The notes beneath the pieces are model-generated. The model saw only the letters and a program-made list of their open reading frames with translations. It had not been told where the DNA came from and ran no database searches. Shown piece by piece: positions 1 to 64,000 of a DNA stretch of 64,000 bases. A program made the translations under genes and the position numbers. The DNA comes from Bacteroidales bacterium (GTDB lineage: Bacteria; Bacteroidota; Bacteroidia; Bacteroidales; F082): NCBI GenBank assembly GCA_024709145.1, contig JANJXG010000008.1, positions 1 to 64,000 of the forward strand, given 5' to 3'. The first letter of the stretch is position 1; each line of letters starts with the position of its first letter.

Positions 1-376
1 TAAATGCTGCATGATATAAATAATTGAATATGAGATATTTCCATTTCTTTCATCCCTGCAAATATAGTGAATTATCTGAAAGGAAACCCGTAACAGTCTC
101 AGTTTCCATCAAAAAGTCCCCGTTATTTTCTCGTTGCGGAAAATGATCCTTCATAAAAAGATATTGGTAAACCAAAAAAAGGCGAACAAAGGCTCGTAAT
201 TAAACTGCGAATTATTTATTTCTGGGATAAATTGAAATGAAATTATTATAAAATAATTTTTCAGAAAAAAATGTTTGTTTTTATAAACATTATTCCATTA
301 CCTTTGTTAGTAGATTTAGGCCAAAGGCCAACAAAGTTAAATATAGGTATATTAAATAAATTTTTAAACAACACTT
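1..376. other. intergenic leader, no gene seen
   Basis: AT-rich stretch with no convincing reading frame; a 64-residue frame beginning at 271 runs into the next gene in another frame and looks random. It holds the probable promoter of the first gene. Any gene ending here would lie outside the window. Confidence 0.6.
274..306 (+). promoter_or_regulatory. Bacteroidota-type promoter candidate
   Basis: TTTG at 274-277 and TACCTTTG at 299-306 match the Bacteroidota -33 (TTTG) and -7 (TAnnTTTG) elements with a 21-nt spacer, slightly longer than the usual 19. It would start a transcript about 60 nt before the gene at 377. Confidence 0.4.
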
Positions 377-829
377 ATGAAAACAGTACCGGTTTCATCA
401 TCACATTTGCTAAAAGGTGCAATTACGGGTGGAGTTATCAATGCCGTGATCAACGGTCTGATTAATTGGTTTCAGGTTAAAGGCAAAGAAAGCATTTACA
501 TCTCGGTTGATTCGATAACAAACACCGAGCACACGATTTTGGGAGGAGGGGTCATTCTTGCCACGTCGTTGGCTGCCATTCTTACTGTGATTGCTTATAC
601 CACTTTCAAGGTTGACAACAAGCCTTCCTTCTTCCCAAAAGGCCTGATGATAACCATAAGAAACACCTTCTCGATATTTGGTTTAATCATTACCCTCTCG
701 ATATTGTTTCAAAATGCTTTTGGAACAATGACCACAGGTCCGATGGGCTCGGTGATTATTACAGGAATCATTGCCGGTTTTGCAGCAGGTATCGTTGACT
801 ATCAAACTAAAAAAGAACTTCTTAATTAA
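377..829 (+). CDS. small four-helix membrane protein, unknown
   Basis: A 150-residue protein with about four hydrophobic segments (roughly residues 12-32, 52-75, 90-112 and 123-143), so probably an inner-membrane protein. The short N-terminus carries no signal peptide or lipobox. I do not recognise a family. It lies 32 nt upstream of a pair of short-chain dehydrogenases on the same strand and is likely co-transcribed with them, which would make it a candidate transporter-like or accessory subunit for that pathway; this is inference from position only. The ATG start follows a promoter candidate about 70 nt upstream. Confidence 0.7.
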   Translation: MKTVPVSSSHLLKGAITGGVINAVINGLINWFQVKGKESIYISVDSITNTEHTILGGGVILATSLAAILTVIAYTTFKVDNKPSFFPKGLMITIRNTFSIFGLIITLSILFQNAFGTMTTGPMGSVIITGIIAGFAAGIVDYQTKKELLN

Positions 830-861
830 TTTATTTATTAACCAATAATTGTTCAAAAACA

Positions 862-1638
862 ATGAAATTAAACCATCTATTTGATCTTAGCGGTAAAGTT
901 GCTGTTGTAACCGGGGGTGGCAATGGTATTGGCAAAGCCGTTTGTATGATGTTGTCACGAGCCGGCGCATCAGTCGCTGTTGGTGACCTCAAATATGAGG
1001 ATGCCCAACATGTAGCTGACGAAATCAAAGCCGAAGGCGGCAAAGCCATCGCGGTGGCCTGTAACGTAACTGTTGACGAAGAGCTTGTTAACATGGTAGA
1101 TGAAACCGTAAAAGCATTTGGAAAAGTTAATGTACTCGTAAACAACGCCGGAGGTGGCGGAGGTGGCAGAGAAAACCCATCCAAAATCTCCGTTGATGAT
1201 TTTGCATGGCGATTCAAGTTAAACGTTTACAGTGCCTGGAGGCTGAGTCAACTCTGCGCTCCACACATGGAAAAAGACGGTTATGGCTCAATTATCAACA
1301 TTACTTCGATGAGCAGCATCAACCGCAGCCCTAATATGAGTGCTTATGCGGCATCAAAAGCAGCCATGAATCACATGACGGCCAATCTGGCAATGGACTA
1401 CGGCGGAGGTAAAATCAGGGTCAATGCTGTGGGACCTGGTGCAACAAAAACTGCTGCACTGGCCTCGGTACTTACACCCGAAATTGAAGCCAAAATGCTG
1501 GCACACACACCCATCAAGCGACTGGGTGAAGTTGACGATATTGCCGGTGCAGTGCTGTATTTTGCAGCACCTATCTCAGAATGGGTAAGCGGCGAAACAC
1601 TCTTTGTTAATGGTGGCGGAGTTCAAACTTTAGACTAA
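862..1638 (+). CDS. short-chain dehydrogenase/reductase (SDR)
   Basis: Classical SDR of 258 residues, the usual family length. The Rossmann nucleotide-binding motif TGGGNGIG sits near residue 17, the NNAG motif near 93, and the catalytic Ser plus Tyr-x-x-x-Lys (YAASK) near 160. It should catalyse an NAD(P)-dependent oxidation or reduction of a hydroxyl/keto group in the cytoplasm. Family members include 7-alpha-hydroxysteroid dehydrogenases and 3-oxoacyl-ACP reductases; the substrate cannot be read from the sequence. An unusual run of glycines follows NNAG. It is 20 nt upstream of a second SDR and is probably in one operon with it. Confidence 0.93.
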   Translation: MKLNHLFDLSGKVAVVTGGGNGIGKAVCMMLSRAGASVAVGDLKYEDAQHVADEIKAEGGKAIAVACNVTVDEELVNMVDETVKAFGKVNVLVNNAGGGGGGRENPSKISVDDFAWRFKLNVYSAWRLSQLCAPHMEKDGYGSIINITSMSSINRSPNMSAYAASKAAMNHMTANLAMDYGGGKIRVNAVGPGATKTAALASVLTPEIEAKMLAHTPIKRLGEVDDIAGAVLYFAAPISEWVSGETLFVNGGGVQTLD

Positions 1639-1658
1639 TAAATCAAAACTTCTTACTC

Positions 1659-2453
1659 ATGAAATCAATTGAACAACTTTTTTCATTTAAAGGGAAAGTA
1701 ATTATCATTACAGGCGCTGCCGGCGCTATCGGTGGTGCTGCCGGACATCTCTTTGCATCGTTGGGTGCCAACGTAGTTATTTCGGACTTAAATGGCGAAG
1801 GAGCAAAAAAGGTCGCAGCTGAGATAACTGCTGAATCAGGAGTTGAAGCCCTGGGCATCCAAACCAACGCCACTGTGGAAGCTGAACTTGATACACTTGT
1901 ACAAACAACGCTCGAAAAATTCGGAAAGATATCTGGTTTGATCAACAACGTGGGCTGGGGTGCCGCAACTCCAATCTGGGAATCAGATACCGACAAAATG
2001 GTTAAATCCTACTTACTGAATACAGTAGGTGCTTACAACCTGACCAAACGTTGCATGCCTTATCTTGAAAAAGAACCGAATGCCAGTGTTGTTTTTTCAG
2101 GCTCTCTGGTTGGTGTTACTCCCTCACCAGAATTTATTGAATACAGCACAGCCAAGGCCGGATTGATGAATTTGGTCAGAAGCATGGCTGTAGTCTCGGG
2201 CCCCAAGGTAAGGTTCAACACAGTGCTGATTGGATCGGTTGACAATGGTGACTCTACCCTTGCAGCCGGATATGACCCCGAAATGTTGCGCAGGCTTTCT
2301 GAGGCTTTTGTCATGAAAAGAAGGGGATTCCCGATGGAAATCGCTTATGGTATGATGTTTCTGATGAGTAACGCCGCAGAATGGATCACCGGTATTGACC
2401 TGCGCATTGATGGTGGTGGCACTTACAAAAGTAAAATGCCGAAAAAAGACTAA
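1659..2453 (+). CDS. short-chain dehydrogenase/reductase, second of pair
   Basis: SDR of 264 residues with TGAAGAIG near residue 18, NNVG near 92 (Val where Ala is usual), and the active-site Tyr-Lys in YSTAK near 165 preceded by the catalytic Ser of a VVFSGS strand. It is clearly diverged from the SDR just upstream, so the two are not a recent duplication and probably catalyse different steps on one substrate. A strong hairpin terminator follows 17 nt after the stop, separating it from the outer-membrane protein gene downstream. Substrate unknown. Confidence 0.92.
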   Translation: MKSIEQLFSFKGKVIIITGAAGAIGGAAGHLFASLGANVVISDLNGEGAKKVAAEITAESGVEALGIQTNATVEAELDTLVQTTLEKFGKISGLINNVGWGAATPIWESDTDKMVKSYLLNTVGAYNLTKRCMPYLEKEPNASVVFSGSLVGVTPSPEFIEYSTAKAGLMNLVRSMAVVSGPKVRFNTVLIGSVDNGDSTLAAGYDPEMLRRLSEAFVMKRRGFPMEIAYGMMFLMSNAAEWITGIDLRIDGGGTYKSKMPKKD

Positions 2454-2470
2454 TTAATCGTCTTACTTAG

Positions 2471-2506
2471 AGGGGATATAACTTCATCAGGTTGTATCCC
2501 CTTTTT
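2471..2506 (+). terminator. intrinsic terminator after SDR pair
   Basis: Stem AGGGGATATAAC (2471-2482) pairs with GTTGTATCCCCT (2491-2502) with one G-T wobble over an 8-nt loop, followed by a short T run. It ends only 15 nt before the ATG of the next gene, so it may attenuate rather than fully stop read-through. Confidence 0.75.
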
Positions 2507-2520
2507 CAAATTGATTTGAA

Positions 2521-4290
2521 ATGAAAAGAAAACATACCTTAAGCCAAATCGTTATCCATTACCAAAAAGCCTTACTCCTGATCATTTTAATGTTAGTGAC
2601 TACAAGGCTTGTCTATCCGCAAGGAGGAGGTGCTTCAGGGGGACAACCCGACAGGATGTTTCATGTGGCCGAAACAAGAATCGTTTGGGATTCAGTGATT
2701 CCTGAAGAATCATTGCAGCAGGTTCTTTCCCCTAAAATTATCAAGGCTGCCAACATCTTTCCGAATTCAACCATCAGCACTTTTGATCTGGATGTGGCAC
2801 AATCAAAAATTCTTGCCATACCGGATGTTGCCCGCGTGAAAATTGACATTGAAATGCTCTCAGGTAACCAGGTGAATATTATTCTTAAGATTAAAACAGG
2901 CACAAAACCAATTGATTACAGCGGCAAAACAGGGGTTTTCGTCAGCGGTAAAAGAAGAGATTTCCCTACCTTATACCAGGATGATCACAGTTATGTAAAG
3001 TTTCACCTATCTGGTAATATAACCCCTACTTTAATGAACAACACCTGGTGGGGTAATGGTAAAACATTTACCGAATTCAACCCTTACGGCAAAAACCCTC
3101 CGGGTTCAGGTGACGTTTTGTCGACTGATGGATACCTGATTGCTGGTATTTCAGGTATTACCAAAATCAACAAAGGAGCAAGACCCCTTTACGTCTATGG
3201 ATCAGTAAAAGCATTGGGAGTTGGCACATTTGGTGACGAGCTTTATAATGCGGGCAGCAACACTAACAGTTTTCAGATCGAAGAGTTTTTTGCCGGCGTT
3301 GTGGGTGCTCATACAACTGCCAATGGCGATTTGATCCGATACAATGTCTCTATCGGTAAACAACCATTTAAGATTGGCAATGGAATGCTCATTTGTCAGA
3401 TTGCCGGCAATGGCGGCACATGGGGCGGCATTAATTCATGGCCACGATTTGCCGGTAAGTTGGTTGGTATAGGGCAACTTGTTGTAAATAAAGTGAAGCT
3501 TGAGGGATTTTATATTCAACCCAATGAGTATTCGGGTAATACATCGAACACGAAATTAGCAGGCATCAATGCCGAATACAACAATTCCTATGGGCTATCA
3601 GGAGGCTTCACCTACCTCAATGTATTCGATTCCAAATTTCCATATTTCTTTTCCGACTTAACACAATCATCTCGAAAAGGCCTGAATGCTTTTAACTTAC
3701 GTGGTCAATGGACACCAAAACCAAATGAATCTTTTCTTTTCATCAAAGCCGAGGGAGGTTTACAAACCAATGCCAATGTACCAATGACCGCTTATGGATA
3801 CGCCATCGAAGGGGGATGGAGTTTTGGTGCACTTAAAACTCGTCCATCCATTTCTTACCGGCATTCCTTACTAACCGGGGATGACCCAAACACAAAACGT
3901 TTTGAGCGTTGGGACATTTTATACTCAGGCGATGATATGACAACCTGGGTTCAAGGTCCGTTGATGAAAAATATTTTGTTTAACAGCAACCTCGAAACCA
4001 GTCGTTTTCAACTACAGTTGTTACCAAGCGGATGGAGGATTACAGCTCAGTATTCCTTTTTTAGGGCTAACCAACTTAATACCATACCCTCACCTCCGGT
4101 TGTAATGTTTACCGAAAAGAACATCGCTCAGGAGCTTACCTTCATCATTGAGCGATTTGTATCGAAAAATCTCTATGTGCGGATGATGGGAACATCATTG
4201 TGGGCGGGAAAAGGTATTGCCAACAGATTGCCTGTAAAGGTTGAGAAACCCTGGAAAGAATTTGTTATCATGCTGAAGTTCAGTATCTGA
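2521..4290 (+). CDS. outer-membrane barrel, alginate-export-like, with POTRA-like front
   Basis: A 589-residue protein with an N-terminal signal sequence (hydrophobic stretch about residues 17-34). Residues of roughly 50-130 look like a small alpha/beta domain resembling a POTRA module (IPDVARVKIDIE strand, then NQVNIILKIK). The remainder, about 150-589, alternates hydrophobic and polar residues and ends in F-S-I, as outer-membrane beta-barrels do. A segment near 450 (SYRHSLLTGDD, then a GDDMTTWVQG stretch) resembles alginate-export/porin-like barrels. I infer a substrate-specific outer-membrane channel. Its position after two SDRs suggests uptake of their substrate, although a terminator lies in between. 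Confidence 0.75.
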   Translation: MKRKHTLSQIVIHYQKALLLIILMLVTTRLVYPQGGGASGGQPDRMFHVAETRIVWDSVIPEESLQQVLSPKIIKAANIFPNSTISTFDLDVAQSKILAIPDVARVKIDIEMLSGNQVNIILKIKTGTKPIDYSGKTGVFVSGKRRDFPTLYQDDHSYVKFHLSGNITPTLMNNTWWGNGKTFTEFNPYGKNPPGSGDVLSTDGYLIAGISGITKINKGARPLYVYGSVKALGVGTFGDELYNAGSNTNSFQIEEFFAGVVGAHTTANGDLIRYNVSIGKQPFKIGNGMLICQIAGNGGTWGGINSWPRFAGKLVGIGQLVVNKVKLEGFYIQPNEYSGNTSNTKLAGINAEYNNSYGLSGGFTYLNVFDSKFPYFFSDLTQSSRKGLNAFNLRGQWTPKPNESFLFIKAEGGLQTNANVPMTAYGYAIEGGWSFGALKTRPSISYRHSLLTGDDPNTKRFERWDILYSGDDMTTWVQGPLMKNILFNSNLETSRFQLQLLPSGWRITAQYSFFRANQLNTIPSPPVVMFTEKNIAQELTFIIERFVSKNLYVRMMGTSLWAGKGIANRLPVKVEKPWKEFVIMLKFSI

Positions 4291-4669
4291 TTAATGAAGG
4301 TAAAAGTTGCAAACCAACTTAAACCGACTATCGAACTTATGTTTGATGTAATCTGTTAACTTGCTTGAAGAACTTATTTTTCCAAATAATTTGTAACAGA
4401 TTTTATTCATCACTTTCCGCTGTCTGCCTTAACATTAGTCATTGTACTCCGTGCAAATCATAAAATTTGCAAAATTGCCTTCATATTCCTATTTCCTTCG
4501 ATGCAGAAATCTTTAGTACAGCTGTAAACCCTATCTTTGCACCCATCTTTGCTTCCCTGTTTTAACCGATTTGATCAGTGGAATAAAAACACCAGTCTCG
4601 TTCCCACAATGTAATGATTCTGGTTAACAAGTTGCAGCAAAGTTGATTACAATCTAACGTTATCTGGCA
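4291..4669. other. intergenic region, promoter only
   Basis: About 380 nt of AT-rich sequence without a supported gene. It contains a -7-type element at 4532-4539. No repeat or terminator was recognised. Confidence 0.6.
4532..4539 (+). promoter_or_regulatory. -7 element candidate for LtaS-like gene
   Basis: TATCTTTG matches TAnnTTTG; no good TTTG is seen at the expected -33 distance. The predicted leader would be about 125 nt. Confidence 0.35.
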
Positions 4670-6619
4670 ATGGGATTTAAACTTTCGCAGCTCTACCTGG
4701 CTTTCCCCCGAAGGCAAAGTCTTGCAGTGCTGCTCCTGATCAGGCTTGTGACAGTACTGCTTCTCTATGGGTTCACCCGGTGGCTGTTTTACTTCGTCAA
4801 CCTGCGCAGTTTTATGCACCTTCACGTTTGGGACATGGTACAGCTGATGGTTGCCGGCATCCGTTATGATCTTGTGGCAATCTCCATCATTAACCTCCCG
4901 CTGATTCTGCTCTCCACCATTCCCTTTCACTTCAGGTATCATGCCGTTTACCAGCGGATGTTGCGCCTGCTTTTTGTCAGCCTAAACAGCATCGGGCTGA
5001 TATTCAACCTGATCGATGTTATCTTCTTTCGATATATTGCCAAAAGGACAACCTCAGAGGTCTTTGCTTTCTTTGGCAACCCTGCTGAAAACACTACCTC
5101 TTTGCTCATCAGCTTCCTCAGCGATTTCTGGTATATGCTTCTGGTTCTGGCAATCCTTGTATGGATCATGCATCGCATCTCAATCTGGTTCATTAACCGC
5201 AGCCCGGTTCCGGTTCGACGGGTTCGGTGGTATGTCACGCACAGCCTCATCTTCCTCCTCTATGCAGGTCTGACTGTCATTTTTGCAAGGGGAGGACTGC
5301 AAATGAAACCCATCAGCCTCATCAATGCTGCCAATACCACTGAAAGCCGTAATGTGCCACTGCTCATCAACACGCCGTTCTCCATTATGCAGACGATGGG
5401 CAAAGAGTCGATCAGCAAACTCGATTATTTCAGCGATTCAACCCTTGCAGCACTTTACAATCCTGTTCAGCAACAGTTTTCGATTAACCGGTATGTTTCA
5501 GCTGCTTCCATCCCTACGCATCCCAATGTGGTCATCCTGATCATTGAAAGCCTCGGGCGCGACTATATCGGTTATTACAACCCCGGACAAGCAGGACTCA
5601 CGCCCTTTCTCGATTCCCTGTTTCAAAAAAGTATCACTTTCAATGGCTTTGCCAACGGCAAACGATCCAATGAGGCCCTGCCTTCGATCCTGGCCTCCAT
5701 CCCATCGCTGATGGACAAGGAATTTCAGGCTACACCATTTATTACCAACGAGCTGTTGGGCCTGGGCAGTTTATTAAAAAAGCAAGGTTACCAGACGGCT
5801 TTTTTCCATGGCGGCAACAACGGAACCATGCGCTTCGACGACTTCTCACACATCGCCGGTTTTGACGCCTATTACGGCCGAAATGAATATGCCAACGATT
5901 CCGACTTCGACGGCAAGTGGGGCATCTTCGATGAACCTTATCTTCAATACTTTGCAGGTAAACTCAACCAATTCAGCCAGCCTTTTGCGGTGGGATTGTT
6001 CACACTTTCCTCACATCATCCTTATCAGCTTCCCGAAGCATACCACGGAGTTTTCACACAGGCTGCCAATGATATGGAAGCAACTTTCTGCTATACTGAT
6101 CAGGCATTGAAGAAGTTTTTCCGGCTTGCCGAACAACAACCCTGGTTTCGGAACACCATTTTTGTCATCACCGCCGACCATACCCCTGAGAAATCGCAGT
6201 TTGGTTCTTCACAACCCTACTGGGGTTTGTATGGTGTTCCGCTCGCGTTTTATATTCCTGCTACCAATCAGGCGGCAAGGAGTAATCAAATTGCCCAGCA
6301 TGCCGACATACTCCCAAGCCTGATGGCCCTCACCGGCAGCCGGGATACTGTGGTGGCTTTCGGACGCAACCTCTTCGACAGCACAGCAAACCCATTGGCT
6401 GTCAACTACCTAAGCGGAATCTACCAGATGGTTTGGCGCGATACACTCACCGTCTATAACGGCCAGCAGGTGACAGAACTCTATGACTTAGCTGCCGACC
6501 CAAGGCTGAAAAAAAACCTCATTGCTGAAGGTCTGTCAGCCCCTGCTCAAGAAAAAACGTTGAAAGCAATTCTTCAGCAATACAATAACCGCTTGATTTC
6601 CAACGATCTTTGTCCCTGA
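4670..6619 (+). CDS. LtaS/sulfatase-fold membrane phosphoglycerol-type transferase
   Basis: Protein of 649 residues: about five membrane helices in the first 215 residues, then a large extracytoplasmic alkaline-phosphatase/sulfatase-fold domain. Visible family motifs are LIIESLGRDY near 290 (metal-binding Glu), GKRSNEALPSILAS near 330 (nucleophile Ser/Thr region), SSHHPYQLP near 450 and ITADHTPEKS near 505 (metal-binding Asp-His). Relatives transfer phosphoglycerol or phosphoethanolamine from phospholipids to glycans or lipids on the outer face of the inner membrane, releasing diacylglycerol. The acceptor in this Gram-negative is unknown. A lipid kinase gene begins 8 nt after its stop, which fits diacylglycerol recycling. 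Confidence 0.88.
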   Translation: MGFKLSQLYLAFPRRQSLAVLLLIRLVTVLLLYGFTRWLFYFVNLRSFMHLHVWDMVQLMVAGIRYDLVAISIINLPLILLSTIPFHFRYHAVYQRMLRLLFVSLNSIGLIFNLIDVIFFRYIAKRTTSEVFAFFGNPAENTTSLLISFLSDFWYMLLVLAILVWIMHRISIWFINRSPVPVRRVRWYVTHSLIFLLYAGLTVIFARGGLQMKPISLINAANTTESRNVPLLINTPFSIMQTMGKESISKLDYFSDSTLAALYNPVQQQFSINRYVSAASIPTHPNVVILIIESLGRDYIGYYNPGQAGLTPFLDSLFQKSITFNGFANGKRSNEALPSILASIPSLMDKEFQATPFITNELLGLGSLLKKQGYQTAFFHGGNNGTMRFDDFSHIAGFDAYYGRNEYANDSDFDGKWGIFDEPYLQYFAGKLNQFSQPFAVGLFTLSSHHPYQLPEAYHGVFTQAANDMEATFCYTDQALKKFFRLAEQQPWFRNTIFVITADHTPEKSQFGSSQPYWGLYGVPLAFYIPATNQAARSNQIAQHADILPSLMALTGSRDTVVAFGRNLFDSTANPLAVNYLSGIYQMVWRDTLTVYNGQQVTELYDLAADPRLKKNLIAEGLSAPAQEKTLKAILQQYNNRLISNDLCP

Positions 6620-6627
6620 TAACTACC

Positions 6628-7617
6628 ATGATGGAAAATCAGCCAAAAAAAAGAATTCGATTTATTGTGAACCCCATCGCGGGTCACAGCGGCAAGGAAA
6701 GCTTTCCGGCCATTGCCGAAAGAATACTGAGTAAGGTGCATTTTGATCATGAGGTTTGTTTTACCGATGCCCCCGGACACGCTTCTCAGCTGGCCAAAGA
6801 GGCAGTGGCAGCAGGTTTTGATATCGTGGTGGCCGTGGGTGGCGACGGAACAATCAATGAGGTGGCACGCTGCCTGATACAAACGAACACCACACTCGGC
6901 ATCGTCCCCAGCGGCTCAGGCAACGGACTGGCGCGCCACCTGAACATCCCCATCGACTTTGAAGGAGCACTCGAAATCATCAATAAGGGACACCAGGTGA
7001 AAATCGATACCGTAAACATTAGCGGAGAGGTTTTTGTCAGCATCGCCGGTGCCGGTTTTGATGCCCTGGTAGCAAAACACTTTGCCAAAGATCCGAACAG
7101 AGGTTTCTTTACCTATTTTAAAATTGTGGCCGCCCGCTATCCACAATACAAGCCCAAGCATTATACCCTGATCCTCGACGACAAGAAAACAATTGAAACA
7201 GAGGCCCTGTTTATCAGCCTTGCCAACTCAAATCAGTTTGGTTACAATACCACCATCGCGCCTGATGCAAGCCTCAACGATGGCCTGATTGACGTTTGCA
7301 TTGTTCAAAAGCCCTTTATCTTTGAAATGCCTATTATCATCAACCTGTTGTTTTTGAAGATGATACACAAATCGAAATATGTAACCATCCACAAAGCCAG
7401 CAAAGTGGAATTACGCCGTGATAAGAACAGGGTAATTAACCTCGACGGCGAACCGGTAAAACTGAAAAAAAATCTGATTGCCACAGTTAATCCACTGAGC
7501 CTGAATGTGATTATACCTTCCGAGCAAAAAGATTTCAATCCCACCGAATTAATCCTTCAAACATTAACGAAAACCCGGCAACGCATCAGCACCGAACTTA
7601 AACGAATCATGCCATGA
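6628..7617 (+). CDS. diacylglycerol-kinase-family lipid kinase
   Basis: About 329 residues from the ATG at 6628; a TTG six codons earlier overlaps the upstream stop and is less likely. The N-terminal ATP-binding domain has FIVNPIAGHSG, then GGDGTINEV and SGNGLARHL, the signature blocks of the DgkB/YegS/sphingosine-kinase family; the C-terminal beta domain carries DASLNDGLIDV. It should phosphorylate diacylglycerol or a related lipid using ATP on the cytoplasmic face. It follows the LtaS-like gene by 8 nt and its TGA overlaps the ATG of the SUI1 gene (ATGA), so it is translationally coupled in a four-gene string. Confidence 0.92.
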   Translation: MMENQPKKRIRFIVNPIAGHSGKESFPAIAERILSKVHFDHEVCFTDAPGHASQLAKEAVAAGFDIVVAVGGDGTINEVARCLIQTNTTLGIVPSGSGNGLARHLNIPIDFEGALEIINKGHQVKIDTVNISGEVFVSIAGAGFDALVAKHFAKDPNRGFFTYFKIVAARYPQYKPKHYTLILDDKKTIETEALFISLANSNQFGYNTTIAPDASLNDGLIDVCIVQKPFIFEMPIIINLLFLKMIHKSKYVTIHKASKVELRRDKNRVINLDGEPVKLKKNLIATVNPLSLNVIIPSEQKDFNPTELILQTLTKTRQRISTELKRIMP

Positions 7618-7946
7618 AACAAAAACGAGAAGGGATCGTGTACTCAACCAACCCCGATTTTCAGTTTCAGGAAGAAGACCACAGCGTGGCTACCCTTCCC
7701 AATCAACAGCAGCAGTTGCGTGTGATGCTTGACAAAAAGCAGCGTGGTGGTAAAAAAGTCACCCTGATCACAGGATTTGTTGGTCAGCAGGCTGACCTGG
7801 AAATCCTGGCCAAACAACTCAAGACCGCCTGCGGCGTGGGTGGTGCTGCCAAAGAGGGCGAGATCATCATTCAAGGCGATTTTCGCGAAAAAATTCTACA
7901 GTTGTTGCTGAAGCAGGGCTTTAAAGCCAAACTCGCAGGCGGGTGA
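7614..7946 (+). CDS. SUI1/eIF1-family translation factor (YciH-like)
   Basis: Protein of 110 residues, typical for bacterial SUI1 proteins. The core has QRGGKKVTLITGF near residue 43, then VGGAAKEGEIIIQGD near 80, the conserved C-terminal half of eIF1. Homologues bind the small ribosomal subunit and influence start-codon selection, although the bacterial role is poorly defined. It overlaps its upstream neighbour by 4 nt (ATGA) and the downstream methyltransferase by 4 nt (GTGA), so the three genes are probably co-translated. Confidence 0.93.
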   Translation: MKQKREGIVYSTNPDFQFQEEDHSVATLPNQQQQLRVMLDKKQRGGKKVTLITGFVGQQADLEILAKQLKTACGVGGAAKEGEIIIQGDFREKILQLLLKQGFKAKLAGG

Positions 7947-8542
7947 AAAACGCTGTTAACAACACACAGCTGCCAGCCTATTGGGATCAGCAATACCGTC
8001 AGGGACGGCATGGTTGGGATGCAGGAGCCGTTTCAACACCCCTGAAATGTTATTTCGATCAGCTCGTAAACAAAGAATTGTATATTTTGGTTCCTGGTGC
8101 AGGTTTCGGATGGGAGGCAGCCTATTTGTATGATAAGGGATTCAGGAATACATTTCTGCTTGATTTCAGTGCCGAAGCCATTCGTACATTCAAAATAAAT
8201 CATCCTGAATTTCCCGTCAGACAGATTATCCAAACAGATTTCTTCGACCACAACGACACTTACGACCTGATCGTGGAGCAAACTTTTTTCAGCAGTCTTC
8301 AGCGAAGCGACAGACAGAAATACGCCCAAAAGGTTTCGGAATTGTTGCGTGAAAAAGGCAAACTCGTAGGCTTGCTCTTCAATCATGAGTTTGAATTTGA
8401 TGGTCCGCCTTATGGGGGAACCGAAGCAGAATACCGAAGCTATTTTGAGCAACTTTTTGAACTAAAGGTGTTTGAGCTGGCAACCAACTCCATCAAGCCA
8501 CGCCGGAGCAGGGAATTATTTCTGATTTTTCAAAAAAAATGA
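7943..8542 (+). CDS. TPMT-family SAM-dependent methyltransferase
   Basis: Protein of 199 residues with the thiopurine/thiol methyltransferase layout: YWDQQYRQGRHGWD near residue 13, SAM-binding ILVPGAGFGWEA near 48, LLDFSAEAI near 73, and PPYGGTEAEY near 152. It likely methylates a small thiol, halide or metalloid in the cytoplasm. It starts at a GTG that overlaps the upstream TGA (GTGA at 7943-7946), a start well supported by the overlap and by family length. Confidence 0.88.
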   Translation: MKNAVNNTQLPAYWDQQYRQGRHGWDAGAVSTPLKCYFDQLVNKELYILVPGAGFGWEAAYLYDKGFRNTFLLDFSAEAIRTFKINHPEFPVRQIIQTDFFDHNDTYDLIVEQTFFSSLQRSDRQKYAQKVSELLREKGKLVGLLFNHEFEFDGPPYGGTEAEYRSYFEQLFELKVFELATNSIKPRRSRELFLIFQKK

Positions 8543-8607
8543 TTGCAGAACACATGGAGAATTCTGTATATTCGCCCTGTCAAAATAAAAACAGAACACA
8601 TTAATAA

Positions 8608-9321
8608 ATGCATATCATGGAAAAACGGAATCTATCATCCATTGGGATCATCTCCAAAAAAGAAAACCTTGCCTCCGTTGAGCACAACACCAACAGCCAT
8701 GCCCTGGTTTTAGAATCACTGTTCCCGTTTCCCGGCTACAACGGCACAACAGTACCCGACCGTACCGATCCCCGCGCTTTGTTTCTGGTGACAAAATCCC
8801 TTCATAAAGACGACAAGATCATCCGCGCCATCCAAAACATCAAAACAGGTTTTCCGCATCATTTCGATGGCGCACCCGGCAATGTGACCCTTTATAACGA
8901 ACTCACGGGTGCCATCCGTATCAAGCACCTTGCCTACGAACAAATTGGTTCGCTCGTGGAGGCCTTTGAAAAATACGGCATCGAATTTGCCCGTGAAAAA
9001 AAGGTGGCTGAATACAGCTCGATCATTCACATCACTAAATATTTTCAGATGGAAGGAGTTGATGAAGGCCTTTTTGCAGATAAATTCTGGAAGGGAATGT
9101 TCTATGTGCAAATTCCGGTAAAGCTTAGCTGGGCCGCTTTTGAAAAAATCACCATGGATATCAAGCACAATGTTGAAGACCGTGATTTTGATGCCGCACT
9201 GACTTCTATGTATGATGAAAATGGCCTTGTTGACCTGGTGCGTATTTATGATGAACATTGCAGCACCGAGAAACTGACTTTTATCCGAAAAAAATACCTC
9301 GAAGCGATTAAATACCTCTAA
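8608..9321 (+). CDS. conserved hypothetical protein
   Basis: Soluble 237-residue protein without signal peptide, membrane segment or recognisable catalytic motif. A second ATG lies three codons in (8617) and could be the true start. Composition is rich in charged residues with alternating helices and strands; it contains paired phrases such as ALFLVTKSLHK and IRIKHLAYEQIGS. I do not recognise a family. It is 65 nt downstream of the methyltransferase string and 26 nt upstream of the mechanosensitive channel gene, so it may share a transcript with the channel. Confidence 0.75.
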   Translation: MHIMEKRNLSSIGIISKKENLASVEHNTNSHALVLESLFPFPGYNGTTVPDRTDPRALFLVTKSLHKDDKIIRAIQNIKTGFPHHFDGAPGNVTLYNELTGAIRIKHLAYEQIGSLVEAFEKYGIEFAREKKVAEYSSIIHITKYFQMEGVDEGLFADKFWKGMFYVQIPVKLSWAAFEKITMDIKHNVEDRDFDAALTSMYDENGLVDLVRIYDEHCSTEKLTFIRKKYLEAIKYL

Positions 9322-9347
9322 TCACGACAACATCATTTATTCTGTTT

Positions 9348-10625
9348 ATGTTTAACGAATTCATACAGCTCTTTCGGGAGCTGTTTCTTTCTCTGAACTT
9401 TTCACCCAGCCAGGCAAGCATGCTTTCGGAGGGTACTGCCTTCGTCAGTCTGCTTTTGCTGGCCGGAGTTGCCTATTATGTGGCCTGGTTTATTCTCAAA
9501 CGGACGGTAATCAGCCTCATTCAGCGCAGCGACAATCATTTCGACGACATCCTTGTCAAGAACAAAGTTATCAGCCGGTTCTCTTACTTTGTTCCTTCCT
9601 TCATTGTCAGCAAATTCGCTGCATATACGCTTCCCAGCTTTGAAAATGCCGTGGCATCTGTTCAAAAAACGATCGAAGTCTATGTAATTTTTGTCGTCAT
9701 GCTTTTGTTAAGTGCCATTGTTTCTTCGCTTTACGATTTCTATAACACCCTTGATGTTTCGAAAAACAAACCCATCAAGGGTTTCGCACAAGTGTTGAAG
9801 CTCATTGTGTTTGTGGTGGGAGGACTGATGATCATTGCCACCTTGCTTAACCAAAACATTGGAAACCTTGTGATTGGATTGGGAACCCTTTCAGCGGTTC
9901 TGATGCTTGTTTTCAAAGACCCGATTCTTGGTTTTGTAGGAGGCTTGCAGCTTTCGCTGAATGATATGGTACGCCTTGGCGATTGGATCAGCATGCCCAA
10001 ATATGGTGCCGATGGCGATGTGCTCGAAATTACCCTCACCACGGTGAAGGTTCAGAATTTCGATAAAACCATCACCACCATACCCACCTATGCCCTTGTT
10101 TCGGATTCGTTTACCAATTGGCGCGGCATGGCTGAATCGGGCGGAAGAAGGGTGAAGCGTCATATCAGTCTGGACATGGAAAGTGTGAGGTTTTGTGATC
10201 AGGGAATGCTCCGGAAATTTGAACAGTTTCAGTTGATCAGCGCATATCTCACCGCTAAAGAAAATGAGATCAGGCAGTTTAACAACCAGCATGGTGTTGA
10301 CGAAACCACGCTTGTGAATGGCCGCCGCCAGACCAACCTGGGTGTTTTCAGGGCATACCTGAAAGAATACCTCAAGGCACACCCTCTGGTACACAAAGAG
10401 ATGTCGGTATTGGTTCGTCAACTTCAGCCTTCGGAGAAAGGCATCCCGATGGAAGTGTATTTTTTCAGTCGAAAACAAGCCTGGGCTGAATATGAAGACC
10501 TGCAGAGCGATGTCTTCGATCACATTCTGGCAGTGATACCAGAGTTTGGTCTCAGGGTGTTTCAAAACCCTTCGGGTGCAGGGCTGGAAAAAGCATTGGT
10601 GCAATTGAAACAACCCACAAGCTGA
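9348..10625 (+). CDS. MscS-family mechanosensitive channel (YbdG-like)
   Basis: Protein of 425 residues with a hydrophobic N-terminal half (helices about 33-54, 66-85, 104-130, 150-170 and 175-200) and the MscS channel domain around 185-290, including VFKDPILGFVGGLQL, the pore-lining helix region, and NDMVRLGDWISMP. The C-terminal cytoplasmic part has the long insert seen in the YbdG/YnaI subgroup. It should release solutes on osmotic down-shock at the inner membrane. It ends 103 nt before tRNA-Asp, which has its own promoter. Confidence 0.92.
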   Translation: MFNEFIQLFRELFLSLNFSPSQASMLSEGTAFVSLLLLAGVAYYVAWFILKRTVISLIQRSDNHFDDILVKNKVISRFSYFVPSFIVSKFAAYTLPSFENAVASVQKTIEVYVIFVVMLLLSAIVSSLYDFYNTLDVSKNKPIKGFAQVLKLIVFVVGGLMIIATLLNQNIGNLVIGLGTLSAVLMLVFKDPILGFVGGLQLSLNDMVRLGDWISMPKYGADGDVLEITLTTVKVQNFDKTITTIPTYALVSDSFTNWRGMAESGGRRVKRHISLDMESVRFCDQGMLRKFEQFQLISAYLTAKENEIRQFNNQHGVDETTLVNGRRQTNLGVFRAYLKEYLKAHPLVHKEMSVLVRQLQPSEKGIPMEVYFFSRKQAWAEYEDLQSDVFDHILAVIPEFGLRVFQNPSGAGLEKALVQLKQPTS

Positions 10626-10659
10626 TAGAAAGGAAATCTTAAAAAAATTTCGTTGAATG

Positions 10660-10690
10660 CTTGCGGTATTCAAAAAAGGTGTTACTTTTG
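10660..10690 (+). promoter_or_regulatory. promoter of tRNA-Asp
   Basis: CTTG at 10660-10663 and TACTTTTG at 10683-10690 are separated by exactly 19 nt, the ideal Bacteroidota spacing. It sits 38 nt upstream of the mature tRNA 5-prime end. Confidence 0.6.
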
Positions 10691-10728
10691 CACACGCTTT
10701 TGAAGCAAACAAAGTTCTTTAAGAAATT

Positions 10729-10802
10729 GGATCGGTAGTTCAGTTGGTTAGAATACGTGCCTGTCACGCACGGGGTCGCGGGTTCGAGTCCCGTCCGGTC
10801 CG
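10729..10802 (+). tRNA. tRNA-Asp(GTC)
   Basis: A 74-nt cloverleaf: acceptor stem GGATCGG pairs with CCGGTCC with one T-G wobble, discriminator G at 10802. The anticodon stem CGTGC/GCACG encloses a CTGTCAC loop with anticodon GTC at 10763-10765. The T arm contains the GGTTCGAGTCC block. CCA is not encoded. A strong terminator follows directly. Confidence 0.97.
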
Positions 10803-10805
10803 CTA

Positions 10806-10840
10806 AAATCCTGTAAATCATTGATTTACGGGATTTTTTT
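10806..10840 (+). terminator. intrinsic terminator after tRNA-Asp
   Basis: The arms AAATCCTGTAAATCA and TGATTTACGGGATTT form a near-perfect 15-bp stem (one T-G wobble), followed by a T tract to 10840. Confidence 0.9.
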
Positions 10841-11142
10841 ATATCATGGAAAACTTTTACTAAAAGCCTTCTCCCGGCTTTCCTCCCAATCACAGTTGAG
10901 CAGCAATTTCGTTGTTGATTTGATTTTAAAAGAAGAAGATTTATCCACCGGGCTTGTAGACAAATGAGCTGTTAAAAATCGGTTACTTTTCAACCATTCA
11001 GGTTAAAATGGTGGAAGATGGAGCCTCTAACAACAATTGTAACTATGAAGTTGACTTAAAGGAAATTTCATTAGAAACTTACCATATCCGGTAATGCCAA
11101 ATCGAGATACCGCTAACCAGCTGTATAAGAAATGAATGAAGA
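10841..11142. other. intergenic, no gene seen
   Basis: About 300 nt between the tRNA terminator and the 3-prime end of the TetR gene. A weak dyad (ACCATT ... AATGGT near 11000-11020) is present, but nothing functional can be supported. Confidence 0.5.
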
Positions 11143-11781
11143 TTACCTGCTTAACTTTTGATCAAGTACTGTGTTCCCTTTGTCGGTAAGATAAGGTTTC
11201 ATGGTAGAAAAAACACCCTGCAAATACAATAACTTGACTTCAGGGTAAGATTTATTTGAATCGTAAATTTCCAAGCTTGCCAACCAGGTGGTCAAAAGAT
11301 TGAGGTAAGTAAACATGAACACTTTAAAATTCTGATCTTCCAGAATTTCAGGTTTTAATTCTTCATTGTCGATGAGTAGATGAAGCATTTGCCTGATCGT
11401 TTCATAATCAGCTTTGTAACTTGCTAAAACATGATTAAATAGTTCACTTTGATTTCTTACCACGGAGAGCACGTATCTGATCGCAGAACGGTAATCATAT
11501 TGCAAATCCATGATTCTGGAAGTTAGATCAAACAAAACAGACAAATTGAATTCACCTTCAATTTCATGAATCAGGGCATCAACTTTCAGCTGATAATCGG
11601 CGGCAATGGCTACAAAAAGATGGTCTTTGGTAGGAAAATGATAGGTCAGTCTGCCGAGTGTAATATTAATGGTTGAGGCAAGGTTTCCAAGGGTAAGATT
11701 CAGTCCGAGTTCATTAAAAGCATTTTTTGACTCAATAAGCAACATCTCTCTGGATGCTTTTCCTTTTGCGTAGCTACTCAT
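11143..11781 (-). CDS. TetR-family transcriptional regulator
   Basis: Protein of 212 residues. The N-terminal helix-turn-helix is seen in the segment around residues 30-55, including NLASTINITLGRLTYHFPTK, with the Y-H-F-x-x-K ending typical of TetR proteins; the rest is an all-helical ligand-binding domain without recognisable ligand residues. It would repress one or more promoters until a small molecule binds. No divergent partner is adjacent: the neighbouring barrel gene upstream is on the same strand and ends 334 nt away, so the target cannot be assigned. Confidence 0.88.
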   Translation of the reverse strand: MSSYAKGKASREMLLIESKNAFNELGLNLTLGNLASTINITLGRLTYHFPTKDHLFVAIAADYQLKVDALIHEIEGEFNLSVLFDLTSRIMDLQYDYRSAIRYVLSVVRNQSELFNHVLASYKADYETIRQMLHLLIDNEELKPEILEDQNFKVFMFTYLNLLTTWLASLEIYDSNKSYPEVKLLYLQGVFSTMKPYLTDKGNTVLDQKLSR

Positions 11782-12115
11782 ATGACATATTTTTTATACT
11801 TTCTCCCAAAAAATCAATTCTTAATCGGTCTGCAAGAACTACTTTTATTTAGCGTATCGCAGCTGATGCCTGAAGCAAAGGCAAAATTAAAAATATTTTA
11901 ATGGAAACCTCATAACATAGTTGATTAAACCGACAATCAGCTGGTTTTAGCGGGTTTTTTACGAAAGAACGGCCATCGCTGCATCTTGCAACAGCGATTG
12001 ACCAGCGTACCTTTATTAATTCAGTCAAATCGAACCATTAAAAAGGTTTATTTTCAATCTATCCACAAACGTTGCGAAAATTATTTGCAACGAAGGCATG
12101 GCATTACAATTCGCT
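11782..12115. other. intergenic upstream of TetR gene
   Basis: 334 nt holding the presumed minus-strand promoter of the TetR gene. A plus-strand frame crossing the region (11986-12300) overlaps the barrel gene antisense and looks random. Confidence 0.5.
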
Positions 12116-13375
12116 TCAGAACACTTCCTGCAAACCAAAATAAAGACCCTTTGAGCCATCACTTCCAAATCCTAGATCAACACAAATGTTTGTTCTGGTT
12201 TCTTTCGACATTTTTATACGTAAACCTGCACCATAGCCAAACGCAAAAGCTTCGCCCAGGGATTGACCGGCATATTTATTGTCGGCTGTCAGCGTATTAA
12301 GAAAAACCACCCCGCCCAGGAAACCGGATGATGAAAGTCTGAATCTGTATTCTGCTTCGCCATAAATATAGTTTCGTCCCCTGAATCTTCCCTGAATAAA
12401 ACCTCTGCCGCTTCTGTTGTAGGTATCCCAACCCAACGAAGGTAAGGCAAGATAAGGAACAGTGCCCGAAAGTATGAGGCTACTCATGAGCCAAACTGCA
12501 AGGTGATGTTTTTCTTCCTCAAGTGTGAAGTACTTTCTAAACTCCATCAGAAGCTGAGTGCTGTTCTTATCACTTCCAAAAATCTGATTATTAAGCCTGA
12601 ACCCAATATCGGCATACAAACCTTGATATGCATTCACCGAATTGTCACGGTCATCATACACCGTGCGTATCATCAACCCATTGGTTGTGTATTTGTCTGG
12701 TGAATAACCCTCAACAAGACTGTAGATATAATGAGAAGTGAGAAGTTGGTCGCCATTAAGGTTCAATCGCAAATCTTCAATATCCCAGTGGTAATCCAAT
12801 GCAAAACCAAATCCTGCATATAAACGCTGATGAACCCTGCGGAAAACTGTTTCGTAAAGTCTGAGATAGTTAAAGTTCATTGGTTGAGATCCGTTATCAT
12901 TATCCAGCAACAATCCCCCAAAGGCTAAAACAGGCGGAAAATCAAAAATACCCAAACCATAGGTAGGTTGAGTAAAAAGCAATAACCGCCAATCGCCTTG
13001 AATTATCCAATTATCTTTGCTTGTATAAATATTGTGACGAATATTTACATTTTTCTGACTTTTGGAGGTCAGCTGTACATTCGCTAAAACAGTAGAAAGG
13101 TGGGTATGCCTACTACTGTCGAGTAAAATGGCTGGTGCCAGACCAACACCTACCAAAAAACCATTGGCAGGTGCATACCCAATAATTGGTAAAATGGGTA
13201 AGTACAACTTCCGAATAACCAAACTATCTGTATTTTCTGCATTTTCTGACGAAAAAAAATCGCCCAAATCCTTCTGCAAATGGTGATCCGATTTTGTCAC
13301 CTGAGAACTAAGCGGTAAACCGGCTAACAACATCAAACCTAAAATTGACAAAACAATAATCTTTCGACCCGGCAT
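12116..13375 (-). CDS. BamA/TamA-type outer-membrane barrel without POTRA domains
   Basis: Protein of 419 residues with an N-terminal signal peptide (about 1-25). After a short linker a beta-barrel follows, starting near ANGFLVGVGLAP, with repeated amphipathic strands and late blocks SGRGFIQGRFRGRNYIYGEAEYR resembling the Omp85 signature region (only key residues R-x-R-G cited) and a GYGAGLRIKMSK strand near the end. The length leaves no room for POTRA repeats, so it is a barrel-only surface-antigen (bacterial surface antigen/D15) protein of unknown cargo. It ends in V-F. A good promoter lies just upstream. Confidence 0.8.
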   Translation of the reverse strand: MPGRKIIVLSILGLMLLAGLPLSSQVTKSDHHLQKDLGDFFSSENAENTDSLVIRKLYLPILPIIGYAPANGFLVGVGLAPAILLDSSRHTHLSTVLANVQLTSKSQKNVNIRHNIYTSKDNWIIQGDWRLLLFTQPTYGLGIFDFPPVLAFGGLLLDNDNGSQPMNFNYLRLYETVFRRVHQRLYAGFGFALDYHWDIEDLRLNLNGDQLLTSHYIYSLVEGYSPDKYTTNGLMIRTVYDDRDNSVNAYQGLYADIGFRLNNQIFGSDKNSTQLLMEFRKYFTLEEEKHHLAVWLMSSLILSGTVPYLALPSLGWDTYNRSGRGFIQGRFRGRNYIYGEAEYRFRLSSSGFLGGVVFLNTLTADNKYAGQSLGEAFAFGYGAGLRIKMSKETRTNICVDLGFGSDGSKGLYFGLQEVF

Positions 13376-13398
13376 AGTTAAGTTTCTTAAGTCGGGCT

Positions 13399-13431
13399 CA
13401 AAAATACCATTTTTATCATGTCAAAAACAAA
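13399..13431 (-). promoter_or_regulatory. promoter of Omp85-like gene
   Basis: On the minus strand TTTG (13428-13431) and TATTTTTG (13399-13406) are separated by 21 nt; transcription would start about 17 nt before the ATG. Confidence 0.45.
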
Positions 13432-13732
13432 TATTTTTTTCTGAAAATGATGCAACCCATTACAGACGGAAGTATTCAAAATTAAATAAAAGACCAATGT
13501 CGGGTCTCACCTAAGTCATATAAATGTCATTCCAGCGAAAATCAAAGCTAACCTAAACTCTTATTTACCATTATATTAATCAGACACACAAGTTGATTAG
13601 CTTTTAACAAACAACTTAATAATACTAATACATACAAGGTTAACAACATAAAAACATCTGGCTAAGAATACATAATGCAGCAGTTTAATTTATAATTCAA
13701 ATTGAAAAAAATATTTTTGTTTGAAATTTATT

Positions 13733-13740
13733 TACTTTTG
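13733..13740 (+). promoter_or_regulatory. -7 element candidate for barrel/PCMD pair
   Basis: TACTTTTG matches TAnnTTTG and is followed by about 65 nt of leader before the ATG at 13810. No TTTG lies at the ideal -33 distance. Confidence 0.35.
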
Positions 13741-13809
13741 CTTTGTAGATTTTAAATTCCATCGCTTTACTTTTTACTCAACCCTAATTGTAACTTAAAA
13801 CAAATTGAA

Positions 13810-14514
13810 ATGAAGAAAAATTTACTCATTCTGATCCTAATCTCGTCATGGGTGTTTTTTCCACAGCTACTTTTTTCTCAGGGAAGCGGAGGTTTAGACA
13901 TTGTTAAGGGCACCCAGAATTTTGGTTTATCATTCTCACTCAGTGCCAAAACGATCGAAAACGACAATCAATTAATTCAATACGTCCATCAATCACGCAA
14001 CAATGCGTGGAATGTTTCCGCTGAGGGAGGTTATACCGTTGCGAACTATTTGAATACAGGACTTCGGTTAAGCCTTGGGCAAACAAGTGAGAGTTCAGAA
14101 ATAACACCTCTCAACGGAACGATCGGCGATGTGGAAGCTTTTTCCAGATCATTCACCATTGCCCCCTATCTCATGTGGTATATCCCCATTGGTAAAAGTC
14201 ATTTTATGTATCTCACCAACAGGGTTGAGTTGCTTTACAAATACGAAAGTAAGCTTAAAGAAACCACTACCGAGGAAATATTGAACCGGCAACACTACAC
14301 CATTCACAAAGCGGGTGTTGGACTAAGACCGGGTGTTTTGGTACTTGTCCAGGAGGGTTTCGGTTTTGAGGTGTCGTTAAATGTACTTGGTTTCACCTAT
14401 AATTATGAAACAAACACAAATACCGGCAAACCAGAGACAAGAAAAACAGAAACAGATATTGACCTTAAACTCGATATTCTGAAGCTTAATCTTGGATTTA
14501 GTTACTATTTCTAA
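13810..14514 (+). CDS. outer-membrane beta-barrel protein
   Basis: Protein of 234 residues with a signal peptide (about 1-24, ending near LLFSQ). The mature part alternates hydrophobic and polar residues in eight or so strands and ends GFSYYF with the terminal Phe typical of outer-membrane barrels. It belongs to the general small-barrel type abundant in Bacteroidota. No enzymatic motif is seen. The next gene begins 12 nt later and encodes a lipoprotein, so the two probably act together at the outer membrane. Confidence 0.8.
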   Translation: MKKNLLILILISSWVFFPQLLFSQGSGGLDIVKGTQNFGLSFSLSAKTIENDNQLIQYVHQSRNNAWNVSAEGGYTVANYLNTGLRLSLGQTSESSEITPLNGTIGDVEAFSRSFTIAPYLMWYIPIGKSHFMYLTNRVELLYKYESKLKETTTEEILNRQHYTIHKAGVGLRPGVLVLVQEGFGFEVSLNVLGFTYNYETNTNTGKPETRKTETDIDLKLDILKLNLGFSYYF

Positions 14515-14526
14515 AACCTTGAAAAC

Positions 14527-15582
14527 ATGAAAAAACTCATTTTTACACTTAGCTTGTTAGCAACCTCGGTACTCCTGATCGTTTCCTGCGTAAAAGACGA
14601 TCATTTTGGCAAGTCTGCCATCAACAACATCCACTATTTCACCATTAAAAACCAGGTGGGTGTCACCAAAATAAGCCGCGACAGTCTTTCGATCCAGATC
14701 ATGATGCCCAATAATGCCAACCTGACAGAGTTGATGGTTGATTCGGTTGTAATTTCATCCTACGCCACCATCAATTATCCGAAAGGGACAGGCTTTGACG
14801 GATCAACCCCCGTCGAAGTGCGTGTAACAGCCGAAAACGGTGAGCTTGCCATTTACACCCTTTTGGTTGAGAAAGAACCCCTGACACCACAACTCGAAAA
14901 TTCCAGTTTCGCGCAATGGTATTTGGTGCCGGGAAAAGATTACAAAGAACCCGGAATCAATGCCGGCTCAACGATCTGGGCAACCGGTAATGCCGGAACC
15001 GTCACACTTGGCTCACCCAATGCAGTGCCCGTCACCATCGAAGGCAAGAGTGCAGTTCAGCTCAAAACCATCAACTTACCTCTCGGACAATTACTCGGGC
15101 AAGGGATGGCCGCAGGCACTATTTTTACCGGGAAGTTTGAACTCAATATTGCCCAGCCTCTCCTGTCGACTAAGTTCGGGATTCCCTTTGTGGCCCGCCC
15201 CAAAGGTTTTTCTGTGAAATACAGCTACGACCCCGGTGAAGTATATAAAAACGGTTATGGCACTGTGCTTGACAAAGTTGACTCCTGTGATATGTACATA
15301 CTGCTTGAGTACAAACAAGGTGATGTGGTTAAGAGGATTGCCACTGCCTGGATCAGAGACGGGCAAACTGTTGAGAACCTGACTGACATTTCAGAGAGTT
15401 TTACCTATGGACCACTTCCCGCTGGCACACCATCGTATCAGCTTCCGGCCGGTGGTTTTGGTTTGGCTACCGATGAAATCAATCAAATCACGGTGGTTTT
15501 CAGCTCCAGTGCCAATGGTGCCAACTTTGAAGGGGGAGTGAACAGCACACTCATTGTCACAGACCTGGCACTGATCTACTAA
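14527..15582 (+). CDS. PCMD-domain lipoprotein
   Basis: Protein of 351 residues with a lipoprotein signal, the lipobox Cys at about residue 21 (LLIVSC). Residues about 30-120 form a beta-sandwich (cadherin-like/DUF5018-type appearance, ending AIYTLLVEK). The segment from about 125 to 350 resembles the putative carbohydrate metabolism domain (PCMD): it opens with ENSSFAQWY and contains KFGIPFVARPKGF and DMYILLEYK. PCMD proteins are surface lipoproteins thought to bind glycans. It is 12 nt after the barrel gene and likely co-transcribed. Binding target unknown. Confidence 0.82.
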   Translation: MKKLIFTLSLLATSVLLIVSCVKDDHFGKSAINNIHYFTIKNQVGVTKISRDSLSIQIMMPNNANLTELMVDSVVISSYATINYPKGTGFDGSTPVEVRVTAENGELAIYTLLVEKEPLTPQLENSSFAQWYLVPGKDYKEPGINAGSTIWATGNAGTVTLGSPNAVPVTIEGKSAVQLKTINLPLGQLLGQGMAAGTIFTGKFELNIAQPLLSTKFGIPFVARPKGFSVKYSYDPGEVYKNGYGTVLDKVDSCDMYILLEYKQGDVVKRIATAWIRDGQTVENLTDISESFTYGPLPAGTPSYQLPAGGFGLATDEINQITVVFSSSANGANFEGGVNSTLIVTDLALIY

Positions 15583-15621
15583 CTTCGGGACAAAACCGCT
15601 AATGTTTGAATCAATTTTGTG

Positions 15622-15691
15622 ATGCATGCAGTAAATACGTATTCATATGCGTGCATTCATAAAAAGAAATATGTTTCTGCTGGCCAGAAAC
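15622..15691. repeat. two hairpins ahead of PagL-like gene
   Basis: ATGCATGCA (15622-15630) pairs with TGCGTGCAT (15648-15656) around a perfect AATACGTATT palindrome, and GTTTCTG (15673-15679) pairs with CAGAAAC (15685-15691) over a 5-nt loop. No T tract follows the first; they may form leader RNA structure or a weak terminator for the PCMD gene. Confidence 0.45.
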
Positions 15692-15802
15692 TTACAAGCG
15701 TTTAATTCATCCAAGCTAACATCAAAAACAGAAAACCAGAATCATTTAAAATATTTTTTAATTTTTAATTTAATTTTTTGACTGTATTTTAAAACTACAC
15801 CA

Positions 15803-16951
15803 ATGAACAGAAAATTTACACCTCTCAGGCTGGTTTTTATAACCTTAATTCTTTTTGCTTTCATTTTATCATCACCCGAAAGCCGTGCACAACAGGTACA
15901 AAACAAATTCAGGAACCTTGAAATCAAGTTGCATTCGGGCTTTCATATTTATTCCGGCGACAAGCTGGATGAAGCCCTGGACAACGGATATGGCGCTGTT
16001 GAGATACGATTGGGTTGGCCTGTACCAAAAAAGGACAGCTGGACAAATTACTACAACAATCCCACATATGGTTTCGGGGTGTATTCAGGTGCGCTTGGTA
16101 ATCCTGATCTTTTGGGCTCACCGAATGCGGTATTTGGTTTTATTTCCTTTCCATTAGGTAAAACCGACAAACACTACTTCATGATAGAACCTTCAGTCGG
16201 AATCACTTACGATATGAAGCCACACGATCCGGAGACAAACCCACTCAACGATGCCATCGGTTCACGTGCCGGTGTCTATTTTGATCTCAATGTAGGTGGC
16301 GTGCTTTGGGTGAACCGCGAGGTTGATTTCACTTACGGTTTCGATCTTTCACATTTCAGCAACGGCCGTACTTTTACACCCAACTACGGCCTCAATATGG
16401 CCGGATTCAATGTTGGGCTGCGCTATCATTTCAACCGTTCCCAAAACAAGCTCGACAACCGCTTCGTTCCCGACCTTGTGCTGCCTGCCAGGCCTCAAAA
16501 CCTTCCCAGGTTGAGCGACACCCTCGTCAACAGACACGGTATGAATATCTATGCAGCTGTTGGAACGACACAAAACGACAACGACGAAAACCGCTATTTC
16601 AATTCCACCGTTACCCTGGAATATGCTTACCGCCGCTCACTAAAGCACAGCTTCACCTTTGGATTCGACCTGATGTATGATGGAAGCCTTGAAAGAAACT
16701 ATCCTGAAACTTCAGAGCGCTTTTTGCTTGGTGTGCATCCTGGATATGACTTCAGCTTCTGGCGTTTCGACCTTCGGGCACAGGTTGGATTCTATCTGGG
16801 CGACAGCCGCGGAAAAGGGGTTTTCTACCTCCGTCCTGCTTTGCGTTACAACATCACCAAAAATTTCTTCGCCCAGGTTGGTCTCAAAACAAAGGATGGC
16901 GCAGCAGCCGACTGGGTTGAATATGGGTTAGGCATTCATCTTGGAAAGTAA
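15803..16951 (+). CDS. PagL-like lipid A 3-O-deacylase / acyloxyacyl hydrolase family
   Basis: Protein of 382 residues with a signal peptide (about 1-29, ending ESRAQ). The catalytic signature of the PagL family, His-x-Ser-Asn (HFSNGRTF, then NYGLN), lies near residue 185 inside an eight-stranded barrel. A second barrel-like segment fills the C-terminal 150 residues (HSFTFGFDLMYDG onward), so it is about twice the length of PagL itself, as is usual for Bacteroidota members. Expected role: removal of an acyl chain from lipid A at the outer membrane. A strong terminator follows. Confidence 0.85.
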   Translation: MNRKFTPLRLVFITLILFAFILSSPESRAQQVQNKFRNLEIKLHSGFHIYSGDKLDEALDNGYGAVEIRLGWPVPKKDSWTNYYNNPTYGFGVYSGALGNPDLLGSPNAVFGFISFPLGKTDKHYFMIEPSVGITYDMKPHDPETNPLNDAIGSRAGVYFDLNVGGVLWVNREVDFTYGFDLSHFSNGRTFTPNYGLNMAGFNVGLRYHFNRSQNKLDNRFVPDLVLPARPQNLPRLSDTLVNRHGMNIYAAVGTTQNDNDENRYFNSTVTLEYAYRRSLKHSFTFGFDLMYDGSLERNYPETSERFLLGVHPGYDFSFWRFDLRAQVGFYLGDSRGKGVFYLRPALRYNITKNFFAQVGLKTKDGAAADWVEYGLGIHLGK

Positions 16952-16986
16952 GCGTAACCTGAACTAACATAAAATATGCATGCAGC

Positions 16987-17019
16987 AGGCGGCTCATTTC
17001 AAATGGGCTGCCTTTTTTT
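16987..17019 (+). terminator. intrinsic terminator after PagL-like gene
   Basis: AGGCGGCTCA (16987-16996) pairs with TGGGCTGCCT (17004-17013) through ten pairs including two wobbles, followed by a run of seven T residues. Confidence 0.88.
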
Positions 17020-17066
17020 ACAGGCATTTAGTTTAGTGTCGTGAAGCACAATTATTTGTTTGGTTT

Positions 17067-17227
17067 CCTTAATTAGTGCTTGTCTTTATGGTCCAACGGC
17101 TTCGTTATGTTCGTCAATCATGTCAGTCATTTACATTAGTAAACTCCTGATATTCATTCCGCACATGCCTCGCCCTCGAACTTTAAAACGCAAGCACCTG
17201 ACATTATGGACAGACACTAATTAATGG
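17067..17227. mobile_element. MITE-like or insertion-sequence remnant (161 nt)
   Basis: The left end CCTTAATTAGTGCTTGTC and the right end, read on the opposite strand, CCATTAATTAGTGTCTGTCC form an imperfect inverted repeat of about 25 nt with the ends 161 nt apart. There is no transposase frame inside. The arrangement fits a non-autonomous element or the fused ends of a deleted insertion sequence. No clear target duplication was seen. Confidence 0.45.
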
Positions 17228-17235
17228 AAGGAATA

Positions 17236-17267
17236 CTTGCTTTAGGCATCAGGTTGAATTATCTTTA
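17236..17267 (+). promoter_or_regulatory. promoter candidate for glycerol dehydrogenase
   Basis: CTTG (17236-17239) and TATCTTTA (17260-17267) with a 20-nt spacer, 27 nt upstream of the ATG at 17295; it begins just outside the inverted-repeat element. Confidence 0.4.
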
Positions 17268-17294
17268 CACGACTTTCAAAACCATCTTTCAGAA

Positions 17295-18395
17295 ATGTTT
17301 ACCAAAGCCGTTTTTCCGGGACAATACCTGCAAGGCGTGGGCGTAGTTTCAAAGCTTCCCGAATTGATTCTTCCCTTTGGAAAGCGTGGCCTGTTGCTGG
17401 CCTCACCCACCGTGATGCGAAAAATTGCAGCACCATTGCTTGGCAATAAAAACAATCATTTATTCCATCCAATTGTTTTCAGCGGTGAATGCTGCGAGGA
17501 AGAAATTGCAAGACTCACCGATATAATTGTTGCCAACCGACTTGAATTTGTCGTTGGAATGGGCGGCGGTAAGACCATCGACACCGCCAAAATTGCTGCA
17601 GATCAAACCGGATTGCCGGTTGTGGTGGTGCCAACCATTGCCTCAACAGATGCGCCCTGCAGCGGCTGTGCGGTGGTTTACAGTCGCGGGGGTGAATTCA
17701 GCAAAGTGCTCTATCAACGGCGCAATCCTGCTGCTGTCCTTGTTGATCTGCAGATCATTGCACAGGCTCCGGACCGTCTATTTGTTGCCGGTATGGGTGA
17801 TGCCCTTGCCACCTGGTTTGAGGCTCGTTCGTGCCAGCGCACACAATCCATGAACGAATGTGGCGGGCTCAGTACTGCAGCAGGCTTTGAACTGGCCAGA
17901 CTTTGCTACAACATTCTTCACGAAGATGGCCTTTCAGCTTTACTGGCCTGCCGGCAAAACCTCATTACACAGGCATTGGCCAGGGTAACAGAAGCGAATA
18001 TCCTGCTTAGCGGCATAGGGTTTGAAAGTGGCGGACTGGCTGCTGCCCATGCCATCCACAACGGCTTGACTGCACTGGAGGAGACGCATAGCTTTTATCA
18101 TGGCGAAAAAGTGGCTTTTGGCACTTTATCAGGACTTATTCTTACCGCGGCACCACAAAATGAAATTCAGGAAGTCATCTCCTTTTGTCTCTCAGTTGGA
18201 CTCCCTGTTACCCTGGCCCAGCTGGGACTAGATTATAATAACAGAGAAAGGCTTTACGAGGCTGCCTTAAAAAGCTGCGAACCAACACAATCCATCCATC
18301 ACGAGGCAGGAGAAATCAATGCCACGATGGTGCTTGATGCGATGCTGATGGCTGATGCACTTGGCAGAAAAGTAAAAAACAACGCATCTTCATGA
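17295..18395 (+). CDS. gldA: glycerol dehydrogenase-family (iron/zinc alcohol dehydrogenase)
   Basis: Protein of 366 residues, the usual length of GldA. NAD binding is shown by VGMGGGKTIDTAK near residue 90 and the VPTIASTDAPCS block near 115. Metal ligands match GldA: Asp in AGMGDALATWFEAR (about 169), His in GLAAAHAIHNGL (about 252) and His in HSFYHGEKVAFG (about 269). It should oxidise glycerol to dihydroxyacetone with NAD, or the reverse, in the cytoplasm. A small protein gene begins 44 nt downstream. Other polyols are possible substrates. Confidence 0.9.
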   Translation: MFTKAVFPGQYLQGVGVVSKLPELILPFGKRGLLLASPTVMRKIAAPLLGNKNNHLFHPIVFSGECCEEEIARLTDIIVANRLEFVVGMGGGKTIDTAKIAADQTGLPVVVVPTIASTDAPCSGCAVVYSRGGEFSKVLYQRRNPAAVLVDLQIIAQAPDRLFVAGMGDALATWFEARSCQRTQSMNECGGLSTAAGFELARLCYNILHEDGLSALLACRQNLITQALARVTEANILLSGIGFESGGLAAAHAIHNGLTALEETHSFYHGEKVAFGTLSGLILTAAPQNEIQEVISFCLSVGLPVTLAQLGLDYNNRERLYEAALKSCEPTQSIHHEAGEINATMVLDAMLMADALGRKVKNNASS

Positions 18396-18439
18396 AAGCA
18401 ATTCACTAGCGAAAACCTTCATACCTAAAAACAACAACG

Positions 18440-18823
18440 ATGATTGATAAGAAAACCGATTCCAAAGGATTGCTGATCGTGGCACAGCAGAGCAGGCTCG
18501 TTCATATTAAGGACATGATAAATGCAATGAATTATCTGATTGCGGCCACAGATTTGCCAGAGCAGCTGAGGATTCTTGAAGTTTCGACCGATGTTGAAGT
18601 TACTTTTTCCATCGAGTCTATTGATATCCTTGCCGATGTGTGCAAGGAGGCAACGAAAAAATACAAAAATATCCAGCATGCCGTGGTTCTCAATTCGCCT
18701 GTCAACACTGTGTTGGCTCTCCTGATGAGCCATAAAAAACTTCCGAAAGAATACCAACTTCAGGTTTTCTCAACCAGGGCAGCCGCTTTGCTTTGGCTCC
18801 AATCCGACCTGAAAGATACCTGA
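18440..18823 (+). CDS. small conserved protein, possibly STAS/SpoIIAA-like
   Basis: Soluble 127-residue alpha/beta protein with the pattern of strand-helix repeats and a closing block FSTRAAALLWLQSD that resembles SpoIIAA-like/STAS-fold proteins common in this phylum. No signal peptide or catalytic motif. It follows the glycerol dehydrogenase by 44 nt and could share its transcript. The family assignment is tentative. Confidence 0.65.
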   Translation: MIDKKTDSKGLLIVAQQSRLVHIKDMINAMNYLIAATDLPEQLRILEVSTDVEVTFSIESIDILADVCKEATKKYKNIQHAVVLNSPVNTVLALLMSHKKLPKEYQLQVFSTRAAALLWLQSDLKDT

Positions 18824-18829
18824 GGGAGG

Positions 18830-18849
18830 GATTCAATATTTATTGAATC
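18830..18849. terminator. palindrome at convergent gene ends
   Basis: GATTCAATA (18830-18838) and TATTGAATC (18841-18849) form a perfect palindrome with a two-nt centre, spanning the 3-prime ends of two convergent genes. It lacks a T tract, so a bidirectional terminator role is only possible. Confidence 0.35.
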
Positions 18850-19609
18850 GTTTCCCGAAAGCGTAGCTGATGTAGAAATTAAGAAAAAATAATTTATCGC
18901 GGCTGTCGTCCATGATGGCCACGCTTTGCGGAAAGAAATCGAGGCTCACACCCAATTCAGCAGCCCTGGTAGAAGTACGAACTTTGCCAAATTCCACATT
19001 GAGGCCCAACTTGGCGTAAATACCCGGAACCAGTCTCAGCTCATCAAGACCCTTGGTAAAAGGTGCACGACCATAGATGTCGTCCCATGAATAGGAGTCA
19101 GCATTGAACCTGCTGGTAACGATTTCATAGTCGAGCACGCCTGAAGGCAACTGGATGATATTGACAACAAAAAGGTAATAAGGTTTTTCGAGCGCCATAC
19201 TCAGCCCTGCTTCGTAGAGCCACCTGATTTCCACCCCACCCCAATAAGGTTTCCTGTTGAGCAAATATTTATTGGAATAGGCGGCCCTGAACACCAGTAC
19301 ATCATTCAGTTTCCCGTAAACATAGCGTTTGGAATTGTCCCAATAAGGATTGATGGTTTTGATTTCTTTACCCGAACGCATCGTTACCAGCTCGAAGGCG
19401 AAAACACGCGTACGAAAGGCATTAACATTTTTACCAAGTCTGTAACCAAGACCGAAACCATGGGAATGAGCCAAAACCAGGCCTGAACGCTCGCGGCCAT
19501 AAATGATCATATTGTCCACACTGTCGGCCAGCGGGTCATCCTGTGCCAGTGTAGGCCACGAAAACATACAGGCCAGAACCAGCAGTAGCCATAAGCCTCT
19601 TTTCCCCAT
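18833..19609 (-). CDS. outer-membrane/secreted beta-strand protein, unknown
   Basis: From the ATG at 19609 the protein has 258 residues with a clear signal peptide (GLWLLLVLACMFSWPTLAQ); a longer frame from 19642 adds eleven residues without signal character. The mature part is rich in alternating strands with many aromatic residues and ends FGKRFNKY. It resembles small outer-membrane barrels of Bacteroidota, though no named family is recognised. The gene is convergent with its plus-strand neighbour; upstream lies a 42-residue lipoprotein gene in the same direction. Confidence 0.72.
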   Translation of the reverse strand: MGKRGLWLLLVLACMFSWPTLAQDDPLADSVDNMIIYGRERSGLVLAHSHGFGLGYRLGKNVNAFRTRVFAFELVTMRSGKEIKTINPYWDNSKRYVYGKLNDVLVFRAAYSNKYLLNRKPYWGGVEIRWLYEAGLSMALEKPYYLFVVNIIQLPSGVLDYEIVTSRFNADSYSWDDIYGRAPFTKGLDELRLVPGIYAKLGLNVEFGKVRTSTRAAELGVSLDFFPQSVAIMDDSRDKLFFLNFYISYAFGKRFNKY

Positions 19610-19663
19610 GATTGTTGGTTCGCAAGCAGAAATGCCGTTCAACTTTGTTGTGAAATCACCTGA

Positions 19664-19792
19664 CTAATATCTAACTTCCTTCTGAAATTTCTGCGTCTCT
19701 CCATAAGCAGCACATTTGGATGAAGATTTGCAGGAGGCAAACATCAGCACGACCAACAGCAGCGAGGCAGTAAATACAAGAATCTTTTTCAT
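19664..19792 (-). CDS. 42-residue small lipoprotein
   Basis: Short gene found by reading the minus strand: ATG at 19792, TAG at 19664-19666. The peptide starts MKKILVFTASLLLVVLMF and has a lipobox ending FASC with the lipid-attachment Cys at residue 21, leaving a mature tail of only about 22 residues that begins CKSSSKCAAYGETQK. The C-x-A-Y-G phrase recalls short secreted peptides of other Bacteroidota. It lies 54 nt upstream of the barrel protein gene on the same strand and may be co-expressed. Function unknown. Confidence 0.6.
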   Translation of the reverse strand: MKKILVFTASLLLVVLMFASCKSSSKCAAYGETQKFQKEVRY

Positions 19793-19937
19793 ACTTTTAC
19801 ACTTTCATTTTCTGACAGAACAATCTACAAAGTAAATGGTTTTTCCTGAAACAGCTGAGGCAAGCGGAATTTTTTCAGCAAGATCATGGCTAAAACGCAG
19901 CATCACAAACGCTTGATCACACCAAAATATTATCCTG

Positions 19938-20618
19938 ATGGAAGAAAGCAAACAACCAAAAATTGAAAGTGGCTGGTTTGATGTGCTCAAACCCCAGTTT
20001 GAGTCACCCTATTTTGCTGCCCTCAAACAGTTTTTGCTGGAAGAAAAAAAGCAATATCCGGTATTTCCACCGGGGCCTTATATTTTTCAGGCTTTCAACC
20101 TCACCCCTTTCCGGCAGGTGAAAGTGGTGATACTCGGACAAGACCCCTATCATGGACCTGGGCAAGCCCATGGGCTAAGCTTTTCGGTGCCGCCAGGTAT
20201 CGAAATACCCCCAAGTCTGCGCAACATCTACAAAGAATTGCAGGCCGACACCGGGTTTCGTGTCCCGGCACATGGAAACCTCGAAAAATGGGCTACTCAG
20301 GGTGTCTTACTGCTCAATGCCACCCTCACTGTGAGAATGGGACAACCAACCACTCACAAAGACAAAGGCTGGGAACGATTCACCGATGCAGCCATTAAAG
20401 CCGTATCCGAAGGCCATACCCAACTTGTTTTCATGCTTTGGGGCAATTTTGCTGCCGCCAAAGAATCACTAATTGACAATAGTAAACATTTGATTTTAAA
20501 GGCGCCACACCCTTCACCACTCTCTGCTTCACGGGGCTTCCTGGGTTGCAGACATTTTTCAAAAACCAATGACTACCTGATTTCCAAAGGGAAAACACCC
20601 ATCGACTGGCAAATTTAG
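19938..20618 (+). CDS. ung: uracil-DNA glycosylase
   Basis: Complete family-1 UDG of 226 residues. The water-activating loop VVILGQDPYHGPGQAHG lies near residue 65 with the catalytic Asp, the LLLNATLTV block near 125 and the DNA-intercalating HPSPLSASRG loop near 190 with the catalytic His. It removes uracil from DNA as the first step of base excision repair. The gene for RdgB follows 37 nt later on the same strand, pairing removal of misincorporated uracil with clean-up of deaminated purine nucleotides. Confidence 0.97.
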   Translation: MEESKQPKIESGWFDVLKPQFESPYFAALKQFLLEEKKQYPVFPPGPYIFQAFNLTPFRQVKVVILGQDPYHGPGQAHGLSFSVPPGIEIPPSLRNIYKELQADTGFRVPAHGNLEKWATQGVLLLNATLTVRMGQPTTHKDKGWERFTDAAIKAVSEGHTQLVFMLWGNFAAAKESLIDNSKHLILKAPHPSPLSASRGFLGCRHFSKTNDYLISKGKTPIDWQI

Positions 20619-20655
20619 GTCTGTTGAAAATCCACACAAAAAAATTAAAATCCTC

Positions 20656-21240
20656 ATGCAAAAAGAAATCCTCTTCGCGACAAACAACCCACACAAGCTG
20701 GAAGAAATACGTGCCATTGCAGGCCGACATTTCAGGGTATTGAGTCTGGGAGATAAAAACTTTAAAGGCGACATTCCCGAAACCTCGGCTACCATTGCTG
20801 GCAATGCACTTCAAAAAGCGCGCTATATTCATGCTATCCTGGGTTCCGATTGTTTTGCTGATGATACAGGTCTGGAAGTGGAGGCGCTGGGAGGTGCGCC
20901 TGGTGTGTACTCAGCCCGCTATGCAGGCGAAAACGCAACTTATCACGACAACGTTGTCAAGCTGCTTACCGCTCTGGAAGGAATCAGTAACCGTCGTGCT
21001 TGCTTTAAAACAGTGATTGCACTCATTCTAAAGGAGCAGGAATACCTTTTTGAAGGACAGGTTTGTGGTCAGATCACAACTCGACTTTCGGGCACTGGCG
21101 GCTTCGGTTATGACCCTGTTTTCAGGCCGGATGGTTTTCCTGAAACTTTTGCAGAGATGTCGGCTGAACAGAAAAACAGCATCAGCCACCGGGCCTTGGC
21201 TACTTCCGCCCTGACTGATTTTTTACTCAGACAGGTTTAA
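20656..21240 (+). CDS. rdgB: XTP/dITP diphosphatase (RdgB/HAM1)
   Basis: Protein of 194 residues, standard for the family. Motifs: FATNNPHKLEEI near residue 6, FADDTGLEVEALGGAPGVYSAR (key residues D-D-T-G-L and S-A-R-Y) near 70, GTGGFGYDPVF near 145 and KNSISHRALA near 175. It hydrolyses deaminated purine triphosphates such as ITP, dITP and XTP to monophosphates. Its last 14 nt overlap the end of the convergent ddl gene. Confidence 0.96.
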   Translation: MQKEILFATNNPHKLEEIRAIAGRHFRVLSLGDKNFKGDIPETSATIAGNALQKARYIHAILGSDCFADDTGLEVEALGGAPGVYSARYAGENATYHDNVVKLLTALEGISNRRACFKTVIALILKEQEYLFEGQVCGQITTRLSGTGGFGYDPVFRPDGFPETFAEMSAEQKNSISHRALATSALTDFLLRQV

Positions 21241-22222
21241 AAAAAGCGTTGTCCACAGCCATTTCAAAGAGCGATTCCAGACTGATGCCCATCACCTTTG
21301 CCTGCTGCGGTATGATGCTTGCCTGGCTGATACCCGGAACGGTATTGACTTCAAGAAAATAGATTTTCGAAGAAGTGAGGATAAAATCAAAACGCACGAT
21401 ACCCCTGCAGCCCAAGTGGGAGTACAATTCCGAAGCGGTAGCTTTGATCTCAATCTCTGTTTTTTCGTCCACATCGGCGGGAGTAATTTCATCCGACATT
21501 CCCGGACTGTATTTGGCTTCGTAATCAAAAAACTCCTTTTTGCTGATGATCTCTGTGAGCGGGAACACGATTTTTCTGCCTTTATATTCAAATACGCCGC
21601 AGCCAATCTCCCTGCCGGGAATATACGTTTCAACGAGGGCTTCATCGTCATCGGCCAATGCTTTCGCGATTGCTTCCGGAAGCTGACTGACAGCGTTAAC
21701 CTTTGTGACACCAACACTGGAGCCATTGCTGTTTGGTTTCACAAAAAGCGGTAGTCCAAGTCGTTGAGCGATACCTTCAAAATCAGCTTGCTGGCCTTTC
21801 CGAATCAACACCGAGTCGGCCAAAGCCACACCAGTTGAACGAACCAATTGTTTGCAGCTGTTTTTGTGAAAAGTGAAGGCTGAAACCAGGTGGCTGCTGC
21901 TTGTATAGGGGATCCTGAGCATATCGAAATATCCAAGGATTTTACCATCTTCACCGGGTGTGCCGTGAATGGCGTTGAAAACCACATCAAACCGGACGTG
22001 CGATCCATCCACCCTGATCGAAAAATCATCTTTATTGACGGGCAGCCCGTTGCCATCGTCGAGCATGACCTGCCAGTCGCTTCCCCTTACAATAAGTAGA
22101 AAAGCCCTGTATTTTTCCCGGTTAAGGTGCTGCATAACAACCTTCCCGCTCTTAACCGAAATCTCATATTCACCCGAATCGCCACCACAGATAATGGCTA
22201 CATTCAACCGTTTTTGTTCCAT
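21227..22222 (-). CDS. ddl: D-alanine--D-alanine ligase
   Basis: ATP-grasp enzyme of 331 residues making the D-Ala-D-Ala dipeptide of peptidoglycan in the cytoplasm. Visible blocks: ICGGDSGEYEISVKSG at residue 11, NAIHGTPGEDG near 85, KPNSNGSSVGVTKV near 165, RFDFILTSSKIYFLEVNTVPG (key residues D, E, N) near 275. A 14-nt convergent overlap with rdgB at the 3-prime end is unusual but both stop codons are clear. The PASTA-protein gene is divergent, 173 nt away, a neighbourhood often kept in Bacteroidota. Confidence 0.96.
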   Translation of the reverse strand: MEQKRLNVAIICGGDSGEYEISVKSGKVVMQHLNREKYRAFLLIVRGSDWQVMLDDGNGLPVNKDDFSIRVDGSHVRFDVVFNAIHGTPGEDGKILGYFDMLRIPYTSSSHLVSAFTFHKNSCKQLVRSTGVALADSVLIRKGQQADFEGIAQRLGLPLFVKPNSNGSSVGVTKVNAVSQLPEAIAKALADDDEALVETYIPGREIGCGVFEYKGRKIVFPLTEIISKKEFFDYEAKYSPGMSDEITPADVDEKTEIEIKATASELYSHLGCRGIVRFDFILTSSKIYFLEVNTVPGISQASIIPQQAKVMGISLESLFEMAVDNAFFKPV

Positions 22223-22295
22223 TTCGAAAACCCCTTATTCAATGATACTGGCAAGGAAAGCGTTCAACAGCCATCGCTTGCTTTCAAATAATCTG

Positions 22296-22303
22296 TAATT
22301 TTG
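22296..22303 (+). promoter_or_regulatory. -7 element candidate for PASTA operon
   Basis: TAATTTTG fits TAnnTTTG, about 90 nt upstream of the PASTA gene. No clear -33 box is present. Confidence 0.35.
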
Positions 22304-22395
22304 CCGTCAGAGGCAATAAAGGAGGCAAAGCAGAGTTTTGCCAGAAAGCCTTTACGGAGGTGCGAAATTAACAATTATACAGGCTTTTTACCGGG

Positions 22396-23226
22396 ATGAT
22401 GAAAAAGAAATTCTTCCTTCACCTGCTTGCAGCGTTGCTGATCACCCTTGTGCTGATCTGGATTGTGCTTTCCATGCTTGCCAATTACACCCGTCATGGC
22501 GAAGTGTATATTGTACCTGATTTCAGCGGACAGAATCATGAACTGGTGCTCAGTCAGTATGGTGATCAGTTTAACTTTATCATCAGCGATAGTCTTTTCA
22601 AACAGGGAGCACCACAAGGAAGTGTTTTGCAACAGGAACCACCACCCGGATCGAAAGTCAAACGCGACCGCAACATTTATCTCATCACTGTATCGAAACA
22701 ACCCGAGAAAGTGAGAATGCCTAATCTGGTTAACCTTTCACTGCGCGAAGCCCTCGTTACACTTGAATCAGCCGGACTGGAAGTCAGTAACATCAGCCTC
22801 ACCGAACACTTTGCACGCAACGCCATCGTTGCACAACGTTACCGGGGCATGCCACTTGAACCCGGAACAATGATTTTCAGGGGCATTGCCATCGACCTGG
22901 TTGTGGGCGATGGCGGTGATATGAAAGAGGTAGCCTTCCCGATGATTTATGGTAAAAAACCACATGAAGTTAGACAAATGCTTCATGCATTGACACTTAA
23001 CGTAGGCAAAGAGACGTTTCTTGTTCCCCAGGATTCATCCTTCTCGCGTGTCATCAAGGTAGAGCCCTATGTGCAAAGCGGCCGGATGGTTAGCCCGGGA
23101 ACCTCCTTCAACCTGATTTATCAATCACCTGAACGGATTGACTTCAGTAAATTTTTACGCGACAGTCTCTACATTGAACGTGTCGACAGCTTCAACCTTG
23201 AAACTTTTGAAGAAGAAAATCTATGA
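22396..23226 (+). CDS. membrane-anchored protein with three PASTA domains
   Basis: Protein of 276 residues: an N-terminal membrane anchor (about 5-30) and three extracytoplasmic PASTA repeats beginning near YIVPDFSGQ (38), VRMPNLVNLS (105) and VAFPMIYGKK (178). There is no kinase or transpeptidase domain. PASTA repeats in other proteins bind peptidoglycan or muropeptides, so a cell-wall role beside ddl makes sense. Its TGA overlaps the ATG of the next gene (ATGA at 23223-23226), showing translational coupling. Confidence 0.9.
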   Translation: MMKKKFFLHLLAALLITLVLIWIVLSMLANYTRHGEVYIVPDFSGQNHELVLSQYGDQFNFIISDSLFKQGAPQGSVLQQEPPPGSKVKRDRNIYLITVSKQPEKVRMPNLVNLSLREALVTLESAGLEVSNISLTEHFARNAIVAQRYRGMPLEPGTMIFRGIAIDLVVGDGGDMKEVAFPMIYGKKPHEVRQMLHALTLNVGKETFLVPQDSSFSRVIKVEPYVQSGRMVSPGTSFNLIYQSPERIDFSKFLRDSLYIERVDSFNLETFEEENL

Positions 23227-25346
23227 TGACATTGCGGACATTTTTCATCCTTGCATTGTTGCTGGCAGGCATTGCATTGCCATCTGTTCGGGCTCAGGAA
23301 AACCTTCACAACCTGACAGGAAACCCCATCCTGAGCAAACAACAGAAACAAAAACCCAATTTCAAATCAACCGGTGAATCCTTGCTCAGGCTTCCATTTT
23401 TTGAAGATTTCTCCGTGAATACACTCACACCCAATGCGAGCCATTGGCTTGATAACAACGCCTTTGTCAACAAAGATTTCCCACTGAACCCCACCAACAC
23501 CGGCGCTGCCACCCTGGATGTTCTCGACTATCGTGGCAGGGTCTACGACCAGGCTTCATCAGTGCCATTTGTTGCAGATTATCTCACCAGCCTCCCCTTC
23601 GCCCTCGATTCTACCACTGGCCAACAAGCTCAGGCACTGAGTCCTGCCGATTCTGTTTACCTCAGTTTTTTTTATCAGCCACAGGGCCGGGGCGACCAAC
23701 CCGAAACCAATGATTCACTGGTATTGCAGTTTGGGTATCTCACCGGAAAAATGGTTTTCGACTATGTCGACAGTGTACTGGTGCTCGCTGATGATTACCT
23801 GCTGGCAGCCGGAACAGAACAAATCAATATTTCTGATACCGTCTATGCGCCGGAAGGATGTAACCCTGATCTCTATCTTATTGCTAACCAAACATATACA
23901 TGGGGCGATTTTTTCCTGGTACCCTGCGATACCGTGCTGAAACCTGAAGTTGCCTGGGTGAATGTCTGGTCAGACCAGGGACGCAGCCTGGCGGCTTTCA
24001 CCAATGAATATGGCACATATTTCAGACAGGTATTGGTGCCGTTGCTCGACACCCTATACTTCAATAAAGGTTTTCAGTTCCGCTTTTTCAATTACGGCAG
24101 CACTGCCGGACCCGGGCAGGAGGCAGCCGGCAATGTGGATCAATGGCACATTGACTTCGTGTATCTCAACACGGGCCGCTCGAAAAATGATACCTCCTAC
24201 AATAAAATAAGCTTTAGCGGCAGGGCTCCATCCTTCCTCAAAAGATATGAGTCGATGCCTTACCGCCAGTACAGGAGCGCGCCCACCAATGCCGTGAAAC
24301 CGGAGATCAGTCTCAACATTACCAATTTAAGCGACGAGACGAAGAACACCCGCTACCGTTACAGAGTTAATCAACGTGGCGGAAGTCAGCTATTTGAGTG
24401 GGATGGTGGTTTCTGCAACCTGCCCCCATATGCCACTGAAGGCTTTCAAAGCTGCGAAACCGGCTGTGGTGCCAAACATGCCTGTCCGCCCGTGGCATCA
24501 CTCTTTGCCCTGGATTTCGAAAACGACTCTGCTTCCTTCCTCATCCGCCATTATATCAGCGACTCATCAGCTGCCAATATCCTGGTTGATTCATTGGTTT
24601 ACAGACAAGGATTTTACAATTTCTTTGCCTACGATGACGGCACCCCTGAAGCCGGCTATTCGATTGAACCTACAGGTGCATATCTTGCCATGCAGTTCAG
24701 CCTAAGCACACCTGATACATTGAACAGTATACGCATCCTCTTTAACCATACCACCGATGCTGAAGCCAATAAATATTTTGACCTCATCGTGTGGAACGAC
24801 AACAACGGTATCCCAGGTGATATCATTTACCGAAAGATTCGCCAACAACCCAGGTGGGAAGAAGGCATTTACGGCTTTGCCACCTACGATCTGGATGAAC
24901 CCTTGCTGATAAACGGAAACTTTTATGTGGGATTGATGCGTGAAAGCGGCGTGTTAAGCCTTGGTTTCGACAAAGTAAACAATGCCAAAGACTACCTTTT
25001 TTACAACATCGATGGAAACTGGGTAAACAGCAGCATCGATGGAGCTTTGATGATCAGACCTGTCATGGGTAACAGCTATCTGACCGCTCAAACGGAAGTT
25101 GCCGAAAACAAAGACTTTGTGCATGTTTATCCCAATCCGGCCAGCAATGTGTTGCATCTTGAGTTGAAGAACAGTCTGGTGACAATTAACAAGCTGAGTC
25201 TGTTTGATTATACCGGTCGCAAAGTGATCGAAACAACCTTCCACCCAACGATGGACCTTAGCCAACTCACTTCAGGCATTTATCTCCTTGTGATTGAAAC
25301 CGAAGGGAAAAGGGCACAGACCAGTAAAATCATGATCAAGCGATGA
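23223..25346 (+). CDS. T9SS-exported large secreted protein, unknown
   Basis: Protein of 707 residues with a signal peptide (about 1-25, ending SVRAQ) and a C-terminal type A sorting domain from about 625, with VHVYPNPASNVLHLEL, LSQLTSGIYLLVIE and a final basic KIMIKR. The middle contains beta-rich sequence with a Cys-containing patch (CNLPPYATEGFQSCETGCG, key residues four Cys, near 400) but no catalytic motif I recognise. It should cross the outer membrane through T9SS and be released or anchored. The gene overlaps both neighbours by ATGA, placing a surface protein between the PASTA and pseudouridine synthase genes. Confidence 0.85.
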   Translation: MMTLRTFFILALLLAGIALPSVRAQENLHNLTGNPILSKQQKQKPNFKSTGESLLRLPFFEDFSVNTLTPNASHWLDNNAFVNKDFPLNPTNTGAATLDVLDYRGRVYDQASSVPFVADYLTSLPFALDSTTGQQAQALSPADSVYLSFFYQPQGRGDQPETNDSLVLQFGYLTGKMVFDYVDSVLVLADDYLLAAGTEQINISDTVYAPEGCNPDLYLIANQTYTWGDFFLVPCDTVLKPEVAWVNVWSDQGRSLAAFTNEYGTYFRQVLVPLLDTLYFNKGFQFRFFNYGSTAGPGQEAAGNVDQWHIDFVYLNTGRSKNDTSYNKISFSGRAPSFLKRYESMPYRQYRSAPTNAVKPEISLNITNLSDETKNTRYRYRVNQRGGSQLFEWDGGFCNLPPYATEGFQSCETGCGAKHACPPVASLFALDFENDSASFLIRHYISDSSAANILVDSLVYRQGFYNFFAYDDGTPEAGYSIEPTGAYLAMQFSLSTPDTLNSIRILFNHTTDAEANKYFDLIVWNDNNGIPGDIIYRKIRQQPRWEEGIYGFATYDLDEPLLINGNFYVGLMRESGVLSLGFDKVNNAKDYLFYNIDGNWVNSSIDGALMIRPVMGNSYLTAQTEVAENKDFVHVYPNPASNVLHLELKNSLVTINKLSLFDYTGRKVIETTFHPTMDLSQLTSGIYLLVIETEGKRAQTSKIMIKR

Positions 25347-26407
25347 GTGAATTCAAACTGCATACGGATGCAGAAGCCCCTGAAGAGAACAGCGAACTTT
25401 TTGAACATTTCAGAATTGTATCGGATAAAGGACAAAGCCTGTTGCGAGTGGATAAATTTCTGCAAAACAGGATTGAAAATGTATCGAGAAACCGCATCCA
25501 GCAAAGTGCCAAAGCCGGTAATATCCTTGTCAACGGCGAGGTGGTTAAGAGTAATTACAAGGTAAAACCGCTGGATGTTGTGACTGTTGTCTTCAGTTTC
25601 CCACCCAGAGAAATTGAAATTACGCCTGAAGCCATCCCACTCGAGGTAGTTTATGAAGATACCCACCTGATCGTGATCAACAAGCAGCACAACCTGGTCG
25701 TACATCCCGGTCACGGCAACTACGACGGCACCTTGCTCAACGCACTGGCGCATCATTTTGCTCAAAGTGGAAAAAAAGAAGTTGAGAACAATTTTGGATA
25801 CCTCGTGCACCGCATCGACAAGGACACTACCGGCCTGATGATTATTGCCAAAAATGAATTGTCGCAAACAGTGCTGGCAAGGCAGTTTTTTGAGCACAGC
25901 ATCGACCGCCGCTACCAGGCCCTTGCCTGGGGCGACCTGACTGCTGACGAAGGCACCATCGAAGGGCATATCGGGCGTAGCCTGAAAGACAGAAAAGTGA
26001 TGGGAGTATTTCCGGATGGCTCACATGGCAAAGACGCTGTGACTCACTATAAAGTGTTGCGAAGGTATGGCTACGTAAGTTTGGTGGAATGCAGACTTGA
26101 AACCGGACGTACCCATCAGATCAGGGCACACTTCAAACACATCGGGCATCCACTCTTCAATGACGCCTGGTATGGTGGCGACAACATCATCAAGGGAACA
26201 ACTTTTACCAAATACAGGCAGTTTATCGAAAACTGTTTCCAACTGATGCCCCGCCATGCCTTGCACGCCAAATCGCTTGGTTTTGTGCATCCTATCACCG
26301 GCCAGAAAATGCATTTCGACAGCTCGTTGCCAACAGATATGCAGGCCTTGATAGACAAATGGGAAAAATACCTATCCAACAGGCCCGATGCTGAAGGCAT
26401 GGATTAA
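25343..26407 (+). CDS. rluD: RluA/RluD-family 23S rRNA pseudouridine synthase
   Basis: Protein of 354 residues. An S4 RNA-binding domain spans about 33-95 (LRVDKFLQNRIENVSRN), followed by the catalytic domain with LVHRIDKDTTGLMI near 155, whose Asp attacks the uridine, and LETGRTHQIRAH near 250. The length and S4 domain fit RluD, which modifies helix 69 of 23S rRNA, although RluC-type specificity cannot be excluded. A roughly 25-residue acidic N-terminal extension precedes S4. The ATG overlaps the upstream stop; the gene ends 19 nt before a convergent protease gene. Confidence 0.92.
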   Translation: MSEFKLHTDAEAPEENSELFEHFRIVSDKGQSLLRVDKFLQNRIENVSRNRIQQSAKAGNILVNGEVVKSNYKVKPLDVVTVVFSFPPREIEITPEAIPLEVVYEDTHLIVINKQHNLVVHPGHGNYDGTLLNALAHHFAQSGKKEVENNFGYLVHRIDKDTTGLMIIAKNELSQTVLARQFFEHSIDRRYQALAWGDLTADEGTIEGHIGRSLKDRKVMGVFPDGSHGKDAVTHYKVLRRYGYVSLVECRLETGRTHQIRAHFKHIGHPLFNDAWYGGDNIIKGTTFTKYRQFIENCFQLMPRHALHAKSLGFVHPITGQKMHFDSSLPTDMQALIDKWEKYLSNRPDAEGMD

Positions 26408-26426
26408 ATGTTAACCTCCTTCAAAC

Positions 26427-28289
26427 CTACAAAACAACAGCCATTTTCAGTATTTTTTCGACACGGGCATCTTTAACTTTAACGAGATAAAGACCTTTTT
26501 TCGGATTGGTGAGAGAAACACTGATGCGCTGTCCGTTGGTAACAGCCCTGAAGTTGACCGGTCGACCGAGGGCATCGGTAAGTTCAATTTCAGCTTCAGG
26601 CGTGATATCGACACCAAAAGCCAGCTCAAACTGACCTTTAGAGGGATTTGGGAAAAGGAAAGGCAAGATGTTTATGTAACCGATTCGGCGGAGCGTATCG
26701 CTACTGGTTTGATTTTGGACGATGAGTGTAACATCAAAACTGCCGTAGTTCTCATAAAGAATGGGGCCGGGATCTTTGGCTGTGCTGACAGAAGGCTTTC
26801 CACCGTCAAATTTCCACTCCCAGCTGGTAATTTTCCCAACCGAAAGATTTTCAAATTCCGCAAACTGGTTCACCGACAATTCAGTACGCATCGATTCAAA
26901 ATCAGATTCCACAAACAAGGTATCCGAGCCAAGGCCTCCGAGTACCATCAGACCTGTGTTGTCGGGATCGAGCCAGGGGGCAAGCTGACTGCTGGCATCG
27001 CTGCCCTGTGCCTCCCAGGAAGCGCTGAATTTTCCGTAGAAATCAGGGCTTTCCAGATCATTGCAGGATGAGCTGCCACCGGTAAGTGCCCCGATAATCC
27101 TGCCGTTGCTGTCGAAGAGAGGCGAACCCGATGAACCTCCTTCAGTCACACCATGTCCGTTCTCGGTTTCAGACCAGCTCAGGCGCCAGTAAAAGGCATC
27201 CGGATTGCTGCTTCCAAACCCATAATTACTTGAAGTGGTGGGCGTGGTATAGGTTGAAATCTTCTTGACATCCCCGTCAGGGTGGTGAATCCCGACGCCT
27301 GAAGCAGAACTTACATTCTGCCTTGACCATCCGTTGAAATAAGGATTATAGGTAACAGGGACATCCTGAAACAGACGAAGCAATTTGAAATCATTGGCAT
27401 TTTGAGTCCCTGCAGGTGCCTTTGCGATCAGGTCAGCTCCTGTCAGGCTTTGAGCAAGCGGTTCTGTGGGAGGCCGGTTGCACTCAGGTGCCTCATAATT
27501 AAAGGCGAAAATCCATTGGGCATAATCAGCTGCAGAGGCATACTCACCACAGTGATTGGCCGTGAGAAAATAAGGCGTGGAATCCTTTCGGGTGTTGTTG
27601 ATCAGCGAACCCGAGCAATAGTACAAAGCCCCTCCCTGTTTTACCACGATGCGTGCCACACCCCTTTTTTGCCTTTGCCAGGCGGCACCTTCACTGCAAT
27701 TGATGTTCACTTCGCAATCGCCTGAAGTACCAAATCCCAATGCAGATACGGCAGATCTAAGCAAGCCTCCTTCGCTGAGCCGGAAGCTGTAATCACCGGC
27801 ATCGGCAGCCGTTTCAAACTGCAGGATGAGAACACCCCCGGGTAAAGGCCCGATGCTGAAAGGCTGACCAGAACGGGTACTCCGGCGGGTAAAGGCACCA
27901 CGAATCAATTCACCGTCAGCATTGAGAACAAAAAGCCTGCCATCTGCCCCGGCTTCAAAATGCGTGAAATATAGTGTGACTTCATTCACATCCAAAGCCT
28001 CAATCTGTAATCGCCAGATCATCTCATTTTCATGTCGCTGCCACAACTCCATGTCATCCGAACCTCGGACAATCGGTGTTGTAAATCCCGCCAAAGGCAG
28101 CTTTGAGATGCCAGAATCAAGCTTCCTGAACTCCACCGGGTTCCAGGTTAAAGTCACCTTGCCGGCCGGTAAATCCCTCAGCTTTGTGGGTTGTATATCT
28201 TCTGTATACTGAGCCCGGGCGACAGAAAACAGGCATAGAACAACAATAAGGGCCTGAATGTGGAATTTTAACAGTCGTAGAAGCAACAT
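26427..28289 (-). CDS. T9SS-exported trypsin-fold (lysyl-endopeptidase-like) protease
   Basis: Protein of 620 residues: signal peptide (1-27), a beta-rich propeptide to about 190, then a chymotrypsin-fold domain with His246 in LTANHCG, Asp300 in NANDFKLLRL and Ser387 in EGGSSGSPLF, the triad context of lysyl endopeptidases. Two Cys pairs flank the active site. A PKD-like domain (about 475-550, KITSWEWKFDGG) and a T9SS sorting domain (from about 555, LFPNPSKGQFEL) follow. It is a secreted or surface protease, probably cleaving after basic residues, though specificity is inferred. Convergent with the rluD-like gene. Confidence 0.9.
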   Translation of the reverse strand: MLLLRLLKFHIQALIVVLCLFSVARAQYTEDIQPTKLRDLPAGKVTLTWNPVEFRKLDSGISKLPLAGFTTPIVRGSDDMELWQRHENEMIWRLQIEALDVNEVTLYFTHFEAGADGRLFVLNADGELIRGAFTRRSTRSGQPFSIGPLPGGVLILQFETAADAGDYSFRLSEGGLLRSAVSALGFGTSGDCEVNINCSEGAAWQRQKRGVARIVVKQGGALYYCSGSLINNTRKDSTPYFLTANHCGEYASAADYAQWIFAFNYEAPECNRPPTEPLAQSLTGADLIAKAPAGTQNANDFKLLRLFQDVPVTYNPYFNGWSRQNVSSASGVGIHHPDGDVKKISTYTTPTTSSNYGFGSSNPDAFYWRLSWSETENGHGVTEGGSSGSPLFDSNGRIIGALTGGSSSCNDLESPDFYGKFSASWEAQGSDASSQLAPWLDPDNTGLMVLGGLGSDTLFVESDFESMRTELSVNQFAEFENLSVGKITSWEWKFDGGKPSVSTAKDPGPILYENYGSFDVTLIVQNQTSSDTLRRIGYINILPFLFPNPSKGQFELAFGVDITPEAEIELTDALGRPVNFRAVTNGQRISVSLTNPKKGLYLVKVKDARVEKILKMAVVL

Positions 28290-28579
28290 TGAATTGGATT
28301 TTGAAGCGATAAAAATACAAATACTTTTTCACTTCGGCCAAACCTGGGGGAGGCGGGACTTTCTCAACGTATCACCAAAATCCGCTTCTGTTGCAAAGCT
28401 GTAAGCCAACCTTAAAACAATAGACAAAAGAGTGTGTCTCACAAGTCAATATGGACTATCCTGTTAGAAGTGAGAAACAGTGCCATGTCAGTGATATAGT
28501 GATGCAAGATAGATGAATTTCTGCAGCGTTTCACGATTACTCCACTGAGATAGACGGCGGACTTTTCAGTCATTCTCAT

Positions 28580-29746
28580 TTAATCATGGCTATCAGATTT
28601 AAAACTTTCGTCCGGAAAATAGGCAGGCGGGCCATAGGCTGGATTTGTGAGAAAATTTTCGTCGTGCAACGTTGCGATAAAAGCCTTCAGGTCGGTCTTT
28701 TCCTGTGGAGTAAGTTGCACACCGCCCCTCAGAACATGATGCATCAGCGGGTCAATCAGATCGGAGTAAACCACCTGATGTGCGTAAAAATCGATTACCT
28801 GGTCAAGGGTTTCAAAGCGGCCGTCGTGCATAAACGGTCCTGAAACAGCTACATTACGCAGGCTAGGTGCTTTATAAGCTCCGCGGTGCATCGGGTCTCC
28901 GGTGACGGCAAACCGATCGAGGGAATCAACAAACACACTGTCTTTTCCGTTGTTATAAAACAAATGCGTGGTAAAAAGCGGATTGCCGCCGCCACCATGA
29001 CAATGAAAACAATCAGCCCCTTCTTCGGTTGTAAAGAGCACATATCCATTGAGTTCGCTTGCAGTTAGCTGATATTCACCCCGTAGGAAACGATCGAAAG
29101 GAGCATTGGCTGAAATCAAGGTTCTGACAAACTGCGCAATGGCTCTTTCCATGTTTTTGAAAGTGATTTTTTCGGTGCCGAAAGCATTAAAAAACAATTC
29201 CGGATATCCCGGTAAGGTTTGAAACAATGCTTTAACCCTACTGGTATCAGCGTCCATTTCATCTTTTGCCTGAACGGCTAGGCGCACAAAATCTTCAATA
29301 TTGCGGAGTCCCGGGTTTGGATTTTCCGGGTAAAGAAAGCCATTCCACCCATACCCGCTGTGGTTCCAAACCAGGTTGACGAGTGGCAGCATAACATGGT
29401 GGGTTTGTTGTCCGTTCAATCCATGGACAAATCCACTCTCAAAAAGCGGATGATCGACACCTGCCTCAAAATTTCGTGACTGAACGTGGCAGCTTCCGCA
29501 ACTCATCAGTGAGTCGGGGTGATTGCGTCCGCTGAGTCGGCCATCATAGAAAAGAAATCTTCCGAGGGCGATACCTTCCTCCGTCATCGGGTTATCCGAA
29601 GGAATATTCAGTTTGGTTGGAAAACCAAAAGGAATGTCAATCTGATACGGAACAGGATTGTAAATCGGTTGATCTTTGTCACGACGGCAAGCCGTCAGCA
29701 ACATACCGAGAAAAAACAAAAACAAAAGCTGTCTACTTCGCCACAT
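28580..29746 (-). CDS. di-heme cytochrome c peroxidase / MbnH-like (MauG family) lipoprotein
   Basis: Protein of 388 residues with a lipoprotein signal (lipobox Cys about 20, MLLTAC). Two c-type haem sites are present: SCGSCH near 85 and DCFHCH near 240, each followed by the surrounding sequence of CcpA/MauG proteins; a GPFMHDGRF block near 305 holds a possible distal Met. The gene begins inside the last 14 nt of the MbnP-like gene, so the two are coupled. MauG-type enzymes use peroxide to oxidise a partner protein; MbnH oxidises a tryptophan of MbnP to kynurenine. That partner role is inferred from neighbour identity. Confidence 0.9.
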   Translation of the reverse strand: MWRSRQLLFLFFLGMLLTACRRDKDQPIYNPVPYQIDIPFGFPTKLNIPSDNPMTEEGIALGRFLFYDGRLSGRNHPDSLMSCGSCHVQSRNFEAGVDHPLFESGFVHGLNGQQTHHVMLPLVNLVWNHSGYGWNGFLYPENPNPGLRNIEDFVRLAVQAKDEMDADTSRVKALFQTLPGYPELFFNAFGTEKITFKNMERAIAQFVRTLISANAPFDRFLRGEYQLTASELNGYVLFTTEEGADCFHCHGGGGNPLFTTHLFYNNGKDSVFVDSLDRFAVTGDPMHRGAYKAPSLRNVAVSGPFMHDGRFETLDQVIDFYAHQVVYSDLIDPLMHHVLRGGVQLTPQEKTDLKAFIATLHDENFLTNPAYGPPAYFPDESFKSDSHD

Positions 29747-30611
29747 CGCTGATTGATGTCACATGCAGGGCAAATACATCGAGTCCGTTTTCGAGGCCTT
29801 GCTTCATGGCAGCCTGTTGCTGCATGATGCTGCCTCCCCAACGGTTGTGATCGTAAACATGCTTGCCCCGGAACCAGTTTTCAACTTTCATTTCAATTTC
29901 CAGCTTGGTTTTCATACCATGCCTCACAACAAAGTTTTGACTAAGAGTCACTTCAAAGGAATTTTGAATAAAAGCCCTGACAGGCATCATTTTCGACGGT
30001 GGTTTGTAACCCTCGCAATGATTGGCGGCACAACAGTCGTTCGGCCGAATGTAACTGGATTTCAATGCACTGCTGTCATACTCCTGCCCGATGCCCAGAT
30101 GGAAATTAAAAGGTTCCGCCAAACCGTCGGCATTAATCCATTTGCCGTTAAGTTTCATATAATGATATCCTCCGCCCAGGTAATCAGGCCAGAACATGAA
30201 CGACTCAGGAGGGTTCACAAAAAGGCCGCTGCGATTGTTCTCCTCATTGAGTCCAAAAGTAAAATGCAATGCCCGGTAATTTCCGTCAGGAAGGTTTCTC
30301 AGGACGATTGACCGGCTTTCGGGAAGGTCGGTATCAATATAATAAGCCATGTCATCGGTTGGTTCCACCATTTTTCCGTCCTCTCTCTCAAGTTTCAGAT
30401 CCGAGAGAAACCACTGAATTTCTGAAACCAGGTAATGGTTGCCGGCAGCATTGACATACTGCAAAGTATCAGTTGCTAATGGGTTACCGTCAACGGTGTG
30501 GCTTATACCAAGCTGAATTTCCCCGGAAGGATTTTGCTCATTTTCATGGTTTGACCGGCAAGCAGAAAACCAGATAAAAAGCAGACTCAAAAATAGGATT
30601 GATTTATACAT
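29733..30611 (-). CDS. MbnP-like copper-binding lipoprotein
   Basis: Protein of 292 residues from the ATG at 30611, chosen because it gives a lipoprotein signal with lipid Cys18 (FIWFSAC); a longer frame to 30683 lacks one. The MbnP fold is suggested by EIQLGISHTVDG, the HYLVSEIQWFLSDLKL strand (Trp67), FTFGLNEENN and FMFWPDYLGGGYHYMKLNG (Trp141). An insertion CCAANHC (Cys193, Cys194, His198, Cys199) is a possible extra metal site. Known MbnP proteins bind copper using a kynurenine made by MbnH, and the di-heme partner gene overlaps this one by 14 nt. Located on the periplasmic face of a membrane. Confidence 0.82.
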   Translation of the reverse strand: MYKSILFLSLLFIWFSACRSNHENEQNPSGEIQLGISHTVDGNPLATDTLQYVNAAGNHYLVSEIQWFLSDLKLEREDGKMVEPTDDMAYYIDTDLPESRSIVLRNLPDGNYRALHFTFGLNEENNRSGLFVNPPESFMFWPDYLGGGYHYMKLNGKWINADGLAEPFNFHLGIGQEYDSSALKSSYIRPNDCCAANHCEGYKPPSKMMPVRAFIQNSFEVTLSQNFVVRHGMKTKLEIEMKVENWFRGKHVYDHNRWGGSIMQQQAAMKQGLENGLDVFALHVTSISDVAK

Positions 30612-30682
30612 CTTTGGTTTTTTCAATGGTAATAAAGCACAAAAATCAGACCGAATTTCAGTGTTTCCGACACTGTTTCGCA

Positions 30683-31447
30683 TTAAATTTCCTCCTTCTC
30701 ATTGGTACGAATCAATTCGTTGAGCACTTCATCCATCCGCCGGAGCGATTGTTGCAGAATAGAGGCGTATTCAGCCAGATCCGTTTTTTTGGGTGCCTGT
30801 GATTGCAGCATTTCTGCCATCGTCATCGCACTGGTCATGGGATTTTTTAATCCATGGATGAGCACGCTGGTTGTTTTGCGCTTGTATTCAAGCAATTCCC
30901 CCAATTGGGTATGTTGCTGTAGCAGTTGTTGTTTTTGTTCGTTGACAGCCTGATGCTGTTGTTCGAGTTCCTGCTTGATTTTGCTGATTTTGATATAACT
31001 TTTTGAAAGTTTATCCTCCAGCTCATTCATCTCACGCATCCGTTTCACCTGCGTCTGCAAGATGCCCAGAAGAACCTCGGGATGGGTCTCAGAGAATACA
31101 AGAAAATCAACCTGGTTAAGCTGAAGCAAACGGCAAGGTTTTTCGGTGGTGACGGAAGCCGACCTTTCGGCCCTGTCGATCAATGAAAACTCGCCAAAAA
31201 AATCACCCGAACCAAGTCGTGTCAGCACATGATTGCCATCATGAATGCGAACCTCCCCTTCGATTAAAATGTACATACTTTCGCCTGCATCACCTTTTCT
31301 GAAAATTGTTTCCTGACTTCGGGTGTGCCGCTCTAACAGCAGTCCTGCCAACTCATGGAGGGCAGCAGACTTCATACCATTGAAACCCGGCACACGGCCT
31401 AATGCCTCAACACGCTCATCTGTTGAAAGTTGCAATTCTTCACTCAT
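30683..31447 (-). CDS. cyclic-nucleotide-binding domain fused to orphan histidine-kinase dimerisation segment
   Basis: Protein of 254 residues. Residues about 18-135 form a cyclic-nucleotide-binding barrel with GDAGESMYILIEGEV and the phosphate-binding block FGEFSLIDRAERSAS. A coiled coil follows (about 140-190, Gln/Glu/Lys rich), and then an H-box, LIHGLKNPMTSAM, with His198, continuing to a short helix and stopping at 254. No ATPase domain, DNA-binding domain or receiver is present. It resembles a sensor kinase that stops after the dimerisation/phosphotransfer helices. It sits 71 nt upstream of the MbnP-like gene on the same strand and may regulate or share its transcript. Confidence 0.82.
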   Translation of the reverse strand: MSEELQLSTDERVEALGRVPGFNGMKSAALHELAGLLLERHTRSQETIFRKGDAGESMYILIEGEVRIHDGNHVLTRLGSGDFFGEFSLIDRAERSASVTTEKPCRLLQLNQVDFLVFSETHPEVLLGILQTQVKRMREMNELEDKLSKSYIKISKIKQELEQQHQAVNEQKQQLLQQHTQLGELLEYKRKTTSVLIHGLKNPMTSAMTMAEMLQSQAPKKTDLAEYASILQQSLRRMDEVLNELIRTNEKEEI

Positions 31448-31478
31448 AGCTCTGCGTATGTGTTGACGTTTGGTGCTT

Positions 31479-31486
31479 CAAAACTA
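31479..31486 (-). promoter_or_regulatory. -7 element candidate for CNB-DHp gene
   Basis: On the minus strand TAGTTTTG fits TAnnTTTG, 31 nt before the ATG; no clear -33 box. Confidence 0.35.
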
Positions 31487-31541
31487 AACTTTTTTTAATG
31501 AATAGAGCCGGAACAGCTTTCCAAATTTTTTTTGGACGCTT

Positions 31542-32129
31542 TCAGTGTTGCTGCAGAAGCACTTCAGCTGAATACTGTTGCAGCTGGGGAAAAAATTGCT
31601 TAAATCGCCCTTCAAGATATTCATAGTCGGACAGCAGCACTTCCACGGCTTTTTCCATGCCTGACTCGAAGCGTGTGCGGCGCGACATGCCCAAAAAAAC
31701 ACGGTGAAGGGCATCGAAATCAGCATAACCGGTCAGCCAGTCCTGGCTCACCATCCAGGGTAATATTCGTCGTGACCGCGTCGGCAGCCAGGTTTCGTTT
31801 TCATGCAGGAGATTGTATACGTGTCCTGTAAACACTTTCAAAGGTATGTCACTGTAATGATTCCAGTTACGGGCTAAAAAGTGATCAAAATAAATGTCGT
31901 TTACCACACCGGCAAACTTCCTGAAATGGGGTTGTAAACGTGTCGTACAGGCATGGACATCAGGATGAAGATCGGTGAAACGGTCGATGGCATGGTGAAG
32001 TAGCACCCCTTTTTGAAAGTCAGAAGGGTAATCACCAGGAACTTTGCCTTTGATGCTGTCGGCAACAAAGTTTCCTAACAGCAGATGGATGTTATCACCT
32101 GAAAGGAAGGCATGGGCAAGAAAATTCAC
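31542..32129 (-). CDS. acyl carrier protein phosphodiesterase (AcpH family)
   Basis: Protein of 195 residues matching the ACP phosphodiesterase/DUF479 family in length and motifs: MNFLAHAFLSG at the start, LLGNFVADSIKGK near 17, KGVLLHHAIDRFTDLHP near 39 and NDIYFDHFLARNW near 75. The His/Asp-rich set recalls the HD fold used to hydrolyse the phosphopantetheine arm from acyl carrier protein. Cytoplasmic. Its ATG at 32129 faces the nfeD gene divergently with a 95-nt gap. Confidence 0.9.
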   Translation of the reverse strand: MNFLAHAFLSGDNIHLLLGNFVADSIKGKVPGDYPSDFQKGVLLHHAIDRFTDLHPDVHACTTRLQPHFRKFAGVVNDIYFDHFLARNWNHYSDIPLKVFTGHVYNLLHENETWLPTRSRRILPWMVSQDWLTGYADFDALHRVFLGMSRRTRFESGMEKAVEVLLSDYEYLEGRFKQFFPQLQQYSAEVLLQQH

Positions 32130-32224
32130 TTTTTTTGTGCGAACTTAGCTTTTTTATACCAACAAAAGGCCATTTGCACCGCTAGGATTGCTAATTTTAC
32201 TTTTTTTTAACGCCCCGCGCCACC

Positions 32225-33598
32225 ATGAATAACAGAATCATCACCCTTCTTAGCCTGATACTATGGCTGAGCCTTTGTTTCCCTTTAGGAGCACAGGAAT
32301 CGGACGAAACAACCCTCAGTAAAGATGAAACCTTGAAGGTGTACACCTTCGAAATCCGCGAAGAGATTGCCCCACCGGTATGGCGTACAACCCAGAAAGC
32401 CTTTGAACGGGCATATGAGTTGGGTGCCGGCCTGATGCTGATTCACATGAATACCTATGGTGGTATGGTGGATGCAGCCGATTCAATCCGCACGAAGATA
32501 CTTCAGTCGCGGATACCGGTTTATGTGTTTATCGACAACAATGCAGCATCGGCAGGAGCACTCATTTCAATTGCCTGCGACAGTATTTATATGACCGAGG
32601 GAGCCAACATTGGTGCGGCAACGGTCGTAAACCAAACCGGCGAGGTGGTGCCCGACAAATACCAGTCGTATATGCGGTCGATGATGCGAAGCACAGCTGA
32701 AGCCAGCGGCCGGAACCCCGATGTGGCAGAAGCAATGGTTGACCCGTCCATCTTTGTTGCCGGAATCTCCGACTCGGGAAAAGTACTCACATTTACCACA
32801 AGCGAAGCCATACAACATGGTTTTTGTGAAGGCAAGGCAAGCAGTCTTCAGGAAGTTCTTCGGCTGGCAGGTCACGAAAACACCCAAATCATTCGTCACC
32901 GTTTGAATTCGATCGATAAAGTCATCAATTTCCTCATCAGCCCTGTCGTAAGCGGTTTGCTGATCATGCTCATTATCGGTGGATTGTATTTTGAGTTACA
33001 AACACCCGGTGTGGGTTTTCCGCTTGGTGCTTCGGTTGTGGCAGCACTGTTGTATTTCGCTCCGCTCTACCTCGAAGGCATGGCCACACACATCGAAATA
33101 ATCCTTTTCCTGATCGGGCTTGTGCTGATCCTTGTTGAGATCTTCGCCATTCCCGGTTTTGGTGTGGCAGGCATCCTTGGTATCCTGCTGATGGTAACCG
33201 GCCTCACCCTTGCCATGGTAGAATCCATTGGACCACAACCCTTTAATGCTGATCTTGGGCCGCTGACAAAAGCATTTTTTATTGTGATCAGTTCGATGTT
33301 CGTTGCACTGGCAGGGAGTATGTATCTGGGACAAAGACTTTTGACAACGAGTCGTTTCGGACATTTTGCCCTTGACAAAGTGCAGCAAAAAACCGAAGGC
33401 TACAGTGCTGCCGGATTTGATTACAAACCTTATATCGGACAACATGCCACTGCGCATACCATGCTTCGGCCGGCTGGCAAAATCCTGATTGATGGTGTTG
33501 TTTACGATGGCACCCTCGAAAGCGGCTATGCCGACAAAGGAGAGGAATTGCAGGTGATTGCTTTCCAAACCGGACAGTTTCTGGTTAGAAAGGTATAA
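32225..33598 (+). CDS. nfeD: NfeD-type membrane-bound ClpP-class serine protease
   Basis: Protein of 457 residues, the long NfeD form. After a signal peptide (1-24) a ClpP-like domain contains IHMNTYGGMVDAAD near 75, the Ser nucleophile in NNAASAGALIS near 108, and a candidate catalytic Lys in PDKYQSYMRSM near 145. Four membrane helices (about 240-360) and a C-terminal OB-fold NfeD domain (about 395-457, ending FLVRKV) follow. Long NfeD proteins cleave stomatin-type membrane partners in membrane quality control; no stomatin gene is adjacent here. It converges with the hybrid kinase gene, one nt between the stops. Confidence 0.92.
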   Translation: MNNRIITLLSLILWLSLCFPLGAQESDETTLSKDETLKVYTFEIREEIAPPVWRTTQKAFERAYELGAGLMLIHMNTYGGMVDAADSIRTKILQSRIPVYVFIDNNAASAGALISIACDSIYMTEGANIGAATVVNQTGEVVPDKYQSYMRSMMRSTAEASGRNPDVAEAMVDPSIFVAGISDSGKVLTFTTSEAIQHGFCEGKASSLQEVLRLAGHENTQIIRHRLNSIDKVINFLISPVVSGLLIMLIIGGLYFELQTPGVGFPLGASVVAALLYFAPLYLEGMATHIEIILFLIGLVLILVEIFAIPGFGVAGILGILLMVTGLTLAMVESIGPQPFNADLGPLTKAFFIVISSMFVALAGSMYLGQRLLTTSRFGHFALDKVQQKTEGYSAAGFDYKPYIGQHATAHTMLRPAGKILIDGVVYDGTLESGYADKGEELQVIAFQTGQFLVRKV

Positions 33599-33599
33599 C

Positions 33600-36500
33600 T
33601 TATCCGCGTTTCAGATTTGCAGCTGCCTCTCTCAGGATGGTAAAAAGCCTTTCACTTTCAATGGGTTTTACAAGGCAAGCGTGTGCACCCACCGCGATGA
33701 TTCGCTGAATCTCTTCCGGCTGAGAATAGGCTGTCTGACCGATTACAATGGCATCCGGAAAGCGTTGGCGAATGGTGGCTGTAGCCTCGTAACCGTCCAT
33801 AACCGGCATTTTGATGTCCATCAAAACGATGTTAAACGCCTTTGATTCCATCAGCTGAATGACTTCACTTCCGTTGCGGGCTGTAGCGATCTCTCCGAAA
33901 TAGGGCAATAAAATCGCGAAAAGCAGGTCAAGGTTGTCAGCTTCATCGTCGGCTATGAGCAGGCTAAGATCTTTAAACCAATCAGAATGAGGATGTTCAT
34001 AGATCACCTCATCTTTGGCATGATGACCCGAAACAACACAAGGAATTGAAAAACTGAACACCGAACCAACCCCAACACTTGATTCAAGCTGAATTTTCCC
34101 ACCCATAATTTCGACCAGCCCCTTTGAAATACTTAAGCCCAGTCCGTTGCCACGCATGGCTTTGCTTTGAGCCTCAGATCCACGGAAAAAACGGTCAAAA
34201 ACAAATGGTTTTTCATCCTCAGGAATGCCAATGCCACTGTCACTTACAAAAAAACTGAGTTTTTCGTCCTCAGCTTTACAACCAAAGACAACACCGCCTT
34301 CGAGGGTGTATTTAAAGGCATTTTCGAGAAAACCTGTCATCACTTGCCTGATTTTACCCTTGTCGGCCATTACATGGTCAGGTAAATGATGCATTTGCAA
34401 CTGCAGGCTCAGTTGTTTTCGCTCAAAATGGGGCGCAAAGGTTCTCTCCAGATCTTTCAACAGGGCATGAAGGTCAGTAAGCTCTGTTTCGATTGGTAAA
34501 TGTTCAGCATCCAGCCGGGATACAGCCAATACATCATCAATAATCCGGAGCAACTGCTCGGCATTGTTGTTAATCGTGAGCACAAAACTCCGCTTCTCTT
34601 CCTCGGTATAATCCTCAAACAACAGGTCGCTGAAACCCACAATGGCATTAAGGGGTGTTCGGATTTCATGGTTCATATTGTTGAGGAAGGAGGTTTTGAG
34701 TTTATCACTTTCTTCAGCTTTCTCCTTGGCTTTTTTCAGGTCGGTTTCCATGGCTTTCCTGCTGCTGATGTCGGTAATCATCGCAATGAGCCCCCCTATA
34801 CCACCCTGAGCATCGGGGAAAGGTGATTTTGTCAAAATTACTTCCCTGCTTTGGCCATTGGGTAATAAGATGGTCCGTTCGAACACCTGCACCTTATCGG
34901 TACCCGAAAAAATGCGAGCATCTGCCTCACGAAACAAGCGGGCGCGTTCTTCTGTTTCAGTTTCATAGAGGTTCTTCCCGATTATTTCGGCGTCATCAAT
35001 TTTGTATAGATCGCGGTAAGCTTTGTTCACACCAAGGTAGATGCCATTGGTATCCATGTAAAACAGCGGATTGGGAATGCTTTCGAGCAAGGTCTCGATA
35101 AACTGTTTTTGATGCTCGATTGCAATCTCTGCTTTTTTTCTTTCAGAAACATTTCTGATGATGGCCAGCACCTCTTCAGGCCCGCTTCTCACCATACGCG
35201 CTTCAAACCACTCATGACCTGAGGGCAGTTTCATGCTGTATTCAAGTTGCTGCAGGCTGTCTTGTTCCAGCGCTTTCTGAATAAACTCAAAGGTAACCTC
35301 TTTCAATTCGGGGGGGAGCAGTTCAGCGAGGTTTTTACCCATAAAATCCTCTGGCTTTACGAGCAGTTCGGTGGTATCAGGCGCAAAGTAATCGATGATC
35401 GAACCATCGCGGCCAAAACGGAAGAAGAGGTCGGGAATGGCCGTGAGGATGGCTTTGTTGCGGGCTTCGCTTACAATCAGGGTTTGTTCGGCTTTAACCT
35501 GTTCGGTGATGTTTTTCGAAATTGACAGAATGCCTTGCCGTCCATCGGGAAGTATGATCAAAGTTTCGATGAGTTCAAAAACCTTTGGAACGCCATCTTT
35601 GGTCAGGGAGTCGACACGGGTGCTGAGGAATTTATCTTTTTTTATACGGCTGATATTTTCAGCGATGTCCGGTTTCACCTTATCACTAACAAGGATGCCG
35701 ATATGACTGCCAACCAACTCATTTCGTTCAAAGCCATAGTCGCAACACACTGTTTCGTTGACATCAAGGATAAACCCATCGAGGTCTTCGAGGATGATGC
35801 CAACCGGACTTGCATTGAAAAGTGTCTGATAGCGTTCACGAGTGGCCTGTAGTTCCTGCTGGGCTTTTCGTCGTTCGGAGATATCATAGGCAAGGGCAAA
35901 GACAGCCTCCTCGTTGTTGTAGGTTGTTTTGAACAAGTGAACTTCTTTCGGAAAGATGCTGCCATCGGCTTTCTTTCCCCAAAACTCAAAGGTACAGGCT
36001 TCACCCCGGAAAGCAGCCTCGATGTGATCGATGAGCCGGCCAAGGTCATTTTTGCCGGGCGCACTGAGAATGGCGGGCGTTTTGCCAATAAAGAAAGATT
36101 TGGGATAGCCATACAATTTCACAGCTCCTTCGTTAACGTCGATAAACCTGCCCTGTCTGTCCTGCACATAGGCAGCCCCGCCGATGTTGTTGAAGAGGTT
36201 GGTGTAGCTTTCAGCCGAGCGGAGCAAGGCATCAAGACGGGCAATTTCAGGCCTGCGGTCACGAAAAACAAACACAGAGCCGAGCAAACTTTGATCGGAT
36301 GCCCGGATGGCAGCTACAGAATCGGCCACAGGAATCGTTTCTCCGTTTTTCTGTTTCAGCAGGTAAGATTTGCTTTCGGTTCGGTCAACACCATCGAGCA
36401 CGGCATAAATAGGATGCGCGAGTGGCAGGCCGGTGTTTTCGTCCAGCAGCGACAACATCTCTGAAACTTCTTTTCCAACGACCTCCTCTTCAGCCATTCC

Positions 36501-37196
36501 ACTCAGGCGGGCTGCTTCAGCATTAATCTGCCGGATGCGGCCCTGACTGTCAGTGGTCACCACAGCATCGGCAATACTGTAGAAAGTAGTCCTGAAAAGA
36601 CGTTCCCGCGCCTTCAGTTCCAGGATCATACGTTGGTTACTTTCCTGATCGGCAATGATGGTTCCCATGATCAGGGTGATGACAGGATAAATGAGGATAA
36701 TGGTTGCACCTGTGGTCTGCAGGGTAGTTTGCCAGCTTTCGGCAGGTATCAGATAAATCGTCAGAATCATTACAGCATGGACGATCAAACCCATCGTGTA
36801 GATCGTGAATGGCGAGGGAACCTTCTGTTTGCTGTTCTCGCGATGGAAATACCATCCGATGAGATAAGAGGCTAAAATCACCGATAATCCCATGTACATT
36901 CCCGGGCCACCAATCCAGGCACGCAGGATAAAAGGCAGCAGTGCAGTTACAAAACCGCTAAAAGGGCCAAAAAACAAGGTCGAGATGCTGATCACCACCG
37001 ATCTGCCATCAAAAAACAAACCTTCGGTAAGCACCACAGGATCAAGAATACCGGCCACGGCTGCCAGTCCGAACAGCAATCCATGAAGCACTTGTCTGTT
37101 CAGGGGTTTATTGGGCGTATAGCGGGTGACGATACCCGACAAAACACTGATGGCCACCAGCAGCGCAAGATTGTGTATCAGTTCGATGATTAGCAT
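33600..37196 (-). CDS. hybrid sensor histidine kinase: 5TM receptor, five PAS, HisKA, HATPase, receiver
   Basis: About 1198 residues from the ATG at 37196 (a TTG two codons earlier is less likely). Domains: a 5TM-5TMR LytS-type membrane receptor (about 1-190, containing DPVVLTEGLFFDGR), five PAS domains (about 205-830), HisKA with NHEIRTPLNAIVG near 860, HATPase with LENAFKYT, DSGIGIPED and GNGLGLSISK, and a C-terminal receiver whose phospho-acceptor Asp is in VLMDIKMPVMDG near 1130. No DNA-binding output is attached, so phosphate must pass to another regulator. The ligand is unknown. The promoter overlaps the start codon. Confidence 0.93.
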   Translation of the reverse strand: MLIIELIHNLALLVAISVLSGIVTRYTPNKPLNRQVLHGLLFGLAAVAGILDPVVLTEGLFFDGRSVVISISTLFFGPFSGFVTALLPFILRAWIGGPGMYMGLSVILASYLIGWYFHRENSKQKVPSPFTIYTMGLIVHAVMILTIYLIPAESWQTTLQTTGATIILIYPVITLIMGTIIADQESNQRMILELKARERLFRTTFYSIADAVVTTDSQGRIRQINAEAARLSGMAEEEVVGKEVSEMLSLLDENTGLPLAHPIYAVLDGVDRTESKSYLLKQKNGETIPVADSVAAIRASDQSLLGSVFVFRDRRPEIARLDALLRSAESYTNLFNNIGGAAYVQDRQGRFIDVNEGAVKLYGYPKSFFIGKTPAILSAPGKNDLGRLIDHIEAAFRGEACTFEFWGKKADGSIFPKEVHLFKTTYNNEEAVFALAYDISERRKAQQELQATRERYQTLFNASPVGIILEDLDGFILDVNETVCCDYGFERNELVGSHIGILVSDKVKPDIAENISRIKKDKFLSTRVDSLTKDGVPKVFELIETLIILPDGRQGILSISKNITEQVKAEQTLIVSEARNKAILTAIPDLFFRFGRDGSIIDYFAPDTTELLVKPEDFMGKNLAELLPPELKEVTFEFIQKALEQDSLQQLEYSMKLPSGHEWFEARMVRSGPEEVLAIIRNVSERKKAEIAIEHQKQFIETLLESIPNPLFYMDTNGIYLGVNKAYRDLYKIDDAEIIGKNLYETETEERARLFREADARIFSGTDKVQVFERTILLPNGQSREVILTKSPFPDAQGGIGGLIAMITDISSRKAMETDLKKAKEKAEESDKLKTSFLNNMNHEIRTPLNAIVGFSDLLFEDYTEEEKRSFVLTINNNAEQLLRIIDDVLAVSRLDAEHLPIETELTDLHALLKDLERTFAPHFERKQLSLQLQMHHLPDHVMADKGKIRQVMTGFLENAFKYTLEGGVVFGCKAEDEKLSFFVSDSGIGIPEDEKPFVFDRFFRGSEAQSKAMRGNGLGLSISKGLVEIMGGKIQLESSVGVGSVFSFSIPCVVSGHHAKDEVIYEHPHSDWFKDLSLLIADDEADNLDLLFAILLPYFGEIATARNGSEVIQLMESKAFNIVLMDIKMPVMDGYEATATIRQRFPDAIVIGQTAYSQPEEIQRIIAVGAHACLVKPIESERLFTILREAAANLKRG

Positions 37197-37199
37197 GCA

Positions 37200-37231
37200 C
37201 AAATATACACACAGTCAGAAATCAAATCAAA
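37200..37231 (-). promoter_or_regulatory. promoter of hybrid kinase, abutting the start codon
   Basis: On the minus strand TTTG (37228-37231) and TATATTTG (37200-37207) are 20 nt apart. The -7 box ends 3 nt before the ATG at 37196, so the transcript would be leaderless or nearly so. Confidence 0.5.
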
Positions 37232-37429
37232 GCTTTTTTTTTGTCAACACAAGCCCTTCTGCCTATTCGGAAAAAGAAACCGTTTTTCCTGCTGCCCTGT
37301 TGATGGCCCCGGGGATTCAATGTTCAATCACAAAAAAGGGCCGATACCATTGGTTTTTTAACGTTGCTAAATCGGTAAGATTATAGCAATTCTGGCATTT
37401 TTGATTAATGAGGTGGCAGAATGAAGCTT

Positions 37430-38287
37430 TTACAGCAACTCAGCGGCAATTTTAGCAGCCTCCAACAAGGCTTCGGGATGAAGCCGGTGGGGGATTTTTT
37501 TCATTTCCAGAAATGAAAGAAGCGATTGAGTGCTAAGGTTACCTACCATTTCATCAGCCGCAGTAGGACATCCCCCTCTGCCATTCATTACCGTCTCAAA
37601 ACTCCTGACTCCAGCCTCCCAGGCAGCTTCCAGTTTGGGAAAAGCCTCCGAAGCTCTGGTGTGCAGGTGAAGTCCAAAATCAGCATCCTGAAATGTATTG
37701 TGAAGGGCTTCGAGGGTGCGGAAGATCGTATCTGGACTTGCCTCACCCAGAATGTCGGATAACGGCATTCTCCGGATGCCTTTTTCATAAAGCACAGCAG
37801 CAGCATCGGTTACAAGTCCAATACTCCAGTCTTCGCCATAAGGATTACCAAAACCCATCGAAAGATAAATGACCCAGGTGATTTTTGTTTGACTACTTAC
37901 CTCCAGCATCTTGTTGATGGTTGCCAAAGCACCTTCGCGATCGGTACGGAGGTTTCGCCTAAGAAAAACAGTTGAAACAGAAAAAGGGTACGAAAGCCAG
38001 TTGACCCGTCCGTTGGAAATGGCCTGCTTCACGCCTTTTTCGTTCACTACTAAAGCCATGATGCCGGTACTCTTTTCGGGCTTTACAATGCTGCTGATCA
38101 CCTGTTCGCTGTCGGCCATCTGCGGAATGACCTTGGGCGACACAAAGCTGCCACAATCCACCACATCAAAACCAATTTGCATCAAAGCATTGATGTACCG
38201 TATTTTATCGTCCGTTGAAATAAACTTACTGATGCCTTGCATGGCATCACGGGCTGTCTCGGTGAGGTGGATTGTGTTTGTGGCCAT
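37430..38287 (-). CDS. HMG-CoA lyase-like DRE-TIM metallolyase
   Basis: Protein of 285 residues with the TIM-barrel of the hydroxymethylglutaryl-CoA lyase/isopropylmalate synthase superfamily. The N-terminal catalytic Arg-Asp is in LTETARDAMQG, the DTxG-like strand appears as RMPLSDILGEASP near 180, metal-ligand His residues in FGLHLHTRA near 215, and a GRGGCPTAADEM loop near 250 corresponds to the lid loop Cys of HMG-CoA lyase. Substrate likely a 3-hydroxy-acyl-CoA or 2-oxo acid; not certain. A related but distinct paralogue lies 11 nt upstream in the same operon. Confidence 0.87.
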   Translation of the reverse strand: MATNTIHLTETARDAMQGISKFISTDDKIRYINALMQIGFDVVDCGSFVSPKVIPQMADSEQVISSIVKPEKSTGIMALVVNEKGVKQAISNGRVNWLSYPFSVSTVFLRRNLRTDREGALATINKMLEVSSQTKITWVIYLSMGFGNPYGEDWSIGLVTDAAAVLYEKGIRRMPLSDILGEASPDTIFRTLEALHNTFQDADFGLHLHTRASEAFPKLEAAWEAGVRSFETVMNGRGGCPTAADEMVGNLSTQSLLSFLEMKKIPHRLHPEALLEAAKIAAELL

Positions 38288-38298
38288 GTAGTCAATTG

Positions 38299-39309
38299 CT
38301 AAGCCCTTCCGGAAAGGCTCTTTGGGATGCGACCCTGGTTGATGGCCTCCGAGCGAAGTTTGCGACCGACAATTTTCTCAACCATCTTACCTGTTTCAAG
38401 AATACGGTCGACGTCGAGATTGGTTTCGATACCCATCTCATCCATCATCACAACCATGTCTTCGGTGGTGACGAGCCCAACGTTGAGGGCGTCTTTGTAG
38501 TAATAGGCGCCCGTACCTGAAACAGGAACACCATCCACAAAATTGGCCGGCTGACCGCCGATGCCGCCCATGGTCGATTCGTAGTTTGTCATGCCGGCCT
38601 GAAGAGCTGCCAGCACATTGGCAAGTCCCCAGCCACGTGTGGTGTGCAGGTGTACAATGTGTTTGTGCGGGTTTTGCACTTTATCAAGCAGCATGCTGAA
38701 ATATCGGTAGATGCGGTCAGGAGAAGCAGAGCCATCGTGATCGGCATGTTCCACATCGCTCGCGCCGATGGAAAGCCAGCGTTGTGCGAAATCGACCGCC
38801 TTCGACAGTTCCGTAGGTCCCTCGATTGGACAACCCCAAATGGTGCTCACGGTGCCATTTACCTTGAGTCCGGCATCAAGTGCCATGGGGATGTATTTTT
38901 CAGCCATCCTGAAATATTCATCGATGGTAAGACCTGAATTTTTAAACTGGTGCGACTCACTAGTACTGACCATCAATAGGATACGGTCAGGTCCATAGCC
39001 ATCCTGACGGGCACGAATGGCCCTTTCGATGGCTTTTTCGCGGATGGTGATGGCCGTAAGCGAAGCCTGTGGAAGCAGATGAGCTACCCTTTTGCTCCCG
39101 CGCAGCGACTTAAACAATGCATCAGCATCTTTGAACTGAGGCATGCCTTGCGGATTACCGAAATTGGTGACCTCGATGTGTTTAAAACCGCAGAGCAATA
39201 ACTCTTCGGCAAGCCATAGCTTGGCTTCAGTGGGAATAAATTTCTCTTCGTGCTGAAATCCATCCCGCACGGTGATGTCGCCGATGACAACTTTTTTGGG
39301 GTAATTCAT
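38299..39309 (-). CDS. HMGL/pyruvate-carboxyltransferase-family enzyme
   Basis: Protein of 336 residues with the DRE-TIM motif GDITVRDGFQHEEKF near residue 9, EVTNFGNPQGMPQ near 45, the metal His pair in IVHLHTTRGWG near 215 and GGIGGQPANF near 248 in place of the lyase lid Cys motif. It thus belongs to the same superfamily as the next gene but to another branch. Reaction: carbon-carbon bond cleavage or condensation via an enolate; substrate unknown. The two genes are 11 nt apart and probably form a two-step or heteromeric unit. Confidence 0.87.
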   Translation of the reverse strand: MNYPKKVVIGDITVRDGFQHEEKFIPTEAKLWLAEELLLCGFKHIEVTNFGNPQGMPQFKDADALFKSLRGSKRVAHLLPQASLTAITIREKAIERAIRARQDGYGPDRILLMVSTSESHQFKNSGLTIDEYFRMAEKYIPMALDAGLKVNGTVSTIWGCPIEGPTELSKAVDFAQRWLSIGASDVEHADHDGSASPDRIYRYFSMLLDKVQNPHKHIVHLHTTRGWGLANVLAALQAGMTNYESTMGGIGGQPANFVDGVPVSGTGAYYYKDALNVGLVTTEDMVVMMDEMGIETNLDVDRILETGKMVEKIVGRKLRSEAINQGRIPKSLSGRA

Positions 39310-39591
39310 AGAGATAGCGATTACTTGGCTAATATATGTAAAAACTTAAATCTGACCAGAATGTTCAGTTTTTTTAAGATTTTTTTGAAGCCACCATGCA
39401 TCCTGAACCTGTTCATTTCAGCCATAACAGCTTTACCTTCGAAGCTCAGCGCATCGCAAAGCCCTGCTTTCAATTCACTCAGTTATTTTGGTAAACCTGA
39501 AAAATTCAATCTTTTTCATCTGTATCAAACGACCTAAACTTCTCAGGTTCTGAAGTTATGCCACAACCACCTCTGAGGTAAATCACAAACG

Positions 39592-40773
39592 TTAAGGAAT
39601 CTTCAAGGCATAAATTCCACCATCGGAACTACTGAAGAACAGGGTATCGCGACTGATCACAGGATCGGACAAAATGGATCCCAGTGACAGGATGCTTTTC
39701 TCTGATTCCAGATAGTCCTTCCCGTAAAGCTCGAAGCCTGGAATGAATTTACCATTGTCTTCATACACCTTGCTGTAGTTAGCTTTGCTTCCGTCGGTCT
39801 GAAAAGACCAGATAAGCTCCCCGTTATTTTGATCGACAGCCCTCAGAATCCCGTCGAAGCAACCAAAAATGACGGCCCCATGATGTGCTGCAGCGGCACC
39901 ATACACACGACCGGGCAGCGAAATCTGCCACATGATGCTGCCATCGGATTTACTCAGACAATAAAACCGATGGGTGTCGGAGGTGCCAAAATATATGGAA
40001 TTGCCTGCTGCGATTGGAGTTGCAATAATCCAGCTTCCGGCCTCTTTTCGGTTCCACCTTCCGCGCCCTGTTTGAATATCGAGCGCGTAAATGTTGTAGT
40101 CCCTGCTCCCAACAAAAACAATGCCCTGATCGACCAGGGCGGCTTTTTGTATCTCCCCGAGGGGGAAGTACGTATCACCAACTGTTCGGAATTGCCAGAC
40201 TAATTTACCCGTTGAGGCATCGATGGCATGAAAGTAACCGCCAAAATCGCCAATAAGCACTTTGTCATCCGACACCACCGGGCTCGCGTGCACCAAACCG
40301 TAGGCTAGAAAACGCCAGCGAAGCGCCCCGGTGGCAGCATCAACAGCAAAAACACTTCCTGCTCCACTACCCCAAATTACCTGGCCGTTGGCAACAACAG
40401 GCGAAGAAAGATAATAATCCCAGATATCGAGCTGACGTTCCCTGCCGCCATCAAACTTCCATAAAAGTTCTCCCGATTCGATGGATAAGGCATATAAAAA
40501 GCCGTCGGAACTTCCAAAAAAAACCATGTCACCTTGCACTGATGCGCTTGAATGAACAACTCCGTTGGTTTTGAAACGCCACCTCAATTCGCCTGATTGT
40601 CTGCTGAGCGCATAAAAGCAGGAATCACCACTGCCAACAAGCAAATGTTCCGGGCTGAGGGCAGGGGTAGCATAAACGACACCAGCGGTCCGGAATTTCC
40701 AAAGTGTGGTCTGACTATTTAATCCGGAAATAATAAATGCAAACAAAAAGGTTGCAAACAGAATTTTTTTCAT
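39592..40773 (-). CDS. periplasmic PQQ-type beta-propeller protein (BamB-like)
   Basis: Protein of 393 residues with a signal peptide (1-20). It is built from about eight repeats of the PQQ-enzyme/BamB type, each with the pattern GELRWRFKT or GSVFAVDAATGALRWRF followed by a strand such as VFFGSSDGFLYAL. There is no catalytic or quinone-binding residue pattern, so a scaffold role like BamB or a sugar/ligand-sensing propeller is likelier than an enzyme. It stands alone with 282 nt to the upstream end of the HMGL operon and 70 nt to the acyltransferase gene. Confidence 0.88.
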   Translation of the reverse strand: MKKILFATFLFAFIISGLNSQTTLWKFRTAGVVYATPALSPEHLLVGSGDSCFYALSRQSGELRWRFKTNGVVHSSASVQGDMVFFGSSDGFLYALSIESGELLWKFDGGRERQLDIWDYYLSSPVVANGQVIWGSGAGSVFAVDAATGALRWRFLAYGLVHASPVVSDDKVLIGDFGGYFHAIDASTGKLVWQFRTVGDTYFPLGEIQKAALVDQGIVFVGSRDYNIYALDIQTGRGRWNRKEAGSWIIATPIAAGNSIYFGTSDTHRFYCLSKSDGSIMWQISLPGRVYGAAAAHHGAVIFGCFDGILRAVDQNNGELIWSFQTDGSKANYSKVYEDNGKFIPGFELYGKDYLESEKSILSLGSILSDPVISRDTLFFSSSDGGIYALKIP

Positions 40774-40843
40774 GTGTCAAGATTTGTAAACAAGATGATT
40801 AATTATGTGATACAGCTTCATGTCCGACGAAAAATCAGTTGAG

Positions 40844-41632
40844 TCAAAGCAGCATTCCATGCTCAATATTCCTGGACAACGCGCTGAGAAAACGAACCAT
40901 GTCGGCACCATCCACCACGTCGTGATCAATTAACACCGACATCTGCAGCATCTCACGGATAACGATCTCGTCGTCAACCACAACAGGCTTTTTAATGACC
41001 GAACCGATACCAAAACAAAGGGGATGAATTGAAATAGGGATAAACCAGCCATGAATTTTTCCCATCGTCCCGACAGCTGTTATAGCCACATTGCCCATTT
41101 TTTTGAATGCCAGCCTTGGATGTTTCATGAGCCAAACCCAGAAAAACCGTCTGATGAAGCCCGGAAGGCAGAAATATACCTTCTCAGCACTGCTGGTTTT
41201 TTGCATCAACACCAACTCATCTGCGCGAAGCTCACCGCTTTTTGCCATGTTGATCCTCGAGGAGATAGCTTGCAAGCTTTCTTGGCTTGCCCTGTTGATC
41301 AGCAGTGGGATGGGAACCCGTGAATCGCCAATTTCCTTTTCAACCAGAAAAGAAATGTTGACGTCATTAAAAATCATCCTTTTGTTTTTACCTGCAAGGT
41401 AGGAGGCCACTGCTCCGTGCTGTTTGATGGTTCCGGAAATCACACCGGTCAGCCAGCCATTGAACGAAACTTTAACAGATTGTCCCATGTTTAAGGCTTT
41501 GAGCTTTCTTCTGCTTTCTGTTACATCCAGCTCCAACAGGCCTGTGATGTGGTGGCGCTTTCTGCCGGTTTCAAACACATCGATCGATGCGAGGCGGGTG
41601 AAGTGAAAATGCTGTATCTGGTAGTCCCTCAT
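40844..41632 (-). CDS. stand-alone 2-oxoacid dehydrogenase E2-type acyltransferase domain
   Basis: Protein of 262 residues from the ATG at 41632; a longer frame to 41716 overlaps the aminotransferase. It contains only the CAT-fold catalytic domain of E2 proteins: RHHITGLLELDVTESRR near the N-terminus, a GNVAITAVGTMG strand near 165 and the active-site block LIDHDVVDGADMVRFL with catalytic His near 235. The lipoyl and subunit-binding domains are absent, so it is unlikely to be a pyruvate-dehydrogenase component; an acyl-CoA-dependent acyltransferase is more plausible. It lies 28 nt after the aminotransferase gene. Confidence 0.85.
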   Translation of the reverse strand: MRDYQIQHFHFTRLASIDVFETGRKRHHITGLLELDVTESRRKLKALNMGQSVKVSFNGWLTGVISGTIKQHGAVASYLAGKNKRMIFNDVNISFLVEKEIGDSRVPIPLLINRASQESLQAISSRINMAKSGELRADELVLMQKTSSAEKVYFCLPGFIRRFFWVWLMKHPRLAFKKMGNVAITAVGTMGKIHGWFIPISIHPLCFGIGSVIKKPVVVDDEIVIREMLQMSVLIDHDVVDGADMVRFLSALSRNIEHGMLL

Positions 41633-41660
41633 GCTGAAAAAGGTTTTAAAGCAGACGATG

Positions 41661-42836
41661 CTAAAGTGTAACTTCCTTGAAAACTTCCTCAAGCGCGGTA
41701 AGAAACTGGTCAGCAATTTCTTTGGTAATTGTTAAGGGCGGGTCAAGACGCAGTACCTCTATCTGAGGCCGTTTGTTCAAAATAAAGCCTTTTTCAATGA
41801 GCTTTTCAAAAATGACTGATGCCTGGTTTTCAAAAATCAGTGCCAGCATCAGACCTCTGCCTCTCACTGCTTTTAAAGGTGATTCCGGACCGGCAAGTGA
41901 AGCTAAACGCGACAAGAGGTATTGACCGATTTGCCGGCAAGCGTCAAGAAGCTTATCATGTTCAATCAGGTCGATCACTTCGTTAGCAATCACTGCCCCA
42001 AGTGGATCATTCTGATGTGATTGCGCAAAAACAAAGGGTGTCTTTTCAAGTCGATCCAGAACGGAGTCAGCTGCAATGACAGCACTCACCGGATACCCAT
42101 TACCCAGGCCTTTGCCAACGGCAACCATGGCAGGAATCAGGTCATAATGCTGGAAGCCAAACCACTTCCCTGTTCTACCCATGCCGGTTGTTATTTCATT
42201 GCAAAAAACAAAACCACCTTGCTTTTGCAAACGGGTGACGATTTTCGATATCAGGCGGGTTGATGGAAACCGGACCAGTCCTGAAGAACTGCCCGGCTCG
42301 AAAACAAAAAAGCCAATGTCGTCGAAGGGAATCTTTGCAAATTCCTGGCACTCGCCTACACAGCCTTCATCTGGTTTGGAGCAGCTGCATTCCAACCTGT
42401 TAAAAATGTGCCAGCGTTGACCATCTTTGGCAGCAGCATCACCATATGCGCCAAAATAAGCATCTGAAAATGCCAATGCCAGCGGACGGTTGCTGACAGC
42501 CCTTGACAATCGCATGCCATATTCAACAGCCTCACTGCCGGAGCATAAAAACTCGCATTTTCCCCGGTGTATACCCGTAATGGCAAGTAATTTACCGGCT
42601 GTGGTTTCCAATTGCGGATGACAATAACAAAAGCCCGTGTGTGAGATTTTGTTGATCTGAGCACAAATCACCTGGTTAATCCTTTTGTTGTTGTGCCCTA
42701 CGCTCGTACACCAGACACCCGATTCCAGATCTGTTAATCTGTTGCCCTTTGAGTCGAAGAGATAACAATTATCAGCATCGATGATGTCCTCAAATTTTAC
42801 TTTATGCCCGTTCGACCAAATGATGTTATTCATCAT
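41661..42836 (-). CDS. class III PLP-dependent aminotransferase
   Basis: About 391 residues from the ATG at 42836; an upstream GTG (42860) would overlap the regulator gene by 16 nt. Fold-type I motifs: ESGVWCTSVGHNN near residue 40, FLCSGSEAVEYGMRL near 95, FCNEITTGMGRTGKW near 220 and the PLP-Lys in VAVGKGLGNGYP near 250. Six Cys cluster in one loop (LECSCSKPDEGCVGECQ, near 150), unusual for the family. Relatives include acetylornithine, 4-aminobutyrate and diamine aminotransferases. Substrate unknown; the neighbouring acyltransferase suggests the amine product may be acylated. Confidence 0.9.
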   Translation of the reverse strand: MMNNIIWSNGHKVKFEDIIDADNCYLFDSKGNRLTDLESGVWCTSVGHNNKRINQVICAQINKISHTGFCYCHPQLETTAGKLLAITGIHRGKCEFLCSGSEAVEYGMRLSRAVSNRPLALAFSDAYFGAYGDAAAKDGQRWHIFNRLECSCSKPDEGCVGECQEFAKIPFDDIGFFVFEPGSSSGLVRFPSTRLISKIVTRLQKQGGFVFCNEITTGMGRTGKWFGFQHYDLIPAMVAVGKGLGNGYPVSAVIAADSVLDRLEKTPFVFAQSHQNDPLGAVIANEVIDLIEHDKLLDACRQIGQYLLSRLASLAGPESPLKAVRGRGLMLALIFENQASVIFEKLIEKGFILNKRPQIEVLRLDPPLTITKEIADQFLTALEEVFKEVTL

Positions 42837-42844
42837 CTTAACAT

Positions 42845-43609
42845 TCACTGATTCAACCACTTTTTAAATTCTCCGGAGCGGTCGATGCTCACAATGGCAT
42901 CAAATTCATCATCGGCAGGTGGTTTGAGCTCCAGTTTTACACGCCCGCGGGAGTAAGACACCATATTGACAATGGAAGCCACATTGATCAGGTATTTGCG
43001 GTTGATGCGGAAAAACGAAACAGGGTTGAGCATTTCCTCCAGCTTGTCGAGCGTGTAATCGATAAGATAGGTATGTCCCTGATAAGTTCGGAGGAAAGTG
43101 CCTTTATCAAGGACAAAGAAATATGCAGTATCGGACAATTCAACCATTTTTAATTTGGTTCCGATGGAGATTGAAAACCGTTCACGATACTTCTTCTCAC
43201 TGGTATTGATCAAATTGTAGAGCGATTGCAGGTCAACAGCATGACGATTAAGACCGCTGAAATGTTCATACTTCTTCAGGGCAGCAGCCAATTCCTCATG
43301 CACAATAGGTTTTAGAAGGTAGTCGATGCTTTTGAGTTTAAAGGCTTTAATGGCATATTCATCAAAGGCAGTAGTAAAGATGATCGGGCTCAGGATGTTC
43401 ACCTGATCAAAAATTGCGAAACTGAGGTCGTCTTCGAGGTGGATATCGAGGAAGATGAGATCGGGTTCAGGATTTGCCTTGAACCACCTAACCGATTCGG
43501 CAACGGATTCCAGCTCGGCAACAATCTGTATCTGAGGATCATATTCCTGGATCATCTTTTTCAACCGCATGGCAGCAAAGGCTTCATCTTCTATGATTAC
43601 GACTTTCAT
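42845..43609 (-). CDS. LytR/AlgR-type response regulator (LytTR DNA-binding)
   Basis: Protein of 254 residues: receiver domain with IIEDEAFAAMRLKK, the phospho-acceptor Asp in LIFLDIHLEDD (about 56) and the LKPI Lys near 105, followed by a LytTR DNA-binding domain (about 155-254) with FFRINRKYLINVASI. It should be phosphorylated by the adjacent LytS-type kinase, 14 nt upstream, and activate promoters nearby. The aminotransferase gene begins 8 nt downstream (or overlaps), so it may be part of the same transcript. Confidence 0.93.
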   Translation of the reverse strand: MKVVIIEDEAFAAMRLKKMIQEYDPQIQIVAELESVAESVRWFKANPEPDLIFLDIHLEDDLSFAIFDQVNILSPIIFTTAFDEYAIKAFKLKSIDYLLKPIVHEELAAALKKYEHFSGLNRHAVDLQSLYNLINTSEKKYRERFSISIGTKLKMVELSDTAYFFVLDKGTFLRTYQGHTYLIDYTLDKLEEMLNPVSFFRINRKYLINVASIVNMVSYSRGRVKLELKPPADDEFDAIVSIDRSGEFKKWLNQ

Positions 43610-43623
43610 AAAGGTAAGTATTG

Positions 43624-45750
43624 TTATTCTGTTTCTGATTTTTCTGATTTGAGCAAGGGAAGCCTCGCGATAAACTGCTCCTTGCTTTTCACGAATTCGG
43701 GTTGTTGATCCGATACCAGGGCATATCTCCGCGAAATGTTTTCGAGTCCGACACCGGTTGAAACCAGTTTTGTTTCGCGCAGATGCAGGTTGTTGATGAT
43801 GTTCAGGCGCAGCTGATCATCTACGAAAATATCGATTTTCAAAGGCTGGGCCTTTGAGAACGTATTGTGCTTAATGGCGTTTTCAATGATAAGCTGTATG
43901 GCGATGGGCAGAATCTGATAATCGTGGAAGACCTTGTCGATCTGAATGCTGACGATAAGTTTTTTCATAAACCTGATTTCCAGCAGGAAGAGATAAGCTT
44001 TCAGAAATTCCAGTTCGGTACTGAGGTTTACGAGGTCTTTTTCTTTGTTTTCGAGAACATAGCGATACACCTTTGACAAGCGCTCGGTGAAAGCCTCCGC
44101 CAGATCGGGATCCACTTTGATGAGTGAAGTGAGCACATTGAGGCTGTTAAAAAGAAAATGAGGATTAACCTGTTGTTTCAGAACCTCAAACTGCGACTGA
44201 AGGTTTTCTTTCTGCACCTTGAGCAGCAGGGTGTTGGCTTCGGTAAGCTGTTGGGTACGTTCGGCCACACTTTGTTCAAGGGTGTTATTGATTCGTTCGA
44301 GTTCGTCCTTGGCCCTGAGGAGTTTCTCTTCCTGTTTTTTTCGTTCGGAGATGTCAACGATGATCCCTCTTCGGCCAACGATCGTGCCCTGCTTCACGAT
44401 AGGATTGCCAAACACCATCACAGGGCATAAAGTACCGTCAGCTTTGATAGCAGTAAACTCACCCGGTTCGGAATCGATGCCCTCTGCCGACTTCCTGAAA
44501 CTTTCGATGATCTGTGGGCGATCGGCTTCGATGAAACAGTCGAGCGACGATTGTTTCACACCGGGTTCTGTGGGCAAGGGACCAAAGAAAGCATCCCCGG
44601 CCTTGTTGCTCAGCAACACTTCGCCCTGCAGATTGAGTTCAAATACAGGTTGTGGCAAAAGATCGAGCAGGTCTTTGTACTTCCTTTCGCTTTCGCGTAC
44701 CTCAGCCTCAGCCAGTTTCTGCCATGTAATGTCGTTGATGATGCCGTCGAGCCACACAATCTCACCTTTCTCATTGTAAATTCCCTTGCCGTTTTCGCTT
44801 ACCCACACTTCAGCTCCATCCCTGTGCAAAAGCCTGTATTCAAATTCATATGGACGTTTTCCTTCGATGGCTTCACGTATTTTTGCGTCGCAGAAACTGC
44901 GGTCAGCAGGATGAATGATATCGGCAAAGGATAAGCTGGCATTATCAGTCAAATCAGTGGCATGATAACCTGAAATGTCAAAAATCTTTTCGCTGATATA
45001 TTTCATCGTATAATGTTCGTCGTAACAGCAGCGGTAGGCCGAGCCTGACAAGTTGGAAAGCAGGCTGTTAAGTTGCTCGCGGCTTTCGTTGAGCTGTCTG
45101 CTTACCGCCTCTCTTTTTCTAATCTCTTCTTCGAGATGGGCATTGAGTTTTTTCTCCTGTTCGATAAGTTGAGCGGCATGGCTGTTTTTTTCTTCTTCCA
45201 TCTTCACCTGCGCCTCCACCATGGCCCGATGGGCTGCTTCGAGCGACAATGCCATTTGCAGTTCCTCCGATTTAACTTTTTCACGGGTGCTGTCGTCAAG
45301 GTAATGCCAGGCTTCAAGGATAGACATAAAAAAAGCATTCACCACACAGTATATCAGCATGTTGTTAAACAATACATTTGACAACGCCTGCCTGTAGGCA
45401 CTCACCCAGTGAGCAAAAAGGGTGATCAAAGTGGAAACTGTGCTTGCAATGAGGATGGTAAACAGCAATTGAACTGCAATTCTTTTCAAAGGTTGCCTGC
45501 GCCATGGCAGGTGCCTGTTCAGGTATTGAATAGCCCCCAGATCGGGATATGCGATGGCGAAACCTGCGATCAGGCTGTAAAAAATACCGAACACCAGGCG
45601 TCGCAAAAATTCATCGCTTCCACTGAGTTCATGATAGCCGCTGTAGTGATTGTAAGTGATTACAACCAGCTGAAGTACTACAGCCATTCCAAACACCAAT
45701 CTGAGTAACTTGCTGAATGGAAAGTTTTTATGTGTTTGACCCAAAACCAT
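43624..45750 (-). CDS. LytS-type sensor histidine kinase with two PAS domains
   Basis: About 708 residues from the ATG at 45750, preferred because the first membrane helix follows at the usual distance; the open frame extends to 45873 and overlaps the hydrolase gene. Four membrane helices (about 15-35, 50-72, 90-115, 125-150), a coiled coil (about 160-225), two PAS domains (about 230-350 and 360-485) and a His_kinase domain with QVNPHFLFNSLN near 535, LIIENAIKHN near 620 and STGVGLENISRRY near 665. The His in NPHFLFN is the phosphorylated residue. Partner of the LytTR regulator. Confidence 0.92.
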   Translation of the reverse strand: MVLGQTHKNFPFSKLLRLVFGMAVVLQLVVITYNHYSGYHELSGSDEFLRRLVFGIFYSLIAGFAIAYPDLGAIQYLNRHLPWRRQPLKRIAVQLLFTILIASTVSTLITLFAHWVSAYRQALSNVLFNNMLIYCVVNAFFMSILEAWHYLDDSTREKVKSEELQMALSLEAAHRAMVEAQVKMEEEKNSHAAQLIEQEKKLNAHLEEEIRKREAVSRQLNESREQLNSLLSNLSGSAYRCCYDEHYTMKYISEKIFDISGYHATDLTDNASLSFADIIHPADRSFCDAKIREAIEGKRPYEFEYRLLHRDGAEVWVSENGKGIYNEKGEIVWLDGIINDITWQKLAEAEVRESERKYKDLLDLLPQPVFELNLQGEVLLSNKAGDAFFGPLPTEPGVKQSSLDCFIEADRPQIIESFRKSAEGIDSEPGEFTAIKADGTLCPVMVFGNPIVKQGTIVGRRGIIVDISERKKQEEKLLRAKDELERINNTLEQSVAERTQQLTEANTLLLKVQKENLQSQFEVLKQQVNPHFLFNSLNVLTSLIKVDPDLAEAFTERLSKVYRYVLENKEKDLVNLSTELEFLKAYLFLLEIRFMKKLIVSIQIDKVFHDYQILPIAIQLIIENAIKHNTFSKAQPLKIDIFVDDQLRLNIINNLHLRETKLVSTGVGLENISRRYALVSDQQPEFVKSKEQFIARLPLLKSEKSETE

Positions 45751-45850
45751 CTTGCCTGCTTTGATAAAATTTTGAATAAAAGTACAGAAGCTCTGCCAGA
45801 TAAAAAAACATAAAGCACTGAAGGTGTTAAAATAAAGGCCGGAGGTGTTT

Positions 45851-47017
45851 TTAATCTGCCTGAACATGATCATTCAATTGTTGAGCGTTGACGTCAGCAA
45901 GGGTTGTTTTGCCACATAACACATCCTTTTCGATCACCATCCTGAAGTGTTCCGGGTCTTCAAACAAAGGACCATGCGCTGCATTATCAAAAGTGTAAAA
46001 GCCTTTCAACGGTGCTTTCAGCCGTTGCAGATAAGCTCGCGACAGCCCGGTATTCACGGTGTAGTCATACAAACCGCCAAAAAAGTAAACCGCTACGTTC
46101 AAGGACGGGTAACAGGCCTCAAAATCTGTTGTCAATGTTGCTGATTTGAGTTTTGTTCGGGGCAAAAGCAGCAGTTTGGCTTTCCAGATGGCTGTTTTCT
46201 CCGCGATTGTGTAGGCACGGCAACGCCACACGGCCAGAAAGATGTCGTTGAAAACCGATTTCATCTGCCGCATGGTTCCAACACCCAGCCGGTGCATCGC
46301 CTCGTCGCGCGCGGAAGACTGATAATAGGCAGCCATGTCAGCTGAATCCCTGAGACCTTTATAACGCGCAAGTTTTTTATGAAGCGCAGGCATTTTTTTC
46401 TCTTTCAGCTGTTGCATCATCCAATCGTATCCAATTTTCTCCGACTCATACTGTCGGGTTAGCTGGCCCATCGCCAGGTATGCATGAAAAAGTTCGGGGG
46501 CTTTTTGGAGCAGTGGTAAGGCGATGGCTGTGCCTCCCGACCAGGCAAGGAGGTAGATTTTTTCCTTAGCAAAGCGCCTGCGCAGGTAATTCGTTACTTC
46601 CAGCGCGTCGGCAGCGAGCTGTTCCAACGTCAGGCTTTCCGGATCAATTGTGGCATCATACGAAAGTCCGCAGCCGCGCTGTTCCCAGTAGCAGACTGTA
46701 AAATAATCTTCCAGTCCGGGATTGTATGCTTCAATCAGGAAATAGTTGGGAAATCCCGGCCCGCCGTGTATGAAAAGCAAGACAGGACGTGCGGAATCCT
46801 TCGTCCGGATAAACATGCCCTGACGCGAACCACCGATCGGAACGAAAACCTTCTCAGAGATACTTCCGGCTATGAGCTGACCTTGCTTGTCGGTGAGTGC
46901 CTGTGGCTTGCCAGGACTCATCCGCCACAGCCTAAGAACCGGCAGTACAAAGAGAATGATGAGAATCAGCAGCGAAACTACCATACTTTTTACTTTTATA
47001 TGTTGCGTTACTTTCAT
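45851..47017 (-). CDS. membrane-anchored alpha/beta hydrolase (S33 peptidase-like)
   Basis: Protein of 388 residues with one N-terminal membrane anchor (about 12-30) and an alpha/beta-hydrolase domain. The oxyanion-hole block FIHGGPGFPNY lies near 80, the nucleophile elbow is LLAWSGGTAIAL near 155 (Ala in place of the first Gly of G-x-S-x-G), and the catalytic His is in NAAHGPLFEDP near 355. HGGPG is typical of proline iminopeptidases and related S33 enzymes; other ester or amide substrates are possible. It lies 13 nt after the DUF2141 gene. Confidence 0.87.
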   Translation of the reverse strand: MKVTQHIKVKSMVVSLLILIILFVLPVLRLWRMSPGKPQALTDKQGQLIAGSISEKVFVPIGGSRQGMFIRTKDSARPVLLFIHGGPGFPNYFLIEAYNPGLEDYFTVCYWEQRGCGLSYDATIDPESLTLEQLAADALEVTNYLRRRFAKEKIYLLAWSGGTAIALPLLQKAPELFHAYLAMGQLTRQYESEKIGYDWMMQQLKEKKMPALHKKLARYKGLRDSADMAAYYQSSARDEAMHRLGVGTMRQMKSVFNDIFLAVWRCRAYTIAEKTAIWKAKLLLLPRTKLKSATLTTDFEACYPSLNVAVYFFGGLYDYTVNTGLSRAYLQRLKAPLKGFYTFDNAAHGPLFEDPEHFRMVIEKDVLCGKTTLADVNAQQLNDHVQAD

Positions 47018-47030
47018 TGCAGCTCTTTCA

Positions 47031-47447
47031 TCAAAGCTGATAAAGGTTCAGCCTGATTTTTTGACGGGCACCACCAATGTCAAGCTGATGTTTTTCAAAG
47101 ACACCGGGAAAACCCCCGGCGTTGTAATTGCTGAAACCAAATTTTTCGACCGGAATCCCGATCAGGTTGGTATCAGCTTTGCCATTGCCATTGCGATCCT
47201 GGAAAACAGTGAAAACATATTTTCCGGGCTTTAGACTGATGGTTGTGACTACTGGTATGCGATCCGACGCCAGCTCGTAGGCTGCAAAAACCTTTTTTTG
47301 CCCGTAATCGGCTGCATTACTGAACACTGAGAGCAATACCTTACCGTCGCGGAGGCCGGCATTCAAGATGGTAATCTCCACCTCTGTCTGCGAAAACGCA
47401 GAAGTCAGCCAAAGCAAGTTTACAAAAGCTGCGAATATCCATTTCAT
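47031..47447 (-). CDS. DUF2141 secreted protein
   Basis: Protein of 138 residues with a signal peptide (1-19, ending SAFSQ). The mature part matches the DUF2141 pattern: VEITILNAGLRDGKVLLSVF (key residues N, G, L-S-V-F), SLKPGKYVFTVFQDRNGNGK and GIPVEKFGFSNYN. It is a small beta-sandwich of unknown function in the periplasm or outside. Clustered with the hydrolase, ferredoxin-like protein and TonB-dependent receptor, all on the minus strand. Confidence 0.9.
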   Translation of the reverse strand: MKWIFAAFVNLLWLTSAFSQTEVEITILNAGLRDGKVLLSVFSNAADYGQKKVFAAYELASDRIPVVTTISLKPGKYVFTVFQDRNGNGKADTNLIGIPVEKFGFSNYNAGGFPGVFEKHQLDIGGARQKIRLNLYQL

Positions 47448-47458
47448 AGGCCTTTGGT

Positions 47459-48259
47459 TTAATAAAGTGAGGTTCGGTTTTTATGTCGTTTTGCTACGCC
47501 GATGGCATCGCGCCAGCCGTAGTGCAGGCTGATGGCCCGCTGCGGACAATTGTCGGCACAAAGACTGCAAAGACTACAGTCGTTTTCCATTTCGGGCCAG
47601 GCTTTCTGGTTTACAAGCGTGATCAGGCCTAGCGGACAAAGTTGTGCGCACTTGCCACATCCATTGCAACGCTGATGGTTGAAAGTGACCCTGTCGCCTG
47701 CCAGCACAACCGTCCGGCCCTGTTCCATCACGACATAGCTGTTTGTAACCCCATCCTTAACAGGACGTTTTTCACTGACAGTCGAATAAAGGTCGGTGAG
47801 GGCATAGTGAGGCATGATTTTCAGGACAAAGCGGGCAGCCTTTTTCAGGTCGTTTTCATCGGGGCGGCCTTTGTTGCCCCCACCAATGATCACCCAGGGG
47901 CCTGTTTCGTCGAAAGCCCTCACTGAAAACTCGCCTTTAATCTGCTTATTCTTTTGAACCAGAGCAGCTTTCAGCCGACTATGGTAGTTGGCCGGAAAGG
48001 GATTTCCACGGCTCGAGAAAACAAACACCTCCTGAGGAGAGGCTGAAAGTTTGTCTACAACCTCAAAAATTGCCGGATGATGACTTCCAAAGTAGATACC
48101 CGAACCCAGACCAATGGTGTCAAAGCTATCCAGGCTCATATGTAAGGCCTCTTGGGCAGACACCAGCCTGCAGCCAAGGGCCTGTGCCATACTTCGTGCA
48201 ATCCGGTAAGTGTTGTGGTGGTATACTGATTCACAGACAATGAGGCATTTCGTGTTCAT
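47459..48259 (-). CDS. EFR1-family flavodoxin-ferredoxin protein
   Basis: Protein of 266 residues. An N-terminal flavodoxin-like domain (about 1-150) starts CLIVCESVYHHNTYRIA, with GLGSGIYFGSHH near 50; the C-terminal part holds two 4Fe-4S clusters with CNGCGKCAQLCP near 200 and CSLCSLCADNCP near 228. Such proteins shuttle low-potential electrons in the cytoplasm. The FMN-phosphate loop is less canonical than in true flavodoxins. The receptor gene lies 38 nt upstream on the same strand, which suggests reduction of an imported metal complex; this is inference. Confidence 0.9.
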   Translation of the reverse strand: MNTKCLIVCESVYHHNTYRIARSMAQALGCRLVSAQEALHMSLDSFDTIGLGSGIYFGSHHPAIFEVVDKLSASPQEVFVFSSRGNPFPANYHSRLKAALVQKNKQIKGEFSVRAFDETGPWVIIGGGNKGRPDENDLKKAARFVLKIMPHYALTDLYSTVSEKRPVKDGVTNSYVVMEQGRTVVLAGDRVTFNHQRCNGCGKCAQLCPLGLITLVNQKAWPEMENDCSLCSLCADNCPQRAISLHYGWRDAIGVAKRHKNRTSLY

Positions 48260-48297
48260 AATATAGGTTATAAATCATGTATTTTGGGAAAATCAAT

Positions 48298-50712
48298 TTA
48301 TTTTGAGCTTCTGTCACGTTCTTCTTTGGAGGAAGTGGCGCGGTTGGCGCGGGTTTTGAACTCACTTTTTCCAAAACGGTAACTGAACGGCAGCTGCAGC
48401 CGGCGGGTCTCTGCCAGGGTCATCACATCAAGTTCGAGGTTGCCGTATTGCGCCAACACACCCGTTGAACCGGTTTTAAACAGATCGCTTACCGATAGCC
48501 TGAGAACACCCTGCCCGTTGAGCACCTGCATTTGCATTCCCAGATCGATGGTGTAAAATGGCTTGAGAAGAAAATTCCCATTCAGTTGCTTTGAAACATA
48601 TTTGCCGTTCACTTCCAGGCTGATCTGCCGGGGCAAAGTAAAACTGTTGTTAAGGTTGCCAATGAAGCCCCAGCTGCTGAGTTGGCCGCCGATCGATTCC
48701 CTTGCCTTCACTTCCTTGTAAATGGCGACAGCAGTACCACCAAGTCGCCACCACCGCGCAGGCTGAAGCTGAACGGTTTCACTCAGGTTGACATCCACTG
48801 TATTGCCAAAATTTTCCGTGATTTGATAAGCTTCTCTGGTTTCATCATCCTGATAGATCACCTCAGTAAACAGATCGGTGGAATAATTGTAACCCAGGGT
48901 GGTAAACACCTTTCCTTTCCAGGCATGGTTCAACGACAGCGCCTGCGTAAACTGCGGCTTCAACCCGGGGTTTCCAAGGTTGTAGGTATAGGGATCCATC
49001 ATCCATTTAAAGGGATTCAAAGCATGGTAGTTTGGCCTTCCGATACGGTAACTGTAGCGGAAACCCAGGGTTTGCTCCGGTGCCAGCTGCTGCTGTAAAA
49101 AAACCGACGGGAAAACATTGACATAACTGTTTTTGTCAATTTGGTCCGTTGAAACAGAATTTCCTTCCGAGAAGGTATTTTCAACCCTGAGACCCAGTTG
49201 AACTATTGTTGATTGAATCTGCGCGCGGCCACTGACATAAGCTGCCTGAATAACTTCATCATACAAAAATTTGTCTTGTTGATCCAGGTATCCGAACATC
49301 GATGACTTGCTATCAATGCTCACCCGGCTGCTTTTGATTCCCGCCTCGAAGAAATAGGTTTTGCTCAGCGGATGGGTGTAATCGGCTCTGGCCGAAAAAA
49401 TATCGATGGTATTCGCGTATAAACTTGTCAGGTAGGCTCTTTCGGGTATGTCAGAAGCAAGGTACTTGAAAAAGTCGCTGGTTTGGGTGGCATCCCCTTC
49501 AAAAAGGAAGCGGGCATAATCGGCATCCACAATCAGGCTTCGGCCCAGGGTATCGAGGTCCCATTTGTAATTGGCATTGAAGGTCATGTTTTGCCAGGCC
49601 ATCAGCCTGTTGGCAGAACTTATCACCGAAGAATCTACTGCATGATCGCTGTTTTTAAATGCTGTCAGGCCATCGTCCAGCATCCTGTTTGATCCCTTAT
49701 TGCCACTGAACATCAGGCTCACTACATGACTTTCGGCGAGATACCAGTCGGCACCCAGTTTGTAATTGTGGGCATCACCATTGCTATTGCTTTCGTTCGA
49801 CATCAGGGTGAACTGACCAGGGTCTTCATCATTTCGAAAGCGTCGGATGCCTTCCATTTTGTACCAGCCTTTCCAGTCGTAGAAAGCATAATTTCCATAC
49901 ACATTCATTTTACCGAAATTCATATTCAGGTCGGCGCCGGCATTGCCACCCAGGCTGCGCGTGAGGGTGGCACCTGCATTCACGCTGCCATTGAAGCCCG
50001 GTGCTTTGCTGTGCTTTGTTTTGATGTTGATGATGCCCGAATTGCCTTCAGCATCATACCGAGCCGAGGGATTTTCGATGATTTCGATGCTTCTGATATG
50101 CTTTCCAAGCATCCCTTTGAGGATCGGCGCCAATTCTTTACCCGAAACCCGTGTAGGTTTTTCATCAATCATAATCACCACACCTTGCATACCTTTCAGC
50201 GTGATGTTGTCGTTGTTGTCGATGTCAACACCGGGCGATTTCTTCAGAATCTCATACACTGTCTCTGACGAAGAAACGATGGAAGCATTAGGGTTTACGA
50301 TCGTTTTATCCACTGCCTGCTCAACAAAAGCATATTTTCCCTTCACAACAGCCTCCTGCAGCTGCTGACTCGTTTCTTTCAGCATCACCTTTTTCTCAAC
50401 GATTCTGTGCTCGTTGTCAAGTATTACAGGCTCCGATTCTGAAGTCTCATAACCAAGCATGCGCACCGACAGAAGGTATTCGCCAAAAGCTACCCCCTCC
50501 ATCACAAAGTTTCCATCACCATTGCAAACGCTGCCTCTGGCAATTTCACCCGTTTTGGGATGAATGAGCACGGCAGTGGCATATTCCACCACCTGATTTT
50601 TTGTATCGGTAACCCTTCCTTTCACGATACCGCCATCTGCCTGTACATATTGGGAGGTCGTAAAAAGGATGATTACACAAAGGATCATGGTCTTCATTTC
50701 AATTGCTTTCAT
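48298..50712 (-). CDS. TonB-dependent outer-membrane receptor
   Basis: Protein of 804 residues (an ATG five codons in, at 50697, may be the true start as it fits the signal peptide best). Signal peptide about 1-25, a carboxypeptidase-regulatory-like domain (about 28-110), a plug domain (about 120-225, containing NPSARYDAEGNSGIINIKTK, key residues R-Y-D-A-E-G-N-S-G-I-I-N) and a long barrel. The block GIINIKTK marks the outer-membrane beta-barrel (CirA/FecA-like) subgroup rather than SusC. Ligand unknown; an iron or other metal complex fits the redox neighbour. Confidence 0.92.
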   Translation of the reverse strand: MKAIEMKTMILCVIILFTTSQYVQADGGIVKGRVTDTKNQVVEYATAVLIHPKTGEIARGSVCNGDGNFVMEGVAFGEYLLSVRMLGYETSESEPVILDNEHRIVEKKVMLKETSQQLQEAVVKGKYAFVEQAVDKTIVNPNASIVSSSETVYEILKKSPGVDIDNNDNITLKGMQGVVIMIDEKPTRVSGKELAPILKGMLGKHIRSIEIIENPSARYDAEGNSGIINIKTKHSKAPGFNGSVNAGATLTRSLGGNAGADLNMNFGKMNVYGNYAFYDWKGWYKMEGIRRFRNDEDPGQFTLMSNESNSNGDAHNYKLGADWYLAESHVVSLMFSGNKGSNRMLDDGLTAFKNSDHAVDSSVISSANRLMAWQNMTFNANYKWDLDTLGRSLIVDADYARFLFEGDATQTSDFFKYLASDIPERAYLTSLYANTIDIFSARADYTHPLSKTYFFEAGIKSSRVSIDSKSSMFGYLDQQDKFLYDEVIQAAYVSGRAQIQSTIVQLGLRVENTFSEGNSVSTDQIDKNSYVNVFPSVFLQQQLAPEQTLGFRYSYRIGRPNYHALNPFKWMMDPYTYNLGNPGLKPQFTQALSLNHAWKGKVFTTLGYNYSTDLFTEVIYQDDETREAYQITENFGNTVDVNLSETVQLQPARWWRLGGTAVAIYKEVKARESIGGQLSSWGFIGNLNNSFTLPRQISLEVNGKYVSKQLNGNFLLKPFYTIDLGMQMQVLNGQGVLRLSVSDLFKTGSTGVLAQYGNLELDVMTLAETRRLQLPFSYRFGKSEFKTRANRATSSKEERDRSSK

Positions 50713-50740
50713 TTAGTGATTAAGTATTTGATTATGAGTG

Positions 50741-50771
50741 CAAAATTAATTCTGTCGAACTGCGGGAAAAA
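50741..50771 (-). promoter_or_regulatory. promoter candidate of TonB receptor operon
   Basis: On the minus strand TTTT (50768-50771) and TAATTTTG (50741-50748) with a 19-nt spacer; transcription would start about 25 nt before the ATG. Confidence 0.4.
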
Positions 50772-50992
50772 ATTCCGGATGCCGGGAGTGTCTTCCTTCT
50801 GGTTGAAAGCGACAAGGGGGCAGTTGAACGTGCAGAAGAAGTATGTTTCTAAACTCGATGCTGAAAGGAAACTGGTAGTGAAAAAAAGAAAAAAGGCGCG
50901 AACGCCTGAAAGCATGCCGGTAGTTCGGATTAAAGTATTGTTGAGGGCATCGTCAACACTGAGAATGCTGATAAGGAGGAGCTTGAAGGCAC

Positions 50993-51409
50993 TTAAAGAT
51001 TTGAAGACGGAAAAAATAAGTCGCGGAGCCTTAGGCCGCCTTTCCTTGCAAAATAAAAAGTCAGCAGAGCCAGCAGTCCGTCGATGATGCCCGTAAACCA
51101 AAATGTTGGCGGAAAATCTTCCACAAAAATCATAAAGTAGTAGAGGACAATCACATAAAACAGTCTTCCAAAAATCAGGCAACCCACATTAAGCGCGTAA
51201 TGCCTGATGTGACGCGAGGAAAGCAGCTGGAGCCAGGCAAAACAAAGGAAAAAAGATCCCAAAAAAACTGCGTAAAAGGGATCTGCAGGCGGGTTTTGAA
51301 TCAACCTGCCAGTGCCTATGGCAAAGATATAAAGCACTCCTGCCACAGTATCCCACAATCCACCGATGGCAAACACGATTGACAGCGGTTTTAGTTTATT
51401 GGTCTTCAT
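50993..51409 (-). CDS. four-helix membrane protein, unknown
   Basis: Protein of 138 residues with about four membrane helices (residues 8-30, 43-62, 70-92, 102-122) and a basic C-terminal tail. The N-terminal SIVFAIGGLWDTVAGV phrase and FWFTGIIDGLLALLTFYF near the end occur in small Bacteroidota membrane proteins of unknown role. It is 11 nt downstream of a larger membrane protein gene and is followed by 280 nt with no supported gene before the TonB receptor start. Confidence 0.75.
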   Translation of the reverse strand: MKTNKLKPLSIVFAIGGLWDTVAGVLYIFAIGTGRLIQNPPADPFYAVFLGSFFLCFAWLQLLSSRHIRHYALNVGCLIFGRLFYVIVLYYFMIFVEDFPPTFWFTGIIDGLLALLTFYFARKGGLRLRDLFFPSSNL

Positions 51410-51420
51410 CGGTTTCAGGC

Positions 51421-52647
51421 TTAGAAACGACTCAGTTGCAGCTTAAGCGAACCCTTTCCATCAAGACTGCGGTAGCCCAGTTTCCAATTGCCAGAAACAG
51501 CTTCAAACGTTTGGTCAATAGAGGCGGTGCCAGGTGTTTCGACTAGCTTTTCGAACACCACCTCGCCCGATGCATCGAGTAGTTCAACAACCACTGCACC
51601 TTCGCCTAGAGCAACCCAGCCGGACAGCTCAACAAGCGAATGATCGCTCCCGACATGCATCAGACACAGTCCACGACTGTTTTTCGCTATTTCTGAATCA
51701 AAACCAAACCGGATGTCGTCCTGCTTACGGCAGGATGCAAACAGAATCAGGATGCTGAGCAAAGCCGTCAGTCCGAATCCTTTGCGGCTGTTGAGCAGCA
51801 TAGCCGATAAAGCTCCAAAAAGCAACATGGAACTGGTGGTCTCGATAAAATGCGCGATCCTCACCGTTGCCGGAAAGAAAGGATTGGGCAGAATGATCTG
51901 AAATCCAAAGCCCCCAAACAGAAGGGCCAGAATCAGGATCTTTTTTCTTTGGCTGCATCCCAGCATCTGATGAAACAACCAGGCAGCCACACCAAAAAGG
52001 ATGCCTCTGAAATAATGAACTACCACAAATGTGGGATCGCTGATGTTTTTCAACATAGAGGCCACGAAACCGGCATCTTCGGCACTCCCGGAATAAAACA
52101 CCCTGGCAGCTTCAAACTGCCAGGCAATGAAATACCCGAAAAGGTTGTACAAAACAAAATAAAGTGAAGCTATCAGCAGGATTTTAGGGACTACCGGCAG
52201 CAGATGCCAGTCAAAATCTGCAGGTTTTCCATGCGACTTTAGCCTTCCTGATATCCACACCAGGAAAATGGTGTAAGCTCCGAAAGTTAAACAAAATCGT
52301 AAAAAAACACGGAGAAACTCATTCACACTAACCCCCTTGAAGGCATCACCCCAAAAAAGTGTCTCGAGAAGCCCCATCAGCGGGTACATCAGAAAATGGG
52401 CCATCAACAAGGGAAGCATCAAAACCATCCCGCTTTGGTTGCGGTGGCGCAGCAACAGAAAATAGGTCAACGCTACATAAAGCGCAAAAAGCAACAAAAG
52501 GGGGAAAAATCCCTGCATCTCCTCAGGCCTGATCTTACTAAGCACTGCCTCCGATACTGGCAGCAGGATGGTGGGAGTAATAAAAAAAACGATAAAAACC
52601 GAGGCCAGAAGGAAGATTTTTCCTGTTGTCAGTGCAATTTTTTTCAT
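51421..52647 (-). CDS. multi-helix membrane protein with C-terminal extracytoplasmic sandwich
   Basis: About 408 residues from the ATG at 52647; a longer frame from 52680 adds an unlikely polar leader. Eight or so membrane helices fill residues 1-310. The last helix ends in a lipobox-like LILFASC, after which about 95 residues form a predicted beta-sandwich (ending GSLKLQLSRF). The effect is of a polytopic membrane protein fused to a small lipoprotein domain. I do not recognise a family. It shares a transcript with the four-helix protein downstream. Confidence 0.72.
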   Translation of the reverse strand: MKKIALTTGKIFLLASVFIVFFITPTILLPVSEAVLSKIRPEEMQGFFPLLLLFALYVALTYFLLLRHRNQSGMVLMLPLLMAHFLMYPLMGLLETLFWGDAFKGVSVNEFLRVFLRFCLTFGAYTIFLVWISGRLKSHGKPADFDWHLLPVVPKILLIASLYFVLYNLFGYFIAWQFEAARVFYSGSAEDAGFVASMLKNISDPTFVVVHYFRGILFGVAAWLFHQMLGCSQRKKILILALLFGGFGFQIILPNPFFPATVRIAHFIETTSSMLLFGALSAMLLNSRKGFGLTALLSILILFASCRKQDDIRFGFDSEIAKNSRGLCLMHVGSDHSLVELSGWVALGEGAVVVELLDASGEVVFEKLVETPGTASIDQTFEAVSGNWKLGYRSLDGKGSLKLQLSRF

Positions 52648-52901
52648 GAGATTCGTTTGAGGGTTTGTATGTTGAAGCAATTCTTTTTTAAGAAAACGAA
52701 AGAACCCGGTAATTCGTCTGCCTTGTCGCCGGCATTAAATCAGGCACCCGGCTTTGGGATTGCAATAAGAATTTTTGTGTTGTGTTGCTAGTGATGGCCC
52801 ATTCGGTCAACCGGAATACCTGAACCGCAAGTGGTGTGGCATCGCTTCCGTTTTGCGGAAGGATGCAAAACCACGCACGTATTTCGACCAGTGATGTGGA
52901 T

Positions 52902-53492
52902 TCAGAAACGTTTGACAATACCAATCCGCAAGGATACGTAATTGTGCTTTAGTTCGGTGACACTGCTTTCCATCTTCAGGTCTCTGGTAAGTGCATTGAA
53001 TTTGATTCCGGGAGCAAGACTCCAGTTTTTGCCCAGGTTATAACTGATTCCGGCAGCCAATTGATAACCAAAACCATGTCCTGTATCGCCCACGATGTCT
53101 CCCTGAGCACGCTCGATCTCGATGTGATTGTAGAGGGCTCCTGCGCGCAGATCATACGACAGCGGCCCGCCTGAGATGGGATGCAGATACTGAACACCAA
53201 GCACATAGCCCGTTTCTTCAAAACTGGTTTTTTCGCCGGCGAACGACTCATCCGAACCAAATCGGTTCCAGCCCCATCCGGCATATATGCCGGCGAAAGG
53301 TGCGATTCGGTAGTGAAATGTACCTTCAAATCCAAAGCCAGGCCTGAGTTCAGCCTTGCCGGGCTTGCTCGTTGCCAGCGATGCGCCTCCGGACAGCTCA
53401 AAGGCAAAACGTTTTTTGTTGGGTTGAGCCATCAGTGTATTTAATGACAAAAGGGTCAGCAACAGGGCTGTAAAGAATGTTTTTGTTTTCAT
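52902..53492 (-). CDS. small outer-membrane beta-barrel protein
   Basis: From the ATG at 53492 the protein has 196 residues with a signal peptide (1-22, ending TLMAQ). The mature part begins KRFAFELSGGASLA and shows eight amphipathic strands, ending SLRIGIVKRF with a C-terminal Phe, as expected for OmpA/OmpX-type eight-stranded barrels (OMP_b-brl class). It is monocistronic, with 220 nt of non-coding sequence downstream. Function unknown. Confidence 0.82.
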   Translation of the reverse strand: MKTKTFFTALLLTLLSLNTLMAQPNKKRFAFELSGGASLATSKPGKAELRPGFGFEGTFHYRIAPFAGIYAGWGWNRFGSDESFAGEKTSFEETGYVLGVQYLHPISGGPLSYDLRAGALYNHIEIERAQGDIVGDTGHGFGYQLAAGISYNLGKNWSLAPGIKFNALTRDLKMESSVTELKHNYVSLRIGIVKRF

Positions 53493-53971
53493 GCCAATTT
53501 TTTTATTTAATGAAACATTGATAAATTCACGACAAAAGTAAAGTCGGGTCAAAGTCATTAAAAATCAGACATGCCGAAGGTGTCTTTGAGGAGGATCAAA
53601 GCGTTTTTTAAAGTCATGACAGTGAGATTGGTGGTTCGTAAAGTTTTGGTCGCAGGGTCAGGAAGTCCAGGGGTCTCGGGGTCTTTTCTCATCAGAGGGT
53701 CTGGCAATTATGCAAATCCGATCCATCATTCCTAATCCTTATCATTTGGAGCCTAAGGAATTTAGCTTATTAGAGATGAAGATATTCTACCATTCTTCTC
53801 ATAATAATTGGTTACGACTTGGATCAAGCGTGATTCATACAATAAATTGGATTTAGTTCGCAAACATGATAAAGACGGAAAGAAAAATCTTTGCTTTTAA
53901 CAAAAAATTATGAACTTTTAAAAACCTTAAGATCCAACCCAAGATCTGAAAATGAACCAAAACCAATCCAG
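53493..53971. other. intergenic, no gene seen
   Basis: About 480 nt of low-complexity, AT-rich sequence between a barrel gene and the decayed peptidase gene. A 3-prime part upstream of the pseudogene may hold its relict promoter; nothing else is supported. Confidence 0.5.
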
Positions 53972-54387
53972 ATGAAAAATTCATATTTACTGACAATCAT
54001 CCTGCTTTTCTGCACGATCGGTCATTTATCTGCTGATAACGTGAAAGAAGACAAAGCGCGGGTTGCAGCCCAAAACTGGTACCGGCATTATGCACCTGAA
54101 AATAAGAAGTCAGCTTCGGTGGCCAGCTTTTCTGAATACAAGCACAACGAGCGCACTGCTTTCTACATTTACAATTTCGATCAGGAGGGCATTGTGCTGG
54201 TGTCGGCTATTGATGCGGTGACGGCTGTTTTGGGTTATGGTTTTGATCATTCGGCCCACGATGAAATTACCAACAAATCAGGGAGAGGATGGTCATGCTT
54301 GATGTAAGCCATTTAGGAAGAGGCATATATGTAGTTGTAATTAAGAATTCAACTCAAACAGGCAGAAAAAAACTTGTTATCCGGTGA
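53972..54387 (+). pseudogene. internally deleted C10 (streptopain-like) peptidase gene with T9SS tail
   Basis: The frame from 53972 encodes a signal peptide (about 1-20) and a Spi/streptopain-type propeptide (AFYIYNFDQEGIVLVSA, key residues F-x-x-G-x-V-L-V-S-A), then hits a stop at 54305-54307. In the +1-shifted frame starting at 54289-54295 and ending at a TGA at 54385-54387 the sequence reads LDVSHLGRGIYVVVIKN, followed by a basic end KKLVIR, which is a T9SS type A sorting-domain terminus. The whole catalytic domain is therefore missing: an internal deletion has joined prodomain and sorting tail out of frame. Confidence 0.75.
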
Positions 54388-54393
54388 TGTAAT

Positions 54394-54426
54394 GGACAAA
54401 TTCCATTTTATGAATTAAATTTGTCC
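54394..54426. repeat. hairpin after peptidase remnant
   Basis: GGACAAATT (54394-54402) and AATTTGTCC (54418-54426) form a perfect 9-bp stem with a 15-nt loop, 6 nt after the remnant's stop. It lacks a T tract; it may be the old transcription terminator. Confidence 0.45.
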
Positions 54427-54574
54427 AAAAACATCATATGTCATTATATTTCAAAGAGATATAACATTAAAAATTCTTGAATATGCGTAAAAGCTTTCGT
54501 TGGTTACACTTCCAGGCCACAGCTTTGAACTTAAAACGCTGAACTAAAAACTAAGAACGCTTAACAACAACCCC

Positions 54575-55264
54575 TCACCCGTTTCTGCTGATCTTTTCAA
54601 GCATGGCTTTATTGAGCAGGCGCAGGTTTTTGCCGTTGAGGCTGATGAGTCCGTCCTTGCGGAAACGGCTCAGGGTACGTGTCACGCTTTCGCGGCGGGC
54701 GTGGACAAAATCTCCAAGGTCGTTGCGGTTGAGCGGCATCAGGAAACTGTCGTTGCCAAAAATTTCGTTGGCCATAAACAGCAAGGCATCGGCGACCCTT
54801 CCATTGATGTGTTTCTGCGACTGGTTGATGGATCGGTCGAAGAAAGACAGCTCATCCTGGCAAAGGTTGTTGATGATCTCGTTGGCAAACTTACCATTGA
54901 GCATGATCAGTTTTCTGAAGCTGTCGCTGCTGATGAAGCACACATGGGTGGTTTCGAGCGCCGTTACGGCATATTGGTTCAGCTTATTACCCAGCACTGT
55001 CGGAAGGCCGATAAACCGCGGCGGCTTCACCACTTTGAGGATTTGATCGCGGGCCGGACCTGTTTTGTGAACCTTCACCAGCCCCGACTTCACATAGGCC
55101 ACCCCGGTGTGCGGGTTTCCTTCACGGAAAATCTTTTCATTGCGCTGAAAAACGATGGCCGAGCAATTGTTTTGTAAAATGAAAAGCTCAGCCGGATCGA
55201 GCACCTCAACGGCACATGACTTGAACTGACAGGTTTCACAATTCGTTTTTTCAAGCTGTTTCAT
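54575..55264 (-). CDS. FNR-type Crp/Fnr regulator with four-cysteine Fe-S site
   Basis: Protein of 229 residues. The N-terminus has Cys9, Cys12 and Cys17 (C-x2-C-x4-C), and Cys109 lies in TTHVCFIS, the position of E. coli FNR Cys122, so a 4Fe-4S oxygen-sensing site is likely. A cyclic-nucleotide-like barrel (about 25-120) and a dimer helix precede the DNA-binding domain, whose recognition helix reads RRESVTRTLSRF (191-202). The R-E-x-V-x-R pattern is that of CRP and predicts GTGA half-sites, which are found in its own upstream region. Confidence 0.92.
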   Translation of the reverse strand: MKQLEKTNCETCQFKSCAVEVLDPAELFILQNNCSAIVFQRNEKIFREGNPHTGVAYVKSGLVKVHKTGPARDQILKVVKPPRFIGLPTVLGNKLNQYAVTALETTHVCFISSDSFRKLIMLNGKFANEIINNLCQDELSFFDRSINQSQKHINGRVADALLFMANEIFGNDSFLMPLNRNDLGDFVHARRESVTRTLSRFRKDGLISLNGKNLRLLNKAMLEKISRNG

Positions 55265-55309
55265 TCAATCATCCATTGGTTTCAATCATGGCAAAGTTAA
55301 ATTGTTTTT

Positions 55310-55323
55310 GTGATTGGTATCAC
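55310..55323. promoter_or_regulatory. Crp/Fnr operator 1 (GTGAT-N4-ATCAC)
   Basis: GTGATTGGTATCAC is a perfect inverted repeat with half-sites GTGAT/ATCAC, the CRP/FNR spacing. It lies 46 nt upstream of the FNR-type gene and in the shared divergent region. Confidence 0.7.
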
Positions 55324-55332
55324 CTAAAAACA

Positions 55333-55346
55333 GTGATACAGATCAC
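55333..55346. promoter_or_regulatory. Crp/Fnr operator 2 (GTGAT-N4-ATCAC)
   Basis: GTGATACAGATCAC repeats the same half-sites, centred 23 nt from operator 1 and 57 nt upstream of the small membrane protein start at 55403. Confidence 0.7.
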
Positions 55347-55402
55347 ATTGTTGAGATCAATCCGGGCAGCTGTGGTTGTATGTTTGTAAAAAATCAAAAG
55401 CC

Positions 55403-55612
55403 ATGTGTAAATTTGGAACATTCTTCTCAAAAATCGGCCTGGGATCCTTCTTTCTGGCCATACTGACCATGGTGGCCGGCTGGCTGTTTCTGGAAGTGAA
55501 CGTTTGTATCGCAGCCATGTTTCTGATGAGTTTCTCAGCCCTCAACTTCATCCTGTGTATGTTTTGCAATTGTGCCCACAACCGGCGAAACAAGACACTG
55601 GGCGTTGAATAA
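55403..55612 (+). CDS. 69-residue cysteine-rich two-helix membrane protein
   Basis: From the ATG at 55403 the product has 69 residues with two membrane helices (about 12-30 and 36-56) and a C-terminal C-x2-C-x-C motif (Cys52, Cys55, Cys57) followed by a basic tail; Cys2 and Cys35 are also present. A frame from 55376 is open but adds only a polar leader. It is divergent from the FNR-type gene and directly downstream of twin operators, so it is very probably an FNR-regulated gene. Family not recognised. Confidence 0.72.
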   Translation: MCKFGTFFSKIGLGSFFLAILTMVAGWLFLEVNVCIAAMFLMSFSALNFILCMFCNCAHNRRNKTLGVE

Positions 55613-55966
55613 ACAACTCCTTTTTGATTGACATCCGGCCTAACCCCCTAAAGCCACAAAAGACCAGATCGATTTCAAAGAAATGTGTTCATTTTAAATT
55701 TGGCAGGAGCATGTTGGCTGCAATGCTTTCTTCGTTTCGACGACGTGGCTGAACCGTTGGTTGATTACTTTCACAATAATTGTTTGGGTTAAGCGCCCTA
55801 ACAGGAGACTTTACTGAAGTTGAATTCAATTGCCAAATTCACTTGCTTTTTGATCGGTCACTGAATTTTCAGCTTTGTGGTATTTGCCGTTCAGACGAAA
55901 CATAATTTTGTTTTCTTTGCAACTGAATCATCAAAAGAGTATCAACCATTAAAAAAAAAGCACCCG
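55613..55966. other. intergenic, no gene seen
   Basis: About 350 nt with no supported gene. TAATTTTG near 55900 resembles a -7 element but has no partner at the right spacing. Confidence 0.5.
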
Positions 55967-56665
55967 ATGCAAAGATTCCTGATTTCCCTGGCAAGCCTCC
56001 TGATCCTCTTCAGCCTCAACGCACAGGCTCAAAAGAAAAAAGTGTATTACACCACCGCCGGCGAACTTATTTTCTCAGCTGCTGCCATCGACAACAACGG
56101 CAACGAAGGTGGCAGCATCCTGCGTTTTTCACCTTTCTTCAACAGTCAGAACCACATCAACAAAGACCTGAACAGCGCATTTGGGGTGTTCACAGGTCTG
56201 AACCTCCGGAATGTTGGTTTTATTTACGAACATGCCGATGGTAACACCCGCACCAAACACCGGAATTACAACATCGGAATTCCTGCCGGCATCAAACTGG
56301 GCAATGTGGATGCGACTTTTCTCTATGCCGGTTATGAAATCGAATTTCCAATCAATTACAAGGAAAAGACTTTTGTAAATGAAAAACGAACCGACCGCTT
56401 CAACGTTTGGTTCAGCAAGCGTGTGCCTTCTTTCTATCATACCGTCATGGCGGGTATTCAGTTTAAAGGTGGTGCCAACCTCAAATTCAAATATTACCTC
56501 ACCGGTTTTTTCAACAAAGATTTCACCGAAACCATCAACGGCATCCCGATGAAACCCTATGCCAACATGGATGTTCACGTCTTTTATGTGTCGCTCAGTT
56601 TCGATATGCTGCGTGGCCTGGAACAATTTGGCGTGGTTGAACCAAGCGAAATCAAGGTGTATTAA
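55967..56665 (+). CDS. outer-membrane or secreted barrel-like protein
   Basis: From the ATG at 55967 the protein has 232 residues with a signal peptide (1-20, ending NAQAQ); the open frame reaches 55877 but its leader is not signal-like. The mature part carries strands such as EGGSILRFSPFFN, GVFTGLNLRNVGFIYEH and VHVFYVSLSFDML, suggesting a barrel of ten or more strands. It resembles Bacteroidota barrels of unknown function. Monocistronic. Confidence 0.78.
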   Translation: MQRFLISLASLLILFSLNAQAQKKKVYYTTAGELIFSAAAIDNNGNEGGSILRFSPFFNSQNHINKDLNSAFGVFTGLNLRNVGFIYEHADGNTRTKHRNYNIGIPAGIKLGNVDATFLYAGYEIEFPINYKEKTFVNEKRTDRFNVWFSKRVPSFYHTVMAGIQFKGGANLKFKYYLTGFFNKDFTETINGIPMKPYANMDVHVFYVSLSFDMLRGLEQFGVVEPSEIKVY

Positions 56666-56833
56666 GGTAATGTGGCAGCTACGCCCGTTGGCATCAAAAG
56701 GCTTTATACCCTGCCCTTGAAACGGATTTTACAAAGCTGTGCCTTACATCCGAAACAAATACAAACTTCAACTAAGGTTGTAAGACAAGGTTACTGGCGC
56801 CACCCATAGTGTAGGTTTCAAACCGATCAGCAA

Positions 56834-57205
56834 ATGATAGCAGTCGAAGATTTTATTTTTCAGCATGAAGGAAATCAGCGCGAACTGATGCTCTTTTTTC
56901 ATCACTATTTGAGCAACGACTTCAACCTCAACGCGAAAATGCGTTTCAAGATACCTTTTTATGATGCCAAAAGCTGGGTATGTTACCTGAATCCCATCAA
57001 AAAAGACAGGGTGGAACTCGCTTTTATCCGTGGAAACGAACTTTCCAATGTTCAGGGCTTGCTGCAAAGCAAAGGCAGAAAACAGGTGAGCGGCATTGAA
57101 TTGGAGCTTGTGACTGAACTTCCGTTGCAGCAGATTTCCGAAATTCTCCACGAGGCTATCCTGCTCGACCGCAAAAGTCCTTATTCGGTGAGAAAAAAAA
57201 ACTGA
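56834..57205 (+). CDS. DUF1801-family protein
   Basis: Protein of 123 residues matching DUF1801 (YdhG-like) proteins: KMRFKIPFYDAKSWVCYLNP near 36 with the conserved Y/F and hydrophobic strand, VELAFIRGNEL near 62 and an amphipathic C-terminal helix. These small soluble proteins have no established function. No signal peptide. It lies 93 nt upstream of a barrel gene. Confidence 0.82.
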   Translation: MIAVEDFIFQHEGNQRELMLFFHHYLSNDFNLNAKMRFKIPFYDAKSWVCYLNPIKKDRVELAFIRGNELSNVQGLLQSKGRKQVSGIELELVTELPLQQISEILHEAILLDRKSPYSVRKKN

Positions 57206-57298
57206 TTGCAGCTTCAATTTTTAGCCTTAAGGATGAAATCCGGTCAGTAGTTTTGGCATGCAATTGATACCTTCGGTTCTTTTAGAAAATTAGCTTCC

Positions 57299-57955
57299 AT
57301 GAAATACTCATTCAGCATTTTGCTTCTTTGGCTGTTTTCTTTCAGCGCTGTTGCTCAAATTATCGAAAGCGTCGGCATCAAAGCCGGAATAAGTTATTCC
57401 AACCAGACTTACTACTACAAAACTCCCGGCTTTTCAATCAAGATGGATTACAAGACCGGACTTTATCTGGTTGCAACAGCTGAATCGTTCAGGGGAAAGC
57501 ACCTGGCTTTGTCCACTGAGGCAGGTTTTGTGCAAAAAGGCTCGCAGGACGAAGTTGAGCTTGTCACGCCTGAGTTTCCGGAGGGTAGCGGACAATTCAC
57601 AACCGCCAAAATCACATCCAGTTACCTTACTTTCTGTCCGGCACTGAAAGCGTTTTTTGACCTGAAGAAGCTGTCGTTTTATGTTCAGGCAGGACCGCGA
57701 CTCGACTTTCGCGTTGCAACACAGTCTGATTTCGGCGGAGAGCTTAACAAAAAAAAGAATAAATTGATGGCGGGCCTCAACTGGGCAGCCGGAGCTGAAT
57801 ACAAAGTCAGCAAATTACGTTTACTGCTCGAGTTTTCAGGACGGCCCGATTTCACACCCCAGCTCGAACTGGCGCCAACCGAAAACAGCACAGGTCTGAA
57901 AGTCACCGGAAAGAGTTTCCTTCTGACCACCGGGCTACGGTATCAGTTGCGGTGA
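57299..57955 (+). CDS. PorT-like outer-membrane beta-barrel protein
   Basis: Protein of 218 residues with a signal peptide (1-19, ending SAVAQ), then the opening SVGIKAGISYSNQT that marks the OMP_b-brl_2 (PorT-like) family. Eight strands follow, ending LLTTGLRYQLR. Such barrels are common in the phylum and mostly uncharacterised. The gene converges with the T9SS protein gene at 58066. Confidence 0.82.
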   Translation: MKYSFSILLLWLFSFSAVAQIIESVGIKAGISYSNQTYYYKTPGFSIKMDYKTGLYLVATAESFRGKHLALSTEAGFVQKGSQDEVELVTPEFPEGSGQFTTAKITSSYLTFCPALKAFFDLKKLSFYVQAGPRLDFRVATQSDFGGELNKKKNKLMAGLNWAAGAEYKVSKLRLLLEFSGRPDFTPQLELAPTENSTGLKVTGKSFLLTTGLRYQLR

Positions 57956-58065
57956 GTTTGCGCAAAACCTGCTAAAAACTGAAATAAAGATGAATCCGGT
58001 TTATTCAATCAAAGTTTTCGGACTACCTTGTTAAAGGTTGGGAAATCAAAATTTCGATCGACAGA

Positions 58066-59859
58066 TCAGGGTTTTATCACGATCTTTCGTGACTGCCTGA
58101 TGCCGTCCTGAATCAGCTGCAGCACATACATTCCGGCTGCCCATTCCCGGGTGCTCAACGTTAGTTGCTGAACGGGTTGAATCATATTCTCAGTGGTTTT
58201 GTACACCACATTTCCCATCAAATCCGTGAGGGTGATTTGCAGATCGGCAGCAGAAGCACCTGCCAGCCGGATGTTGATCACTTCTTTGGCTGGAAGTGGA
58301 AAAACATTGAAATCTAATGCTTTGTTGTCGGCCACTGACACCGGATTGAGCGAGGCAGGATTGGAATAGACCGTTGAATAGCTGTTTTTCTGAACCGATG
58401 TCGTACAGCCGTCTGCCCTTTCGATGGCGACCATATAACTCACGGTGCCCGATGGAGCATCAAAATCTGTAAAAGAGTTGAAGCTGGAAGAGAGTGTGGC
58501 AATCTGCTGATAACCGCCTGAGCCTGTTTTACGCAGGATGTTGTACGATGCAAACTCAAAGCCCAGATAGGGTGTCCAGATCAGGTTCCAGTTGCCACCC
58601 ACACCCTGACTGATAGTGAGGTGAATGGTCTGATGAAAATCACCGGTAGGAAAAATCCTGTTTTCGCTGTCGGTAAATCCGATTTTGTAGCGGTAAGGTC
58701 GCACGGCAGGATTTGATGCATTGTCGGTTACAATGGTTTCGCCGTTATAAGGCACAGTGGCAATCACCTCATACACATTGGCCTGGTTGGTTTCTTTGTA
58801 AACCAGAAAGTTGGCGATGAGACCCGAATCAGGTCTTTCCCAAACAATCATATTGTTGTTGCTCAGGCTGTCGACCGTCACCATGCACAATGGGGTATCC
58901 GGCAAGGGGAAAATCGAAAAGACGGCACTGGTGTCCATGGCTGACAGCGCGTAGGGATCGCGGATCCTGATCAGGCAGGTTTCGGAATTCACATTGGGCG
59001 TGGTCCACACATAGCTGCCCGTGTTGCCGGTGCTGATGGCATTGGTGATGGTGATCCAGCTCTGACCGTTGTCGGTTGAATATTCAAGATCACAGTTCTC
59101 CGAGAAGGGTTGTTCTACGGTCCAGCTGATCGTCAGCGGGCTGTAAACCCCCACAATTTCGCCACCGGCGGGAGATGTTAAAGTATAGACAGGGATTGGA
59201 CTAACCGTGAAAGGCGAGCTTAGCACAAACTCGGTTGGGTCAGCAGCGTTGCTCAGCTTCAGGATGCAGGAAACCGCCGGAGATTCCGGAAAAACGAAAT
59301 AACTATAACCGCTGAGTGCATTGATATTTTGAGCCAAAGGCTCAAATGACAATCCGTTGTTTACCGAAACTTCTGCATTGAGCAGGGTAATATCCGGATC
59401 GTTAATGAGCCACCACACATAAAAAGGTGTGTTGACAAAAACCACCGAACCCGTTCCCGGTTGATAAAGGGTGATCGGCGGCACGCTGATACTGAACGGT
59501 CCGTCGCTGACATCGCTGATGGAAGAATTGGTGAAATCTGTCAGCCGGAGCAGGGCATTCTGGGTAACAAAGTAAGGCACGCCCACCGAAGCATTGCCAC
59601 CGTTGGGAGCCGAAGGAACTTCACCGAAATAATACCAGGTGTTGCCCCCATTGGGTGAAAATTCCACGTAAATGACACCGCCGAGCGATTGCCCTGTCCA
59701 GCTGATGGTCTCAACAGAGCCGTACACCCAGCTTTCGCCGCCGTTGGGATTCTGCAGGGTAAGTGACTGTGCCTGACTTTGCAGACCGAAAAAGATCAGC
59801 ATTGCGACAGAAGTTGTCAGGCGCGAAAACTTTCGGAAAGTGTAGTAGAGTGATTTCAT
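58066..59859 (-). CDS. T9SS-exported repeat protein with Fn3/GPI-like beta-sandwich domains
   Basis: From the ATG at 59859 the product has 597 residues; the open frame to 59901 lacks a signal. After a signal peptide (about 1-31, ending QSQAQ) come three or four related beta-sandwich repeats opening with phrases such as LQNPNGGESWVYGSVETISW and LTSPAGGEIVGVYSPLTISW (key residues P-x-G-G-E and I-S-W), then Fn3-like modules and a T9SS sorting domain from about 520 (FNVFPLPAKEVINIRL). Probably a surface adhesin or binding protein. No enzyme motif seen. Confidence 0.85.
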   Translation of the reverse strand: MKSLYYTFRKFSRLTTSVAMLIFFGLQSQAQSLTLQNPNGGESWVYGSVETISWTGQSLGGVIYVEFSPNGGNTWYYFGEVPSAPNGGNASVGVPYFVTQNALLRLTDFTNSSISDVSDGPFSISVPPITLYQPGTGSVVFVNTPFYVWWLINDPDITLLNAEVSVNNGLSFEPLAQNINALSGYSYFVFPESPAVSCILKLSNAADPTEFVLSSPFTVSPIPVYTLTSPAGGEIVGVYSPLTISWTVEQPFSENCDLEYSTDNGQSWITITNAISTGNTGSYVWTTPNVNSETCLIRIRDPYALSAMDTSAVFSIFPLPDTPLCMVTVDSLSNNNMIVWERPDSGLIANFLVYKETNQANVYEVIATVPYNGETIVTDNASNPAVRPYRYKIGFTDSENRIFPTGDFHQTIHLTISQGVGGNWNLIWTPYLGFEFASYNILRKTGSGGYQQIATLSSSFNSFTDFDAPSGTVSYMVAIERADGCTTSVQKNSYSTVYSNPASLNPVSVADNKALDFNVFPLPAKEVINIRLAGASAADLQITLTDLMGNVVYKTTENMIQPVQQLTLSTREWAAGMYVLQLIQDGIRQSRKIVIKP

Positions 59860-60019
59860 TGAGTAAGATATGATTGATGTAATAAGAATGTAAACAACCA
59901 TGCATCGGATAAGTTTGTCAGATTCGTAAATATATCCGGAATCAACTCAAATGATGTCTTTTATATCCGGTTGCTGAACAAAATTGTTCATCCTGAAACA
60001 AAACAACAGGAATGATTGT

Positions 60020-60027
60020 TACTTTTG
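60020..60027 (+). promoter_or_regulatory. -7 element candidate for zinc-finger gene
   Basis: TACTTTTG fits TAnnTTTG, 39 nt upstream of the ATG at 60066. No -33 box recognised. Its position inside the longer frame from 60012 argues for the downstream start. Confidence 0.35.
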
Positions 60028-60065
60028 AAAAGGAAGAATTAATTAACAAAAAAAAGATCAAAACG

Positions 60066-60314
60066 ATGAAATGCCCGAATTGCAATGTGAGTCTGGTGAT
60101 GACCGACAGAAGCGGAATTGAAATTGACTATTGTCCGCAATGCCGCGGGGTTTGGCTCGACCGCGGTGAACTTGACAAAATCATCGAGCGATCAGGCCCG
60201 ACCGTCAGGCAAACGCCTTTTGAAGGTTATTCCGACAAGCAGCGTTATCCTTCCGACAGAGAATACCACTACAAGAAGAAAAAAGGCCTGCTGGGTGAAC
60301 TCTTCGACTTTTAG
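60066..60314 (+). CDS. TFIIB-type zinc-ribbon protein
   Basis: From the ATG at 60066 the product has 82 residues; a longer frame starts at 60012 but runs through a promoter-like element. The N-terminus carries MKCPNCNVSLV and DYCPQCRGVWLDRGELDKI, a two C-x2-C zinc ribbon of the zf-TFIIB family, followed by a basic, low-complexity tail. Small soluble metal-binding protein of unknown role. Confidence 0.88.
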   Translation: MKCPNCNVSLVMTDRSGIEIDYCPQCRGVWLDRGELDKIIERSGPTVRQTPFEGYSDKQRYPSDREYHYKKKKGLLGELFDF

Positions 60315-60493
60315 TCGTTCTGCCAGCCCCCCTTCCCTGCAGTGAATTGGCGCATTCGCAGAGAAGGCAATGATCATGGCTTATAAAGGAGTTATTTCCC
60401 TTCAGGCATGGATTTATTACATTTGCCAGATGGACGATTTGTCGATCGGGCAATCACAGATCATCAAAAACCTGCTTCTATACCTGACGGACC

Positions 60494-61084
60494 ATGCAAC
60501 AGGATTTTCATTTATTCATTCAGTCGGCGAAGGCCATTTGTCCGGTACTGACAGATGCAGAGCTGACACACTTTAGCGCGTTGCTCATGTGCCTATCGTT
60601 GAAAAAAAAGGAGTTTTTCCTGCAGTCGGGTCAGATTCAGCAGCATATTGGTTTTATTACAAAAGGATTGGTCCGGTCATTTTATATTGACAGCCAGGGG
60701 AATGATATCACTGTGAGGTTTTATTCCGAACAGGACTATGCCACCCACTACACCGCCTTTATCACCCGCGAACCATCCAAATATACCTTTCAGTGCCTTG
60801 AAGACACCACACTCGTTTTGCTAAGCTATGATCAGATGCAGCGTATGTATGTTGATTTTCCAAACTTTGAGCGTTACGGACGGCTGATCGCAGAAGAGAT
60901 TTTAAAAATGCAGCAGGCACGCATCGAGAGTTTCATCTTTCAAACGGCAGAAGAACGCTATGTGGCCTTCACAAAGCGTCACCCTGAGCTGTTCAACCGT
61001 GTGTCGCTCACTCATTTATGCAGCTACCTCGGTATCGAAAGGCAGACGCTGACACGGATTCGCCAAAAAATTGCCCGCCAATAA
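60494..61084 (+). CDS. Crp/Fnr-family transcriptional regulator
   Basis: Protein of 196 residues with a cyclic-nucleotide-binding-like barrel (about 20-125, containing GFITKGLVRSFYIDSQGND) and a compact helix-turn-helix near 165-195 (SLTHLCSYLGIERQTLTRIR). There is no N-terminal Cys cluster, unlike the FNR-type gene at 54575. Many similar small regulators in Bacteroidota respond to unidentified signals. It overlaps the downstream hydrolase frame only if the longest frame there is used. Confidence 0.9.
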   Translation: MQQDFHLFIQSAKAICPVLTDAELTHFSALLMCLSLKKKEFFLQSGQIQQHIGFITKGLVRSFYIDSQGNDITVRFYSEQDYATHYTAFITREPSKYTFQCLEDTTLVLLSYDQMQRMYVDFPNFERYGRLIAEEILKMQQARIESFIFQTAEERYVAFTKRHPELFNRVSLTHLCSYLGIERQTLTRIRQKIARQ

Positions 61085-61157
61085 TTTTTTTTTGACGCAT
61101 TTGTGTCATGATTGTCTCCGGGTTTCCGCCAAATTTTGCGGCATCAAAGCCTCAGAT

Positions 61158-62111
61158 ATGAAACATCTCTCTTTTCACCCTGCCCACGACCGCACAAGCG
61201 CCGCTGCCCTTCCTCTTGCAGCTTCAATATTCAACGAGTTGCATACCAAATCAAACCGACGCGATTTTTCTTTGAATTGGCTTCTCCCAACGATGATCAT
61301 GTTTCTTTTTTCCCAAACTTTATCCGCACAAAACCTTCTAAAAATGAAAAAACAAATCATTCAAACCACAGCAGGCAACATCGCTATTTTTATAAAACAA
61401 CATCCCTCGCAAGAAACCCCCATTGTTTTTTTGCACGGGGTGTATTTTGACCATCGCTTATGGGACAAGTTCACATCCCAAATCAACGACAGGACAGTGA
61501 TTGCCATAGATATGCCATTGCACGGTGAGAGCGTTGAAAACATCAAAGCCGACTGGAACCTCGACGATTGCGCCGACATGCTCCTGCAGGTGATTGACAG
61601 CCTGAAGCTACAACAGGTCATCGCCGTTGGTCATTCATGGGGCAGCATGACCATCCTGCGCGCCGCCGGCAAAGCACCCGACAGGTTTGCATCAGCCGGC
61701 TTATGCAATATGCCCTTTCAGGCGGCAACAAAACAGGAAAAGCGGAACATCAAGATTCAACATACGGCGATGATTTTCAAAGGTTTTTATATGAAACAAG
61801 CCGCTAAGGCGCTGATGAGTAAAGAAAGCCTGACTCGTCATCCTGAAATGATGCAACAACTGATCATGCCCATGAGCAAAATGCCATCCAAAGCCATCCG
61901 CTATACCGATCGGGCCGTCAGGATCAATGCTACGGATGCCACCCCCCTGATTCGCTCACTGCAGGTTAGGACCATGGCCCTGACCGGTGAGTCAGATTAT
62001 GTGGGCACACCACCCCTGCCTCAAGCACACATTGTCAAAGGAGGACATGTAAGCCCTCTGGAAGCTCCGGAGGAGGTGTATAACATGATTCGCTCACTGA
62101 TGAGCAGATGA
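61158..62111 (+). CDS. alpha/beta hydrolase, probably secreted
   Basis: About 317 residues from the ATG at 61158; starts at 61293 or 61344 are also possible. A signal-like segment ending TLSAQ occurs at about residue 56, which would make the leader unusually long for 61158, so 61293 may be the true start. The hydrolase core has FLHGVYFDHRLWD near 115, the nucleophile elbow VGHSWGSM near 185 and a catalytic His in VKGGHVSPLEAP near 295. Substrate unknown. It lies just after a Crp/Fnr regulator on the same strand. Confidence 0.8.
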   Translation: MKHLSFHPAHDRTSAAALPLAASIFNELHTKSNRRDFSLNWLLPTMIMFLFSQTLSAQNLLKMKKQIIQTTAGNIAIFIKQHPSQETPIVFLHGVYFDHRLWDKFTSQINDRTVIAIDMPLHGESVENIKADWNLDDCADMLLQVIDSLKLQQVIAVGHSWGSMTILRAAGKAPDRFASAGLCNMPFQAATKQEKRNIKIQHTAMIFKGFYMKQAAKALMSKESLTRHPEMMQQLIMPMSKMPSKAIRYTDRAVRINATDATPLIRSLQVRTMALTGESDYVGTPPLPQAHIVKGGHVSPLEAPEEVYNMIRSLMSR

Positions 62112-62241
62112 AACAGCTGCTGCTATCCGCAGAAAATGAACAGATGAAGGTGTGATTACTGCAACCATTGCAGTACTTTGATGAAGCGTACACCCGGGCG
62201 CCGCTGTAGCCTGTTGCGACAGACATTTGATAACGAAAACG

Positions 62242-62391
62242 AGGCTGTCTTAAAAGTGTATGATGTGGCACTGTATCGTATGCTGTGAAACGCAGTGGCA
62301 TTTGCAATTAAATGTATAGCAGCATATCGCAGAGTAAACGCTTTGTTTCACCATGAAATGGCATCTGCCATTTTAACTTTTAAGACAGCCT
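62242..62391. mobile_element. MITE-like element with 16-bp terminal inverted repeats
   Basis: AGGCTGTCTTAAAAGT (62242-62257) and its exact reverse complement at 62376-62391 bound a 150-nt unit without a transposase. An internal hairpin (AAATGGCA/TGCCATTT near 62356-62373) is present. The terminal sequence resembles insertion-sequence ends, so the element is probably mobilised by a transposase encoded elsewhere. No target duplication was identified. Confidence 0.65.
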
Positions 62392-62406
62392 GTTTCATTC
62401 AATGAA

Positions 62407-63180
62407 TCAGATCTTTTTTCCGATATAGAACACATAGCCGTAAAAGGCTTTGTAAACATCATAAAGCCGTGCTTCGTGCCTTTGGTTTTCCACCAGGTCT
62501 GATGCCGTGGCATTGCCCTGATGTTTCTTCAGAAACTCCTTCTGCAAGGCTTCCTGTGGCTTGTAGAAATGTTCGGTCCAGCAGTTTTCGGGCAGGATGA
62601 AGGTGGCCACGGGCACATAGCCTGCGTTTTGCATTTTGGCAAGGTTACCGGCAATGGTGTCGATTTGCGGATAGGCATCGTTCCAAAAAGCATTGATTTC
62701 TTCCGGCCGTTCGTTGGTGAACCACGATGCCTCGGTGACGGCGATGAAGCCTCCCGGCTTGAGGAAACGCTTCCACTCGCGCATGCCGCGTTCAAAACCA
62801 ATGTTATAGATGGCGCCTTCGGACCAGAGGAGGTCAAGTGTTTCATCGCCGAAGGGCAGGCTCTCCATCGAGCCTACCTGGCCTTTTACCCGCGGGAATA
62901 ATCCCAGTTGGGAGGCCTGAGCATCGAAAAGGTCGATGAAAGCCGGAAACAGGTCGATACCGGTGATTTGGCCCGGGAAGCCGGATGCCAGCACCATGGT
63001 TTGGCCGCCGGTGCCGCAGCCGATGTCGGCACAATGCGCCCGGTCATCAAAACCGTCAGTGAACGATAAAGCTAGCAGGGTGGATTCAGGACTACCCGGC
63101 CCTTGCCGGTCAATACCGGAATAATATTCGCAAATAAGGTTGAAATCAAAATCGTGTATGGATGAATTTTCTTTGTCCAT
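62407..63180 (-). CDS. class I SAM-dependent methyltransferase
   Basis: Protein of 257 residues with SAM-binding ADIGCGTGGQTMVLA near residue 50, GIDLFPAFIDLF near 74, and the FGDETLDLLWSEGAIYNIGF block near 113. It belongs to the methyltransferase-11/25 group with no clear substrate. C-terminal region contains a Trp/Tyr-rich helix (FILPENCWTEHFYKPQ). Monocistronic on the minus strand; a MITE-like element lies just downstream. Confidence 0.9.
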   Translation of the reverse strand: MDKENSSIHDFDFNLICEYYSGIDRQGPGSPESTLLALSFTDGFDDRAHCADIGCGTGGQTMVLASGFPGQITGIDLFPAFIDLFDAQASQLGLFPRVKGQVGSMESLPFGDETLDLLWSEGAIYNIGFERGMREWKRFLKPGGFIAVTEASWFTNERPEEINAFWNDAYPQIDTIAGNLAKMQNAGYVPVATFILPENCWTEHFYKPQEALQKEFLKKHQGNATASDLVENQRHEARLYDVYKAFYGYVFYIGKKI

Positions 63181-63516
63181 GATAAAAAAAATTAAAAGAA
63201 ATAAATGGCTGAACAGTCTTAAACTGCTTCAGCATGAATTGAAGCAGATTGAACAGTGAGGCAGCAATACCTTAACCACAACCAGAAGGCATTGTAAAAT
63301 ATACAATGAATCCTGCTATGGCACTGTTAAGCAATGAGATAAGCACGGACTGCCTCCGAACTTACCTACCTGACCGACTCCAATGTAGTGTTGTACATCC
63401 AATGATTTGAGAATGCAAAGTTAAGTTTTTCTTTAGTTTAAAAGTCAAGGATTCTAATAATCAATGACGTTTTTGCAAACTATGCTCAAATTCAGGATAT
63501 TTTGCTGAAAACAAAG
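63181..63516. other. intergenic, no gene seen
   Basis: About 335 AT-rich nt upstream of the methyltransferase gene, presumably holding its minus-strand promoter. Nothing else was recognised. Confidence 0.5.
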
Positions 63517-63632
63517 GAGCGTAGTTGCCAACTACGCTCAGCTTTATCATAAACTAATATCGATGAAGTTGTTGCAAACTTTGCCTATGCTGCAGCGCAT
63601 CCCTGCGCTGGGCGTAGTTTGCAACTACGCCC
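63517..63632. repeat. cluster of three hairpins with GCGTAGTT-NNN-AACTACGC cores
   Basis: GAGCGTAGTT-GCC-AACTACGCTC (63517-63539) and GGGCGTAGTT-TGC-AACTACGCCC (63610-63632) share the same palindromic core with perfect 10-bp arms; between them CAGCGCA-TCCC-TGCGCTG (63593-63610) forms a third hairpin. The arrangement resembles a repetitive extragenic palindrome pair. Confidence 0.65.
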
Positions 63633-63742
63633 TTTTCAAAATCGAAAGTACCGACAAGCCTTTGTCAGTCAACGATATCAACACACGTTACCTGGTGCAG
63701 TCCTTTGCCGGGGATGCGCTTTACCGCAACGAGCTGGGTTGA
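63563..63742 (+). pseudogene. 59-residue frame, probably the end of a lost gene
   Basis: An open frame from an ATG at 63563 to a TGA at 63740-63742 passes through one palindrome and then encodes VNDINTRYLVQSFAGDALY and a short end, which has the look of a real protein C-terminus. The part before 63633 is palindromic repeat and unlikely to be coding. Best read as a decayed gene end into which the repeat inserted; family unknown. Confidence 0.3.
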
Positions 63743-63780
63743 ACTTTGAACTTTGAACTTTGAACTTTGAACTTTGAACT
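63739..63780. repeat. six tandem copies of TTGAACT
   Basis: The heptamer TTGAACT is repeated six times without variation (42 nt). The first copy contains the stop codon of the preceding short frame. Seven-nt repeats of this kind can expand and contract by slippage. Confidence 0.9.
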
Positions 63781-63854
63781 GACCCCAAGACTCCAAGACC
63801 TAACATCCTACCACCCGAAGCACAATTAAGCCAAAGACCAAAAGCTGAAAGCCT

Positions 63855-64000
63855 TCAGCTCCTTAATATCTTTTCCAGTTTTTTGCCTTTTGCCAGTTCG
63901 TCAATAAGTTTGTCGAGGTAGCGGATTTTTTGCATGAGCGGGTCGGTGACGGACTCCACACGAACACCACAGACCAATCCGGTGATGGTAGATGCAAGGG
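63855..64000 (-). CDS. DUF2200 family protein, C-terminal part (runs off window)
   Basis: Read on the minus strand, the last 47 codons of a gene that begins beyond the window: [19 protein letters not shown], then [20 protein letters not shown], and a TGA at 63855-63857. The phrase [11 protein letters not shown] and the closing [12 protein letters not shown] match the C-terminus of small DUF2200 proteins (about 110-120 residues). Function unknown. Confidence 0.82.

Follow-up and report, generated by a model that had tools for sequence, protein, structure and literature searches.

A Crp/Fnr-family Regulator with FNR-type Cysteines, a CRP-like Recognition Helix, and Conserved Candidate Twin Operators Shared with a Small Cysteine-rich Protein Gene in Bacteroidales

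RESULTS

Organization of the Locus

The window, meaning the whole stretch of DNA analyzed here, comprises 64,000 nucleotides of a Bacteroidales bacterium genome (assembly GCA_024709145.1, contig JANJXG010000008.1, positions 1 to 64,000). The region from 54575 to 55612 contains two divergent genes and the promoter region between them, with the following features.

54575-55264, minus strand: gene for a Crp/Fnr-family regulator of 229 amino acids (open reading frame; Pfam matches; alignment with Escherichia coli FNR and CRP)
55292-55299, minus strand: probable -7 box of the regulator gene, TAACTTTG (match to the TAnnTTTG consensus, PMC7366714; position kept in 12 of 13 orthologues)
55310-55323, no strand: proximal operator, GTGATTGGTATCAC (exact GTGAT-N4-ATCAC match; conserved)
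55333-55346, no strand: distal, shared operator, GTGATACAGATCAC (exact GTGAT-N4-ATCAC match; conserved)
55379-55386, plus strand: TATGTTTG, probable -7 box for the small-protein gene (fits the same consensus; lies 39-40 nt from the shared operator in all 13 orthologues)
55403-55612, plus strand: divergent gene for a hydrophobic, cysteine-rich protein of 69 amino acids (translation; orthologue alignment)

A short open reading frame elsewhere in the window (53891-54307, plus strand) encodes a Spi-type protease-inhibitor prodomain (PF13734) alone; since no protease domain follows, it has the appearance of a truncated or remnant gene.

Cysteine Content and Fold of the Regulator

The regulator matched PF00027 (59.2 bits), PF13545 (56.8 bits), and PF00325 (35 bits), all above the cut-off, and as judged from its sequence it is a member of the Crp/Fnr superfamily, with a beta-roll of the cyclic-nucleotide-binding type and a Crp-type helix-turn-helix. 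Scores against the named NCBIfam families Fnr (51 of 228 bits) and FnrL (54 of 300 bits) fell below the curated cut-offs. The AlphaFold model, for which the alignment was shallow, had a mean pLDDT of 33. By sequence, the best match among solved structures was 2GAU (E = 1.1e-17), a Crp/Fnr protein of Porphyromonas gingivalis, also of the Bacteroidales, that is described as effector-independent (PMC12937710).

Cysteines are present at positions 9, 12, 17, 34, 109, and 135, with none beyond Cys-135. Upon alignment with FNR and CRP from E. coli (MG1655 reference sequences), Cys-9, Cys-12, and Cys-109 occupied the columns of FNR Cys-20, Cys-23, and Cys-122, and Cys-17 fell one column from FNR Cys-29, so that the motif is CX2CX4C and not CX2CX5C. 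The four cysteines named originally are therefore present, with Cys-17 out of register. Among 30 aligned relatives, Cys-9, Cys-12, Cys-109, and Cys-135 were invariant and Cys-34 was found in 29. Cys-17 was present in all 13 proteins of the close clade, which has lost Cys-34 once, and was replaced by Lys or Arg in the 17 distant relatives, where Cys-9, Cys-12, Cys-34, Cys-109, and Cys-135 are invariant. Conservation of Cys-34 and Cys-135 is at least as great as that of Cys-9, Cys-12, Cys-17, and Cys-109. By these alignments, the close-clade regulators look like conventional four-cysteine FNRs; the ligand set is nevertheless uncertain because distant relatives without Cys-17 keep the other five cysteines, and the wider family may use a different set.

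At the loci of the distant relatives (L044-L060), the regulator gene often lies near a molybdopterin oxidoreductase-like gene (with a CxxCxxxCWKC-type N terminus) or near genes for rhodanese-like or Rieske/cytochrome b-like proteins, which points to roles in sulfur or other anaerobic respiration.

The Recognition Helix

The recognition helix of the regulator reads R191-E-S-V-T-R196. Its Arg-191, Glu-192, and Arg-196 align with the corresponding residues of the CRP helix R-E-T-V-G-R and with Val-208, Glu-209, and Arg-213 of FNR, and the columns of FNR Val-208 and Ser-212 are occupied by Arg-191 and Thr-195. The CRP-like character originally ascribed to this helix was thus borne out by alignment with both E. 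coli proteins, and Arg, Glu, and Arg at positions 191, 192, and 196 were invariant in all 30 relatives compared.

In CRP, Arg-180 (mature numbering) reads the G of GTGA. The genome containing the window encodes four full Crp/Fnr proteins, of which the window regulator alone has R-E-S-V-T-R, with Arg at the CRP Arg-180 position. One paralogue (C120; L121, G000:C120) has an FNR-like helix, I-E-S-I-A-R, and no equivalent of FNR Cys-122. Between its gene and a divergent multihaem cytochrome gene lies an FNR-like site, TTTGACGCAGATCAAA; this pairing of helix and site fits the CRP Arg-180 code, as circumstantial evidence. A second paralogue (C8) has the helix K-E-S-V-T-R and an N-terminal CxxCxxC motif and might bind the same sites as the window regulator.

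The operator of Bacillus Fnr is of the CRP type, TGTGA-N6-TCACA, and by analogy this protein offers a precedent for CRP-type sites used by Fe-S FNR proteins. Given this precedent and the invariance of the helix residues in 30 relatives, the R-E-R helix is no peculiarity of the window protein. Bacillus Fnr uses three C-terminal cysteines plus an aspartate to ligate its cluster (PMC3520743); by contrast, the cysteines of the regulator are N-terminal plus Cys-109, and it has no C-terminal CxxCxxxxC.

Conservation of the Twin Operators

Two GTGAT-N4-ATCAC palindromes centered 23 nt apart had been noted in the divergent promoter region. These are GTGATTGGTATCAC and GTGATACAGATCAC, with centers 23 bp apart, and the window has no other exact match. 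Among 149 genomes searched from the same family, 13, the genome of the window included, encode the regulator at ≥59% identity (59-100%); the named relatives are metagenome assemblies labelled Bacteroidetes/Bacteroidales. A palindrome pair with 0-2 mismatches, exactly 23 bp apart, was present upstream of the regulator gene in all 13. Loss of both palindromes beside orthologues, raised originally as evidence that would speak against such a system, was not seen. At eight representative loci, mean pairwise identity was 0.84 for the operator arms, 0.40 for the N4 spacers, and 0.35 for the flanks, and dinucleotide shuffles of the orthologue upstream regions gave two sites with ≤2 mismatches 23 bp apart in 0 of 20,000 cases. 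Judged by these comparisons, the twin operators constitute a strong phylogenetic footprint.

Promoter Geometry

In Bacteroides promoters, the -7 element is TAnnTTTG, and TTTG occurs near -33 (PMC7366714). In the window, the center of the distal operator is 39-40 nt upstream of both probable -7 boxes. Its distance from the -7 box of the small gene is 39-40 nt at 13 of 13 loci, and from that of the regulator gene 37-40 nt at 12 of 13. With its center 17 nt ahead of the -7 box of the regulator gene (14-17 nt at 12 of 13 loci), the proximal operator covers the -33/spacer region of that gene; relative to the small gene, its center is 62 nt ahead of the -7 box (62-63 nt at the close orthologue loci). 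In six distant relatives (L045, L048, L052, L055, L058, and L059), a single main operator lies 38-40 nt from the -7 box of the regulator gene. The simplest reading of this geometry is activation from ~39 nt, with the proximal operator a later addition that would restrain the regulator's own promoter.

The Divergent Small Protein

The 69-residue protein probably contains two membrane helices, as judged from its sequence, and had no match in Pfam or NCBIfam. Cys-2, Cys-35, Cys-52, and Cys-55 are invariant across nine aligned orthologues. When 148 family genomes were searched with a profile of this protein family, strong scores came from exactly the 13 genomes that have the close regulator, and in each the gene is single-copy and adjoins the regulator gene; given that these genomes represent two genera, the independent co-occurrence events number fewer than 13. 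Within the genus of the window genome, three genomes lack both genes. Of 17 distant loci, 15 encode a hydrophobic, mostly cysteine-containing protein of similar size in the equivalent divergent position. These proteins resemble those of the close loci in size, hydrophobicity, and cysteines, but homology between the two sets was not established, the close-family profile having missed the distant genes. Because the operator is shared, the most reasonable view is that the 69-residue protein is the main target of the regulator and perhaps its functional partner.

In two sister species (L091 3411-5936 and L092 2902-5403), a gene for a di-haem cytochrome c peroxidase (CCP_MauG) lies beyond the small gene, and a gene for a membrane protein-like polypeptide of 60 amino acids follows the regulator gene. 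Neither gene is at the corresponding place in the window.

Size of the Regulon

The genome contains 16 exact GTGAT-N4-ATCAC palindromes, about twice the 7.6 predicted from independent half-sites (an estimate from 264 kb), and 11 of these lie inside open reading frames. The same was true of 31 of 34 sites examined outside the regulator locus in five sister genomes. Given that open reading frames cover ~90% of the DNA examined, the coding location of the exact sites is what chance placement gives. The expected enrichment of the motif in promoters throughout the genome thus failed to appear, and a genome-wide regulon in which the exact palindrome acts as a general promoter signal was rejected. 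Patterns combining the operator with a -7 box yielded little besides the regulator locus in each genome of its genus. These genome-wide statements rest on pattern searches; a scan allowing one mismatch returned at least 232 sites and was too noisy to use, such that weaker real sites may be missed.

One further exact palindrome of the window genome (G000:C134:5382; L028 5382-5395) has a counterpart in a sister species (G066:C11:1222; L151), in each case with its center ~62 nt upstream of a -7 box. The genes that follow encode orthologous 113-residue proteins with 40% identity, and this gene is a probable second target of the regulator, common to the window genome and the one sister species. Orthologues of the 113-residue protein in other genomes, G066 excepted, had no clear operator. 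In two sister species, G013 (L104, G013:C109) and G075 (L095, G075:C41), an operator lies between a multihaem cytochrome c gene and cydA, which from its sequence we take to encode bd oxidase subunit I. An operator before cydA was found in these two species only; the cydA gene of the window genome has none upstream and was dropped as a target, and the search of that genome revealed no respiratory target.

As a separate observation, a TTGACATAGATCA site is conserved in four genomes of a sister genus (g9; L071, L079, and L080), with constant spacing to a -7 box. The gene that follows resembles a ResB/CcsA-type cytochrome c biogenesis protein, and the site may belong to another FNR-type protein.

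Of the small anaerobic regulon proposed originally, two to four promoters are plausible, but a genome-wide regulon defined by the operator is not supported. On these patterns, the conserved circuit is local and bidirectional, and the regulon in the window genome is very small: the regulator seems to control mainly itself and the neighboring cysteine-rich membrane protein, and not a broad set of genes.

DISCUSSION

The protein motifs, operators, promoter geometry, conservation, and co-occurrence described above are read directly from the sequence. Together they make it probable that both GTGAT-N4-ATCAC operators, in the promoter region common to the regulator gene and the small gene, are bound by a cysteine-ligated redox/O2 regulator of the FNR type whose base recognition is CRP-like. 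The agreement between protein and site suggested at the outset was upheld in each of its elements, namely the FNR-type layout of the cysteines, the CRP-like helix, and the GTGAT-type sites. From these features we infer that the regulator binds the twin sites, carries an Fe-S cluster, and responds to O2, together with the sign of its effect at each site, as follows. At low O2, the N-terminal cluster would be intact and a regulator dimer would bind the shared operator, from which, ~39-40 nt upstream of both -7 boxes, it would activate both genes. Occupation of the second operator, over the -33/spacer region of the regulator gene, would limit transcription of the regulator, and for the small gene this operator would serve as one more site upstream.

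The regulator resembles E. coli FNR, an O2 sensor in which an O2-labile [4Fe-4S] cluster governs dimerization and DNA binding, in its N-terminal CxxC, the later cysteine at the position of Cys-122, the fold family, and the Glu and Arg of the recognition helix. It differs in having CX2CX4C for CX2CX5C, Arg-191 for Val-208, and Thr-195 for Ser-212, that is, R-E-S-V-T-R in place of V-E-x-x-S-R, with GTGAT-N4-ATCAC as candidate operator in place of TTGAT-N4-ATCAA. The regulon is large in E. coli, unlike that proposed here. With E. coli CRP it shares the R-E-x-V-x-R helix and GTGA half-sites of the same geometry, but it has an N-terminal cysteine motif and lacks the GE...RS residues of the cyclic-nucleotide phosphate-binding cassette, as seen where CRP GELGLFEEGQERSA aligns with GLPTVL-GNKLNQYA of the regulator. 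FNR from Acidithiobacillus ferrooxidans keeps Cys-20, Cys-23, and Cys-122 and has no Cys-29 (PMC6659574); the distant relatives likewise have three of the four cysteines, whereas the window regulator has Cys-17 near the Cys-29 position. FNR from Neisseria gonorrhoeae is reported to have a small regulon, the search for which used TTGAT-type sites, and is not known from that work to be coupled with a divergent gene for a small membrane protein (PMC1802743). Bacteroides HcpR binds haem (PMC13370916), and no hcp gene was noticed at the regulator locus. The literature, as far as it was covered, yielded no fitting Bacteroidetes FNR of this kind and no small partner; nor did it yield a combination of N-terminal cysteines with CRP-type sites in this Bacteroidales clade, a bidirectional promoter with fixed twin operators, or a co-inherited small membrane protein.

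The regulator might instead bind the operators while its cysteines, with Cys-9, Cys-12, Cys-34, Cys-109, and Cys-135 as possible ligands, sense NO, polysulfide/persulfide, or thiol redox and not O2. We consider this possible, if on the unlikely side. The near-complete conservation of those five cysteines (30 of 30 relatives, or 29 of 30 for Cys-34), the Lys or Arg at the Cys-17 position of 17 distant relatives, and the location of several of these beside molybdopterin oxidoreductase, rhodanese-like, and cytochrome genes are in keeping with such a role, but Cys-17, next to the FNR Cys-29 position, is kept throughout the close clade (13 of 13), and the operator precedes cydA, a classical low-O2 target, in two sister species.

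It is improbable that another Crp/Fnr protein is the main occupant of the twin sites and has the local regulator as one of its targets. The C8 paralogue, with its similar helix K-E-S-V-T-R and N-terminal CxxCxxC motif, would be one candidate, but the twin sites adjoin the local regulator gene in all 13 genomes that have it, operator-plus-promoter patterns yield little else in those genomes, and the Arg at the position that in CRP reads the G of GTGA is found in the local regulator only. That the palindromes are chance occurrences beside an ordinary Crp/Fnr gene is effectively refuted by conservation, for although matches with ≤2 mismatches in the window exceed those in shuffled sequence (47 versus 27) and exact sites occur in coding DNA, the 23-bp spacing is fixed in 13 of 13 orthologues and was absent from all 20,000 shuffles, and the operator arms are far better conserved than their flanks (0.84 versus 0.35).

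Binding of both operators by the FNR-type regulator itself is thus the reading that we prefer. A further proposal, which we regard as speculative and doubtful, is that the regulator and the 69-residue protein form one redox module, in which the membrane protein would be a dedicated partner feeding back on the regulator, for example as a membrane redox relay, by tethering the regulator to the membrane, or by assisting the cluster.

The locus provides a clean natural case in the Bacteroidota for the joint reading of a recognition helix, an operator, and the geometry of a promoter. The fixed distance of 39-40 nt between operator and -7 box suggests a position for an FNR/CRP-type activator on a Bacteroidetes promoter. 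It also brings to light a regulator and a small membrane protein that are strictly inherited together, a pairing open to direct testing. Were the two to form one redox module, they would represent a membrane-coupled type of FNR sensor, from a family of the Bacteroidales, that is new to the literature.
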